This document shows, piece by piece, positions 1-48,054 of a stretch of 48,054 bases of DNA (its first letter is position 1; the number at the start of each line of letters is the position of its first letter). The notes beneath the pieces are model-generated. The model saw only the letters and a program-made list of their open reading frames with translations, was not told the origin of the DNA and did not search any database. The position numbers and the translations under genes were made by a program. The DNA comes from Blastocatellia bacterium (GTDB taxonomy: Bacteria > Acidobacteriota > Blastocatellia > HR10 > J050), in assembly GCA_026985075.1 (NCBI GenBank), contig JALSQX010000042.1:1-48054 (forward strand), in the 5' to 3' direction.

Positions 1-544
1 GGCATCCCTTGGTGAACGAGCACCGTCCCCACCGGATACGTCCGCTGTGGCGCCAGCGGCTTCACCCCCTCCCACCGCAACGCCGCCGCTGACCCAAAAA
101 AGAACTGCCTGACATCCGTTCGCTTCCTCTTACCTTGACGGGATACCCTCCATCCTCCTGCCAACCAAAATGTCACTCATATTGCTTTCATTGACTCATC
201 GACACACTGCCGCATCACACTCCACGCGATCTGCTTTCTCACCTGGCGTCCCTTGCTCAGCACGCACGGCCACCGCCGGATACTTCCTGACCAGCATCGT
301 AGGCTCGCATATCCTCATCGTTCCCCTCACACGACCGGCAGGATCGGCGCTATTTTACCAGAACCCTCTGCCCATGTCACGATGGATTGCCCCATGCAGT
401 GTGCTGGGTGAAGGGTGGTCACTTCAAGAGCCTGGAGCATGCGCCTGAGGAAATGCGCCTTACAACCGTGAAGCCCTGGGATGCCCCGCCCAGTGGAGCA
501 GGTCTGACTCGACCGCCTTGTCACGATGGCAAAAAGGGGATAAA
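1..544. other. No confident gene at left edge
   Basis: I see no gene I can support here. A plus-strand frame open at the left edge reads as a Pro/Ala/Thr-rich tail and stops with TGA at 110-112. A minus-strand frame, open leftwards from about position 174, reads as a short basic stretch. Either could be the end of a gene lying outside the window, but neither has a recognisable motif and they exclude each other. The rest, up to the promoter at 545, has only short frames with no convincing ribosome binding site. Confidence 0.4.
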
Positions 545-576
545 TTGACAATGAAAGCGAGATCTCCGATTATAAT
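545..576 (+). promoter_or_regulatory. Possible sigma70-type promoter upstream of dtd
   Basis: A perfect TTGACA lies at 545-550 and a perfect TATAAT at 571-576, but they are 20 bp apart, which is too wide for a typical promoter. Using GATTAT at 568-573 as the -10 gives a 17 bp spacer. Either way transcription would start near 580 and leave a leader of roughly 190 nt before dtd at 772. The leader contains a small hairpin (AGCGT/ACGCT) and no riboswitch I recognise. Confidence 0.45.
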
Positions 577-771
577 GAGCTTGATGTCGCCATCGCCCGG
601 AAATTTCGATCGGTGTCAGGAGCGTGGGCGACGCTGATCACTCATCGACGAGGAGACTGAGGCGGTGAACACGCTCAGGGAGAGCCGGGAAGAGAAGCGA
701 GCCGGTGGACGAGGGAGTCTCATCGCCCACCGATAATGATCTGGCGTCTCTTCGCGAAGGGAAGAAAGGAC

Positions 772-1221
772 ATGCGGGCTGTTATCCAAAGGGTCACCTC
801 AGCGGAGGTGAGAGTCCACGGGACATGTGTGGGAAAGATCGGGCGCGGACTCCTCGTTCTTCTCGGCGTCGGCGCTGAGGATCGAGAAGCCGACGCCGAG
901 TATCTGGCCGAGAAGATCGTCCACCTGCGAATCTTCGAGGATGAGCAGGGGAAGATGAACTGTTCCCTCATGGAGGTGAAGGGCCACATCCTCGTCGTGT
1001 CGCAGTTCACGTTGTATGGCGATTGTCGCCGGGGTCGTCGACCGTCTTATTCGGCGGCGGCGCCACCGGATCGAGCCAAGCAGCTTTACGAATATTTCGT
1101 CACTCGCCTCAAGAGCTATGGAGTACATGTAGAAACGGGCGTGTTTCAAGAGATGATGGACGTGGAGCTCGTCAACAATGGACCGGTCACCATTCTGCTG
1201 GATAGTCAGAAGACATTTTAA
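772..1221 (+). CDS. dtd: D-aminoacyl-tRNA deacylase
   Basis: This cytoplasmic enzyme hydrolyses D-amino acids, and mischarged glycine, from tRNA as a proofreading step. The protein of 149 residues has the family length and begins [13 protein letters not shown]. Two signature motifs are visible: SQFTLYGD in the middle and [11 protein letters not shown] near the C-terminus, the latter carrying the Gly-cisPro pair used for chirality checking. I chose ATG at 772 over the in-frame ATG at 736 because MRAVIQRV is the family N-terminus and GAAAGGA lies just upstream of 772. The next gene starts about 50 nt downstream and may be co-transcribed. Assignment is firm. Confidence 0.95.
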
Positions 1222-1273
1222 CCTTTGCTTCCCGGGCACCGAGTGCTGGATAATCTGAAGGGGCGAAGGTGAT

Positions 1274-1801
1274 ATGATGAAACAGACACTATTAATCATC
1301 ATTCTTCTCTTCTCGCTGGCCGCCATGGGTGTTCAATCGGGGCGCGTGCGCCGAGGCAAGAGTGTAGAGAAGTCGGAGACCGCTGAGCTCCCGTTCAACC
1401 TCGATTCGTCGCGACCCGTACTGGTCAACATGACGCCGGAAGAGTTCCGAGCCTGTGGATTGAACAAACTCACCGAAGAGGAGTTGGATCATCTGGATCG
1501 CTGGATTCTCGACCTGTTCGTCAAACTCAAGTCATTACCCGAGGGACAGTCTCTCGCATCGGCGTCCTCTTCGACAGAGCGCGTTCGTCAGGAGGAAGCC
1601 GAATTGGAGCGGCAAAGATTGGAAGCCCGCGCCCGCGATCTAGAGCAGCGTCTCTCACTGGTGAATCGCGAGGCCACGCGGATGAGCTTCGACCTGAATC
1701 AGGCTCGCCTGGCTGCTTCTCGAGGAGACTGGAACTCGGTTTACAGCTCGCTGTTGCGGCTGGAATCTTCGGTGGATCGAATCAGACGGGTCAGCCAGTG
1801 A
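1274..1801 (+). CDS. Secreted coiled-coil protein of unknown function
   Basis: I do not recognise this 175-residue protein. Residues 1-22 form a Sec signal peptide (MMKQ, then a hydrophobic run ending near GVQSG), so it is probably exported. Residues 45-90 contain a helix-rich segment beginning MTPEEFRACGLNKLT. Residues 100-150 are rich in Glu, Arg and Leu in a heptad-like pattern (a predicted coiled coil), and a short helical segment closes the protein. The start has GAAGGTGAT immediately upstream. It follows dtd by about 50 nt on the same strand. A periplasmic structural or scaffolding role is possible but is only a guess. Confidence 0.7.
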   Translation: MMKQTLLIIILLFSLAAMGVQSGRVRRGKSVEKSETAELPFNLDSSRPVLVNMTPEEFRACGLNKLTEEELDHLDRWILDLFVKLKSLPEGQSLASASSSTERVRQEEAELERQRLEARARDLEQRLSLVNREATRMSFDLNQARLAASRGDWNSVYSSLLRLESSVDRIRRVSQ

Positions 1802-1963
1802 GTCATGTGTTGCCGCCCGGCGAGCCCTTCACTCAGGATGCTGGCTCACCAATGGGGAAGACCTCATCGCTGACCCCAGAAGGGCATCGATGAGTTTTGA
1901 GCGTGCCTCCAGCGATGAAAGCAGGGGGCGCAAGATGGCCTCTCAGGCCTGGAGGAGTGAGCG

Positions 1964-2701
1964 TTGCACAAAGAGTATCATCGCTGGTACAGTCCACATC
2001 TTCAGCAAGAGATGCCCTTGGTCGTCTACGGCCATTATGGCCAGCCGCTGCTGATGTTTCCCACCGCGGCCGCTGATTGTGAGGAATACGAGCGCTTCGG
2101 ACTCATTGACGCCATTGGGCATCACATCGACGCCGGGCTGGTGAAAATTTTCTCCGTCAACAGCATCAATCTCCAAAGTTGGATGAACGATCAGATCCAT
2201 CCGGCAGATAAGGCTCGCCGACAGGTACAGTATGATCGCTACATCATCGACGAGGTGGCTCCGTTCATGGAGCACCACTGCCGGACGCCGGGCATAGCTT
2301 TGGCCGTCTCCGGGGTGAGCTTCGGTGCCTTTCACGCCGCCAATACCCTATTTAAGCATCCTGAGCGCTTCACGTGCCTGCTGGCCATTAGCGGAAGCTA
2401 CGACGTGAAACCCTATTGCCATGGGTATTATGACGATAACATCTATTTCAACAACCCGGTCGATTACCTGAGCAATCTGGACGATCCCGCTCTTCTGGAT
2501 CAGATCCGACGGTGCTCAATTACTCTCATCACCGGTCAAGGGGCCTGGGAGATGCCCGAGCGAACCTATCAACTCTCAGAGATTCTTCATCGAAAGGGAA
2601 TCCCTCACCACCTGGATGTGTGGGGAGAGGACGTGAGTCACGATTGGCCGTGGTGGTGCGCTATGTACGATGCCTATATCCCTCGACTGTTCGGTCGGTG
2701 A
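1964..2701 (+). CDS. Alpha/beta-hydrolase esterase (esterase D-like)
   Basis: A predicted serine esterase of 245 residues in the putative-esterase branch of the alpha/beta-hydrolase fold. The nucleophile elbow G-V-S-F-G puts the catalytic serine at residue 119, and a late His in SHDWPWW (H226) is the likely catalytic histidine. The acid is not assigned with certainty. No signal peptide is seen, so it should be cytoplasmic. The start is TTG at 1964, supported by GGAGGAG at 1951-1957 and by the lack of an ATG near the conserved N-terminus. It converges with the GT2 gene. The natural substrate cannot be read from the sequence. Confidence 0.82.
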   Translation: MHKEYHRWYSPHLQQEMPLVVYGHYGQPLLMFPTAAADCEEYERFGLIDAIGHHIDAGLVKIFSVNSINLQSWMNDQIHPADKARRQVQYDRYIIDEVAPFMEHHCRTPGIALAVSGVSFGAFHAANTLFKHPERFTCLLAISGSYDVKPYCHGYYDDNIYFNNPVDYLSNLDDPALLDQIRRCSITLITGQGAWEMPERTYQLSEILHRKGIPHHLDVWGEDVSHDWPWWCAMYDAYIPRLFGR

Positions 2702-2731
2702 GTCGAGAGCTTCGGAGATGACGGTGGTCAA

Positions 2732-3760
2732 TCACGCGGAGTGGCGATGGCCAATCTTGGCTGGCTCCCGCTCGGGTTCAGATTCCACCGGCAGTGTGGA
2801 TTCGATGATCGAATAATCGCGATCGCGCCGATAGGTGGCCGCAATCATTTCGGCGAGAAGACCGAAAAAAATGAATTGCACGCCGACCAGCACGAGGATC
2901 GTCCCGAGAAGCAACAGAGGGCGGTCGCTGAGCCATTTTTTCATGAAGAGTCGCTCGAAGGCCAGATATCCATCGATGAGGACTCCAATGATGAACAGGA
3001 CTAACCCCATGATGCCGAAGAAATGAAGCGGTCGATTGGTGTATCGAGTGAGCAGAATGACTGTCAACAGCGTGAAAAACCCGCCCAGGAATCGCCCCCA
3101 GCCGAATTTCGATCGACCATACCGCCGCGGCGCATGTTCAACTTTCACCTCGCCAATGCGAAAGCCGCGATAGCTGGCCAGCACCGGAATATACCGGTGA
3201 CGTTCGCCGTAGACGCGGAGTTCGTCTAACACTTCCCGGCGATAACACTTGAAACCGCTGTTGAAATCGTGAAGTCGAACGCCGGTGAGGGCCGATGTGA
3301 CCATGTTATAGATCTTGGAAGCGAACCGCTTGGACCAGGAATCGCGTCGTCGGTATCGCCAGGCGGAAACGACGTCGTAGCCCTGCTCAAGCGTGCTCAA
3401 TAACTTGGGCATCTCTTCGGGCAGATCTTGTAGATCCGCATCCAGGGTGACGACGATATCGTATCGGGCCGCCGCGAAGCCAGCGGCCAGGGCCGCCGAC
3501 TTACCGAAATTACGCCGGAATCGTATGAGGCGAACTGTCGGATCGGCCTGACGAATGCGGCGAAGGACTCGGTATGAGCCGTCGCGACTCCCGTCATCGA
3601 CGAATATGCACTCACTCTCAGAAGCGACCCGGCTGAGGACGGCTCGCAACCGAGCGTGGAGTTCTTCCAGGCTGTCTTGCTCATTGTAGACGGGAATGAT
3701 GACCGAAAGCCGCCACCGGGCTGGAGATTGCTTCTCTTCCATGTTCACAGAGTATACCAT
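2732..3760 (-). CDS. GT2 polyprenyl-phosphate glycosyltransferase with two TM segments
   Basis: A family 2 glycosyltransferase of the DPM1/GtrB/ArnC type, which moves a sugar from a nucleotide donor to a polyprenyl-phosphate carrier at the inner face of the membrane. The N-terminus shows LSVIIPVYNEQDS, the donor-binding DDGSRDGS and the DADLQD metal-binding motif. Two hydrophobic hairpins near the C-terminus (around HFFGIMGLVLFIIGVLI and LLLLGTILVLVGVQFI) give the usual membrane anchor. The start is ambiguous among TTG 3775, ATG 3760 and ATG 3742; none has a clear ribosome binding site. The sugar and final acceptor are unknown. It could serve protein O-glycosylation, lipid A modification or exopolysaccharide. 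Confidence 0.88.
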   Translation of the reverse strand: MVYSVNMEEKQSPARWRLSVIIPVYNEQDSLEELHARLRAVLSRVASESECIFVDDGSRDGSYRVLRRIRQADPTVRLIRFRRNFGKSAALAAGFAAARYDIVVTLDADLQDLPEEMPKLLSTLEQGYDVVSAWRYRRRDSWSKRFASKIYNMVTSALTGVRLHDFNSGFKCYRREVLDELRVYGERHRYIPVLASYRGFRIGEVKVEHAPRRYGRSKFGWGRFLGGFFTLLTVILLTRYTNRPLHFFGIMGLVLFIIGVLIDGYLAFERLFMKKWLSDRPLLLLGTILVLVGVQFIFFGLLAEMIAATYRRDRDYSIIESTLPVESEPEREPAKIGHRHSA

Positions 3761-3791
3761 AGAACTACTTGACAATCATCTCAAAAAAACG

Positions 3792-3820
3792 TTGACTGAA
3801 CCGTGGGAGAATGGTAAAAT
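3792..3820 (+). promoter_or_regulatory. Strong sigma70-type promoter for the PPC-like gene
   Basis: TTGACT at 3792-3797 and TAAAAT at 3815-3820 are separated by exactly 17 bp. Transcription would start near 3828, which leaves a leader of about 200 nt before the ATG at 4030. The promoter lies between the divergent GT2 gene and the secreted PPC-like gene. Confidence 0.65.
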
Positions 3821-3827
3821 GCACCAC

Positions 3828-4029
3828 GTCCATGGTTGGTATGGACGGAGCAGAACAGTCGTGGCTCGATTTTGTAAAGTCAGCATGATGCTGGCGGGGG
3901 GCGTGAGATGGATAGCGAGAGAGAACCAGCACCGGCGCGGGACGTAAGAATCCCCCGGCAGTGGGTGATGAGGAGAATGAAGTCCCCGTGCTGGTTCAGC
4001 TCTGAACATACACACTAAGGAGGGACATA
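3828..4029 (+). promoter_or_regulatory. Long structured 5' leader RNA
   Basis: The leader holds several perfect inverted repeats. GTCCAT/ATGGAC and CAGCAT/ATGCTG form small hairpins in its first half. A larger element pairs GAACCAGCAC (3923-3932) with GTGCTGGTTC (3988-3997), and inside it GGGAC (3939-3943) pairs with GTCCC (3982-3986). The stem closes about 20 nt before AAGGAGG, the ribosome binding site at 4018-4024. No U-tract follows, so it is not an intrinsic terminator. I do not match it to a known riboswitch. It may control translation or mRNA stability of the secreted protein. Confidence 0.5.
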
Positions 4030-4599
4030 ATGCGCAGATCAACGATCATGCTCAGCGTCTTCGCAGCACTGGCATTCTGTATACTGGCGGCCAATTTCCA
4101 ATCCGCGGTGGTAGCCCAGAGACCGGCGCCACCAGCACCCAATGATAACAAAGCAGATGCCATCGATATTACCGGGCGTACGGTCTTCCGGGCTCGCTAT
4201 GATACCACAGGAGCCTCTATTGAAGCCGACGATCCCTGCATCTCCTGCTGCTTCTTCGCGGTCGGGCAGAATGACAAGACGATCTGGTTTGTCAAAACCG
4301 TCGAGAACGATGGGACGGTTGTGCGCGTGAGCACGATTGGGAGCGACTACGACACCGTCGTTTCCGTTTGGGATGGATCGGCTGGCGCTCCGACCGGTGT
4401 AGGGGGACCTCCCTGCGTGAATGATGCGGGCACCACTGAGCTGGCGTGTAACGATGACGCTGGTGGGACGCTTCAATCAGAGGTCTCGCTGGTCGCCAAT
4501 GCGGGCGACGTTCTCTATATCGAGGTCGCCGAGTGCACGGGAACGGCGACGGGCTTTGGTGGTACGGCGGTGATCACTATCTCCCAGCTCGGACGATAG
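4030..4599 (+). CDS. Secreted PPC-like beta-sandwich protein
   Basis: A 189-residue exported protein of unknown role. Residues 1-30 are a signal peptide (MRRSTIMLSVF, a hydrophobic run, then a cut near VVAQ). The rest resembles the bacterial pre-peptidase C-terminal (PPC-like) beta-sandwich: TIWFVKTVENDGTVVRV, then SDYDTVVSVWDGS, then LACNDDAGG and DVLYIEVAE. Cysteines are frequent (CISCC and two later ones) and probably form disulfides. Nothing else of a peptidase is present, so it is a stand-alone PPC-like domain. It starts at ATG 4030 behind a consensus AAGGAGG and has its own promoter, a long leader and a terminator at 4624, so it forms a single-gene unit. Confidence 0.75.
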   Translation: MRRSTIMLSVFAALAFCILAANFQSAVVAQRPAPPAPNDNKADAIDITGRTVFRARYDTTGASIEADDPCISCCFFAVGQNDKTIWFVKTVENDGTVVRVSTIGSDYDTVVSVWDGSAGAPTGVGGPPCVNDAGTTELACNDDAGGTLQSEVSLVANAGDVLYIEVAECTGTATGFGGTAVITISQLGR

Positions 4600-4623
4600 G
4601 AGAGGTGGTTTGGCATGGATTGA

Positions 4624-4651
4624 GGGTCACCGCGCGACTATGCGGTGACCC
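4624..4651. terminator. Hairpin terminator between convergent genes
   Basis: GGGTCACCGC (4624-4633) pairs perfectly with GCGGTGACCC (4642-4651) around an 8 nt loop. It lies 25 nt after the PPC-like gene and faces the end of the minus-strand release-factor-like gene, so it may serve both. The downstream T-run is weak (TATTGCCTTT). Confidence 0.7.
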
Positions 4652-4718
4652 TATTGCCTTTGACCGCCATCAGGCAGCGCGCCATTTCTTCATTCCCCAC
4701 ATACATTGAGGTTTCGCG

Positions 4719-5858
4719 TTAATACCGCAAAAAAGCGCCAATATAGCCGGCTTGTGCCAATTGAGCGGCGGCCTGGCCGTTGACCTCCTCCACCTGCCCC
4801 CCCGCACTGATGACCCGTTCAATCGCCCGATTGATCAGATTGGGTGCCGGTGCGAGCGAGCCACCACAGTAGAGACATCTCTCGGGGCGATTCTCCACAT
4901 AGAGCATGCTGCATCGAGAGCAAACGTAACCGTTGGCAGAGAAGTCCTTCCCATAGAGGAGCTTCCACACGCGGCCTTCATTAATGGCTTGAATCGTATC
5001 GGCCAGGCCGGTAACGGCCCGGTCTCCTTTGTGGGCGGCCGTCACTAATGACTCGACGAGTTTCTCTTCGTCGGCCCGTTCGGCCGCCATTTCGAGTTTT
5101 TGTGTTTCTCGAAGAACATCTTGATGACTCGCTTGAATGGGTAGCGAGAAAGTACCGATGAGCAGTCGATGGAGGGACTTCGGTAAAACATGCTGGAGTT
5201 CAGAAACGGCTTGCTGGCCACCACCGATGACCAGGCGGTCAAACCGGTGGAGCTCGGTCAACTCCTTGAGCCGTTCGGCGACCTGTTTCACATGCCAGAG
5301 GACGTGCTCGTCGTGGTGTCGTTGGAGCCGCTTCTGGGCGATGATGCGGTCACGCCCGGCCGTCTGGGTGACTGGAGGAACCTCTTCGAAAACCCCTTCA
5401 TGTTCTTGAACCTCGCCAAGATAGACGGTGAACAGGCGGGCACGGCCCTGATCAATGAGCACCACACCATAGCGTTCGTGCTCGTCCAGGATGGTGATCA
5501 AAGGCCGCAAGAAGAGAGCATGGTTGAACCGGGCCATATTGGGTAGAGCGAGAGGAAGTTCCTGCTCCCACCAGAAGTCGTGAGTGGCGTCCGAGAAGAT
5601 GAGGAGGGTCTTCTTCCGGGGGATGTAATTCTTCACAAATCGACGCACTCTCTCGCGGTTCAACTCGAACTCCCGGCGCGCCCGGGCATCGTGTAATTCC
5701 TGCTCCACCGATTTGAGCATGTTGTTGAGGGCGCGCTCGAATCCCCGATTGAGGTTAATGGCCTTGGATTGATCGACGTCCAGATAGAGGCTCAGCACAT
5801 ACCCATCACCTTGAGGTTGGTAGGATTTCAACACTTGTAAGTCCTCATATGTCACCAT
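4719..5858 (-). CDS. Bacterial aeRF1-like (release factor family) protein
   Basis: A 379-residue homologue of archaeal/eukaryotic release factor 1, of the bacterial baeRF/VLRF1-like group thought to act on ribosomes or in rescue. The N-domain is followed by a middle domain (about 130-240) with YGVVLIDQGRARLF and the helix AQKRLQRHHDEH, and then an L7Ae-like C-domain (about 265-375). A zinc ribbon has cysteines 313, 316, 328 and 331. The loop that carries GGQ in true release factors reads TAGRDRIIAQ here, so peptide release by the canonical chemistry is doubtful. GGTACC follows the GGAGG-like site before ATG 5858. It is the last gene of the minus-strand run. Confidence 0.75.
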   Translation of the reverse strand: MVTYEDLQVLKSYQPQGDGYVLSLYLDVDQSKAINLNRGFERALNNMLKSVEQELHDARARREFELNRERVRRFVKNYIPRKKTLLIFSDATHDFWWEQELPLALPNMARFNHALFLRPLITILDEHERYGVVLIDQGRARLFTVYLGEVQEHEGVFEEVPPVTQTAGRDRIIAQKRLQRHHDEHVLWHVKQVAERLKELTELHRFDRLVIGGGQQAVSELQHVLPKSLHRLLIGTFSLPIQASHQDVLRETQKLEMAAERADEEKLVESLVTAAHKGDRAVTGLADTIQAINEGRVWKLLYGKDFSANGYVCSRCSMLYVENRPERCLYCGGSLAPAPNLINRAIERVISAGGQVEEVNGQAAAQLAQAGYIGAFLRY

Positions 5859-5948
5859 GGTACCCTCCTTTCGCCGCTCAGCGGCTGATCGGGAAAGGTG
5901 GGGGATGGGAACGGTGACCGTTCAACACCACCCCTCCCGTGAGGCTCT

Positions 5949-7373
5949 TCAGTCTCTCGCCGGATCCGTCCCCGTTTCCTCGGATACCCTATGCTCGCTC
6001 ATTCGTTCGACGGTGAAACGGTAATACTTCACTGGCGCCGTGGGAGGAAGGTTGGCTTTCCTCATGGCGAGGGCGACCTGCTGCTCCGCCGTATCAATAC
6101 CTGGGAGATCCGGCAGCAGGAGGCCACGCCGCCCATCCTCACTCTCGACCATGACGCCGTATCGCTTGGGATCAAGGTCTTGGATGCCGGAGACGGGTTC
6201 CAGGGGTGAGAGAATGTCCACCGAGAAGATGAGTTCATCAAGTTCGTCAAGACGAACCGGCTCGAAGCGGGGATCTCGCGTGGCCGCCGATACGGCATTG
6301 TAGATGATCTCTTCGGCGATCGTGCTTCGTGTCGGGGCCACCGTTCCCACACATCCACGCAGTTCCCCGTTGCGCCGCTTAATGGAAACGAATACCCCAG
6401 CTCGCTCGGCCAGTTTCCCCTTCACGGGAGCGGGAGGGGAGAGGTATCTCCCCTCTTTGAGGAACGTCTCGACGGCGCGACGAGCCAACGCGAGGACGTC
6501 TCGTTTCACATCTTCTTGGCGGCCGGTCTCGCCTTGCTGAGCTCCAGGCTGTGGGGCTTGGTCCTCGGCGAAATCGGCCAGGATGGCCGTGAGGTAACCC
6601 ACGCCAAAGGGACCTTCGTAGGAAATGACACGGGGATGATGAAATGTTCTCCCATTGGCGCCCAACGCCACCAGGAGCGACTGATATGTATCCTCGCCAG
6701 CCAACTCGCGCAGGGCTGGATCGATGTTGAGAATATCGTCCACCGCCCCGTTGGCTACAGCAGCTACAATCCGTTCATCGTAGAGGTGCGCGCGGGGATG
6801 GTACTCATACGGCGCGTCTGGAGTGAGCCGATGACTCATGTCGCCGCTGGCGATGAGCGCGATCTTTCGACGGAGCTGCCGAGCGGCCTCGGCGATGCAC
6901 TCGCCAAACCGGAAATGACGATCAACGTCGAGCTCGAAGGGGAGGCCGAAGACGACGATGGAGGACGTCCACCCCGCTTCCCGGAGGAAGTACAGAGGCA
7001 CGAGCGCACCATGATCGAGTTCACGTCCCGCCGGGATCATCCAGATGGAGATCCCTCGATCGTGACAAAGGGTGGCGATGCGCGACAGAAGAGGGACATC
7101 GTTGGGGAATTCCAGTTCAACATGGGGGGCGAGGAAGGGAGCGAAATCTCCACGGAGCCGAGGACCCGTGTAAGCACTGAAGGACCGCGGATCTCGGGGA
7201 GCATGGGGACTGATGACGACGACGGAATCAGGGGTCACAGCCACCAATCGGTGCATCACTTGGCGGAGCCCCTCCACGGTCTGAGTCACCTCATTGAGCC
7301 GATCCCGCCCGATCTCGGGGATGATGATCGGTGGGTGGGGAGAAAAACAGGTGAACGTGACGACCTGTCCCAT
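5949..7373 (-). CDS. LigB-like dioxygenase fold fused to AMMECR1 domain
   Basis: A 474-residue two-domain protein. Residues 1-270 resemble class III extradiol (LigB) enzymes, with SPHPPIIIPEIG, VVISPHAP and ALIASGDMSHRL carrying the His/Asp metal-ligand candidates. Residues 295-460 are an AMMECR1 domain with the signature ELRGCVGTVAP and AATRDPRFEPV. This architecture is known from 'AmmeMemoRadiSam system protein A' annotations. The radical-SAM partner of that system is not in the window. Its biochemical function is unsettled in general; a modification of a small molecule or protein has been proposed. It starts at ATG 7373, preceded by GGAGGTGG. Neighbouring minus-strand genes lie about 90 nt away on each side. 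Confidence 0.85.
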   Translation of the reverse strand: MGQVVTFTCFSPHPPIIIPEIGRDRLNEVTQTVEGLRQVMHRLVAVTPDSVVVISPHAPRDPRSFSAYTGPRLRGDFAPFLAPHVELEFPNDVPLLSRIATLCHDRGISIWMIPAGRELDHGALVPLYFLREAGWTSSIVVFGLPFELDVDRHFRFGECIAEAARQLRRKIALIASGDMSHRLTPDAPYEYHPRAHLYDERIVAAVANGAVDDILNIDPALRELAGEDTYQSLLVALGANGRTFHHPRVISYEGPFGVGYLTAILADFAEDQAPQPGAQQGETGRQEDVKRDVLALARRAVETFLKEGRYLSPPAPVKGKLAERAGVFVSIKRRNGELRGCVGTVAPTRSTIAEEIIYNAVSAATRDPRFEPVRLDELDELIFSVDILSPLEPVSGIQDLDPKRYGVMVESEDGRRGLLLPDLPGIDTAEQQVALAMRKANLPPTAPVKYYRFTVERMSEHRVSEETGTDPARD

Positions 7374-7469
7374 GATTCCACCTCCATGTATGGGGAACGC
7401 GAGCGGTCCGGAACCACTCTTCTCTCGCCCCGATGGGCGCCTTCACTCAGGTCCGCGCCTCCGATCCCG

Positions 7470-7772
7470 TCAAGCTGCCTCGGCCAGCTCCAGCTGGGAG
7501 AAAAGGTCCGCCGGGTTCATCTCGCGACCTGTTTTCAGGTCAGGATCTCGACTATCGACGAGGAAAAAAGACACGTCCAGGTTGGGGAATCTGCGCTCAA
7601 CGAGTTGGCGCGTGAGGGGAGCTGGCACGTAAACGATCAGTTCGGGATTGGCCAGTTTGCTCCGTCGGACCGCACGTTCGTCCTCCCAGACAGCGATGGC
7701 CGGGCGGCCGTTGATGTCGACCGTCAGAATGTCTCCATTCGCCTTCCGAAGGATATAGGGTGTCTTGGCCAT
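7470..7772 (-). CDS. Small protein of unknown function
   Basis: I do not recognise this 100-residue protein. It begins MAKTPYILRKANGDILTVDI, has a compact alpha/beta look (alternating strands and helices) and shows no signal peptide, membrane segment or cysteine motif. The start is well supported by GGAGGAAG directly before the ATG. It sits between htrA and the LigB-AMMECR1 gene in the same direction, so it probably belongs to the same transcript. Composition matches its neighbours, which supports a real gene. Confidence 0.65.
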   Translation of the reverse strand: MAKTPYILRKANGDILTVDINGRPAIAVWEDERAVRRSKLANPELIVYVPAPLTRQLVERRFPNLDVSFFLVDSRDPDLKTGREMNPADLFSQLELAEAA

Positions 7773-7820
7773 CTTCCTCCGAACCCCTCCCGTTCATCAT
7801 TGTCATTCACGGCGCACGTC

Positions 7821-7847
7821 GCCGAGGTGGGTGAGAGCCACCTCGGC
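7821..7847. terminator. Strong hairpin just after htrA
   Basis: GCCGAGGTGG (7821-7830) pairs perfectly with CCACCTCGGC (7838-7847), loop GTGAGAG. It begins 12 nt beyond the htrA stop on the minus strand. No T-run follows, so it may be a 3'-end stabiliser or partial terminator rather than a full stop. Confidence 0.55.
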
Positions 7848-7858
7848 TCATCGAGCGC

Positions 7859-9376
7859 CTACTTTTGCGGTTCGAGCACGACAAATTGCGTCATACTCGT
7901 CCGATGATTGAAAATCAACAGCAGCACGCTCTTTCCTTCGGCTCGCGCAGCGGCGCGACGGAAATCGGCCACACTGCGAATCGGTTGACGATCGATCTCC
8001 TGGATGACGTCGCCGGGCTCGAGCCCTGCCTCGGCCGCGCTACTGGTGGGCGCCACGCGGGTGATCACCACACCTTCGGCGTCCGGCGGGAGTCCGAGAC
8101 GACGGCGAAGGGTCGGCGTCAACTCATCAACCTCAATGCCGCTGAGTGGATTCTGGCGACTGAATTGTTGACCCGGACGACGTCGTGGGGTTTCTTCCCG
8201 CTCGGTGAGCGTGGCCGTGAGCGTCTTCTCCTCTCCGTCTCTGAACACCTTGATGGTGACTTTCGTCCCTGGAGGCGTCATCGCCACGATGTTGCGCAGG
8301 TCATCAGCATCTTCAACGCGGTGCCCGTTGAATTCGAGGATGATATCGCCGCGCCGGATTCCCGCTCGGTCGGCGGGGGTGTCCGGTTCAACGCTGCCCA
8401 CCAAGGCACCACGGGCCTCTTTGAGGCCGAATTTCTCGGCGATGACCGAGGTCACATCTTGAGGTAATAGTCCGAGGTATCCTCGGATGACGCGGCCCTG
8501 TTTCAGGATCTGATCCATCACCGCACGAGCCATGTTGATGGGGATAGCGAAGCCGATGCCCTGGTTGCCGCCCGCGCGGCTGAGGATCGCCGTATTGATG
8601 CCAATGAGCCGTCCATGCATGTCGACCAATGCCCCGCCGGAGTTGCCCGGATTGATCGCCGCATCCGTCTGAATGAAATCTTCGTACTGGGCGATGCCCA
8701 AATTACCACGCCCCGTCGCACTGATGATGCCAAAGGTGACCGTATGCCCCAGGCCGAACGGATTGCCGATGGCCAGGACGAAATCGCCCACATGAACCTT
8801 CTCCGAATCGCCGAGTGGCATCGCCGGCAGGCCCTTGGCATCGACTTTGATGACGGCCACATCAGTGGGAGCGTCCGTTCCCACAATCTCGGCTTCGACC
8901 GTATCTCGTCGATCGGCGAACTTGATCTTCAACTCTTTGGCTCCCTCGACGACGTGGTTGTTGGTCAGAATATACCCGTCCGGGCTGACGATGACTCCCG
9001 AGCCGAGCGCCGTCTCCCGCTGTTCTCTAGGAAGGCCAAAATCCGGGCCGAAGAATCGACGAAAGAAGGGATCATTGAAGATAGACGGCAGTTCTTGACG
9101 AACGATTTTGGTGGAGATGATGCTCACCACACTCTTCCGGGCCGATTGGGCTACAACTCCCAGACCCTTGTCCAGGGAAAAATCCTTGGACGCGGATGTG
9201 CCGGGCGAGGACGTATCGGCCGCCACATAGACGGGAATGCGGCTTTCGTTCCGAGAGTTGCGAAACGGAGACCACGACGTGTAGACGGTGATGGCCGAGC
9301 CGGCCAAGAGCCCAACGATTAAGACCATCGTGGCCGTGAGGATGGACGTCCATCGCTTTCGATTCGCTGATCTCAT
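7859..9376 (-). CDS. htrA: Periplasmic HtrA/DegP serine protease with two PDZ domains
   Basis: An envelope protease/chaperone that removes misfolded periplasmic proteins. Residues 12-34 are a membrane anchor or signal. The trypsin-like domain holds the catalytic triad H141 (in TNNHVVEG), D172 (in APTDVAVIKV) and S246 (in NPGNSGGAL). Two PDZ domains follow (about 295-385 and 410-500), each with the expected hydrophobic carboxylate-binding loop. Total length of 505 residues is normal for DegP/MucD types. ATG 9376 is preceded by AAAGGAGG. It lies downstream of dnaJ on the same strand, which suits a stress-response transcript. Confidence 0.95.
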   Translation of the reverse strand: MRSANRKRWTSILTATMVLIVGLLAGSAITVYTSWSPFRNSRNESRIPVYVAADTSSPGTSASKDFSLDKGLGVVAQSARKSVVSIISTKIVRQELPSIFNDPFFRRFFGPDFGLPREQRETALGSGVIVSPDGYILTNNHVVEGAKELKIKFADRRDTVEAEIVGTDAPTDVAVIKVDAKGLPAMPLGDSEKVHVGDFVLAIGNPFGLGHTVTFGIISATGRGNLGIAQYEDFIQTDAAINPGNSGGALVDMHGRLIGINTAILSRAGGNQGIGFAIPINMARAVMDQILKQGRVIRGYLGLLPQDVTSVIAEKFGLKEARGALVGSVEPDTPADRAGIRRGDIILEFNGHRVEDADDLRNIVAMTPPGTKVTIKVFRDGEEKTLTATLTEREETPRRRPGQQFSRQNPLSGIEVDELTPTLRRRLGLPPDAEGVVITRVAPTSSAAEAGLEPGDVIQEIDRQPIRSVADFRRAAARAEGKSVLLLIFNHRTSMTQFVVLEPQK

Positions 9377-9407
9377 TGTGTATGACCTCCTTTGTGCTCA
9401 TGGCATG

Positions 9408-9432
9408 GAGCCGGGTCATCATGGCCCGGCTC
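9408..9432. terminator. Hairpin between dnaJ and htrA
   Basis: GAGCCGGG (9408-9415) pairs with CCCGGCTC (9425-9432) around a short loop. It sits in the gap of about 100 nt between dnaJ and htrA. With no U-tract on either strand it may attenuate or process the transcript rather than end it. Confidence 0.4.
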
Positions 9433-9478
9433 TCACTCCCGCTGAAGCCAAGTCTGCTCCCCGTTCATCGCCGCCGTT

Positions 9479-10417
9479 CTACCTTCGCCGTCCGTCCCGC
9501 GGATTGAATCGGGACTCCCGGGCCAGTTGCTCGAACAGCCGGCGCTCGGTCGGCGTGGGATCGGGTGGGACGACGATTTTCAGGCGCACATACTGATCGC
9601 CTCGACCTCCACGTCGACGCGTCAATCCTAATCCTCGGAGCCGGAGCTTCCGGCCCGCCTGAGATCGAGGCGGAACGGTCACTTCTGCCGTTCCATCGAG
9701 CGTGGGCACTTTGACGGTTGTGCCCAAGACAGCCTCCCAAGGAGTGATAGGAACTTCTACCGTCACATCGTCTCCGGAGACCTGAAACAAGGGGTGAGGT
9801 TGAAGCTTCACTCTCAAGTAGAGATCTCCTGGCCGCCCTCCGGCGATGCCCGGTTCGCCTTGACCAGCCAATCGAATCACAGAGCCATCTCGAACGCCTG
9901 GAGGGATCTTCACTTCCAGAGACTTCCCATTGGCCAGAGTAATCCGCCGCGTGGTTCCTCGATGCGCTTCCTCCAGGGTGAGAGGCAATTCCATTTCCAC
10001 ATCGGTTCCGGGAATCGTCCACGTCGAAGGTCCAGCGCGGCCAGTTCGCCGACTCCGTTTGAACGGGTCGCCAAAGAGCAGTTCGAAGAAGTCACTGAAT
10101 CCGCCACTCCGACCAAAACCCCAATCGAAGTCGCCAAAATCGATGCGAATGTTCTCCCATCCCGGCGGCGGCGTGAAATCGGCGCCCGCTTTCCAGTTCG
10201 ATCCCAATCGGTCGTACAATTCGCGTTTCTTGGGGTCGCTCAGAACGGCGTAGGCTTCGTTGATCTCCTTGAACTTCTCCTCGGCCTCCTTATCCCCGGG
10301 GTTCACATCCGGGTGATATTTTCGGGCCAGCTTGCGATAAGCGGCCTTGATCTCCTCCTGAGTCGCTGACCGACTCACTCCCAGGATCTGGTAGTAATCT
10401 TTATACTTGACGGCCAT
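9479..10417 (-). CDS. cbpA: DnaJ/CbpA-type co-chaperone (no zinc domain)
   Basis: A class II J-domain protein of 312 residues that stimulates DnaK ATPase activity and delivers substrates. The J domain occupies residues 6-70, with the essential HPD at 35-37 in [11 protein letters not shown] Gly/Phe-rich linker follows (around [14 protein letters not shown]). The C-terminal substrate-binding beta-domains are present ([18 protein letters not shown] and [19 protein letters not shown]). The CxxCxGxG zinc motifs of class I DnaJ are absent, which makes it CbpA-like. No dnaK or grpE is near. It lies between a Glu-rich protein gene and htrA in the minus-strand run. Confidence 0.92.
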
Positions 10418-10496
10418 CTTTCCACATCACCGATTGCTGCTGGCGGCGCGCGTCTCCAGTCTCGTTCCCCAAGCTCCCAGAGGGTTTCTGGAGACC

Positions 10497-11045
10497 TCAG
10501 CCTCGCCAACTGAGCACCTGCATGAGCTCTGCCCGGGCGAAATTCTCTTCCCGGCGCGCCCGGCTCAGCTCAGCGATAGCCTTGTGATACTGTTCCTTGA
10601 GCTTCTCTGGAGGGCGAGGTCCCGCATCGCGCAGCTGCATGTTCAGGTCGCGTACCCGCTCCAGCGCTTGATGGACCTTCTCCCGCTCTTGGAGCAACCT
10701 GAGCATGAGCCGACCGAGCAATTCCTGGCGCGTTTCTCGGCGAGGTCGTTCCGGGATCTCTTCCTCCTCGTATTCTTCGAGGGGCTCAATCTCCTCCTCT
10801 TCTTCCACCTCAGCAACGTCCTCGCCAGCGGCATCGGCGGCCAGCGCTTCTTCGTCCTCGCTCAGCTCGGTAATGGCTTCTTCTGCCGCTTCTTCTTCAG
10901 GTTCAGCTTCGTCCAGGGCTTCTTCTTCGAATTCCTCTTCCAGCGACTCGAGCTCCTCCAGCTCCAGTTCCTCCTCGAGTTCGGGTAGCGTCTCGTTGGC
11001 CTTTTCGACGACTTTTTCCTCTGCTTTCGCTCGTTTACGTGGCAT
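10497..11045 (-). CDS. Glu-rich coiled-coil protein of unknown function
   Basis: A protein of 182 residues with an extremely acidic first half: residues 15-95 are largely Glu with Leu and Ala in LEEELELEELESLEEE-like runs. The second half is helical and basic (RETRQELLGRLMLRLL, then AIAELSRARREENFARAELM) and probably forms a coiled coil. The start MPRKRAKAEEK at 11045 fits better than the upstream MREWD, having AGGGAGTGGGAT upstream. I know no family for it. Position between rpoZ and dnaJ suggests a cytoplasmic stress or RNA polymerase-linked role, but that is inference. The low-complexity part could also attract false homology. Confidence 0.6.
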   Translation of the reverse strand: MPRKRAKAEEKVVEKANETLPELEEELELEELESLEEEFEEEALDEAEPEEEAAEEAITELSEDEEALAADAAGEDVAEVEEEEEIEPLEEYEEEEIPERPRRETRQELLGRLMLRLLQEREKVHQALERVRDLNMQLRDAGPRPPEKLKEQYHKAIAELSRARREENFARAELMQVLSWRG

Positions 11046-11094
11046 ATCCCACTCCCTCAATGAGTTTTGTGATCGCGGCGTGGTTATGAGTGCC

Positions 11095-11316
11095 TCATTC
11101 GCTCGGCATCATTTCATCAAGCGTCGGCGCCCGGTACCGGAGGCGATCCTCCGTGAGTTCCTGAAGCGCCTGATTCACAGCCCAGGCGACGCCCTGGTTC
11201 TCAGGATGTCGAAGGAGTTGACTCGCTCGCTTGGAAACGATTGAACAAACTAAATAGCGACTCCCAACCTTTGATAAAGCTTGCTCCACAAGCTGCTTCC
11301 TCTTTGCTCCTTCCAT
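11095..11316 (-). CDS. rpoZ: RNA polymerase omega subunit
   Basis: A 73-residue protein whose core matches the omega pattern: LVEQALSKVGSRYLVCSIVS, then KRASQLL, then a second helix AVNQALQELTEDRL. In omega these correspond to the 'KIGNRF.LV..AA.RARQ' helix and the 'ALREI.EG.I' helix. Omega helps assemble and stabilise RNA polymerase. The family length of 60-90 residues fits. GAGGGGAG precedes ATG 11316. It appears to be the first gene after the HAIR-like promoter at 11670-11699, with an untranslated leader of about 350 nt. Sequence divergence leaves some doubt. Confidence 0.72.
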   Translation of the reverse strand: MEGAKRKQLVEQALSKVGSRYLVCSIVSKRASQLLRHPENQGVAWAVNQALQELTEDRLRYRAPTLDEMMPSE

Positions 11317-11669
11317 ACTCCCCTCACCATGTTGTTATGCTGAAGTCACTAGCTGAGAAGCGACCAGCGACTTTGACGAACAAACCGTATTATACACAAA
11401 AACCACTCCAACGTCACCCGTGGGAGGTCGCTCCTTTTTCACCCCCCACCTGATATCCGCTCGCCTCTGACTCCCGTTCCGACACAATCTTCATTCCTCG
11501 TCTCGAAATCGCCACTCCATATGGATACGCTCGGGGACGACGTCATCGCCGCCACTCCCCAACCATGGATTGCCCATCGAACCCGCTCATCTCGGCGGCG
11601 GACCTCACACCCACTCACTTCAACCCGCGATTGACGCTCCATCACGTCGTCCTCGTTTAACCGATAAAC

Positions 11670-11699
11670 ATAATAAAATATGAGTATTATTTTGTCAAG
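11670..11699 (-). promoter_or_regulatory. Minus-strand promoter with HAIR-like operator
   Basis: On the minus strand TTGACA (11698-11693) is followed after 17 bp by TATTAT (11675-11670), a near-consensus promoter driving the rpoZ-dnaJ-htrA run. Over it lies CTTGACA (11699-11693), spacer AAATAAT, then ACTCATA (11685-11679). The HspR operator HAIR is CTTGAGT-N7-ACTCAAG, so each half matches 5 of 7 bases with the exact spacer. The same two heptamers recur in the hspR promoter 100 bp away. Confidence 0.65.
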
Positions 11700-11801
11700 C
11701 TCATGATCGCCGCTGGTATTGGTGAAGCCTGTCAAGAGATTAATTTTTCTGTAGTTAGCTCCCTCGTCGTTGAATGAGAGGGGGTTGGGGAGTGAGAAAA
11801 A

Positions 11802-11831
11802 CTTGACAAAATCCGACTCATATATTACGAT
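11802..11831 (+). promoter_or_regulatory. hspR promoter with HAIR-like operator
   Basis: TTGACA (11803-11808) and TACGAT (11826-11831) are 17 bp apart, a good promoter for hspR with its start near 11838. The overlapping element CTTGACA (11802-11808), spacer AAATCCG, ACTCATA (11816-11822) is identical in both half-sites to the one at 11679-11699. Repressor bound here would cover the -35 and spacer, which fits autoregulation. Its position also rules out the in-frame TTG at 11831 as the hspR start. Confidence 0.65.
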
Positions 11832-11878
11832 TGGGTACGGCTGGGCTCGAAGAATGCTTTGGTGGAGCGAAGGGTATG

Positions 11879-12316
11879 AAGCGCCGAAAGAAAAAAGGGT
11901 ATACCATTAGCGCGGTGGCCGAAGCCTACGATATCCACCCGCAGACGCTCCGTTTGTATGAGCGGCATGGGCTTTTGAAACCCTCGCGCTCCCGTGGCAA
12001 CACGCGCTATTATACCGAAGAGGACTTGAACCGGTTGGAGTTCATCCTCACGTTGACGCGGGACTTGGGAGTGAACCTGGCAGGTGTTGAGGTGATCCTC
12101 CACATGCGCGAGAAGATGGACGCCATGCAACGGGAGATTGAACGGTTGATGGAAACAGCTCGCCGCGAAGTCAATGAGTCGTTCAACCGTGTGGCCGACC
12201 GATTCGCTATCGTGCCTGTCTCGCGGGCATCGATTGTGCGAGTCCAGATGGACGTTCAGCGCAAGGAGGAGGCGAGTGCTTCTGATGGAAAAGCTCGCCG
12301 TCGGAGAAAGAGATAA
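11879..12316 (+). CDS. hspR: HspR-type MerR-family heat-shock repressor
   Basis: A 145-residue DNA-binding repressor. The N-terminal winged helix shows the HspR pattern: YTISAVAEAYDIHPQTLRLY, then ERHGLLKPSRSRGNTRYY, then EEDLNRLEFI and DLGVNLAGVEVIL. A coiled-coil dimerisation helix follows (MREKMDAMQREIERLME) and a basic tail (KARRRRKR) ends it. HspR normally represses dnaK/clpB-type genes by binding HAIR. Such elements lie in its own promoter and in the facing promoter. The start ATG 11879 is chosen because upstream codons precede the predicted transcription start. infA follows 27 nt later and is probably co-transcribed. Confidence 0.88.
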   Translation, partial: KRRKKKGYTISAVAEAYDIHPQTLRLYERHGLLKPSRSRGNTRYYTEEDLNRLEFILTLTRDLGVNLAGVEVILHMREKMDAMQREIERLMETARREVNESFNRVADRFAIVPVSRASIVRVQMDVQRKEEASASDGKARRRRKR

Positions 12317-12326
12317 TCCGAAGAGG

Positions 12327-12346
12327 AAAGGAGGTGAAAGCGTATT
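12327..12346 (+). promoter_or_regulatory. Perfect Shine-Dalgarno and ATT start of infA
   Basis: AAAGGAGGTGA at 12327-12337 is almost fully complementary to the 16S 3' end, and GGAGG ends 9 nt before ATT at 12344-12346. The TGA inside this Shine-Dalgarno (12335-12337) is an in-frame stop for infA, so the coding sequence must begin between it and the conserved SKKEEAI residues. The only candidates there are AAG, CGT and ATT. Confidence 0.6.
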
Positions 12347-12571
12347 AGCAAGAAAGAAGAAGCCATTCCAGTCGAGGGAACCGTGATCGAAGCGTTGCCC
12401 AATACGACGTTTCGCGTAAAGCTCAATGGCAATGGGCATGAGGTGTTGGCTCATTTGTCGGGTAAGATGAGAAAGAATTACATTCGTGTATTGCCGGGCG
12501 ATCGCGTGCGCGTGGAATTATCCCCATATGATTTAACCCGAGGACGGATCACGTATCGGTACAATAAGTGA
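12344..12571 (+). CDS. infA: Translation initiation factor IF-1 (apparent ATT start)
   Basis: IF-1 binds the ribosomal A site during initiation. The predicted 75-residue OB-fold protein shows the standard order: [18 protein letters not shown], then [20 protein letters not shown], then [20 protein letters not shown] and [12 protein letters not shown]. The conserved N-terminal residues before GTG 12383 are encoded in frame, so starting at that GTG would cut 13 residues from the fold. No ATG, GTG or TTG exists between them and the in-frame stop at 12335. ATT at 12344, correctly spaced from a perfect Shine-Dalgarno, is the likely start. A base-call error (ATG read as ATT) remains possible. Confidence 0.88.
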
Positions 12572-12646
12572 GCCGGCACTGAGTCACGGATCTTCATCGG
12601 AGTTCATCGACTCAGAAACGGGGGGATGGGATGGACTGGGGTCGTT

Positions 12647-12714
12647 GTGCCCCTCAGGGAGAGGCCTCATGGGGCGAGGCCGCCGGTGAGAAGGGCCTCA
12701 TTGAGGGGAGGCAC
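12647..12714. terminator. Large GC-rich inverted repeat between infA and the sirtuin gene
   Basis: GTGCC-CCTCA (12647-12656) faces TGAGGGGAGGCAC (12702-12714), and inside it GGCCTC (12663-12668) faces GAGGCC (12676-12681). The element overlaps the last codons of the sirtuin gene and lies after infA. The two genes converge, so it may end transcription from both sides. No clear U-tract is seen. Confidence 0.45.
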
Positions 12715-13516
12715 CAGGGGGGTGGAGTTTCAGCCCCATACGGTCACCGATGAACTGACTGAACTCCCCGAGTGGAGTATGGATGACGATCTCTGCGTGG
12801 CGGTCATATGGCGTTGGTTCCAGATTGACGATGAGGAGCGGAACCCCGGCCTCCCGTGCTCGTTGAGGTAAATCGGCCGCCGGATAGACGACCAAGGATG
12901 AGCCGAGGACGAGGAGGAGGTCACACTCTCGAACGGCCTGCGTGGCGCGGGCCAGAGCTTCCGGAGGGAGGAGATCACCGAACAGAACCACGTCCGGTTT
13001 GATGAGGCCTTGGCATCGATGACATCGGGGAGGAAGTTCTTGCTGGTGTATTTTGTTCTGAATCTCCTCAAAGGTGTAAGCGTGGTGGCAGTCGATGCAG
13101 TGGGCTCGACGATAGGTGCCGTGGAGCTCGATGACGTTCCTGGAGCCAGCCTGCTGGTGGAGTCCGTCGATATTTTGTGTGATGACAGTGGTCAGTTTCC
13201 CCATCCGTTCGAATTCGGCGAGCAGGTAGTGGGTGCGGGTGGGTTGAGCCTTCAGGAGGGGAGGGATCAGTTTGAGAACCTGTCTATAGAATCGCTCGGG
13301 GGCCAGCCGAAATCCCCACGAGGAGAGGCTGACCATCAGGTGGAGATCATTCCACAGCCCGCCTTCTGAGCTTCGAAAATCCGGGATGCCCGCCTCCGTG
13401 CTGATGCCCGCTCCCGTCAACGCGACCATGCGCGTGGCGCCATTGAGGTGCGCGACGGCCCGGTTCAGCTCATCATCATGGGACCGCGTCATGGGATGCT
13501 CTTTGGCCGAGGTCAT
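12698..13516 (-). CDS. cobB: Sir2-family NAD-dependent protein deacylase
   Basis: Removes acyl groups from protein lysines using NAD. The 272-residue protein has the NAD-binding LTGAGISTEAGIPDFRS, the catalytic TQNIDGLHQQAGS with ELHGTYRRA, and a zinc site from CIDC and CHRC. The start at ATG 13516 overlaps the stop of the upstream zinc-ribbon gene as ATGA, which implies translational coupling. Longer in-frame extensions upstream overlap that gene and lack conservation. It is the last gene of the leuS operon. Substrates cannot be predicted; acetyl-CoA synthetase is a frequent one in the family. Confidence 0.93.
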   Translation of the reverse strand: MTSAKEHPMTRSHDDELNRAVAHLNGATRMVALTGAGISTEAGIPDFRSSEGGLWNDLHLMVSLSSWGFRLAPERFYRQVLKLIPPLLKAQPTRTHYLLAEFERMGKLTTVITQNIDGLHQQAGSRNVIELHGTYRRAHCIDCHHAYTFEEIQNKIHQQELPPRCHRCQGLIKPDVVLFGDLLPPEALARATQAVRECDLLLVLGSSLVVYPAADLPQRAREAGVPLLIVNLEPTPYDRHAEIVIHTPLGEFSQFIGDRMGLKLHPPGASPQ

Positions 13517-13764
13517 TTCTTCCATTGACCCATCCCCGTGCCTTCGTACGGCCAATCGGACAAGAGCTGGATGGTGTCCAATTGATTGGAAAAAGCCACA
13601 TGTTTAATGCCGCATTCCGGACAACGAACGTCGTCGCCGCGCCGGGGTTGGATATAGGCGGGCCGGGTGGGAACGAAGTAGATGGCCTTGAAGCTCACCT
13701 TATCTTCCGGCCCGTAATAATCGTAGATATGGGTGTTACAATAGGTGCATATCACTCGTTTCAT
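13513..13764 (-). CDS. Small zinc-ribbon protein of unknown function
   Basis: An 83-residue protein starting MKRVICTYCNTHIYDYYG. Two CxxC knuckles (CTYC near residue 6 and CPEC near 48) probably hold one zinc. The segment between them has aromatic and basic residues, and the tail is acidic and aromatic. I do not recognise a named family. GGGAGGTGA precedes the ATG. It is translationally coupled to the sirtuin through an ATGA overlap and follows holA, so it is part of the operon. It may be a nucleic-acid or protein-binding accessory factor; this is a guess. Confidence 0.7.
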   Translation of the reverse strand: MKRVICTYCNTHIYDYYGPEDKVSFKAIYFVPTRPAYIQPRRGDDVRCPECGIKHVAFSNQLDTIQLLSDWPYEGTGMGQWKK

Positions 13765-13837
13765 GGTTCACCTCCCTCATCCCGTGGCGCGGTGAGGATG
13801 GTGCTGGGGGGTGAGCCATTCGTTGCGGCTCGCCACC

Positions 13838-14941
13838 TCACCATTGCTGATCTGCATGAGGACGGCATAACTCATACACCAGGAGCTCGAGTTGAAGGGC
13901 GGGTGGACCGAGCGAGCTCTTGAGCGCTCGATCGACGGCGGCGATGCGCTCTATCCCTCGACTGATCTCCTCGCGTGAGATGCGGCGGACCTGCTCGTTG
14001 AACCGACCCACGCGCTGGGGCGACAGACCCACCGCTTGGGCCACTTCGCTGTTGGGGGCTCCCTGCGCCATCAGGTCTTTGGCCAGCATCATACGTCGGT
14101 AGAGTCGGGAGATCACACCCAGTAGCATCACCGGCGGTTGGCCGGCCTCCAGTTGCCGTCGCAGTAATTTGAGCGCGCGCCCGCGGTCCCTCTCCAGGAG
14201 CGGGGCGTCCAGCTCAAAGTTAGAGTGCTCCTTCAGGTACGGGACGAGTGTCTCGACGTCGGCGCGACTGATCGGACCCCGGCGCACATACGTGATCAAT
14301 TTGTCCAGCTCGTTCACCAGCGGTCGGAGATCCGGGCCCACCCGCCCGATGAGCATGCCGAGCACGCCATCATCGGCCGTGCAGCCATGTTGACGGAGGT
14401 AATCTTTAGCCCAGGCGGCGGCCTCCCGATCGTCCAACGGGCGAAATTCCACGACCGTACAGGTTTTCAATAGCGCATGCGTGACATTTCGCCGCCGATC
14501 CGGAGTGTCGTAAAAGAAGACGACGGTGGTCGTCTCGTTCGGGCGCTTCACGTACTCGATCAATTCTCGCTCCCCGGGAGTCGACGCGGCCATCCGAGAC
14601 GATCCCGAGCCGCTCTGTCCAGCCGGCTTAAATGCCCGGTCCAACTCGCGAACCAGCACCAGGCGGCGAGCCGATGAGACGGGGAGCTGGCGCGCGGCAT
14701 CAATGATGCGGGCCAGCGGCGTTTCGCCGGCCGAGAAGACCGAGAGATTGAATGCGCGACCGGTGGGATTCAGAGTACGTTCGATGAGCACTTGGACGGC
14801 CTGCTGCTGGAGATACCGCTCCGGTTCCTGGGCGACGGCTCGCCGGCGACCTTCGGGCAGGGGCCCGGTGAACAAGTAGAGCGGATCTATCTGGCCGCGC
14901 TCCACAGCTCGCATGAATGCCTGAGGCGTGAGCGTCTTCAT
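13838..14941 (-). CDS. holA: DNA polymerase III delta subunit
   Basis: Clamp-loader subunit that opens the sliding clamp. The 367 residues follow the HolA plan: an N-terminal AAA-like region (LYLFTGPLPEG), ARRLVLVRELDRAF, VVFFYDTPDRR and a C-terminal helical collar (ELDAPLLERDRGRALKLLR, PPVMLLGVISRLYRRMMLA, then LELLVYELC). Compared with typical HolA there are extra residues between the nucleotide-loop glycine and the following helix. The gene begins at ATG 14941, four bases after the lptE stop. A lptE-holA pair after leuS is a common bacterial order and supports the call. Confidence 0.88.
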   Translation of the reverse strand: MKTLTPQAFMRAVERGQIDPLYLFTGPLPEGRRRAVAQEPERYLQQQAVQVLIERTLNPTGRAFNLSVFSAGETPLARIIDAARQLPVSSARRLVLVRELDRAFKPAGQSGSGSSRMAASTPGERELIEYVKRPNETTTVVFFYDTPDRRRNVTHALLKTCTVVEFRPLDDREAAAWAKDYLRQHGCTADDGVLGMLIGRVGPDLRPLVNELDKLITYVRRGPISRADVETLVPYLKEHSNFELDAPLLERDRGRALKLLRRQLEAGQPPVMLLGVISRLYRRMMLAKDLMAQGAPNSEVAQAVGLSPQRVGRFNEQVRRISREEISRGIERIAAVDRALKSSLGPPALQLELLVYELCRPHADQQW

Positions 14942-14945
14942 GTCG

Positions 14946-15467
14946 TCATAGACCTTCCAACAGCGTCGTGATCAGACTCCGAGCGAATTCTCGCGCGATG
15001 CGATCGACGGCCGGGTCTTCTTCATTGAAGAGAGTGGCCGGGCCCTCCGGAAGTTCGTACTCGCCACGAAAGACAAAATCCGGTTGATCGAAGAGAAGGC
15101 GGTTGGTTCGTCGATCTCTCAGCGTGACGCCAATGGTGATGGTGACTTGAAAAACGCGGGTGCGCCCGGTGTCATCCAGCAGCACGCCCGCGACGTCGAA
15201 TCCCTTGATGTCGCCGCGGAGAACGACGTCGGCGTGCTCGGGCGCCGAGGTCACTGTGAGGCGTCGATGGCGTCGTAAGATTTCATTCATGACGGCTTCG
15301 GTGAACCGTTGCTCGACGCGATACCGTAAGCTGGTGTTCTTGAACGCCGGCACGGCGATGACGTGGACATCCTTGGGGAGACTCCCTTCCGTCCCCGCTC
15401 GATGATATCCGCAGGGTCCGGCGGCCAGGCTCAACGCCGCCAGCAGAAGGAGAAGCCCAGATCTCAT
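14946..15467 (-). CDS. lptE: LPS-assembly lipoprotein LptE-like
   Basis: An outer-membrane protein that plugs the LptD barrel during lipopolysaccharide insertion. The 173 residues begin with a signal peptide (MRSGLLLLLAALSLAAG), then CGYHRAG, matching the CGYH/CGFHLRG region after the lipid-attachment cysteine of LptE. Later segments VIAVPAFKNTSLRYRVEQRF, AVMNEILRR and ADVVLRGDIKGF match the family. The residue before the cysteine is Pro (AAGPC), unusual for a lipobox, so lipidation is uncertain. ATG 15467 starts 1 nt after the leuS stop. It implies a Gram-negative envelope with an LPS-type glycolipid. Confidence 0.82.
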   Translation of the reverse strand: MRSGLLLLLAALSLAAGPCGYHRAGTEGSLPKDVHVIAVPAFKNTSLRYRVEQRFTEAVMNEILRRHRRLTVTSAPEHADVVLRGDIKGFDVAGVLLDDTGRTRVFQVTITIGVTLRDRRTNRLLFDQPDFVFRGEYELPEGPATLFNEEDPAVDRIAREFARSLITTLLEGL

Positions 15468-15468
15468 G

Positions 15469-18009
15469 TCACTTGACCACGACATTGACCAGTCGCTGCG
15501 GGATGACGATGATTTTAACCACCTGCTTTCCGTCGATGAACGACTGAACCTTTTGATCGGCCAGGGCGGCGCGTTCGTATTGTTCCCGCGATGCCTCGGG
15601 CGGCAGATAGATACGACTGCGCAGCTTCCCGTTCACCTGAACGGGAATCTCCAGCTTCTCTTCGCGCGTCAACGCCTCGTCGTATTGTGGCCAGCGCGTC
15701 TGGGTCAAGCTCTGGCGATGGCCCAGTCCTTGCCACATCTCTTCGGCGATGTGGGGCGCGAAAGGCGCCAGCATGACGACGAGGGCATCGATGGCCTCGC
15801 CGAGCACCGTGAGGTCCATTTCGCTGGCCGCCGTGACCTCGCCCAGGGCGGCATCGAAATCGTAAATGGCATTGAGCAATTCCATCAGTTTGGCGATCGC
15901 CGTGTTGAATTGATATCGCTGCTCGATATCGTTGGTCACGCCGCGGATTGTCTGGTGCGTCTTTCTCAATAACTGGCGCTGAGCTGGATTCAGCGCATCG
16001 ACGCGATCCATCGGGCGGGCATGATGTTCTCGTAATGCCCGATGCCACTTCCACACCAGCGCATAGACCCGACGCAGGAAGCGCGCCGCTCCTTCGACGC
16101 CTTCTTCTTGCCAGCGCAACTCGGCTTCCGGCGGAGCAGCGAATAACATGAACACGCGAACCGTGTCAGCCCCATAGATATTGACCATCTCATCGGGATC
16201 GACGCCATTGCCCAGCGACTTGGACATTTTCAGCCACTGCCCTTTCTTGGGCCCTTGCGTCACCAGGTTAGTGACCATGCCCTGCGTCAGGAGCTTCTTG
16301 ACCGGTTCGGAAAACTCGATGAGGCCGAGATCGCGCATGAAGCGCGTCCAGAACCGGGTGTAGAGCAGATGCATGACGGCGTGTTCGACGCCTCCAATAT
16401 ACTGTTCCACCGGCGTCCAGTAGCGAACGATTTCCCGGTCAAACGGCGCGCCATCGTTTTTCGGATCGCAGTAGCGGAAATAGTACCAGGACGAATCGAC
16501 GAACGTGTCCATCGTATCGGTATCGCGTCGGGCTGGCCCCTGGCATCGAGGGCAGTTCGTGTTGGCGAATTCCGGCACGTGGTCGAGCGGCGAGCCGCTC
16601 TCGCCGGTGAAGGGCGCGTCCTCGGGCAATCGAACCGGCAACTCGTCTTCGGGCACGGGGACGATCCCGCATCGAGGGCAATGGATCATGGGAATGGGCG
16701 TGCCCCAGTAGCGTTGCCGCGACAGTCCCCAGTCGCGCAGTTTATACTGAACCGAGGCCGTCCCAAACCCGTGCTCTTCGGCATAGGCCGTCATGCGGCG
16801 AATGGCCTCTTGGTTGGGCAATCCATCGAATGGCCCGGAATTGATGAGGACGCCCTCGCCCACGTAGGCCTCGGTCAGTTGGTCGAAGACGATGGGCTCC
16901 CCTCGCTCATTCAGTGGAGCGATGACCTGGCGAATGGGGAGGCCATACTTCTTGGCGAATTCGAAATCCCGCTGATCGTGCGCCGGGACCGACATGATGG
17001 CGCCGGTGCCGTACTCCATGAGGATGAAGTTGGCGATCCAGATCGGCACCCGCTCGTCGTTATAGGGGTTCCTGGCGAACAGCCCGGTATCCAGACCTTC
17101 TTTCTCCGCTTCCTCGGCCGAGCGCACGCGCCGATCTTGCTGCGCCAGACGGCGGCTCCAGGCCAGGATCTCCTCGCCACGTGGCGATCGTTCGGCCAGC
17201 GTCTTCACCAGCGGATGCTCCGGAGCCAGAATGACGGCGTTCGCCCCATAGATGGTGTCCACGCGAGTGGTGAACACGGTGATCTTTTCATCTCCGCCCT
17301 CCACGGGGAAGTCCACCATTGTCCCCTCGCTGCGGCCGATCCAATTGCGTTGCATGGTGATGACATTTTCCGGCCAGCCCTCCTCCAATTCGTTCAATCC
17401 ATCCAGCAGCTCTTCGGCATAGGCCGTGATGCGCGCAAACCACTGCTCCAATTCTCGCTGCTCGACCGGCGAGCCGCATCGCCAGCATCCTCCTTGCGCT
17501 TGCTCGTTGGAGAGCACCGTCTGGCATCGTGGACACCAGTTGACCGGGGATCGCTTGCGGTAGACGAGGCCCCGTTCGTACATCTTGAGGAAGAACCACT
17601 GATTCCAGCGATAATATTCGGGCGTGTGCGAAGCGATCTCGCGCCGCCAGTCGTAACTGAAGCCCATGCGCTGGAGCTGCCGGCGCATGTAAGCGATATT
17701 CTCTTCGGTCCACTTGGCCGGATGAATCCCGTGCTGGATCGCCGCCTGCTCGGCGGGTTGGCCAAATGAATCCCACCCCATAGGGTGGAGCACGTTATAC
17801 CCTCGCATGCGCTTGTACCAGGAGAGCGCATCGCCGATCGAATAATTGCGGACATGTCCCATGTGGATGCGCCCCGATGGATAAGGGAGCATCTCCAGAC
17901 AGTAGAACTTCGGTTTGCGCGGATCAGGATCCACTTCGAAGGCGCGCATCTCGGCCCAGCGTTTCTGCCACTTCTCCTCGATCTCCTGGGCGAAGTACTT
18001 TTCTCTCAT
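15469..18009 (-). CDS. leuS: Leucyl-tRNA synthetase
   Basis: Charges tRNA-Leu with leucine in the cytoplasm. The 846-residue class I synthetase has the HIGH motif as HMGH at 49-52, a zinc knob (CPRC/CWRC), the CP1 editing domain in the middle with GTGAIMSVPAHDQRD, the LeuS-specific QYIGGVEHAVMHLLY, and KMSKSLGNG. A C-terminal anticodon-binding region and appended domain end it. Length and order are typical. It leads the operon leuS-lptE-holA-zinc ribbon-sirtuin from a promoter at 18051-18079. Confidence 0.98.
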   Translation of the reverse strand: MREKYFAQEIEEKWQKRWAEMRAFEVDPDPRKPKFYCLEMLPYPSGRIHMGHVRNYSIGDALSWYKRMRGYNVLHPMGWDSFGQPAEQAAIQHGIHPAKWTEENIAYMRRQLQRMGFSYDWRREIASHTPEYYRWNQWFFLKMYERGLVYRKRSPVNWCPRCQTVLSNEQAQGGCWRCGSPVEQRELEQWFARITAYAEELLDGLNELEEGWPENVITMQRNWIGRSEGTMVDFPVEGGDEKITVFTTRVDTIYGANAVILAPEHPLVKTLAERSPRGEEILAWSRRLAQQDRRVRSAEEAEKEGLDTGLFARNPYNDERVPIWIANFILMEYGTGAIMSVPAHDQRDFEFAKKYGLPIRQVIAPLNERGEPIVFDQLTEAYVGEGVLINSGPFDGLPNQEAIRRMTAYAEEHGFGTASVQYKLRDWGLSRQRYWGTPIPMIHCPRCGIVPVPEDELPVRLPEDAPFTGESGSPLDHVPEFANTNCPRCQGPARRDTDTMDTFVDSSWYYFRYCDPKNDGAPFDREIVRYWTPVEQYIGGVEHAVMHLLYTRFWTRFMRDLGLIEFSEPVKKLLTQGMVTNLVTQGPKKGQWLKMSKSLGNGVDPDEMVNIYGADTVRVFMLFAAPPEAELRWQEEGVEGAARFLRRVYALVWKWHRALREHHARPMDRVDALNPAQRQLLRKTHQTIRGVTNDIEQRYQFNTAIAKLMELLNAIYDFDAALGEVTAASEMDLTVLGEAIDALVVMLAPFAPHIAEEMWQGLGHRQSLTQTRWPQYDEALTREEKLEIPVQVNGKLRSRIYLPPEASREQYERAALADQKVQSFIDGKQVVKIIVIPQRLVNVVVK

Positions 18010-18050
18010 AACTCGTTTCTCGCGTCGATGCTCGATCGTCTCAAGATGGA

Positions 18051-18079
18051 ATTATACGGCGATCAATGAGCGAGGGCAA
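18051..18079 (-). promoter_or_regulatory. leuS operon promoter
   Basis: On the minus strand TTGCCC (18079-18074), a 17 bp spacer and a perfect TATAAT (18056-18051) lie 42 bp upstream of the leuS ATG. The expected leader is about 35 nt with no room for a T-box. Confidence 0.65.
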
Positions 18080-18088
18080 CGACCGCGC

Positions 18089-18103
18089 TCCGACACTGTC
18101 GGA
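18089..18103. repeat. Palindrome between the aminotransferase gene and leuS
   Basis: TCCGACA, one C, then TGTCGGA forms a perfect palindrome flanked by GCGC on both sides. It is 31 bp past the aminotransferase stop and just upstream of the leuS -35 box. It could be an operator for leuS or part of a terminator for the aminotransferase transcript; no U-tract is visible. Confidence 0.4.
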
Positions 18104-18134
18104 CGAGCGCCGGCCGGTGTTCCTCGGCTTTCGT

Positions 18135-19415
18135 CTACCTCGTCACAGCGAACGCTTCGTCCAGGGCCGTCACCAGTTGATCGATATGGTCCTCGGTAGC
18201 GATGAGCGGTGGACCAATCCGGATCACGTTTCCATAGAGTCCTCCACGACCGATGAGTACACCTCGTTTTTTCGTCTCCTCGAAAATCTGCATCACGGCG
18301 CGAGGGTGCGGCTCTTTGGTCTGGCGATCTTTGACCAGCTCGATGCCCTGCATGAGTCCCAGACCGCGGACATCGCCGATGAGCGGATATTTCGCCTTCA
18401 ATTCATCGAGCCGACCTCTGAGATAATTGCCAACTCGGCGAGCCCGCTGGGGCACGTCGTTCTCTTCCATAAAGCGGATCGTCGCCAACGCCGCCGCGCA
18501 GGTGACCGGATTGCCCCCGAACGTCGAGAAGGTGAGCGATGGATAGGCATCGGCGATCTCGGCCGTGGCGATCGTCGCGCCGATGGGAAGGCCATTGGCC
18601 AGACCTTTGGCGAAGGTCATCACCTCCGGCCGAACGTCCCAATGCTCGATCCCGAACCACCGTCCCGTCCGTCCCCATCCCGTCTGCACCTCATCGCAAA
18701 TGAAAATACCTCCATAGCGATGGATGATGGCGGTGACCTCCTTGAAGTATTCCTCAGGCGGCGTGATGTATCCGCCGACGCCCAGAATGGGTTCGGCGAT
18801 GAGGGCAGCGACCGCGCCCGAAGTGCTCGTCTGAATGAGTTCCTCGACGTCCCGGGCACAAGCCAGATCGCACGAAGGATAGGTCAACCGGAAGGGACAC
18901 CGGTAGCAGTAAGGCGCCGGAGCATGAACGACGCCGGGAACGTAGATGCCGTGTCGCCAGGGCGCTTGTCCCGTGAGGCTCATCGCGCTCGGCGACCGCC
19001 CGCTGTATCCGTGTCGGAGGGCGATGATCTCCTGACGTCCAGTGTACAGCCGGGCCAGCACCAGTGCCGTATCGTTCGCTTCGGTGCCGCTGTTGGTGAA
19101 AAAACTTTTTTGCAGATTCCCGGGGGTCCGGACGGCCAGTTTCTCGGCCAACTCCACTTGTGGGCGGGTGACGTACAGCGTCGAGGTATGCGTGATGGCG
19201 TTCAGTTGTTCGATGATGGCGCGATTCACCTGTGGATTGGCGTGCCCCACGCTGACGGTGAGGACGCCGCCAAAACAGTCGAGATATGTATGGCCCTGAT
19301 CATCCCAGACGTACATGCCCTCGCCCCGTTGGAGCACGAGGGGGCGCTGATAGTACGTGCCGACGGCGGGGAAGAGATACTGTTTCTGTTTATTGATGAG
19401 GTCATGAGGTTGCAC
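18135..19415 (-). CDS. Class III aminotransferase (AGXT2-like)
   Basis: A PLP enzyme of 426 residues. The PLP lysine is K270 in TFAKGLANGLP, after ICDEVQTGWGRTGRW, which holds the cofactor Asp. NSGTEANDTALVLA binds the phosphate. The CYRCPF segment in the mid region and the overall sequence resemble alanine-glyoxylate / beta-aminoisobutyrate-pyruvate transaminases (AGXT2 type), though 4-aminobutyrate or ornithine-type substrates cannot be excluded. The start is GTG 19415, supported by AAAGGAGGG upstream. A longer in-frame extension to 19655 has low complexity and no homology-like features. It may be paired in catabolism with the beta-hydroxyacid dehydrogenase at 22.8 kb, but this is speculation. 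Confidence 0.85.
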   Translation of the reverse strand: MQPHDLINKQKQYLFPAVGTYYQRPLVLQRGEGMYVWDDQGHTYLDCFGGVLTVSVGHANPQVNRAIIEQLNAITHTSTLYVTRPQVELAEKLAVRTPGNLQKSFFTNSGTEANDTALVLARLYTGRQEIIALRHGYSGRSPSAMSLTGQAPWRHGIYVPGVVHAPAPYCYRCPFRLTYPSCDLACARDVEELIQTSTSGAVAALIAEPILGVGGYITPPEEYFKEVTAIIHRYGGIFICDEVQTGWGRTGRWFGIEHWDVRPEVMTFAKGLANGLPIGATIATAEIADAYPSLTFSTFGGNPVTCAAALATIRFMEENDVPQRARRVGNYLRGRLDELKAKYPLIGDVRGLGLMQGIELVKDRQTKEPHPRAVMQIFEETKKRGVLIGRGGLYGNVIRIGPPLIATEDHIDQLVTALDEAFAVTR

Positions 19416-19591
19416 GAACGTTCCCTCCTTTCGGGTCACCCGACGGTGACCATTGTGCTCTTTGAACACCTCTGACTCGACCCCGGCGGCTCGCGCGCCG
19501 ATATTCCCCGGAGAGACGCGATTCCGCCCGAACGTTTCGATCCTCGCGTGCCCGCATGGCCCCCCCGTTGGACGGGCGTCCGCCCGGCGAG

Positions 19592-21169
19592 TCACACCGT
19601 CTCTCCCCGCAAGATCGCCGGAATCGTGAGGAGCATGATCTTGAAATCCAGCCACAGGGACCAGTTTTCAATGTAGTAAATGTCCAGTTCGACCATCTTG
19701 TCGAACGGCAGTCGATTGCGGCCGCTCACCTGCCACAATCCGGTCATGCCCGGTTTCACGTCCAATCGTTTTCGATGCCACTCCGAATACTGTTCCACTT
19801 CATACGGGATGGGCGGCCGCGGACCGACGATACTCATCTCGCCCTTCAAGACATTGAATAACTGAGGCAACTCGTCCAGGCTGTAGCGTCTGAGAATGCG
19901 TCCTACGCTGGTGATGCGGTCATCATCGGCGACCTTCCCATAGAGTCGCTCGCCATCGGGTCGAGCGGCGATCTCTCCCTGAATCAACTGGCGCATATGC
20001 TGGCGGTGCGGTTCATCGTCGGCATCGAGGCGCATGGTCCTGAACTTATAGCAAGTGAAGACGCGCCCGTCCATGCCCACCCGTTCCTGACGGAAGAGCA
20101 CGGGGCCGGGCGAGTCCCATTTGATGAGGCAATAGATGATCACCAATAATGGACTCAGGAGCACGAGGCCCAAAGTCGCCATGATGATATCGGCCGTTCG
20201 TTTCAAATAGCGGTTGGGTCCGCTGAGCGGCTCCTGGAAGAGTTTGAGCATGGGCAGCGCCCCGAGCTGACCGATGTCCGTCTTCCGTGGCAGCGTGTGG
20301 AGCAGGCTGGGGACCATACTGAATCTCGTTCGACGATAACGCCAGCTCTTCATGATGGTTTCGAAGAGGAGGCGCGGGGAAATGTTCGGATCGGTGATGA
20401 ATACTTCTTCGATGCCAAAGGTTCGGATGATCTCGGGTAACTCGTGGAGGCGCCCGATGACCGGATATGCTCCCAATGACGTGCCAGCCCCTGGACGAGA
20501 AGACTCCTGACTGGTGACGAGGCCGATGATCCGATAACCGAGCTGTGGCCGCGCCGCGATTTCTCGCAGGCAGATGTCGGCCAGATCGCCCTGACCCACG
20601 ATGATGGAAGAGATCAAATTGCGTCCTCGGCGCCGCAGGTGAAGTTGCACGCCTCGCACCAGGCCGCGCGACGTCCAGTATCCGAGAAGCGCCAGTCCCC
20701 AGTCCAGTAGAAACACGCCGCGCGAATAGGAGTATTGACGATATTCGAAAAAGCCGCGATACATGAACGTCATCACAATAATGACGAGCGAGGCCAGCGT
20801 GACGGCTTCGAAGATCCGCACGCCATCGTCCAGGATCGAGAATTCGCCTTTGAGCTCATAGAGCCGCTTCCAGCGAAGAGCCAGGAGGCGAACGACCGGC
20901 ACGATGAGGAAAAGATGCCAGTAGGGCCGAAACGCCGGCCAGGAGATCGTCTCCACCAACTCGATCGGATTCAGTAGATGCCACACGTCGGCGGGATCGG
21001 GAATGTGATTCAAGACGCGTAGCCGATAGGCGAACAGGAACGCGCCCCAGGCAATGATCACATCCCCCAGGAGGAGAGCCGCCTGAGCGGCAACGAGAAA
21101 AAGCGTCGAGCGACTCTCCCAAGCTCGCTCGATCGCTTTTGCCTGCGCCGCCCCCACTGCATGGGCCAT
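19592..21169 (-). CDS. Polyprenyl-phosphate sugar-1-phosphotransferase (WcaJ/WbaP-like)
   Basis: Begins exopolysaccharide or glycan assembly by moving a sugar-1-phosphate from a nucleotide sugar to undecaprenyl phosphate. The 525 residues show four or five N-terminal TM segments, a CoA-binding-like cytoplasmic domain (IIVGQGDLADICLREIA) and the C-terminal sugar-transferase domain: KRTADIIMATLGLVLLSPLL, FRQERVGMDGRVFTCYKFRT, RRYSLDELPQLFNVLKG and SIVGPRPPIPYE. It runs as a single gene after its own promoter. No other polysaccharide genes are adjacent, so the product is unknown. Confidence 0.93.
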   Translation of the reverse strand: MAHAVGAAQAKAIERAWESRSTLFLVAAQAALLLGDVIIAWGAFLFAYRLRVLNHIPDPADVWHLLNPIELVETISWPAFRPYWHLFLIVPVVRLLALRWKRLYELKGEFSILDDGVRIFEAVTLASLVIIVMTFMYRGFFEYRQYSYSRGVFLLDWGLALLGYWTSRGLVRGVQLHLRRRGRNLISSIIVGQGDLADICLREIAARPQLGYRIIGLVTSQESSRPGAGTSLGAYPVIGRLHELPEIIRTFGIEEVFITDPNISPRLLFETIMKSWRYRRTRFSMVPSLLHTLPRKTDIGQLGALPMLKLFQEPLSGPNRYLKRTADIIMATLGLVLLSPLLVIIYCLIKWDSPGPVLFRQERVGMDGRVFTCYKFRTMRLDADDEPHRQHMRQLIQGEIAARPDGERLYGKVADDDRITSVGRILRRYSLDELPQLFNVLKGEMSIVGPRPPIPYEVEQYSEWHRKRLDVKPGMTGLWQVSGRNRLPFDKMVELDIYYIENWSLWLDFKIMLLTIPAILRGETV

Positions 21170-21177
21170 AGGCTGGC

Positions 21178-21207
21178 ATTATACCCAGCCACACTGAGCG
21201 GGAGCAA
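21178..21207 (-). promoter_or_regulatory. Promoter of the sugar transferase, probably leaderless
   Basis: On the minus strand a perfect TATAAT (21183-21178) is preceded after 18 bp by TTGCTC (21207-21202). Transcription would start about 7 nt downstream of the -10, which is at or next to the ATG at 21169. No ribosome binding site precedes that ATG, which agrees with a leaderless mRNA. Confidence 0.5.
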
Positions 21208-21303
21208 GATGCCGGTGCTCCCCGCCCATCTCCTCGCACTCGAGATGACCGACGATCGGCGACTCTCCCGAACCGCCGGGAGCGCATCGATCCGGGAGAG
21301 CGT

Positions 21304-22458
21304 TCAGGGAATCCGCGCCGGTCTCAATCGGATGTAATCGAGCAGACCGAGATCAAAATAGGTGCGATATTCGCCCGCTTCGTAAATCTGGACGAATCGA
21401 TCCATGCGCTGAAGCAGTGTGGTGATGAAGTATCCCGGCAGGGCTTCGGGATGCCGGTGGCCGAATCCCACATAGGCCCGAATGATGAGGCTGTGTTCGT
21501 CGCGCGGAAGGCTCTTGACGTTTTCGACGAAAGCCGAGAATCGTCCCTGCTGGAGGAGATAGAACTCCACATTGGACGTATAGAACGCCGATACCTGCTC
21601 TCCCCATCGACGCACATGGTCGCCAATGGCGCGGAGGGCCTTGGGGCCAGCGAAATCGCCAGTCACCGGGATGATCAGATTTCGCTCCTGGAGCCGCTTG
21701 ACGAACTGGAAGGCTTCCTCCGAGGCGAGAAAGCTCCGCTGACGCCCGTAAAGATCGGTCTCCACGAGCAACTGCCTGAGCGTGGGAAACCAGCGCCAGG
21801 AGCGCCTCAAGTGCGACTGATAGCGGAGATCGAGTCCGGATCGATAAAAGTTGCTGTAAATGAAGTCGATGCGATTCTGATCGTCAGGGGTCAGGTCGAA
21901 CCGGAATCGATGCGCAATGAGCTCGTAGACGCGTCTCAAATTGGCCTGGTAATAAAGTCGATCGGGAGGGAGGCCATCCATCACCTCGACGAGTTCGTCG
22001 ATGGAGATCTGTTCCCATCGTCGATGCTCTCGAGGTAATGGACGACTGAGGAGGAGCGAGAGATACTCGGCGCGATGACGGGCCATGATGAATAAGGCCT
22101 TAAAGAGCAGATGTTGGAGCAGATTATCGCGCCGGATATCGAGGATGAACGCGCGCACCGGGCGAATCTGGGCGATGTAGGTGAAATTCTGCTCCGGTCC
22201 AACGCCGATGTACACGCCACCATGGAGATTCAATTCGTCGAGCTTATTCAACACCTTCTGGTATCCCAATTCATTGGACACCAGATTGTCGCTGGGAAAG
22301 TATCCCCCTTCTTCGGAGAGCTCAGCGATGAGCTGCGCGAATGGAGGGGACTGGGGAAGGTTGACTTTGGGAACGCAACTCCAGAGCAGCGCCGCCAGTA
22401 CCGACAACGTCAACAGCGCCCGGATCACCGTGCTCCTGGTGATGCGCCGCTCCATCAT
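21304..22458 (-). CDS. Predicted lipoprotein, possibly LIC_10091-like
   Basis: A 384-residue exported protein. The N-terminal signal ends in LAALLWSC, a usable lipobox with the cysteine near residue 28. The following LIAELSEEGGYFPSDNLVSNE and GGVYIGVGPEQNFTYIA, then VRAFILDIRRDN, recall an uncharacterised family I know as LIC_10091-like proteins, which have a methyltransferase-like fold; the match is from memory. The GVGP segment in such a fold would sit near the nucleotide-binding loop. No catalytic assignment can be made. It is flanked by the sugar transferase gene downstream and a gene-free stretch upstream. Confidence 0.65.
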   Translation of the reverse strand: MMERRITRSTVIRALLTLSVLAALLWSCVPKVNLPQSPPFAQLIAELSEEGGYFPSDNLVSNELGYQKVLNKLDELNLHGGVYIGVGPEQNFTYIAQIRPVRAFILDIRRDNLLQHLLFKALFIMARHRAEYLSLLLSRPLPREHRRWEQISIDELVEVMDGLPPDRLYYQANLRRVYELIAHRFRFDLTPDDQNRIDFIYSNFYRSGLDLRYQSHLRRSWRWFPTLRQLLVETDLYGRQRSFLASEEAFQFVKRLQERNLIIPVTGDFAGPKALRAIGDHVRRWGEQVSAFYTSNVEFYLLQQGRFSAFVENVKSLPRDEHSLIIRAYVGFGHRHPEALPGYFITTLLQRMDRFVQIYEAGEYRTYFDLGLLDYIRLRPARIP

Positions 22459-22799
22459 ATGGAGGTTACTTTAGCTGGAACGCCCTCGGCGATCAAGGAT
22501 TCTGGGAGTTCATCCATCGATGCATTCGAGGACGCCGATCGGGCGTAAAGCGTCTCCAATGGGACGCGATATCATGTGTGGCGCAAGACGGCATCGTGCG
22601 CTCTTCTCTCCCAAGAGGTAAAGCCTGGAGCCCGTTCATCATCTTTCCGGCCATCGATAAAACCCGTATTTCCCCTTCACGGCGGGCTCGTGTTCGCGAG
22701 CGATTCTCCGCGAAGAGGAGAACGGGAAGGCCCGTCATAGGTCCTCGCCAGACCTTGCGATGAGGGCCGGACCACCTCCACGGCGAGTGGGAGTGAAGC
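22459..22799. other. Gene-free interval
   Basis: About 340 bp between the lipoprotein gene and the dehydrogenase gene. Only short overlapping frames without ribosome binding sites are present. I see no RNA gene, strong hairpin or promoter of good quality. Confidence 0.5.
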
Positions 22800-23663
22800 T
22801 CACTCGTAGATGTTGATCAATCCCTGTGTTCCTTGCTCGCCGAACCCTTTGGTGACAGCCTCGGTGAACAAAGAGTAAGCCAATCGGGCACCGGGCAGAT
22901 CATCTCCGATATGCTCGATCCACTCCAGGACCAGGCGGAGGTCCTTCTGCTGCAACTTGATCATGAACCCGGGAGAAAAATCGCCTTCCAGCACTTTGGG
23001 ACCCAGATGCGTCAACATCCAAGAACCAGCAGCGCCACTGGACACGACCTCCAACACGCGCTCGAGATCCAATCCGGCTTTCCTGGCCAGATGAAGTCCT
23101 TCGGTCATGGCGACGATGTTCAAAGCGGCGATCACCTGATTGACCATCTTGGCGCGTTGACCGCAGCCGGATTCCCCCAGATAAACGATGCGCTCACCCA
23201 GAGCTTCGAAGATGGAGCGACAGCGCTCAAACGTCGGTCGATCTCCTCCCACCATGATGGTCAACGTTCCTTGGACGGCCCCCCGCTGTCCCCCGCTGAT
23301 GGGGGCATCGAGCATCTGACATCCCTTTTCCCTCAGCTTCTCGGCGAATGTCACCGTAGCATCGGCCGATATGGTGCTCATGTCGATGACGACTTTTCCC
23401 GGCGCGAGGCCATCCCAGACGCCATGGGGAGCGAACAACACGTGCTCGACATCGGGAGTGTCCGAAACGACGGTGATGATGACATCGCTCCGCTGCGCCA
23501 ACTCGGCGGGCGATGACGCCTCTGTGGCTCCCGCCGCCACCAGCGGTTGACACTTGGATCGCGTTCTGTTGAACACGGTCAAAGGAAATCCCGCTCGTAA
23601 CAGATTTTGCGCCATCGGCTGTCCCATGATGCCCAATCCGATGAAACCGATTTTCTCTCTCAT
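22800..23663 (-). CDS. Beta-hydroxyacid dehydrogenase (GarR/3-hydroxyisobutyrate type)
   Basis: An NAD(P)-dependent oxidoreductase of 287 residues. The Rossmann motif GFIGLGIMGQPMAQNLL, the NADP-suggesting FNRTRSK, the substrate loop DAPISGGQRGA and the catalytic lysine region GCGQRAKMVNQVI are all in order. The family includes tartronate-semialdehyde reductase, 3-hydroxyisobutyrate dehydrogenase and glyoxylate/succinic-semialdehyde reductases; the sequence alone does not decide. ATG 23663 follows GGAGGATGGAG. It stands alone on the minus strand. Confidence 0.9.
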   Translation of the reverse strand: MREKIGFIGLGIMGQPMAQNLLRAGFPLTVFNRTRSKCQPLVAAGATEASSPAELAQRSDVIITVVSDTPDVEHVLFAPHGVWDGLAPGKVVIDMSTISADATVTFAEKLREKGCQMLDAPISGGQRGAVQGTLTIMVGGDRPTFERCRSIFEALGERIVYLGESGCGQRAKMVNQVIAALNIVAMTEGLHLARKAGLDLERVLEVVSSGAAGSWMLTHLGPKVLEGDFSPGFMIKLQQKDLRLVLEWIEHIGDDLPGARLAYSLFTEAVTKGFGEQGTQGLINIYE

Positions 23664-23740
23664 CGCTCCATCCTCCCTGTGCCGCCCAATTCTAATCCAG
23701 GGACACTCATTTTTCTATGGGGTTGGATTTTTTCGGTGTG

Positions 23741-23758
23741 GCTATCAAAAGTGATAGC
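23741..23758. promoter_or_regulatory. Inverted repeat upstream of the dehydrogenase gene
   Basis: GCTATCA, loop AAAG, TGATAGC makes a perfect 7 bp stem about 80 bp upstream of the dehydrogenase start and between two divergent genes. It could be an operator for either. An AT-rich stretch adjoins it. Confidence 0.4.
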
Positions 23759-23903
23759 GCCCCATCAGCTCTCAGAGACAGGCTTCTCTCTCAGAGCTCG
23801 AGGGGATGAGGCATCGATTCCATGGAGCATCTGTTGGGCTCCCGTCTGGCGCCCCCTGGCGAGTCCGAACGTCCGACTGTCGCACCGGCTTTGAGGGTTC
23901 AGC

Positions 23904-23933
23904 TTGACAGTCGAAGGCCGATCTGACTACCTT
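23904..23933 (+). promoter_or_regulatory. Promoter of the Ni/Co transporter gene
   Basis: TTGACA (23904-23909) and TACCTT (23928-23933) are 18 bp apart. The start of transcription would fall near 23940, on top of the first in-frame ATG (23942), which argues that translation begins further downstream. Confidence 0.5.
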
Positions 23934-24019
23934 AGACGACCATGATCATGACGATAGAGAGGATGTCGGTGGTGGCCAGCTTTTTCCACTGGCTTTGGGT
24001 GGGCGCTGGTGAGGTGTCG

Positions 24020-24751
24020 ATGATATTCGATGCCCGGACCGAAATGGTGTTGGGGTTGGGATTCATCCTCGGCTTGAAGCATGCGCTGGATGCGGATCAT
24101 CTTGTCGCCGTCTCCACCATCGTGAGCGAGCATCACAGCCTGATCCGATCGTCGTTGATCGGAGCGTTCTGGGGAGTCGGTCACACGCTCTCGCTTCTTC
24201 TGGTGGGTCTGGTGGTCATTGGCCTGCGGGTGACCATTCCCGAGCGCGTAGCGCTGGGATTGGAATTCGCCGTGGCCGTGATGTTGGTCCTGTTGGGGGC
24301 GAGCGTGTTGTACAAGGCGGTGCGACTGAAACTGCACGTTCATGCGCATCTGCATCCGACCGAGCGGGGGCTCAAAAAGCATACGCACGTCCACGTCCAC
24401 GTCGCCGAAACGCATCATCACGGGGAGCATCAACACTTCCTCACTCAGGCTCGACGTCCCCTGTTAGTGGGAATGGTACATGGATTGGCCGGAAGCGCGG
24501 CGCTCATGTTACTCGTGCTCACGACGATTTCCTCGCCGTGGCTGGCGCTCATATATATCGGCGTATTCGGCGTCGGGTCCATCGGAGGGATGCTGGTCAT
24601 GAGTTCGCTCATTGGATTGCCGTTCGTGTGGACGGCTCGACGCTTCGATGGGCTTCATCGAGCGATCAGGCTCACTGCCGGAATGTTCAGCATCATCTTC
24701 GGATTCTATCTGGGCTGGCAGATTGGCTTTCACGAGGGGTTGTTCCGGTGA
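24020..24751 (+). CDS. NiCoT/UreH-like nickel or cobalt transporter
   Basis: An inner-membrane transporter of 243 residues from the chosen start, with about six TM segments. The hallmark LGLKHALDADHLVAVSTIVS corresponds to the metal-binding HX4DH helix of nickel/cobalt permeases; FWGVGHTLSL and LVGMVHGLAGSAALML are the other family motifs. A central His-rich loop (HVHVHVAETHHHGEHQH) fits metal handling. I chose ATG 24020 because GGTGAGGTG lies upstream and the promoter makes earlier ATGs (23942, 23963) nearly leaderless. Ni2+ versus Co2+ cannot be told. No metalloenzyme or cobalamin gene is adjacent. Confidence 0.85.
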   Translation: MIFDARTEMVLGLGFILGLKHALDADHLVAVSTIVSEHHSLIRSSLIGAFWGVGHTLSLLLVGLVVIGLRVTIPERVALGLEFAVAVMLVLLGASVLYKAVRLKLHVHAHLHPTERGLKKHTHVHVHVAETHHHGEHQHFLTQARRPLLVGMVHGLAGSAALMLLVLTTISSPWLALIYIGVFGVGSIGGMLVMSSLIGLPFVWTARRFDGLHRAIRLTAGMFSIIFGFYLGWQIGFHEGLFR

Positions 24752-24793
24752 CGCCTCGAAGAGCCCGGTTCTCACTTTCATCATGAAATGCCC

Positions 24794-24823
24794 TTGACAG
24801 CCAGCCCGATTCCGCATTTAACT
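24794..24823 (+). promoter_or_regulatory. Promoter of the his operon
   Basis: TTGACA (24794-24799), 18 bp, TTAACT (24818-24823). The transcript would start near 24830, just before ATG 24847, so the leader is too short for a histidine attenuator. Confidence 0.5.
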
Positions 24824-24846
24824 TTGAGTTTTTGTCATTGAGAGTC

Positions 24847-25827
24847 ATGAATAGAGTCAAGTTCGCTATTCCCAAAGGCTCTTTGGAGAAAGCCACATTC
24901 GCTCTCTTAGAGCGCGCATGGTATGAAGTTCGTGGACGCGAGCGCACCTATCGTCCGACCATCAATGATCCAGACATTGCGCTGAAGTTGTTGCGTCCTC
25001 AAGAAATTCCAACGTTGGTGGCCGAGGGCCTCCACGATGTGGGCATCAGTGGAACGGACTGGATTCGCGAGACGCGGGCCGATGTCGAGACGTTGCTCGA
25101 TCTGGAGTATGGTCACATCAAATTGGTCCTGGCCGTGCCTCGTGATGTTCCCGTCGCCTCGCTCTCGGAATTGATCAAAATGGCGATTCGCGACGATCGC
25201 CCGTTGCGCATCTCCACCGAGTATCTGAACGTGAGTGCGGAGTACATCAAAGCCGATGCCGCCTATCGGGAGGTATTCGGCGCGGTCGACCCAGTGGTCA
25301 TCACGCCCTGGTGGTCTAAAGGAGAGAACCCACAGGTCAGCATTTTCCTCTCCTTCGGGGCCACGGAAGCCAAACCGCCGGAAGATTGCGATGCCATCAT
25401 CGATGTGACTGAGACGGGCACGACGTTGCAACGCAATAATCTGAAGATCATCGATACAGTGTTGACCTCATCGGCCGTGCTCATCGCCAACCGACAATCG
25501 TTGGCCGATGTTCACAAGCGAGCGAAGATTTTCGACATCGTCACCTTGCTCAAGGGCGTCATCGAGAGTAGCAAGAAGCTGCACATCTTCGTCAACGTGA
25601 AGAGAGAGAACCTGGAGGAGTTGCTCAGCCGCCTCCCGGCGTTGAAGCGGCCGACGGTCAGTCCTCTCTCAGACGAAGGATGGTATTCCATCAATACGGT
25701 CATCGAGAAACAGCAACTCTTGCAGTTGCTTCCTACGCTGCGCAAACTGGCACAGGGCCTGGTCGTTCACGAACCTCAGCAAATCCTCCCCCTCGAAGAA
25801 GTCAGTCGCGATGAGAACAACGAGTGA
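24847..25827 (+). CDS. hisG: ATP phosphoribosyltransferase (long form)
   Basis: Catalyses the first step of histidine synthesis, joining ATP and PRPP. The 326-residue protein opens MNRVKFAIPKGSLEKAT. It contains GISGTDWIRE and the PRPP loop DAIIDVTETGTTLQ, and a C-terminal domain (HIFVNVKRENLEELLSRLP) like the ACT-like regulatory part of long HisG, so it should be feedback-inhibited by histidine without HisZ. The upstream TTG at 24832 is possible, but ATG 24847 matches the family start. Its last codons overlap the hisD start by 17 nt, showing a compact operon. Confidence 0.93.
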   Translation: MNRVKFAIPKGSLEKATFALLERAWYEVRGRERTYRPTINDPDIALKLLRPQEIPTLVAEGLHDVGISGTDWIRETRADVETLLDLEYGHIKLVLAVPRDVPVASLSELIKMAIRDDRPLRISTEYLNVSAEYIKADAAYREVFGAVDPVVITPWWSKGENPQVSIFLSFGATEAKPPEDCDAIIDVTETGTTLQRNNLKIIDTVLTSSAVLIANRQSLADVHKRAKIFDIVTLLKGVIESSKKLHIFVNVKRENLEELLSRLPALKRPTVSPLSDEGWYSINTVIEKQQLLQLLPTLRKLAQGLVVHEPQQILPLEEVSRDENNE

Positions 25828-27130
25828 GAATGCGTTTCTTCGCGTCGAGCGGCTCACTGCGCGGAACCTCGCTTCGGTCGCCGCCTCCCTTCGCCCACCG
25901 CATGGGATCGATGCGCGGGTGAAGAAACGCGTCCACCGGATCGTGCGAGAGGTCGCCTCGGTTGGCGACCGCGCCCTGCTCGCTTACACCGAGCGATTCG
26001 ATGGCGTGAGACTCACGCGGGATGAATTGCGGGTCTCTCCAGCCGAAATCGAAGCGGCCGTCGCTCAGGTCTCCCGAGCGGAACTCCAGGCGCTGAGGCG
26101 AGCCAAGGCTCATATCGAAAAAGTCGAGAAACGCACGCTCCATCGCCTCGTTCATTCATTGGAGACGAGATCTGGGGTGAGGATCGATGCCTCGTTTCGA
26201 CCGCTGGAGAGCGTGGGCTGTTATGTTCCTGGAGGACGAGCGGTCTACCCGAGTTCGGTACTGATGAATGTCGTTCCGGCTCGCGTGGCTGGCGTCCGAC
26301 GGATCGTGCTCTGTTCACCTCCCGGCCCCGCGAAGACCATTCATCCGCTCATCCTAGCCGCAGCGAAGTTGTGTGGCGTGACGGAGATCTATCGCGTCGG
26401 TGGAGCCCAGGCCATCGCAGCATTGGCCTATGGGACGAAGACGATCGCACCGGTAGAGAAGATCGTCGGCCCGGGAAGCGCCTATGTAGCAGCGGCTAAA
26501 CTGGCCGTCGCCGATCAGGTGACCATCGACCTCCCCGCGGGACCGAGCGAGTTACTCATCATCGCTGATGACACGGCCCGAGCGTCATACATTGCTTGGG
26601 ATCTCATCTCTCAGGCGGAACATGGTGCTGACAGCATCGTCGGTCTGGTGACAACGTCCCGGCGGATAGCCCGGGACGTCGTCTCTCTTTTGTCGGCGAC
26701 GATCGATCGCGTTGAGCGGTCGGAGGTGGTGCGCGTGGCGCTGGCCGATCACGGGTTCGTGCTGGTATGTGATTCCATCGAGCGCGCCGTTCAATTCGCC
26801 AACGCCTTCGCTCCCGAGCATCTGGAAATCATGACTCGGCGCGCGCGCGCGCTCGCCCGACGCATCACCTCGGCGGGATTGATCCTGATCGGCGATCATT
26901 CGCCCGTGCCGGCGAGCGATTATGTCGTGGGAACGAATCACGTCCTCCCCACCGGTGGCGCAGCTCGGGTGTATTCCGGGCTCTCGGTGCTCGATTTCTT
27001 GCGTCGGGTTCACGTCGTCGAGTGCACGCGCGCCGGGTTACGACGCCTCGTCACTCCCCTTGAAATACTGGCGCGAGCCGAAGGATTACCCAATCACGCG
27101 CAGGCAGTGAAGGAGCGATTCACAGCATGA
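25811..27130 (+). CDS. hisD: Histidinol dehydrogenase
   Basis: Oxidises histidinol to histidine in two NAD-linked steps using zinc. The 439-residue protein carries RPLESVGCYVPGGRAVYPS, RVGGAQAIAALAYGT, KIVGPGSAYVAAAKL, DLPAGPSELLIIAD and LISQAEHGADS, with the Gln and His zinc ligands, then VPASDYVVGTNHVLPTGG and the late EGLPNHAQAV ligand histidine. Length is normal. It overlaps hisG upstream and hisC downstream (ATGA), so all three should be translated together. Confidence 0.97.
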   Translation: MRTTSENAFLRVERLTARNLASVAASLRPPHGIDARVKKRVHRIVREVASVGDRALLAYTERFDGVRLTRDELRVSPAEIEAAVAQVSRAELQALRRAKAHIEKVEKRTLHRLVHSLETRSGVRIDASFRPLESVGCYVPGGRAVYPSSVLMNVVPARVAGVRRIVLCSPPGPAKTIHPLILAAAKLCGVTEIYRVGGAQAIAALAYGTKTIAPVEKIVGPGSAYVAAAKLAVADQVTIDLPAGPSELLIIADDTARASYIAWDLISQAEHGADSIVGLVTTSRRIARDVVSLLSATIDRVERSEVVRVALADHGFVLVCDSIERAVQFANAFAPEHLEIMTRRARALARRITSAGLILIGDHSPVPASDYVVGTNHVLPTGGAARVYSGLSVLDFLRRVHVVECTRAGLRRLVTPLEILARAEGLPNHAQAVKERFTA

Positions 27131-28224
27131 GCGAGTGGATGAAGCAGAAACTTCACTGGTTAGAGCAGGCCGAAGGCTACCGCATGCCGGAATCCGCCGA
27201 TGTGGAGCAGGAATTGGGGTTGCCTCAAGACATCATTAAGCTGGACGCGAACGAGAATCTATTCCTGCCCGCAGAGTTGCTGAGAGCGTTGGCCCGAGAG
27301 GTCGCCGATGAACTGGACCCTCGATTCTATTCCACCGTTGAGTATCATCGTCTGGTGCGCGCCCTGAGCGACCGAGTGGAACTCTCGCCGCAGCACATCG
27401 TGTTAGGCAACGGAGGCGATCAGATCATCGATCTGGCGGCACGAACGTTTCTGGACGCCACGGCCAAAGCCGTCTCCATCTCGCCAACCTACTCGTTCTA
27501 TCGCCTCCGGGCGCGATTGACCGGCGCAGCGTGGACGGAAGTGCCATTACGCGAAGATTTCTCGCTCGACGTCGACCGCTTGTTGGACGTGGGCCGGGAA
27601 GCCCAGATGATCTTTCTCTGTTCGCCCAATAATCCTACCGGGAATCGGCTCGATCCGGAGCAACTTCGATTCCTTTTACGGCGCTTCGACGGCATCGTGT
27701 TCATCGATGAAGCTTACGCCGAATTTGCCGGAGAGACATTGGCTCGTTGGGTGACGGAATTCCGACATCTCATCATCATGCGCACTTTTTCCAAACTCCA
27801 TGGGCTGGCCGGACTCCGACTCGGCTATATGCTGGCCGATCCCATCATCGCCCGACCGTTCGCCGAGAAGATGCAATATCCTTACAGCGTGAGTACATTC
27901 ACGCTGCATATGGCCTTGAAGCTGCTGGAGCACGATGAACATGTGCGCTCGGCAGTCGAACACATGCGCCGTGAACGGGCGCGGCTGCAACGAGAGCTGA
28001 ATGCTATTGAAGGAATCAGGGCTTTTGATTCCTGCGCGAATTTCATCCTGTTCCAGGTGAATCGACCGGTGGAATCGGTGCACCAGCAGTTGATCGAGCG
28101 GGGCTTATTCCTGAAGAAGATCGGCGATGTGATGTCATATCAGAATTGTCTCCGAACGACCGTGGGTCCTCGAGAAGTGAACGATCGGCTCGTCAGCGCC
28201 TTGCGGAGGATATGTGAAACTTAG
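27127..28224 (+). CDS. hisC: Histidinol-phosphate aminotransferase
   Basis: A class I PLP aminotransferase of 365 residues that makes histidinol phosphate from imidazole-acetol phosphate. Typical elements are KLDANENLFLP, VLGNGGDQIIDL, SPTYSFYRLRA, FLCSPNNPTGN, FIDEAYAEFAG and the PLP lysine K223 in RTFSKLHGLAGLRLGY. The start overlaps the hisD stop by four bases and its own end overlaps the following HAD gene by 11 bases. Confidence 0.96.
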   Translation: MSEWMKQKLHWLEQAEGYRMPESADVEQELGLPQDIIKLDANENLFLPAELLRALAREVADELDPRFYSTVEYHRLVRALSDRVELSPQHIVLGNGGDQIIDLAARTFLDATAKAVSISPTYSFYRLRARLTGAAWTEVPLREDFSLDVDRLLDVGREAQMIFLCSPNNPTGNRLDPEQLRFLLRRFDGIVFIDEAYAEFAGETLARWVTEFRHLIIMRTFSKLHGLAGLRLGYMLADPIIARPFAEKMQYPYSVSTFTLHMALKLLEHDEHVRSAVEHMRRERARLQRELNAIEGIRAFDSCANFILFQVNRPVESVHQQLIERGLFLKKIGDVMSYQNCLRTTVGPREVNDRLVSALRRICET

Positions 28225-29431
28225 TCGGCGGGAGTATCACCGAGTTCATGTCGAGGGGCGCGTCGCCTATATTCGGCGAGACCGCGTGAATGGTCTCAGC
28301 GAGGTGGAAGCCATCATCTTCGATTGTGATGGCGTTTTAATCGATACGCGGCGATCGTATGATCAGACCATCGGACGAACCGTGTGCTTCATTCTCGATC
28401 GACTGGTGGGGTTCTCTTTTCCCCGACGAGTGATCACGTCATCGATCATTTACACACTGCGCGGGAGCGGCGGATTCAATAGCGACTGGGATTCGACGTA
28501 CGTGATCCTGCTCTATCTTTTCTCTCGACTTCCCAAGCCGTTTCTCCTCCGTTTTCATGAAGCCCGTCAAGGGGTGGTCCATCCGCCGGAGAGTACGCCC
28601 GCGCTGGCAGAAACGCTCCGGAGCCTGGCGTCGGCGCTTCGCGGGTCGTTGCCCGAGAAATGGGTTCGAGAGCGCGTCAAGGCGATGCGAGCCGGATTAT
28701 CGAGATTCGTCGAGCAGGCCGATCATCGGGGAGTGTCCTCATTGGAGGGGCGACTCTTGGCGGATTCCCAGCCGGAGTGGCGCCGGGCGGCAGTGCGCTC
28801 GTTCAAAGCGTTGCTCGGCTATCCGGAGCGGGCGGGTCAGAGCCTACTGGCGACGGTGTTCGATGAGATCTTTTATGGCGCTCGCCTGTTCCAGCGCGTT
28901 CATCGCCGAGGGGCGCAGTTTTATATGGGAGCAGGAACCATCGAGAATGAAACGGTGATGATCAAGGCTTCCACCCTTCGGCAATTGGTGGCCATGGTCG
29001 GATCATCGAATGTGGGCATCGCCTCGGGTCGCGGGAGCGCGGCGACGGAGAAAACGTTGGGGCGGTTGCTCAATTATTTCAATCCGCGGGCGCGCGTTCA
29101 TCTGGAAGACGAGGAACTGCTGGCCGATCATCATCCGATGCAAGAAGCTAAAGCCAAACCCGCTCCCTATGCTCTATTGAAGTCAGCGCGAGCCATGAAA
29201 CGCTTCACACGCGCACTCTACGTGGGAGATTCGGCCGAGGACGTCATCATGGCCCGACGAGCCAATGAAGTGGACCCTCGATTCCTCTTCGCCGGCGTCA
29301 TCAGTGGAGCCCATCACCAAAGGAAGCGGCGGATGTTCGTCGAAGCGAACGCCGACGTGATTCTCTCCTCAGCGAATCAATTGCCTCGGATTTTACGGGC
29401 CTGTCAGCGGAACGCCCTTTCTCGAAAATAA
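28214..29431 (+). CDS. HAD-family hydrolase coupled to hisC
   Basis: A 405-residue haloacid dehalogenase-type phosphatase. Motif I is AIIFDCDGVLIDT (nucleophile Asp and acid Asp), motif II is the serine of VGIASGRGS, motif III the lysine in EAKAKPAP, and motif IV YVGDSAEDVIMA. A long helical insert (about 70-250) forms a large cap. The start is GTG 28214, inside the end of hisC. I recall HAD proteins of the TIGR01548 type linked to his genes, and the hisGDC operon lacks a histidinol-phosphate phosphatase, so that activity is a sensible inference. Other phosphatase roles cannot be excluded. Confidence 0.8.
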   Translation: MKLSRREYHRVHVEGRVAYIRRDRVNGLSEVEAIIFDCDGVLIDTRRSYDQTIGRTVCFILDRLVGFSFPRRVITSSIIYTLRGSGGFNSDWDSTYVILLYLFSRLPKPFLLRFHEARQGVVHPPESTPALAETLRSLASALRGSLPEKWVRERVKAMRAGLSRFVEQADHRGVSSLEGRLLADSQPEWRRAAVRSFKALLGYPERAGQSLLATVFDEIFYGARLFQRVHRRGAQFYMGAGTIENETVMIKASTLRQLVAMVGSSNVGIASGRGSAATEKTLGRLLNYFNPRARVHLEDEELLADHHPMQEAKAKPAPYALLKSARAMKRFTRALYVGDSAEDVIMARRANEVDPRFLFAGVISGAHHQRKRRMFVEANADVILSSANQLPRILRACQRNALSRK

Positions 29432-29494
29432 GTGGCGCAAGCTACCACTATTTCGTCCTTGCCGTATGACCTCAGGGCTATCTGTCATAGCAAG
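29431..29494. terminator. Stem-loops after the his operon
   Basis: AGTGG (29431-29435) faces CCACT (29445-29449) right at the HAD stop. A bigger stem pairs CTTGC..TATGAC (29458-29470) with GTCATAGCAAG (29484-29494). The first shares GTGGCGCAAG with the palindrome at 34808. They probably end the his transcript. No long U-tract is present. Confidence 0.45.
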
Positions 29495-29705
29495 GAACGC
29501 CACCATTCCCGGAAGGATGCGATGTGACAGCCTGAAACACGCGCTTCGGGAACTCCCCCAATCTCATGTGCGGTGAAGAGCAATATATCCACAGCGGCGA
29601 GCATGTGTGATCCCCTTTGATGGCCGCACTCGAACCACTCTTGACTCCATGGGGCGCGCGTTGCATCATCCTTACGGCCATGAATACCACGAGGAGGCAG
29701 GAACG

Positions 29706-31772
29706 ATGAGGCATCGCGTCGTCATACTTCTGTTGTTATCGGTCAGTTTGGGGATCACGATCACCGGGGTGACGCTCGCCCAACAGACGCATCCGTTTTC
29801 GGTCCACGATCTCCTGGCCATGGATCGCATTTCGGACCCTCGCGTCTCCCCGGATGGGCAGCACATCGTGTTCGTCATCAGTTCCACGGATCTGGAGGCC
29901 AATCGGCGGCGGACCGATCTCTGGCTGGTGAACGTCGATGGATCGGGGCTTCGGCGATTGACGTCGCATCCGGCCAGTGACTTCAATCCCCGTTGGGCTC
30001 CCGATGGAAAGTTCATCTGGTTCCTCTCTACGCGCTCGGGGTCATCGCAAGTCTGGCGCATTCCCGTCGATGGCGGCGAAGCCGAACAGGTCACGGATCT
30101 TCCTCTCGACGTAGGGAATCTCATCGTCTCACCTGACGGTTCACGATTGGCCTTCACGATGACCGTCTTCCCCGATTGTGACACGATCGCCTGCACGAAA
30201 AACCGATTGGACGAGAGAGCGAAGCGCAAGGCCAGTGGGCGTCTTTTCGAGCGCCTGTTCATCCGCCATTGGGACAGATGGAAGGACGGTCGCCGATCGC
30301 ACCTGTTCGTCATGCCCGTCAAGGGCGGCGAGCCCCTCGACGTGATGAAAGGAATGGATGCCGACACGCCATCACAGCCGTTTGGTGGGCCTGAAGAATT
30401 CACCTTCACGCCCGATAGTCGCGCGCTCATTTTCACGGCGCGTGACGCCGGTCGCGAGGAGGCATGGTCCACGGATTTCGATCTCTATCTCGCGCCGGTG
30501 GATGGTTCGGCGCCGCCGCGCTGTCTGACCGAGGCGAATGAGGCCTGGGATACGACGCCGGTGTTCTCGCCCGATGGTCAGACGCTCGCCTATCTGGCCA
30601 TGGCTCGTCCCGGCTACGAGTCCGATCGCTTCCGAATCGTGCTGAAACCCTGGCCGGAGGGACGAGCGCGAGTATTGACCGAAGAGTGGGATCGATCGCC
30701 CAATGCTCTCGTCTGGGCGCCGGATGGCCGGACGATTTACGCCACGGCCGCCAATCTGGGTCAGCGGTCGTTGTTCGCCATCGACGTGGCCACCGGTCGC
30801 GTTCGCACACTGGTGGAGGGTGGAACGGTGAGATGGCCCGCCGTGGCCGGAGATCGCATCGTCTATGGATGGGATCACCTTCGATCGCCCGTGGAACTCT
30901 ACTCGGTGAAGCCGGATGGCGCCGATGCTCGAGCCATCACCAGGATCAATGCCGACCGCGTCGCCGCCGCCCGCATGGGCGAGCCCGAACAGTTCACATT
31001 CAAAGGCTGGAATGACGAGACGGTCTACGCCTACGTGGTGAAACCGGTCGATTTCGATCCCTCCAAGACATACCCGGTCGCCTTTCTCATCCACGGCGGT
31101 CCGCAGGGCTCATTCAGCAACACGTTCCACTATCGGTGGAATCCGCAAGTCTACGCTGGCGCCGGGTATGCGGTCGTCATGGTGGACTTTCACGGCTCCA
31201 TCGGCTATGGACAGGCGTTCACCGATTCCATTCGCGGCGACTGGGGCGGCAAGCCTCTTGAAGATCTCAAGAAGGGGCTGGCGGCGGCTCTGGCACGTTA
31301 TCCCTGGATGGATGGTGATCGCGTGGCGGCATTGGGTGCTTCTTATGGCGGTTATATGATCAACTGGATTGCCGGGCAGTGGCCCGATCGGTTTCGTTGC
31401 CTCGTCAATCACGACGGCGTCTTCGATCAGCGGATGATGTACTATGCGACCGAGGAACTCTGGTTTCCGGAATGGGAACATGGTGGGCCCTACTGGGCGA
31501 ATTCGCGCGCTTACGAAAAGCACAATCCGGCAAACTATGTGCAAAACTGGAAGACGCCGATGCTGGTCATTCACGGGGCTCATGATTTCCGCGTGCCGGA
31601 GACGCAGGGCATCGCTGCTTTCACGGCGCTGCAGCGGCGCGGTATTCCCAGCCGGTTCCTCTACTTTCCCGATGAGAATCACTGGGTTCTCAAGCCGCAG
31701 AACAGCCTCCTCTGGCATGAAACGGTCATCGGCTGGCTCGACCGGTGGCTCAAAGAAGAGGCATCGAAGTGA
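29706..31772 (+). CDS. S9-family prolyl oligopeptidase / acylaminoacyl-peptidase, exported
   Basis: A 688-residue serine peptidase. A signal peptide (MRHRVVILLLLSVSLGIT to about TLAQQ) directs it to the periplasm. A WD40-like beta-propeller (residues 35-430, with repeats such as RVSPDGQHIVFV and APDGKFIWFLS) gates the active site. The C-terminal alpha/beta-hydrolase has nucleophile S546 in GASYGGYM, D627 in HGAHDFRV and H659 in DENHWVL. ATG 29706 follows GAGGAGG and starts the signal peptide; the frame extends 99 bases further upstream without support. Oligopeptide degradation for nutrition is the likely use. Confidence 0.95.
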   Translation: MRHRVVILLLLSVSLGITITGVTLAQQTHPFSVHDLLAMDRISDPRVSPDGQHIVFVISSTDLEANRRRTDLWLVNVDGSGLRRLTSHPASDFNPRWAPDGKFIWFLSTRSGSSQVWRIPVDGGEAEQVTDLPLDVGNLIVSPDGSRLAFTMTVFPDCDTIACTKNRLDERAKRKASGRLFERLFIRHWDRWKDGRRSHLFVMPVKGGEPLDVMKGMDADTPSQPFGGPEEFTFTPDSRALIFTARDAGREEAWSTDFDLYLAPVDGSAPPRCLTEANEAWDTTPVFSPDGQTLAYLAMARPGYESDRFRIVLKPWPEGRARVLTEEWDRSPNALVWAPDGRTIYATAANLGQRSLFAIDVATGRVRTLVEGGTVRWPAVAGDRIVYGWDHLRSPVELYSVKPDGADARAITRINADRVAAARMGEPEQFTFKGWNDETVYAYVVKPVDFDPSKTYPVAFLIHGGPQGSFSNTFHYRWNPQVYAGAGYAVVMVDFHGSIGYGQAFTDSIRGDWGGKPLEDLKKGLAAALARYPWMDGDRVAALGASYGGYMINWIAGQWPDRFRCLVNHDGVFDQRMMYYATEELWFPEWEHGGPYWANSRAYEKHNPANYVQNWKTPMLVIHGAHDFRVPETQGIAAFTALQRRGIPSRFLYFPDENHWVLKPQNSLLWHETVIGWLDRWLKEEASK

Positions 31773-31860
31773 CAGTATGAGATCGCGAACCGATGTCCTC
31801 AAGTACGAAGGAGTTCCTGTGGCCAACGGATAAAGTGTGAAGCGAGCCATGAGAGCGCGA

Positions 31861-32886
31861 TCACAGAACGAGTTCGGCCATGGTGCGAATGGCCTCAACG
31901 GTGGACGTCGCGCAGATGAGCGTCGTTATGCCCGCCTCCCGCCAGGCATCGAGTTGATCGCGAATGCGCTCGCGCGGGCCGCAGAGGGCGACTTCATCGA
32001 CAAGGGCGTCGGGCACGGCGGCGGCGGCTTCGCCTTTCTTTCCCGAAAGGTAGAGGTCTTGAATGCGCTCGGCAGCTTCCTCATAGCCGTAGCGGCGAAC
32101 GAGATCGTTGTAGAAGTTTCGGCCGCGCGCGCCCATGCCGCCGATGTAAAGGGCCAATATCGGCTTGACCAGGGCGCGGCAGGCGTCGACGTCATCTCCC
32201 AGCACCACGGTCACCGTCGGCGCGATATCGAATTGGTGCCGGTCTTTCCCATCGGTGCGCCGGGCGAAGCCTTCATCCAGCGATGCTCGAAAGAGCGCCA
32301 TCCGGTGGGGGGAGCAGAACAGCGCCAACCACCCATCGGCGATTTCGGCGGCCAGTGCGACGTTCTTCGGGCCGATGGCGCCAAGGTAAATGGGGAGGTC
32401 GGCGCGCAGCGGGTGCACGATGAGTTTGAGCGGTTTCCCCAAGCCCGTCCCTCCGCGCACAGGAATGTCGTAATACTCGCCGTGGTATTCCAGCGGCCGT
32501 TCGCGTTTGAGGATGAGACGCACAATCTCCACGTATTCGCGCGTGCGCTTCAGAGGCTTGCCGTAGGGAACGCCATGCCACCCTTCGACGACCTGTGGCC
32601 CGGAAACGCCCAATCCCAGCAGAAAGCGCCCGCCGGTCAACAGATCGAGCGTGGCCGCCGTCATCGCCGTCATCGCCGGTGTGCGCGCGGGCATCTGCAT
32701 GATGGCCGTGCCCACATTGATGCGTTCGGTCTTGGCCGCCAGCCAGGTGATGGTCGTCACGGCATCGGAGCCGTAAGCTTCCGCCGTCCAGACCGAATGA
32801 TAGCCCAACCGGTCGGCTTCCTGTGCCAGAGCGACATAATCGGCCGATCGTGCCCCCCAATATCCCAGATTCAATCCCAGTCGCAT
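31861..32886 (-). CDS. F420-dependent-type LLM class oxidoreductase
   Basis: A luciferase-like TIM-barrel flavin/F420 enzyme of 341 residues, close in motifs to the Rv3520c-type group: [55 protein letters not shown] and [20 protein letters not shown]. It probably uses coenzyme F420, though FMN cannot be excluded. AGAGGAGG precedes the ATG at 32886. Substrate unknown. No F420 biosynthesis gene is seen in the window. Confidence 0.88.
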
Positions 32887-33093
32887 CGGTATTCCTCCTC
32901 TTTTTCAACCGCGCTCCTCGATGTCCTTATGAAGCCCGTGCCGCCGAAAGCCAAATCTTACACGCCTGCGGGGAGAAGGTCCACCGCTGGAGCGCGTGGG
33001 ATGATATGAACGTCCATTTCCTGCGAGGGTGATGCAGAGATCGCCTCGCGTTGACGCTGGAGCGATCGCGAATATAGAATCGCCTGTGGAGGC

Positions 33094-33867
33094 ATGAAGA
33101 TCGCCAGTTGGAACGTCAACTCGATCCGGGCGCGGCAAGAGCGCTTGCTCCGGTGGCTCGCCGAGCAGCAACCGGACATCGTCTGTCTCCAGGAGCTGAA
33201 AGTCACTGAGGAGCAGTTCCCATTCCAGGCATTGCATGAGGCGGGTTACCGAGCGGCCGTCTATGGCCAGAAAGCCTATAATGGCGTCGCCATCCTGGCC
33301 CGCACCGAACTCACCGATGTCGAGCGGGGATTCGGCGACTGGAAGGAAGAGGCTCAAGCGCGCCTCATCGCCGCCACCGTCGATGACCTTCGCGTTCTCT
33401 CGGTTTACGTGCCGAATGGAGCGGAGGTTGGTTCGGAGAAATACGCTCATAAGCTCCGCTGGCTCGATCGCCTCAAGAGATACCTCAAAGGGTGTGATCT
33501 GCCCGAGCGGCCGCTCGTCATGTGCGGCGATTTCAATATCGCGCCAGAAGCCCGTGATGTGGCTCATCCTGATGCCTGGGAGGGTACTGTCCTCTTCAAT
33601 CCGGAGATGCGCGCTGCCTTCCGCGAGCTTCTCGATCTGGGATTGATCGACACGTTTCGGAAGCATGAGGCTGGAGGTGGATTCTATTCCTGGTGGGATT
33701 ATCGCCGGTTGGCCTTCGTTCGCAACGATGGATTGCGCATTGATCACATACTGGCCACACCGTCGCTGGCCGATCGATGCACGGCTGCCTGGATCGATCG
33801 CCAGGCCCGAAAAGGACCGAAGCCGTCCGATCATGCGCCGGTGATCGCCGTTTTCGACTGGCCTTGA
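33094..33867 (+). CDS. xthA: Exodeoxyribonuclease III
   Basis: AP endonuclease and 3'-5' exonuclease for base-excision repair. The 257-residue EEP-fold enzyme has the catalytic N7 region (ASWNVNSIRAR), E34 in LQELKV, the DNA-binding YGQKAYNGVAIL, GDFNIAPEARD, WWDYRR, RIDHILAT and the final SDHAPV histidine. ATG 33094 follows GTGGAGG. Length is typical. It is not embedded in a recognisable operon. Confidence 0.96.
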   Translation: MKIASWNVNSIRARQERLLRWLAEQQPDIVCLQELKVTEEQFPFQALHEAGYRAAVYGQKAYNGVAILARTELTDVERGFGDWKEEAQARLIAATVDDLRVLSVYVPNGAEVGSEKYAHKLRWLDRLKRYLKGCDLPERPLVMCGDFNIAPEARDVAHPDAWEGTVLFNPEMRAAFRELLDLGLIDTFRKHEAGGGFYSWWDYRRLAFVRNDGLRIDHILATPSLADRCTAAWIDRQARKGPKPSDHAPVIAVFDWP

Positions 33868-33890
33868 GCGTATGGCGTGATAGGGGAGCG

Positions 33891-33921
33891 CGGCGCTGGT
33901 GCGCCGGACACCGATTGTCCG
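33891..33921. terminator. Two abutting hairpins after xthA
   Basis: CGGCGC-TGGT-GCGCCG (33891-33906) is directly followed by CGGACA-CCGAT-TGTCCG (33905-33921), sharing two bases. They lie 24 nt past the xthA stop. T-runs are absent, so termination is likely but not certain. Confidence 0.45.
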
Positions 33922-33974
33922 TCCTCGCCATCATACTCGTGGAGACCGTCACATTCGCCTGGGAGTCTTGAGCT

Positions 33975-34673
33975 ATGCGAGAAGATCACGAAAAGATGGC
34001 CCGCACGTTCGATCAATGGGCCGAGGCGGGTCGCGCCGAAGCGATGGAGGATGGTCACCGCGATGTCGTGCATCAGGTGGTGGAAAAGATGGACATTGGA
34101 CCGGGCGAGCGCATTCTCGATCTGGGATGCGGCAACGGTTGGGCGACGCGTCTCCTGGCCCGTCGGGCGCCCGAAGTGGAAGCCGTGGGCGTCGATATTT
34201 CGCCCCGGATGATCGCGCGCGCACGCGCGCGGCACGATCCTCGCCTCAGTGCGCGATACGAAGTGGCCGCCTTTGAATCGCTCCCATTCCCCGATGGATA
34301 TTTCGACCGCGTCTTCTCCATGGAATCGATATACTACGCCGTCGATTTGGGGAAAGCTCTTCGAGAAATCCATCGCGTGCTCGCGCCGGGCGGCGTGGCC
34401 GAGGTGATCATCGACTTCTACCTGGAGAGTCCGGGTACGGAAGTCTGGGGCGAGCTGGTCGGCGTCCCCATGCACTATCTGAGCGAGGCTGAATGGAAGC
34501 GCGCCTTCGAGGCGGTCGGATTTCGTCCGGTGACCACCCGGCGGATCGTCGATCGGCGCGGTCCGGGCGATCCGACCCGTTTCACACCGACCCCGTGGTG
34601 TCCCGATTGGGAGACCTGGGTGTCGATTCACCAGTGTGGCAGTCTCTGGATTCACGCTGTGAAGCCGGCGTGA
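33975..34673 (+). CDS. Class I SAM-dependent methyltransferase
   Basis: A 232-residue methyltransferase of the UbiE/type-11 pattern: motif I ILDLGCGNGWATRLL binds SAM, VGVDISPRMIARARAR is motif II, and FESLPFPDGYFDRVFSMES is the post-I segment, with EIHRVLAPGG as the conserved helix-turn. Substrate unknown; small molecules, quinones or lipids are usual for this type. The ATG has only a weak ribosome binding site. It stands alone between xthA and a repeat-rich gap. Confidence 0.85.
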   Translation: MREDHEKMARTFDQWAEAGRAEAMEDGHRDVVHQVVEKMDIGPGERILDLGCGNGWATRLLARRAPEVEAVGVDISPRMIARARARHDPRLSARYEVAAFESLPFPDGYFDRVFSMESIYYAVDLGKALREIHRVLAPGGVAEVIIDFYLESPGTEVWGELVGVPMHYLSEAEWKRAFEAVGFRPVTTRRIVDRRGPGDPTRFTPTPWCPDWETWVSIHQCGSLWIHAVKPA

Positions 34674-34773
34674 AGGGCTCTGGTGAGAGAATGCACGGCG
34701 ATCGGTCAATCATCGCTCGTCGGGGGGGAGGAACCAGCATTTCCGGAGTGCCCATCCGGGTTCTCTCGCCGCG

Positions 34774-34834
34774 TCCACATGGAGAGCCTTCCTCCCATGT
34801 GGAGCGAGTGGCGCAAGTTAGCAACTTGCGCCAC
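34774..34834. repeat. REP-like palindromes in the gap before the sigma factor
   Basis: The interval 34674-35029 has no gene I can support. It holds a perfect 27-mer hairpin at 34808-34834 (GTGGCGCAAGTT, loop AGC, then its reverse complement) and a second hairpin TCCACATGG (34774-34782) / CCATGTGGA (34795-34803). Part of the first (GTGGCGCAAG) recurs at 29432. These look like dispersed REP-type elements. Confidence 0.6.
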
Positions 34835-34968
34835 ATCACGTCGTCCGCGGTAGATGCGAGTCCCTGGGTGATCCTCGGACAACGTTTGTCCCCCTGAAGC
34901 TCGCCAGCCCGTGAATGCGCATTGGCGCCGGTCACTTCCACTGGGCGCGGCGGCTGACGCACCGGCGC

Positions 34969-35001
34969 TTGTTGGGGTCATCCCTCCGTGGTATACTACG
35001 G
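34969..35001 (+). promoter_or_regulatory. Promoter of the ECF sigma gene with palindromic -10
   Basis: TTGTTG (34969-34974), 17 bp, TATACT (34992-34997). The -10 sits in the near-palindrome CCGTGGTATACTACGG (34986-35001), which may be an operator. Transcript start is expected about 25 nt before ATG 35030. Confidence 0.45.
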
Positions 35002-35029
35002 GTGATTTCCCATACGTACTGAGCGTCCG

Positions 35030-35605
35030 ATGAAGAAGAGGGGGAGCATCTCCAGGCAGGAATTGCATCACCTGTTCGCACGCGCTCACCACGGCGACCG
35101 CGAGGCGCGAGAAAAAATTTTTTCTCTTTTACGCGGGAGATTTCTGGCCGTGGCGAAATATAAATTAATGGAGGACGATGTTGAGGACGCTGTCCAGGAG
35201 GCGCTCATGGTTGTGCATGAGCATTTTTCAGAACTGGCGAACGTGGACCAATTAATGGCTTTCACATTTGGTGTCCTGCGCCATAAGATCGGCAACATTT
35301 ATCGAAGACGGGCGCGGCGGGAGCGCTATCGCGTGAGGCTGGAAGAGGCTCCCGAACCGACCTATTACATGGACGGAGCGTTAGACGCCGCTCAGTTGGA
35401 TCGACTCATGCTCCAGGCCATTCAAAGACTGGGGGCGAGGAAGCCTGAATGTCGAGCGATGCTGTTGGGCTTGCGCGAAGGGCTGAGCATTGATGATTTC
35501 TCTCGCCGATGGCGACTCTCCCGGTCCGCGCTCGACAAGCGCTTGGCTCGTTGTCGACGAGCCCTGCGACGCATGTTACGGGAGGAGTATGGCTTGCACC
35601 TATGA
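35030..35605 (+). CDS. ECF-type RNA polymerase sigma factor
   Basis: A 191-residue sigma factor. Region 2 spans residues 15-90 (LFARAHHGDREAREKIF, DVEDAVQEALMVV, FTFGVLRHKIGNIYRRR) and region 4 spans 125-185 (LGARKPECRAMLLGL, SIDDFSRRWRLSRSALDKRL), which recognise the -10 and -35. No obvious extra domain. It is followed 80 nt later by a zinc-finger anti-sigma with TPRs and then the CHAT gene, so it probably controls that cluster. Its start lacks a clear Shine-Dalgarno. The matching target promoter is not known from this window. Confidence 0.88.
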   Translation: MKKRGSISRQELHHLFARAHHGDREAREKIFSLLRGRFLAVAKYKLMEDDVEDAVQEALMVVHEHFSELANVDQLMAFTFGVLRHKIGNIYRRRARRERYRVRLEEAPEPTYYMDGALDAAQLDRLMLQAIQRLGARKPECRAMLLGLREGLSIDDFSRRWRLSRSALDKRLARCRRALRRMLREEYGLHL

Positions 35606-35684
35606 TCTCGATCAGGCGACCCATATTAACCTCATGCTGTGTGGCGGATTCCACGGTTGAGGGAGGGTCGAAGGAGCGAGGATA

Positions 35685-36530
35685 ATGAAATGTACAGATC
35701 CACGACTTCAGCGATTGATCACTCGATATGAGCTGGGCGCTCTGGAGCCATCCGAGCGAGAACAATTTGCCGCTCATCTGCTCCAGTGCGACGAGTGCTA
35801 TAACGAAGTCTACGCCATGGAGCCATTCATGGCGCCAATCCGTGAGCGCCGGGGAGCCATCCTACGCGGGGAGAAGACGGCCGATCCCACCATTCTCTCC
35901 ACGGTCATCGATGAGGGAGCGCAGCTACCCTTCTGGTTGCGAAAATCGGTGTTGGCGGCGGCATCACTGCTCGTGATGATCGGTGCAGGGGTCTTATATT
36001 TGTCTTCGACGAGATGGTCGCCCGTCCCGAGCGGAACCAGGCCTCCCGGATCTGAGTCACCTGCCTCCGAAGCGACCGATCACCTCCCATCGCCGTGGAA
36101 GGAGTTGGCCATTCCCAAGCCCGACTATATCCCAGCGAGCGGAGGAGCGGTGCTCCGCGACGACCGGTCGGCAATGGCCTTCGAGCGCGCGATGGCCGCC
36201 TATCAGGAGAACCGGTTCGCTGCGGCAGCAGAGCAACTGGAGGTCGTCAGTCGGCTCGATCCAGAGCATGCTGAGGCGCATTTTTATTGGGGCGTGTCGC
36301 TGTTGCTGGCGGGCCACAGCCGGGAAGCCTTGCCTGCTCTTAAACAGGCTGTTCAATTGAGTGCCGGTGCCGAGCGCGAGCGGGCGCGCTACTATCTGGC
36401 GCTGGCCTATCTGAAAACGGATCATCCCAAATCGGCGCTCGCCGAACTGGAGGTCATCATCAAAATGAATGGGCCATATCGAGCCGATGCCGAGCGGCTG
36501 AAGCGAGTTATCGTCGAGGTACCTCAATAA
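35685..36530 (+). CDS. Zinc-finger anti-sigma-like membrane protein with TPR domain
   Basis: A 281-residue predicted anti-sigma factor. Residues 8-45 carry an HxxxCxxC zinc-finger (HLLQCDECYNEVY) used to hold the ECF sigma. A single TM helix follows near residues 85-107 (KSVLAAASLLVMIGAGVLYL). The periplasmic part has three or so TPR-like repeats (FERAMAAYQENRFAAAAEQLE, AEAHFYWGVSLLLAGHSREA, RARYYLALAYLKTDHPKSAL). A signal received by the TPRs could release the sigma. It starts at ATG 35685 behind GGAGCGAGG, 80 nt after the sigma gene. Confidence 0.85.
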   Translation: MKCTDPRLQRLITRYELGALEPSEREQFAAHLLQCDECYNEVYAMEPFMAPIRERRGAILRGEKTADPTILSTVIDEGAQLPFWLRKSVLAAASLLVMIGAGVLYLSSTRWSPVPSGTRPPGSESPASEATDHLPSPWKELAIPKPDYIPASGGAVLRDDRSAMAFERAMAAYQENRFAAAAEQLEVVSRLDPEHAEAHFYWGVSLLLAGHSREALPALKQAVQLSAGAERERARYYLALAYLKTDHPKSALAELEVIIKMNGPYRADAERLKRVIVEVPQ

Positions 36531-36550
36531 AGCCACAGAGGTCCAGAGTC

Positions 36551-36952
36551 ATGAATGACATGAACAGACTGACCGGACAGATGATCGGCTGTGCTATTGA
36601 GGTGTACCGTCACCCGGGACCCGGACTTCTCGATGTGATCTGTGAGGCGGCATTATGTATCGAATGGAAAGCGGCCGGCTTGACATACAAACGATAGCCT
36701 GCTTTCCCGTCTTTACATAAGGGAAGAACGGTTGAGCCGTATTGCCTCGATTTGGTCGTGGAGGACGCCGCTATGGTGGAACTCAACCGCGTTGAGCGAT
36801 TCAATCCCATCTTCGAAGCCCACGTTTTTATCTCTCTGAAAGTCACGGGAGCAAAAACCGGGTTGTTGAGCAACGTTGACTCGCGATTCCTGCAAGATGG
36901 AATCAAGAGATTTATTCTTTCTCTCTATAGTGGCGGGAGATATTGGCCATGA
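36551..36952 (+). pseudogene. Decayed GxxExxY (PD-(D/E)XK-like) gene
   Basis: The frame from ATG 36551 reads LTGQMIGCAIEVYRHPGPG, the start of GxxExxY proteins, then stops at TAG 36695. In the same frame it resumes as YCLDLVVEDAAMVELN, EAHVFISLKVTGAKTGLLSN and FLQDGIKRFILS, the rest of that family. Besides the stop, the name motif is changed (GLLDVIC) and the core VELK lysine is Asn. The final TGA (36950-36952) overlaps the ATG of the CHAT gene. Intact members are about 120-130 residues long. It is thus an inactive remnant. Confidence 0.8.
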
Positions 36953-39909
36953 GATGGAGCTGGAAGCTGTTCTTCTTTGGCGTATTCCTGATCATATGGG
37001 CGGCGCCGGGATATGACCGATTGCCACCAGAACGTATTATTCATCTTGACGAGCGCCGTGAAGGCACCTTTCGCCCCAGAGATCCGATCAGAAGAGCCCC
37101 GCCGCGCGGACCCGCACATCGCTGGGCATTCAACGGCCAGGCGGGACAACAGATCACGATTATTGCCGAGTCCTATGAGTTCGATACCTATTTGTTGCTC
37201 ATCGATCCCCGAGGAGAGCAGATCGCCTGGAGCGATGATAGTGATGGATTGTTCAATGCGCGGATTCGCGCGACGCTCCCGGCGGCAGGACGCTACAGGG
37301 TGATCGTCTGCGGCGTCAATGCCGATCAATACGGTACGTATTGGCTCTCGTTGGAGGAAGGCGATCGCGAAGCCGATTGGAGCGAGGAAGCCGTCTCCAC
37401 TTATTATCGGCGAGGGATCGAGTGGGCCGAACGCCGAAAGAGTCGACGCGCCCTGAGTTGGGTGAATCTGGCTGTGGGGAGATACTTCCGCGAGCGTCGA
37501 CAGTGGGAACGCGCCGAGCAGCATTATGCGCAGAGCCTGACCGCCGCTCGAGAGGCCGATTTCCTGTACGGCCAATGGGCCGTCGCGCTGGAACGGGGCA
37601 CGTTGTTGACCCAGCGCATGCGGTATGATCAGGCAGTTGGTGAGCTTCAACGGGCCCTGGAGTTGGGCAGAAAGCTGCGGGCCGCTGATCAGGCTGAAGC
37701 CCTCGTCTCAGTCCAACTTGGCGATCTTTACTACTACATGGACAGGGAGGAGCTCGCAGAGATTTATTATCAAAACATCGCTGAGCTCGTCGAGCAGACC
37801 GGGTTTCCGTCTACCTCATCGGCCCGACTCTACATCTCATTGTTTAACTTTGTTCGTCTCCAAGATAAGGAGAGGGCCATTAAATATGCGCGAAAGGCTT
37901 ATGCCTTACGCGGAGGAGTGGATCCACTATTCAAATTCCAGGCAATCTTCACTCTGGCTGATGCTTATTCTCTGTCGGGCAGGTCCGAAGAGGGACTCAG
38001 ACTAGCGACTGAAGCTCGTCACCTCGCCCATCGTCTCGGCTGCACAGGGGAGGAAACCTTCATGCTCATTTGGATGAGCATGGAATATTACCGCTTGAAT
38101 CGTATCGAACAAATGATCTCTAGGGCTCGTGAGGCAGTTGAGTTAACGGGTCCAGACAATGAAGACCCTGAGCCTCGGCGAGTTGCTTTACAACTCCAGG
38201 CCGATGGGGAGATGCTGAGAGGAAACTACGAGGGGGCTCTTCAATTGTGCTTAGAAGCCCTTCGGACAACAGAAAGGGCTTGGGTGAGGGAGCCTGTCGA
38301 GGAATTGCAGTGGAACTATCTCGCTCAATCAAAAGCAATCTGTACTCAGATCATTATGAACCTGTACGCCTTGAATCTCCGTCATCCGAACCGCGAGTAC
38401 GCCCGTCAGGCTTTTGATTTCGCCGAGCGTAGTCGTAGTCGTTCATTATTACAACAATTGAGAATCGAGCAGGAATATCCGGACGCCTCGAAGAAGGCTT
38501 CCTGGCTCGATCGAGATCAGCGACTTTTAGAAAAGATCTCAGCTCTCGAGCGAGAGCTGGTGCTTTTGCGCGCCGGAGGTCAAGCGGATCACGCCACCCT
38601 CGATCGCCTGGAAGAGCGGCGGGCCCGTCTTGTCGGAGAGCGCATGCGGCTTCAAGCTGAGATCCGGCAGACTATGACCAATACCTATCACGCCGCTCAA
38701 TTGTCTCCTCTCACGGCCGAGCAGGTGCAAAAAGAGTTTCTCGCCGCTCATCCGAACACGGCCATTCTCTTTTATCAACTGGGCATTCAAGAGAGCTTCC
38801 TCATCGTCCTCACGCGCGAGAACGCAGGACTTTTCAAGCTGCCCGATTGGACGACTATTGGCGAAACCGTGGCCGAATGGCGCGCCTACATTCGCCTGCA
38901 ATTAAAGCCGGCCGGACGAACGGCGACGGCTCTTCGCGACTATGCCCGCATCGCCCATCGACTCTATGAAATGCTCGTCAGACCGGCCGCTCGGATCATT
39001 CGAAGTCGTGATCTCATCATCGTGCCGGATCGGGCACTGTATCAACTCGCTTTCGAAGGATTAATCGTTTCCCAACCAGAGCGCATTGAGGATCTCGGTC
39101 AACTCCATTATCTGGTCGAGGATCACTCCGTTACCTATGCGCCCTCAATCTCCGCTCTTGCAGAGATTGAACGACGACAACAGCGCAGAGTCGCGAAGGC
39201 GACAAAGAAGTTACTTCTACTGGGCGATGCTGTATTTAATGAACGTGATCCGCGGATGGTCCAAAAAAGACCGGTCAAACCTGACCAAGATGAGACACGA
39301 ACTATGGCCTATGGTGCCCGATTGCGTGCTGGGCTTCACCGGCTACCAGCCACTCGCAATGAGATACTCAGTATCGCCCGGCTCGCTGAAAGTTACCAAT
39401 GGAGTCCAGATGTATGGCTTGGTTTTGAAGCGAGCGAGCGGAATCTCAAGACGAAGGATTTATCTGTATATGGCTTGGTACATTTGGCGACCCACGCTAT
39501 CGCTGATCCAGTAGTTGGTGACTTTTCCGGTATCATTCTCTCGGTGAGCGAAGGTCATTCTGATGATGACGGGTTGCTTACGGCGGCTGAGGTTTCTCAC
39601 CTTCGATTGGGGGCAGATCTCGTCGTATTGAGTGGATGCGCAACTGGCGATGGTCAAGTGACCAAAGCTGAAGGCGTCGTCGGACTGAGTCGCGCCTTTC
39701 TCATTGCCGGAGCCCGCCGAGTCTGTGCCTCTCTCTGGAAGGTCGAAGATGATGCAACACGACAATTAATGATCTTGTTGTATCGTCATCTCCTCACGAG
39801 AGGACAATCACTCGCTCATGCCCTGCAGCAAGCAAAAATCAAATTCCTCCGTCGAGGCCGCCTGCCTTTCTTCTGGGCGCCATTTGTCCTTATCGGAGCC
39901 CCTGATTGA
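36949..39909 (+). CDS. PPC-TPR-CHAT domain protein
   Basis: A 986-residue protein. A signal peptide or N-anchor (MRWSWKLFFFGVFLIIWA) precedes a PPC-like beta domain (about 45-140: WAFNGQAGQQITIIAESYEF). A long TPR array covers about 145-520. A coiled coil follows, then the CHAT domain (about 580-985), a caspase-like protease fold. Its dyad candidates are H849 in HLATHAIADP and C897 in VVLSGCATGDG. CHAT proteins may act as proteases in stress or death pathways. ATG 36949 follows GCGGGAGA. It is downstream of the ECF sigma/anti-sigma pair, likely under their control. The substrate is unknown. Confidence 0.9.
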   Translation: MRWSWKLFFFGVFLIIWAAPGYDRLPPERIIHLDERREGTFRPRDPIRRAPPRGPAHRWAFNGQAGQQITIIAESYEFDTYLLLIDPRGEQIAWSDDSDGLFNARIRATLPAAGRYRVIVCGVNADQYGTYWLSLEEGDREADWSEEAVSTYYRRGIEWAERRKSRRALSWVNLAVGRYFRERRQWERAEQHYAQSLTAAREADFLYGQWAVALERGTLLTQRMRYDQAVGELQRALELGRKLRAADQAEALVSVQLGDLYYYMDREELAEIYYQNIAELVEQTGFPSTSSARLYISLFNFVRLQDKERAIKYARKAYALRGGVDPLFKFQAIFTLADAYSLSGRSEEGLRLATEARHLAHRLGCTGEETFMLIWMSMEYYRLNRIEQMISRAREAVELTGPDNEDPEPRRVALQLQADGEMLRGNYEGALQLCLEALRTTERAWVREPVEELQWNYLAQSKAICTQIIMNLYALNLRHPNREYARQAFDFAERSRSRSLLQQLRIEQEYPDASKKASWLDRDQRLLEKISALERELVLLRAGGQADHATLDRLEERRARLVGERMRLQAEIRQTMTNTYHAAQLSPLTAEQVQKEFLAAHPNTAILFYQLGIQESFLIVLTRENAGLFKLPDWTTIGETVAEWRAYIRLQLKPAGRTATALRDYARIAHRLYEMLVRPAARIIRSRDLIIVPDRALYQLAFEGLIVSQPERIEDLGQLHYLVEDHSVTYAPSISALAEIERRQQRRVAKATKKLLLLGDAVFNERDPRMVQKRPVKPDQDETRTMAYGARLRAGLHRLPATRNEILSIARLAESYQWSPDVWLGFEASERNLKTKDLSVYGLVHLATHAIADPVVGDFSGIILSVSEGHSDDDGLLTAAEVSHLRLGADLVVLSGCATGDGQVTKAEGVVGLSRAFLIAGARRVCASLWKVEDDATRQLMILLYRHLLTRGQSLAHALQQAKIKFLRRGRLPFFWAPFVLIGAPD

Positions 39910-39915
39910 AAGATA

Positions 39916-39961
39916 GCGAGTGACAAATGGTGAGAGAAGGTGCCCGTCACTGGTCACTCGC
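39916..39961. terminator. Inverted repeat after the CHAT gene
   Basis: GCGAGTGAC (39916-39924) pairs with GTCACTCGC (39953-39961), 28 nt apart, starting 7 nt after the stop codon. TTTTAAG follows about 6 nt later. Plausible terminator for the sigma-CHAT transcript. Confidence 0.5.
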
Positions 39962-40707
39962 CACCGGTTTTAAGACGACATGGCTGGCATGCTGCTATTG
40001 ACAGCAGGTCAATCCTCTCTCACAACACCAGGTTCGTGAAGGGGGGAGTTCATTTTGTCCAGACATCTGCATCATTGCCGGTGGCTCCGGATCGGGCTCA
40101 GATTTTCCCGCCGGGTTCATCAGAAGCATGCTCAAAAACAAGATCGCCATCATCCATCTGATCATCAACATCGCATTCCCTCCTCTGATCGAAAATGATG
40201 GATTCTGTGGGCGCTGGAGATAGATTTTCCCCAGCAGCGCGCTGGCCCGATAACCGCTCTGTGGCAGCTCGGTCGCGCTCTCTCATCCTGGCCTGAGCGC
40301 TCAGGTCTCTTCGGTTTTCGGTTCGAACCGGCTGAGGCCCTCAGCCTCTTCCCACTTTCATAATTTCGCCAGGCGTGGTTTTCTCCCCCTGACGGAGAAA
40401 AAATCAGACTCAGCGACCAGCTCAGCGGACTTCTTGACGATCTCTCGCCACCGAGACACAGAGGCGCAGCGCCCGGAACGTTTCAGCCACCAGGAAGCAC
40501 AAGCATCACAAAGGATCACTCATGGCGCTCGGGAACCACACCGAAGGGATGAGCAGGGCTCTTTTCGAGGGAGTCTCCTGCGGCGGTTCGCGACGATGAG
40601 GGAGAAGGCGAGCCATCGTCCATGGTCCATCGTTTCTTTAAAAAAATTTCATCGGGGCGGGAGATTTGGCCGTCTGGTGAAATATATATAGATGGGGAGG
40701 GAAAGTG
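39962..40707. other. Gene-free, palindrome-rich interval
   Basis: I support no gene here. Notable structures include CCTGAGCGCTCAGG (40292-40305), CGGTTCGAACCG (40319-40330), GGCTGAGG-C-CCTCAGCC (40330-40346) and TTTTCTCC/GGAGAAAA (40379-40401). A CACAGAGG-type token (40445-40467) resembles one at 36533. An AT-rich stretch (40680-40692) then precedes GGGGAGGGAA and the AraC-type gene. Confidence 0.55.
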
Positions 40708-41220
40708 ATGATGGACAATCCCAAGCCAGACATCTCTCTCACCGTCGAGGGACTCACGCCGGGTGACGGTCGGTGGTGGCATCCGGCACTCCGACGAGCG
40801 TTGCGCCTGGTCATGCGCGATCTAGCCGAGCCGGTCTCGTTCGCGGCCGTGCTGGCCGTGGCCGGTGTGAGCAAGTCGTACTTTTGCGCGCTCGCGCAGC
40901 AGACCTTCGGCATGAGCTTCATGCGTCTGGTCAGACGACTGCGGGTGAGACGGGCGGCCGAGCTGCTGACCACGACGTCTCAATCCATCACCGAGATCGG
41001 TCATGCCGTGGGTTTTGGTGATCTCCGGCAGTTCGAGCGCGCCTTTCATCAGGTCTACGGCTGCGCTCCGACAGCCTATCGGCGCCGAATTCGAGAAGAA
41101 TGGCAGCAGGAATTTCTACACAGTTTAAGCGAGGCGAAAAAATCGGACTGGATGACGAAAAGACCGGACTCTTCACCGAGCCAATGTCAGCGAAACGTCA
41201 TATCATCCAGCATGAAATGA
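40708..41220 (+). CDS. AraC-family HTH regulator
   Basis: A 170-residue transcription factor with only the DNA-binding part of AraC proteins: residues 25-125 contain HPALRRALRLVMRDLAEPVS, the first HTH (VLAVAGVSKSYFCALAQQTF) and the second HTH (SITEIGHAVGFGDLRQFERAF), ending in YGCAPTAYRRR. No sugar- or ligand-binding N-domain is present, so a ligand is not expected. A charged tail follows. ATG 40708 has GGAGG 7 nt upstream. Its stop overlaps ATG 41217 (ATGA), so it is coupled to the membrane-protein gene and probably governs this operon. Confidence 0.85.
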   Translation: MMDNPKPDISLTVEGLTPGDGRWWHPALRRALRLVMRDLAEPVSFAAVLAVAGVSKSYFCALAQQTFGMSFMRLVRRLRVRRAAELLTTTSQSITEIGHAVGFGDLRQFERAFHQVYGCAPTAYRRRIREEWQQEFLHSLSEAKKSDWMTKRPDSSPSQCQRNVISSSMK

Positions 41221-41228
41221 GGATGGTT

Positions 41229-43697
41229 ATGAACGGGATGAATGACTCCTTGATCCTTCACCGATCGGTGCGCAATGCACTAGGGGCGCTGAGCCTTTTG
41301 AGCGCCTTCGGGTTCATCACCAATAATCTTGGACCGCTCGCGCCGGAGTTAAGCGCATTGCTCGCGCTCTTATCGTTAACCTTTTTTGTTTCGCTGCATT
41401 TTCCCAAGCGAGCGGCCAGCTTCAAGGGATGTTCGAAGACGTTGCTTTTGCTCGGAGTTGGTGCGTTAACCGCGGCTTTCATACTCTGGATGATCGGTGG
41501 CCAGATCGAGCGCTGTTTGGCTGTCGTTTTCCTTCTTCTCTCGTTGAGCTGGATCAGCAAAGCTTTCGGCGATGCACAGGCCACACTCTCTGTTTCTCTG
41601 TTAGCCGCTTTGCTCATCAGCTTGTATGTGATTCTCTATCAGTACGTCCCTCCTTTGTGGTTCGGTGTTCAGGCTACGTCGCGACTCTTTTCTCAAAGCA
41701 TTTCTCATTTGGTTGGAAAGGAGATGCAGTTCGGAGCGACCGCTTCAGGCTTCCACCTGTTAATTTTCTTCCTTTTATACACGCTCAGCTTCTTTTGGCT
41801 GGTGACGCAACGGTCTGGGAAGGCTCTGCTCGGCATCGTTGGGCTTGGGATCTTTGTTCATGCTCTCTATCTCATTATTCATGATCCGATCTTCGTCCCA
41901 CTTCTGAAGCTGTTCGAGAACCCATATCATGTAGGTCACAGTCACTATAGGCCCTATACCATCACCGCTCTCAATACTCCGATCTTCTTTCTGGGCTTAC
42001 TTTGGATTTTGCTCTTCTTGCTTGTGCGAACATGGTCAGTGCGGGAGCCTCAGGAGCCCGCTCATCGCTCAGTCCATATGATCATAGGTGCTGGCTTGGT
42101 GGGCCTGGGGATGATAGTCCTGACGTATTGTCCCATAGAAACAGAGACGGGCGGCAAAGTACTTCTCTATGACAGGGGAGTCGTGAACTGGGATCGTCCA
42201 GTGTTTGGCAAGTATGGGGAGCGCAGCGGTGGTATGTTTGGCATGTTGCCGGAATTTTTGCAAGCAGCTGGATTTATTGTGAAACAGAGCCCGATTATCT
42301 CAGACGCCATTCTGAATGACTGTCGGGTGCTAGTCATCATCAATCTCCAACACCCCTTCGCTCCCGAGGAACATGCGGCCATCTGGCGATTTGTCAGGAA
42401 GGGGGGGGCGCTCCTGGCGCTTGGAGATCATACAGGTCTTGGGGGGATTCGTGAGCCACTTAACGAACTGCTTCGGCCCGCCGGAATTGAGTTCCGTTTC
42501 GACAGCGCGCATTACATCGGGGACTGGGATCACGCCTTCGAGATTCTCCCTCATCCAACGACTCGAAGAGTGCTGGCCGATCGTGGACTGGGCATATCTG
42601 TGGGTGCTTCGCTGAAGATCTCCGCATCGGTGACCCCCGTCGTCATTGGCAAATATGGGTTCTCAGACCTGGGCAATGCTAACAATACGCGCCGGGCCTT
42701 CTTGGGCGACCGAACGTACAATCCGGGCGAAGCGTTAGGTGATCTTGTCCTGGTAGCGGCCACCCGATATGGGCGGGGCAAGGTTATGGTCTTTGGGGAC
42801 ACCTCGCCATTTCAGAACGGCACGCTCGTTAAAACTCACCGATTTGTGCGAAATGTCTTTGATTGGTTGGCGACTCGATCGGACGCAGATCCATTTCCAT
42901 CTCGTATCTTCATCGGCCTCTCCTCTCTTTTGGCGGGTAGCGGGCTGCTTATGATCACTGCGCCGATCTCTATGGGCATTTCTTCGCTGGTTGGAGCCTT
43001 ACTTTCGGGAGTCATCGTAACCGGAATCCTTCTTCCGTTCGGAGATGAAGAAAAGCTATTGCAAGGAAAGATGGCTTATATCGACCTCTCTCATCTGGAG
43101 CGAGTGAACCTCGCCTATTGGGATGACGACGCTTTCTTAGGGTTATCCTACAACTTGATGCGTAACGGATTCTTGCCGCTAGAGATGGATCGCTTCTCTG
43201 AAAAGGCCCTTCGGAGCGGCGAGGTCTTCATTGTGCTGGCGCCAACCAAACCATTCTCTCGTTCTGAGGTCCGCGCTCTCACGCAATATGTCCGTGAAGG
43301 AGGAACGGTTCTTTGGTGTACTGGGTGGGAGGAAGCGCGAGGGTCACAGCGAGTGCTCCAAGCATTTGGGTTCGAGTTGGAGGATATCCCACTCGGGCCG
43401 GTCAGACCTGAGAGCAATACGGCTGGCCTGCATTTTTATAAGGCCTGGCCCATCCGCCTGAACGATCAGCAACGAGCTGACGTCCTCTGTTCTTTCAAAG
43501 AGCCGGCCTACCCCCTCATTGTGGAACGGGTATATGGCTCTGGCCGGTTCATTCTCGTGGGGGATGCTGGCTTTTTGCTTAACGCCAATCTGGAATCACT
43601 GAAGAGTTATCGTCCAGAAAACATTGCGTTCTTGAAAGAGCTGCTTCGAGCCGAATCCGGTGGCGAGCGGGTGGCTCTGAAAACGAAGGAGGAGTGA
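41229..43697 (+). CDS. Large membrane protein with two GATase1-like domains (paralogue 1)
   Basis: An 822-residue protein of unknown function. Residues 1-310 contain about eight TM helices. A soluble alpha/beta domain follows (about 315-545: KVLLYDRGVVNWDRP, VRKGGALLALGDHTGLGG, YGRGKVMVFGDTSPF), two TM helices (LAGSGLLMITAPISMGI region), and a second similar domain to the end (YVREGGTVLWCTGW, GSGRFILVGDAGF). These resemble GldG/DUF4350 GATase1-like domains, which lack glutaminase residues. Start chosen at ATG 41229 behind GAGGA; 41217 and 41223 are alternatives. It shares architecture with the next gene, 1 nt away. Confidence 0.8.
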   Translation: MNGMNDSLILHRSVRNALGALSLLSAFGFITNNLGPLAPELSALLALLSLTFFVSLHFPKRAASFKGCSKTLLLLGVGALTAAFILWMIGGQIERCLAVVFLLLSLSWISKAFGDAQATLSVSLLAALLISLYVILYQYVPPLWFGVQATSRLFSQSISHLVGKEMQFGATASGFHLLIFFLLYTLSFFWLVTQRSGKALLGIVGLGIFVHALYLIIHDPIFVPLLKLFENPYHVGHSHYRPYTITALNTPIFFLGLLWILLFLLVRTWSVREPQEPAHRSVHMIIGAGLVGLGMIVLTYCPIETETGGKVLLYDRGVVNWDRPVFGKYGERSGGMFGMLPEFLQAAGFIVKQSPIISDAILNDCRVLVIINLQHPFAPEEHAAIWRFVRKGGALLALGDHTGLGGIREPLNELLRPAGIEFRFDSAHYIGDWDHAFEILPHPTTRRVLADRGLGISVGASLKISASVTPVVIGKYGFSDLGNANNTRRAFLGDRTYNPGEALGDLVLVAATRYGRGKVMVFGDTSPFQNGTLVKTHRFVRNVFDWLATRSDADPFPSRIFIGLSSLLAGSGLLMITAPISMGISSLVGALLSGVIVTGILLPFGDEEKLLQGKMAYIDLSHLERVNLAYWDDDAFLGLSYNLMRNGFLPLEMDRFSEKALRSGEVFIVLAPTKPFSRSEVRALTQYVREGGTVLWCTGWEEARGSQRVLQAFGFELEDIPLGPVRPESNTAGLHFYKAWPIRLNDQQRADVLCSFKEPAYPLIVERVYGSGRFILVGDAGFLLNANLESLKSYRPENIAFLKELLRAESGGERVALKTKEE

Positions 43698-43698
43698 G

Positions 43699-46350
43699 AT
43701 GAAAGCGTTCTGGGTGGGGCTTGTTTTCCTCTCATTAATGTGGGTCTTTATTCTGCCCATATATGAATCCCCTCATAAGATCTGGGTGAGCCTTCTGTTC
43801 TTGGGCGTGGCAGCTAACAGCATAGCTTTTGGGCAGATGAAGGTTCAGCCGATCTCGCCGAGCATGGTTCTACTTTGGGGACCGCTCGGGCTCTTTGTAT
43901 TCGTACTTCCCTGGCCTTACACGCTGGGAGCGATTCTGTTCATGCTCGCACTGGTGAGCAGTCTGATGGCGGGCGAGAACCGAAAGATCCAAGCCGTGGT
44001 TTCAGGGCTCGGATTCACCGGATTGGTGCTTCTGCTTCAGGCCATCATCTGGCCGGTCTATGTTCATGTGGCTGCTCGATGGCATACGGTTCCAATCCTG
44101 AATCCAGTTTTGAGTTTCATCCTCCACTTGCTGGGTGCCCCTGTGAGCTTCGATGAGGATGGCTTTTTCATTCAAACAGCCGAGGGGGTCAAGGAGCTTT
44201 TTACGACCTGGGAGAGTCTGGGCACTTATGTTTTCCTGAATGTGGTACTTGGTAGCACGGGGCTTCTTCTCTTTTCCAGACGGATCCTGGAATCTCTCGG
44301 ACGGTTGCTTCTAGTCCTCACGGGCTACGCTATTGCGCGATACGTATTCCTGTTGCTCGCTTTTGCGAGCTTTGAGACGACAGATATCTTTTGGCGACGT
44401 CCCTGGTTGATCCTGAGCTTTCTGCCCCTCCCGGTCATTTTAATGAAGTTTGTACCGTTAACTCGGACGCGATCGGTAGAAGTACCAACTTTCTGGTTGA
44501 ACTGGCGGACAGCCACTTTCGGCATTCTGATGGGGATGGCTGCCCTGGTACTGAGTGGTGTGTTCTTGTTCCAGGATCCGGGCGTGAAAAAACAAGGGCG
44601 GGTACTCTTTGATGAAGGTCATAGCGACTGGGAATGGATGGATCGGCCCTTTGATACCGAGTGGTATGGCGAGCGGTCCAGCTACAATTACTACTGTCTG
44701 GGACAGTTCCTCAAGCACTATTATGTTGTGGATATCAGAAAGGATCCGCTCTCGGCAGAGCTACTGAAAAATTATGATGTGCTGGTTTTAAAAACGCCCA
44801 CGACCCCATATACACCAGAGGAAGTTGAAGCCGTCGTTCAGTTTGTGAAGGCGGGAGGTGGACTCCTGCTCATTGGTGATCATACCAATGTCTTTGGCAT
44901 GAGTACGTATTTGAATCGGATCGCGCGTCACTTTGGCTTCCGCTTCAAATACGATGCCACCTACGACTTAGCGACCGGCAGTCTATCGTTCTACGAGCCG
45001 CCGCGTCGTGGGCGCCATCCGGTGCTCGGCTATCTGCCGTTTCACATGTTCGCAACTTCTTGTTCGCTCCAAGCGCCGTTGCTTTCGGAGAGCGTCATTG
45101 TAGGATATGGACTGAAGGCGCTCAAAGCCGATTACTCACAGCGCAGTTTCTTTCCCAAGGAGGCTCACAGCGCCTCGGCCATGGAATTTGGGTTATTCTT
45201 ACAGACGGCGGCTTCTAAGCAAGGCTTGGGTCGCGTGCTGTTTTATACTGATAGTACATGCTTCTCCAATTTCTACATGTTCATGCCCGGCAAGCCCGAG
45301 TTGGTCTTAGGAGCGATCGAATGGCTCAATCGCCGGAATAAATATCACACGCTCAACCTTTGGTTTCTCTTGCTGAGTCTGACCACTCCGGTCATGGCTT
45401 CCTATCTGGCGCGACGGCTCCCTCGGGAACAACTCCTGCTGTGGGGGCTCTCGGGCGTCTTGATCGGGGGGGCGATTGGCATCGCTACCTTCGATGCCTT
45501 GAACCGGCGCACCTATCGGCCACCGGAGCCCCGTACACCTTACCCGAGGCTCATTTTTGAGGCGGAGCATTCGACCTATTATCTTCCAGTCAAGCACCTC
45601 CAAGGCAAACACAATACCGATATGCACACATTTTACGTGTGGACGCAACGGCTAGGTTTGATACCAGAGGTGAGCTACAGCTTCAAAAAGGCACTGGAGA
45701 GTGGTGACGTGCTGGTACTCATTAATCCCATCAAGTCGTTCACACCAGAGGAAGTCGAAGCTTTCATCAACTACGTGGAGCGCGGGGGGAAAGTCCTGTT
45801 GCTCGATGACCCGCGCAATCATACCAGCTCGACCAGTTACCAACTGCTGAACCCTTTCGATCTTCGCATCTCATTTTATGAGATTCCGAAAGGCACTCTG
45901 GTGAATGCAGCGGGCGAAGTGATCTGGCAAGGCGAGCACTTTGGAGAAGTTCAAGGCGGCGAGCCCCTCCTCTTTGTGCAACCACTTGAGAAGCGTTCAC
46001 AGGCGAAATCGCGCAGAGAGAGTGCGCCGCCGAAGCGTCCTGTGCTCGCTCTTGCCGGAAGGGGTCGAGGGCTGTTAGCGGTATTGGGCTGCTCATATAT
46101 GTTCACGGGGCAAGTCATGGGTTCGACCTCGACAGTGCCCGATGAGCGATTGCGCAAGATTTACGAACTGGAATACTGGATTTTCAGAAATATACTGAAG
46201 CTCGGTCAGAAGGCCGTGCGATCAGTGCACACGCCTTTGAACACGCTCTCTGAGGGCCGATCCTGTCCCATAGCCGAGGGCGCGCTGGTTCTTAGACCGA
46301 TCGCGAATCGGTCTGGTACCCTGGCGAGAGAATCAGCACGACGAATTTGA
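43699..46350 (+). CDS. Large membrane protein with two GATase1-like domains (paralogue 2)
   Basis: An 883-residue paralogue of the preceding protein. About eight TM helices (1-295) lead to a first soluble domain (RVLFDEGHSDWEWMDRP, VKAGGGLLLIGDHTNVFG), then two TM helices (NLWFLLLSLTTPVMASYL and LLLWGLSGVLIGGAIG), then a second domain (RLIFEAEHSTYYLP, YVERGGKVLLLDDPRNH, GRGLLAVLGCSYMF). Both paralogues share the GDHTxxxG turn. The N-terminal part carries GAPVSFDEDGFFIQTAEG then TWESLGTYVF and YAIARYVFLL, faintly like exosortases without their cysteine. It starts 1 nt after its partner. The C-tail is basic and may be disordered. Confidence 0.8.
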   Translation: MKAFWVGLVFLSLMWVFILPIYESPHKIWVSLLFLGVAANSIAFGQMKVQPISPSMVLLWGPLGLFVFVLPWPYTLGAILFMLALVSSLMAGENRKIQAVVSGLGFTGLVLLLQAIIWPVYVHVAARWHTVPILNPVLSFILHLLGAPVSFDEDGFFIQTAEGVKELFTTWESLGTYVFLNVVLGSTGLLLFSRRILESLGRLLLVLTGYAIARYVFLLLAFASFETTDIFWRRPWLILSFLPLPVILMKFVPLTRTRSVEVPTFWLNWRTATFGILMGMAALVLSGVFLFQDPGVKKQGRVLFDEGHSDWEWMDRPFDTEWYGERSSYNYYCLGQFLKHYYVVDIRKDPLSAELLKNYDVLVLKTPTTPYTPEEVEAVVQFVKAGGGLLLIGDHTNVFGMSTYLNRIARHFGFRFKYDATYDLATGSLSFYEPPRRGRHPVLGYLPFHMFATSCSLQAPLLSESVIVGYGLKALKADYSQRSFFPKEAHSASAMEFGLFLQTAASKQGLGRVLFYTDSTCFSNFYMFMPGKPELVLGAIEWLNRRNKYHTLNLWFLLLSLTTPVMASYLARRLPREQLLLWGLSGVLIGGAIGIATFDALNRRTYRPPEPRTPYPRLIFEAEHSTYYLPVKHLQGKHNTDMHTFYVWTQRLGLIPEVSYSFKKALESGDVLVLINPIKSFTPEEVEAFINYVERGGKVLLLDDPRNHTSSTSYQLLNPFDLRISFYEIPKGTLVNAAGEVIWQGEHFGEVQGGEPLLFVQPLEKRSQAKSRRESAPPKRPVLALAGRGRGLLAVLGCSYMFTGQVMGSTSTVPDERLRKIYELEYWIFRNILKLGQKAVRSVHTPLNTLSEGRSCPIAEGALVLRPIANRSGTLARESARRI

Positions 46351-46420
46351 GGATATTGCAAGTGCATATCGAACGAATCGTTCTGCCAAACGCCCGAACA
46401 TCGGGTAAGGAGGTGCCGGC

Positions 46421-46510
46421 TTGAAACTCGAATTCCACCACATCCCGTTGTTGATTACTGGGCTGCTCGTCGGCAGCCTGACTCACGCTTTAAAGGAGGT
46501 GTTTCTATGA
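46421..46510 (+). CDS. 29-residue membrane peptide, coupled to the Cys-rich gene
   Basis: A very short reading frame starts at TTG 46421 behind AAGGAGGTG (46407-46415) and ends at TGA 46508-46510, which overlaps ATG 46507 of the next gene. The peptide KLEFHHIPLLITGLLVGSL plus THALKEVFL is mostly one hydrophobic helix. Perfect Shine-Dalgarno and the ATGA overlap are the evidence. It may be a real micropeptide or merely a coupling device that helps translate the Cys-rich protein. Confidence 0.5.
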   Translation: MKLEFHHIPLLITGLLVGSLTHALKEVFL

Positions 46511-46941
46511 AACGCAGATTCTATGACTGGCCATTATTGACCATTGCCTTGCTCATTAGCAGTTTGGTCTATGCTTCACCACAGCGTGTGAAGGAAACAT
46601 CTGAAGTGGCACCGGTTTTCAGGATGTCACTTCAGGACGCCATCCTTCGACTGGAAAGCAATGGGCAGCGTCAGTGGCATCGACGTCTATTACCGAACTC
46701 TGGTGTTCCGGCTGCGGCGGCGAAGACATTCGAGTTCATCACCTGTGGGACAGCCTGCGATGGTGAGCCGGGGCCGACCGAAGAAGTGGGCACCTGCCAA
46801 GGTCAGGTCACTTGCTTGAGCACGTGCGCGAATACTTGCCAATCCACATGCTCGAACACCTGTGACCAGTTTAGCTGTTTTGGCAGTACCTGTGACGCGG
46901 GTACCTGTGCGATGACTTGTTCTGGATTTCGTTGTCCGTGA
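46507..46941 (+). CDS. Exported Cys-rich protein with Thr-Cys repeats
   Basis: A 144-residue protein with a Sec signal peptide (KRRFYDWPLLTIALLISSL, cut near VYASPQ), a linker of about 50 residues, and a C-terminal region dense in cysteine. Thirteen Cys lie at 80, 84, 97, 103, 107, 111, 115, 119, 124, 129, 134, 138 and 143. From 103 on the spacing is mostly four or five residues, and Thr precedes nearly every Cys. No family is known to me. Metal binding, disulfide folding or enzyme-made cross-links are all possible. TAAAGGAGGTG precedes ATG 46507. It closes the operon begun at 40708. Confidence 0.75.
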   Translation: MKRRFYDWPLLTIALLISSLVYASPQRVKETSEVAPVFRMSLQDAILRLESNGQRQWHRRLLPNSGVPAAAAKTFEFITCGTACDGEPGPTEEVGTCQGQVTCLSTCANTCQSTCSNTCDQFSCFGSTCDAGTCAMTCSGFRCP

Positions 46942-47006
46942 CCGAGGCGCATAGTAACCTTGACATGTGATATTTCAGACCCAATGCAGACATACAACTT
47001 TCCTTC

Positions 47007-47081
47007 TGTGGGTCACTGGGTCACCGGCTTCTGGAAATCAGCGAGAGGATGATACATTTATATAGCCCCTGGTGACCCACA
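47007..47081. promoter_or_regulatory. Inverted repeat upstream of the VWFA gene
   Basis: TGTGGGTCAC (47007-47016) is repeated inverted as GTGACCCACA (47072-47081), enclosing an AT-rich stretch (ATTTATATAG) that could hold a -10. The arms may bind a regulator of the gene at 47105 or end the preceding transcript. Confidence 0.4.
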
Positions 47082-47104
47082 AAGGGACAAAACGGGGATG
47101 GTAT

Positions 47105-48054
47105 ATGAAAGCCTTAACCGTCGTTCTGTTGATATTGGCGACAGCCGTTCCCTTCTCCGAGGCACAGGAAAAGGCAAAGCCTGATCAGATTCAAGAGGGC
47201 ACGGTTCAGTTGAGGGCAGAGCTCGTCGAGCTAGATGTGATCGTGACCGATGCGCATGGCCGGCCGATAAGGGATCTACAAAAAGATGACTTCGAAGTCT
47301 ACGAGGACGGGGTCAAACAGGAAATAGTGGCTTTCGAGTCAGTCATTGAAACTCTCGGTCTGCCCGCTGGGGTGACGAATGCTCCCCCTCGGATCCGCTC
47401 GGAAAGAAGCCGCGAAGTTCGAACTACTACACCAAGGTCCGTCCGGTATAGTGTATTCTATATCGCACATGTCACATTCAGCCACGAAGACCGAGTCCTG
47501 ATGGCAGCCAAAAAGCAGAAGCTTTTCCGGTCCCTTGAAGACCTCGTCTTCCCCTCTGATCGGGTGGCGTTCGCTCTTGATGGCAAACTGATCAAGGATT
47601 TCACCAACGACTTGGCGTCGATCAAAGAGGCGTTTGGGAATGTCATCCTAAGATCGAAACTTCGCGCTGTTGACTTTCAACAGCGAGCACATACGGGGCA
47701 CTCGGGGACGGAGAGCGGGCAGTCCTCTCTCAGCCAGATTCTCGCACGGCAGGAGGCACTTTTGTCGACTGTCGAGGCTCGGAATGCCGAAGAGGAGTGG
47801 CGAATTGCCTTACTGAAGTTAGCGCGGTTCGTCAGAGCGATGGGTGTTTTACCGGGTCGAAAGCACTTGATTTGGATTAACAGAGGGATGCCATCCGGCC
47901 CCCAATATACTGACCTGATAGAAAAAATCATCAGCGCGGCCAATCGGGCTGGGGTGAGTTTTTATATTATTGACGTGAGGGGGCTCGCGGCGGTTCCCAT
48001 AGTGCCTCTTGAGCAACTCGGCATTGATGATCCGCGAAAGAGAAACGTGGCCAA
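47105..48054 (+). CDS. VWFA-related Acidobacterial domain protein, truncated by window end
   Basis: The reading frame from ATG 47105 is open to the window end (316 codons seen). A signal peptide (MKALTVVLLILATAVPFSEA) precedes VQLRAELVELDVIVTDAHGR and KDDFEVYEDGVKQEIVAF, the opening motif of the acidobacterial VWFA-related family (TIGR03436), usually exported. A von Willebrand A-like fold follows (FYIAHVTFSHEDRVL, LARFVRAMGVLPGRKHLIWI, AANRAGVSFYIIDVRGL). The metal-site motif DxSxS expected at FYIAHVTFS is not intact. No -35 or strong Shine-Dalgarno is obvious. The C-terminal part lies outside the window. Confidence 0.85.
   Translation, partial: MKALTVVLLILATAVPFSEAQEKAKPDQIQEGTVQLRAELVELDVIVTDAHGRPIRDLQKDDFEVYEDGVKQEIVAFESVIETLGLPAGVTNAPPRIRSERSREVRTTTPRSVRYSVFYIAHVTFSHEDRVLMAAKKQKLFRSLEDLVFPSDRVAFALDGKLIKDFTNDLASIKEAFGNVILRSKLRAVDFQQRAHTGHSGTESGQSSLSQILARQEALLSTVEARNAEEEWRIALLKLARFVRAMGVLPGRKHLIWINRGMPSGPQYTDLIEKIISAANRAGVSFYIIDVRGLAAVPIVPLEQLGIDDPRKRNVA

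Follow-up and report, generated by a model that had tools for sequence, protein, structure and literature searches.

Towards its end the window (the whole 48,054-nucleotide stretch of DNA analysed) carries a run of closely spaced genes (Table 1), in which an AraC-family gene is followed by genes for two large membrane proteins, here named A and B, a very short open reading frame (ORF), and genes for an exported Cys-rich protein and a secreted VWFA-family protein. The tight junctions reported by a sequence-only reading of this DNA are all present: ATGA overlaps join the AraC-family gene to A (41217-41220) and the short ORF to the Cys-rich gene (46507-46510), a single nucleotide (position 43698) separates A from B, and a 70-nt gap (46351-46420) lies between B and the short ORF. 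A promoter and terminator scan of the group found no promoter-like excess between genes and no terminator-like matches at the junctions, those present being located upstream of or within genes. Judged from the sequence, a single transcript across the group is plausible. A long inverted repeat lies at about 47,005-47,085, between the Cys-rich and VWFA genes. The end of the group had been placed at 46941, which missed the VWFA gene that belongs after the Cys-rich gene.

Table 1. Features of the A/B locus in the window.
Feature	Coordinates	Strand	Remarks
Short AraC-family HTH protein (HTH only)	40705..41220	+	PF12833 E 1e-22
Protein A: ~8 TM, GIFT domain 1, 2 TM, GIFT domain 2	41217..43697	+	
Protein B: ~8 TM, GIFT domain 1, 1-2 TM, GIFT domain 2 (IFT52-like)	43699..46350	+	
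'Micropeptide' ORF, TTG start	46421..46510	+	copy of the next gene's RBS and signal peptide
Exported Cys-rich protein, 144 aa: signal peptide, tag motif, Thr-Cys-rich core	46507..46941	+	
Conserved post-signal motif APVFRMSLQDAILRLE (family SPLFxxSLxxAIxxLE)	46609..46656	+	
Cys-rich core, 13 Cys	46744..46938	+	
Secreted VWFA-family protein (TIGR03436), cut by contig end	47105..48054	+	

Two of the genes first assigned to the system were removed from it. The short ORF had been read as a micropeptide component, but this TTG-start ORF of 29 aa duplicates the Cys-rich gene's RBS and signal peptide: the protein alignment with the export signal peptide scores 50 (maximum of 31 in 1000 shufflings), and the DNA alignment with the next gene gives 20 vs 15. 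Because it is a duplicated signal peptide it was dropped as a component, and the ORF is probably a remnant. The AraC-family gene is missing from the other A/B loci, one of which (L020) carries a sigma-54 activator in its place; since the regulator is not conserved, it was also dropped, as a local regulator outside the conserved set. The VWFA protein belongs to TIGR03436 (acidobact_VWFA), with 113 bits against a cut-off of 81.25 although it is truncated. In the window's phylum the VWFA gene comes next after a motif-bearing Cys-rich gene (see below) in 4/4 cases, and the two genomes concerned hold only 28 and 10 TIGR03436-type matches; the protein appears to be a conserved further partner in this phylum.

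Profile comparison with hhalign and hydropathy bear out the description of A and B as paralogues with a matched layout. Their first GIFT domains align with Prob 99.9 (E 8e-32) and their second with Prob 99.2, and domains 1 and 2 of the same protein likewise align with each other (Prob 98.7 and 98.4). Hydropathy gives 8+2 TM segments for A and 8+1 for B, where the structure model places two helices between the GIFT domains (hydropathy: one). In Pfam, DUF4350, ABC_transp_aux and IFT52_GIFT (PF09822, PF23355 and PF14258) score above cut-off in both proteins, which places their extracytoplasmic domains in the GIFT/GATase1-like superfamily; IFT52 was matched by profile (E 1e-6), and the Foldseek and VIA structure matches agree. 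GDHT is kept in the first GIFT domains of both proteins (GDHT...FGDTS in A, GDHTN...TDST in B), where D-S/T motifs are conserved as well, and the membrane part of B has a predicted beta hairpin ahead of TTWESLG. Homologues of A are found in L019, L020, L027, L028, L030, L032, L091, L178, L180 and L181. The structure model of A was unusable (pLDDT 54) and that of B moderate (pLDDT 64.8), its GIFT domain 1 and membrane part being only partly confident, so that the absence of a PDB match for this membrane part is uninformative. The GIFT domains also show a likeness to domains of beta-galactosidase and ThuA.

Of the 66 residues at the end of the window export, which by reading carries a signal peptide, 13 are Cys; the protein ends in ...TCSGFRCP, its Cys spacings are mostly 4-5 and Thr precedes 77% of the Cys. 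Across the cores Thr stands before Cys in 166/254 cases (65%), compared with a Thr content of 15.5%, while TC pairs are lacking in L034 and almost lacking in L019. The cargo family matches no family in an NCBIfam search, and its largest core (L027) reaches 90 Cys and 580 residues. These highly variable cores lie behind a conserved leader-like motif of 16 residues, SPLFxxSLxxAIxxLE, newly recognised here, which is common to the Cys-rich exports and directly follows the signal peptide. The window version, APVFRMSLQDAILRLE, is weak, with A for S and V for L. Strong matches occur in 9/14 A/B genomes (11 in total, E 5e-10 to 2e-7); a search of 297 genomes of the window's phylum gave such matches in the two intact A/B carriers and in no other. 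In G279 an ORF with a signal peptide, interrupted by the end of its contig, fits the motif at E 0.037, and no strong match came from G400, G401, G404 and G405, which are contig-end or split-assembly cases or belong to the distant Wallbacteria subfamily. The Cys-rich protein of L094 has TKCP repeats and lacks the motif.

When each locus was left out in turn, the Cys-rich (or truncated) neighbour came top among all reading frames in 10/12 loci, the window export being rank 1 of 1088 (E 0.033); the procedure failed in L019 and L032. Three loci fetched only after the motif had been defined (L178, L180 and L181) served as a test, and two of them contain it (E 8.8e-6 in L178, E 0.0022 in L180) in a Cys-rich gene immediately upstream of A. 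In L181 the Cys-rich gene also lies upstream of A, with the motif degraded.

A/B pairs are rare, occurring in 3/396 genomes of the window's phylum and about 6/80 of another, and are present in MAGs labelled as several phyla; nothing in the plasmid collection matched B. The proposed search for co-occurrence of the membrane pair and the Cys-rich gene was positive, the trio recurring across distant lineages, and wherever the flanking DNA can be read, A/B nearly always have an exported Cys-rich gene beside them. Within 1 kb of A/B, 11/19 loci have an ORF with at least 9 Cys making up at least 5%; L030, where the overlap filter had masked the ORF, comes on top of these. Among 209 ORFs, only three genuine Cys-rich ones were found elsewhere: two motif-bearing (L019, L034) and one ferredoxin-like protein. 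In the core family the pair is not regularly found without a Cys-rich neighbour, a result that would have spoken against the system; such a neighbour is missing only where contigs are truncated or the assembly is split, and from the Wallbacteria homologues, which are very distant (26% identity). That the genes are chance neighbours is extremely improbable: other nearby ABC, VWFA and efflux genes do differ between loci, but the recurrence of the trio in distant lineages contradicts such a reading, as do the motif searches, the leave-one-out results and the later loci.

Other features of the neighbourhoods were recorded. MacAB/TolC-type exporters lie downstream in L033, L091 and L094 (OEP and HlyD matches in L091 and L094, the rest by reading), L028 adjoins an XrtA/PEP-CTERM polysaccharide cluster, and L180 has, by reading, a radical-SAM-like gene on the opposite strand. 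Weak GIFT-only matches in genomes of the phylum (L006-L017) were rejected as A/B pairs, the neighbourhoods read (L021-L023), on which this verdict rests, holding other secreted GIFT-like proteins.

Given that the trio recurs in distant lineages and that the exports share an N-terminal motif, the central idea of the sequence-only reading, a two-component membrane machine with a secreted substrate, is supported, the Cys-rich protein being presumably that substrate and not a ligand or partner. Recurrence in several phyla suggests an undescribed machine for Cys-rich proteins. We assign a probability of about 0.58 to the reading that A and B recognise the Cys-rich export and mature, anchor or assemble it at the outer face of the inner membrane. 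A and B would form an inner-membrane complex serving a single cargo class, the Sec-exported, tag-bearing Cys-rich proteins. After Sec export their extracytoplasmic GIFT domains would recognise SPLFxxSLxxAIxxLE, and the protein, once matured, anchored or assembled there, would move on to the cell surface or outside; in the window's phylum the secreted VWFA protein would take part as well. Against this, linkage alone is no proof that A/B act on the Cys-rich protein, and any catalytic site in A/B is only putative, the GIFT domains of IFT52, OST48 and S1P not being the catalytic parts of those proteins. The weak form of the motif in the window, its leave-one-out failures in L019 and L032, the four genomes lacking a strong match and the motif-less export of L094 also speak against it. 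More tentatively, A/B could be a previously undescribed post-translational machine, a tag-recognising twin-GIFT pair that covalently modifies, anchors or polymerises Thr-Cys-repeat exports by a chemistry that is neither that of sortases nor that of exosortases.

The GIFT domains also bear on a sensor or receptor role, in which the ligand bound by A/B would be the secreted Cys-rich protein or a glycan, with the Cys-rich protein acting as a signal, toxin or metal binder. Their resemblance to beta-galactosidase and ThuA domains, the sugar binding proposed for GIFT domains (PMC7226087) and the regulators adjoining A/B in the window and L020 agree with such a role, but we consider it very unlikely, the type of regulator not being conserved and the motif lying beside the signal peptide, the usual place of processing and targeting tags, rather than in the core. 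RiPP-type chemistry, with the cores as precursors crosslinked or otherwise modified by A/B outside the cytoplasm, would account for a leader-like motif ahead of a variable Cys core, for the TC enrichment and for the MacAB/TolC-type exporters. It is nonetheless quite unlikely in view of cores as large as that of L027, the near or complete lack of TC in L019 and L034, and a window neighbourhood in which, mostly read by eye, no known modifying enzyme (radical SAM, MNIO, YcaO, LanM) was recognised.

Exosortase membership was assessed with family HMMs, profile-profile tests using two alignments, and reversed and block-permuted controls, and was not established. The Pfam and NCBIfam exosortase HMMs had no match in eight B members at E 10, PF09721 and TIGR04178 had none in the window genome, and the catalytic Cys of CSG is absent, the corresponding place being occupied in B by TTWESLG and in A by ASG. 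The C-terminus of the window export bears no sorting signal. Comparison of the B membrane domain with exosortases/archaeosortases gave hhalign Prob 0.4-11% (P 0.0027-0.13), and the PDB searches turned up no solved exosortase fold, the membrane part of the B model being uninformative here. The alignment is in register and improved on adding homologues (P 0.03, then 0.0027, Prob 11%), and in model and alignment B has the exosortase order: a helix, then an extracytoplasmic beta hairpin, then a helix bearing a conserved Arg; an IPTL-CTERM-like tail is visible by eye on one export, that of L180, and the XrtA/PEP-CTERM cluster beside L028 points the same way. However, a wider exosortase profile reached only P 0.04-0.13, block-permuted decoys scored up to 21 vs 18.1, and NCBIfam gave no sorting-signal match in L180. 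That the 8-TM parts of A/B descend from exosortases/archaeosortases and, using another nucleophile, have kept the ability to process or anchor exports is unlikely.

If the preferred reading of A/B as a maturation, anchoring or assembly machine is true, the few known systems dedicated to protein sorting and maturation (sortase, exosortase, rhombosortase and T9SS) would gain a new pair of machine and cargo. The tag is searchable and finds cargo in genomes where alignment fails because the Cys-rich cores vary too much. The cargo family, from poorly known phyla, may have a structural, adhesive or metal-binding role or constitute a class of peptide products. In agreement with the earlier claim of novelty, no description of the A, B and Cys-rich gene set was found in the open-access literature.

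Known systems share single features with this one. Exosortases/archaeosortases likewise pair a polytopic membrane protein with exports bearing a common short tag, and have a hairpin-then-helix layout similar to that of B, but their tag is C-terminal whereas that linked to A/B lies beside the N-terminal signal peptide, and A/B have neither the catalytic CSG nor a family HMM match. GldG/ABC_transp_aux/DUF4350 proteins, including archaeal arCOG01314, also have extracytoplasmic GIFT (GATase1-like) domains. arCOG01314 is part of a predicted archaeal secretion system whose operons hold a secreted vWA protein (PMC5898192), as do the loci of the window's phylum, to which the vWA neighbour of A/B is limited. 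The topology differs: the arCOG01314 protein has a single TM, at its C-terminus, and is partnered by a MoxR-type AAA ATPase, whereas A and B each combine ~10 TM with two GIFT domains and, by reading, have no such ATPase beside them in the window, which argues against arCOG01314 membership. The GldG equivalog of NCBIfam is missed by far (26.2 bits, cut-off 389.85), and no ABC permease or ATPase of a GldFG gliding/T9SS transporter was read next to A/B in the window. In fold, the second GIFT domain of B matches those of IFT52 (Z 20.1), S1P (Z 15.6) and OST48/Wbp1 (Z about 14.8), but these are eukaryotic proteins of other architectures, and nothing links them to Cys-rich exports. RiPPs that are Sec-exported and rich in Cys, among them the bufferins (PMC12452194), are encoded in short operons. 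The window system, in which by reading no MNIO (DUF692) partner was recognised, resembles them in being Sec-exported, Cys-rich and encoded in a short operon, but differs in its motif and its much longer variable cores.

The gene junctions proposed in the sequence-only reading are exact in the window sequence, and the twin membrane proteins A and B are true paralogues. Profile comparison pairs their first GIFT domains at Prob 99.9 (E 8e-32) and their second at Prob 99.2, and domains 1 and 2 are homologous to each other inside each protein. Hydropathy and a structure model of B (that of A is poor) give about 8 TM, GIFT 1, 1-2 TM and GIFT 2, in agreement with the earlier layout of 8 TM, GATase1-like, 2 TM, GATase1-like. 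Pfam, PDB profiles and fold comparison (IFT52, OST48/Wbp1, S1P, GH42) concur in placing both proteins among the GIFT/GATase1-like domains. Because GIFT domain 1 retains GDHT and FGDTS in A, and G-D-H-T-N and D-S-T in B, in nearly all homologues, it is likely the ligand or active site.

The gene set itself required correction. The 29-aa micropeptide duplicates the signal peptide of the Cys-rich gene that follows, together with its ribosome-binding site, which makes a tandem-duplication remnant likelier than a separate part of the set. At none of the remaining A/B loci whose neighbours were read was the short AraC-type protein seen, and L020 carries a sigma-54 activator in its place. Nor does the group end at 46941, as a truncated VWFA gene follows. 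The long inverted repeat that separates the VWFA gene from the Cys-rich gene has a strong stem, yet its overall folding z is only -1.4.

Coordinates of features in the window and at other A/B loci (L)
Feature	Position	Remarks
Sigma/TPR genes	window 35030-39909	same strand, 5' of A/B group; ECF-like sigma factor, anti-sigma/TPR protein, 988-aa TPR-CHAT protein
A	window 41217-43697	
B	window 43699-46350	
Cys-rich protein	window 46507-46941	signal peptide; 13 Cys within final 66 residues
Inverted repeat	window 47005-47085	CTGTGGGTCACTGGG ... CCTGGTGACCCACA (approximate)
TIGR03436 VWFA protein	window, from 47105	cut at contig end; downstream of Cys-rich gene
Exported repeat proteins	L021:6889-7323, L022:4208-4657	KPYGKSIMDGWEWDGKI...; beside large secreted GIFT-like proteins, ADHN motifs; two genomes of one genus
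92-Cys export	L027:12994-15252	752 aa; TCDGSxTCDP-type repeats, T9SS sorting domain at end
XrtA/PEP-CTERM exopolysaccharide cluster	L028:1-5939	immediately 5' of A/B and Cys-rich locus
TKCPPVT-repeat exported protein	L094:9177-9659	without SPLF motif; adjoins diverged, frame-broken A/B pair
Second motif-bearing Cys-rich frame of genome G120	L134:6046-6432 (contig C20)	VWFA gene next; no obvious start or signal peptide; looks damaged or recombined
Opposite-strand gene pair	L178:10963-14009, L179:2292-5314	same pair in two genomes, downstream of B; by reading, exported protein with C-terminal TM and Cys-containing DUF362-like protein
Cys-rich export	L180:2956-4209	5' of A/B; ends IPTIRTAGIILLTGLLFGAGIMILLRRRRQAS, by eye an IPTL-CTERM-like sorting tail; none given by NCBIfam

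An exported Cys-rich ORF lies beside most A/B pairs whose neighbours were read, which bears out the co-occurrence proposed as a check. With a Cys-rich threshold and distance picked after most loci had been seen, 11 such ORFs, plus that of L030, cluster within 1 kb of A/B (19 loci, 209 ORFs); three genuine ones lie elsewhere, two with the motif SPLFxxSLxxAIxxLE. No NCBIfam family was found for the cargo.

This motif is common to the Cys-rich exports and follows the signal peptide; their Cys cores are not alignable except at the cysteines. A 26-residue motif profile gave strong matches (E 5e-10 to 2e-7) in 9/14 A/B genomes, most of them profile members. What tells more is how nearly they are confined to such genomes: across 297 genomes from the phylum, strong matches fell only in the two intact A/B carriers. 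The third carrier there (G279) has a signal-peptide ORF, truncated by the contig end, matching at E 0.037. With leave-one-out profiles, the correct ORF outranked every other reading frame at 10 of the 12 loci (window, 1/1088, E 0.033; L027, the 92-Cys protein), the failures being L019 and L032. Among loci fetched once the motif had been fixed, a Cys-rich gene with the motif lies directly upstream of A in L178 (E 8.8e-6; another Cys-rich frame precedes) and L180 (E 0.0022), and one with a degraded motif lies there in L181.

The A/B family is rare, patchy and widespread. B occurs in 3/396 sampled genomes of the phylum and is absent from a genome of the window's genus; at L019 the window genome has another A/B pair, a diverged one. 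One scan of public genomes added 11 loci, labelled Latescibacterota, Eisenbacteria, Nitrospira, Bacteroidota, Pseudomonadota, Wallbacteria and unassigned MAGs. In the phylum of L030's genome 6/80 genomes match at E 1e-20, including G446, where the match is an A gene and the contig stops within the B gene that follows. Truncated ends or scaffold gaps affect many of the loci, which come from MAG contigs (L029, L031, L035, L179).

The analysis shows the linkage of A/B with the cargo genes, the tag common to the exports and the domain layout of A and B. We infer that Sec would first export the Cys-rich protein, that A and B would form a complex whose extracytoplasmic GIFT domains recognise the tag adjoining the signal peptide, and that this complex would then mature, anchor or assemble the protein. 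A destination at the cell surface or outside fits the VWFA genes, the TolC, HlyD and MacB-type genes downstream at L033, L091 and L094, the T9SS domain and the XrtA/PEP-CTERM cluster. The VWFA gene directly follows the motif-bearing Cys-rich gene in 4/4 cases in the phylum (window, L019, L020, G120:C20); TIGR03436 matches overall number just 28 and 10 in the two genomes concerned, of 5.2 and 2.6 Mb. The 28 matches make Acidobacteriota the probable phylum of the window.

As the sequence-only reading had supposed, no description of a gene set of A, B and a Cys-rich export was found in the open literature searched. A/B do not qualify as exosortases: they give no exosortase HMM match and are without the catalytic Cys, and the window export is without a C-terminal signal. 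An exosortase-derived origin stays as a less likely rival because the modelled membrane domain of B (helix, hairpin, helix with Arg) resembles that of exosortase and its profile score, although non-significant, rose as homologues were added. The predicted archaeal arCOG01314 system likewise combines GIFT and vWA (PMC5898192), as do the A/B loci of this phylum, but the A/B group differs from it in topology and ATPase.
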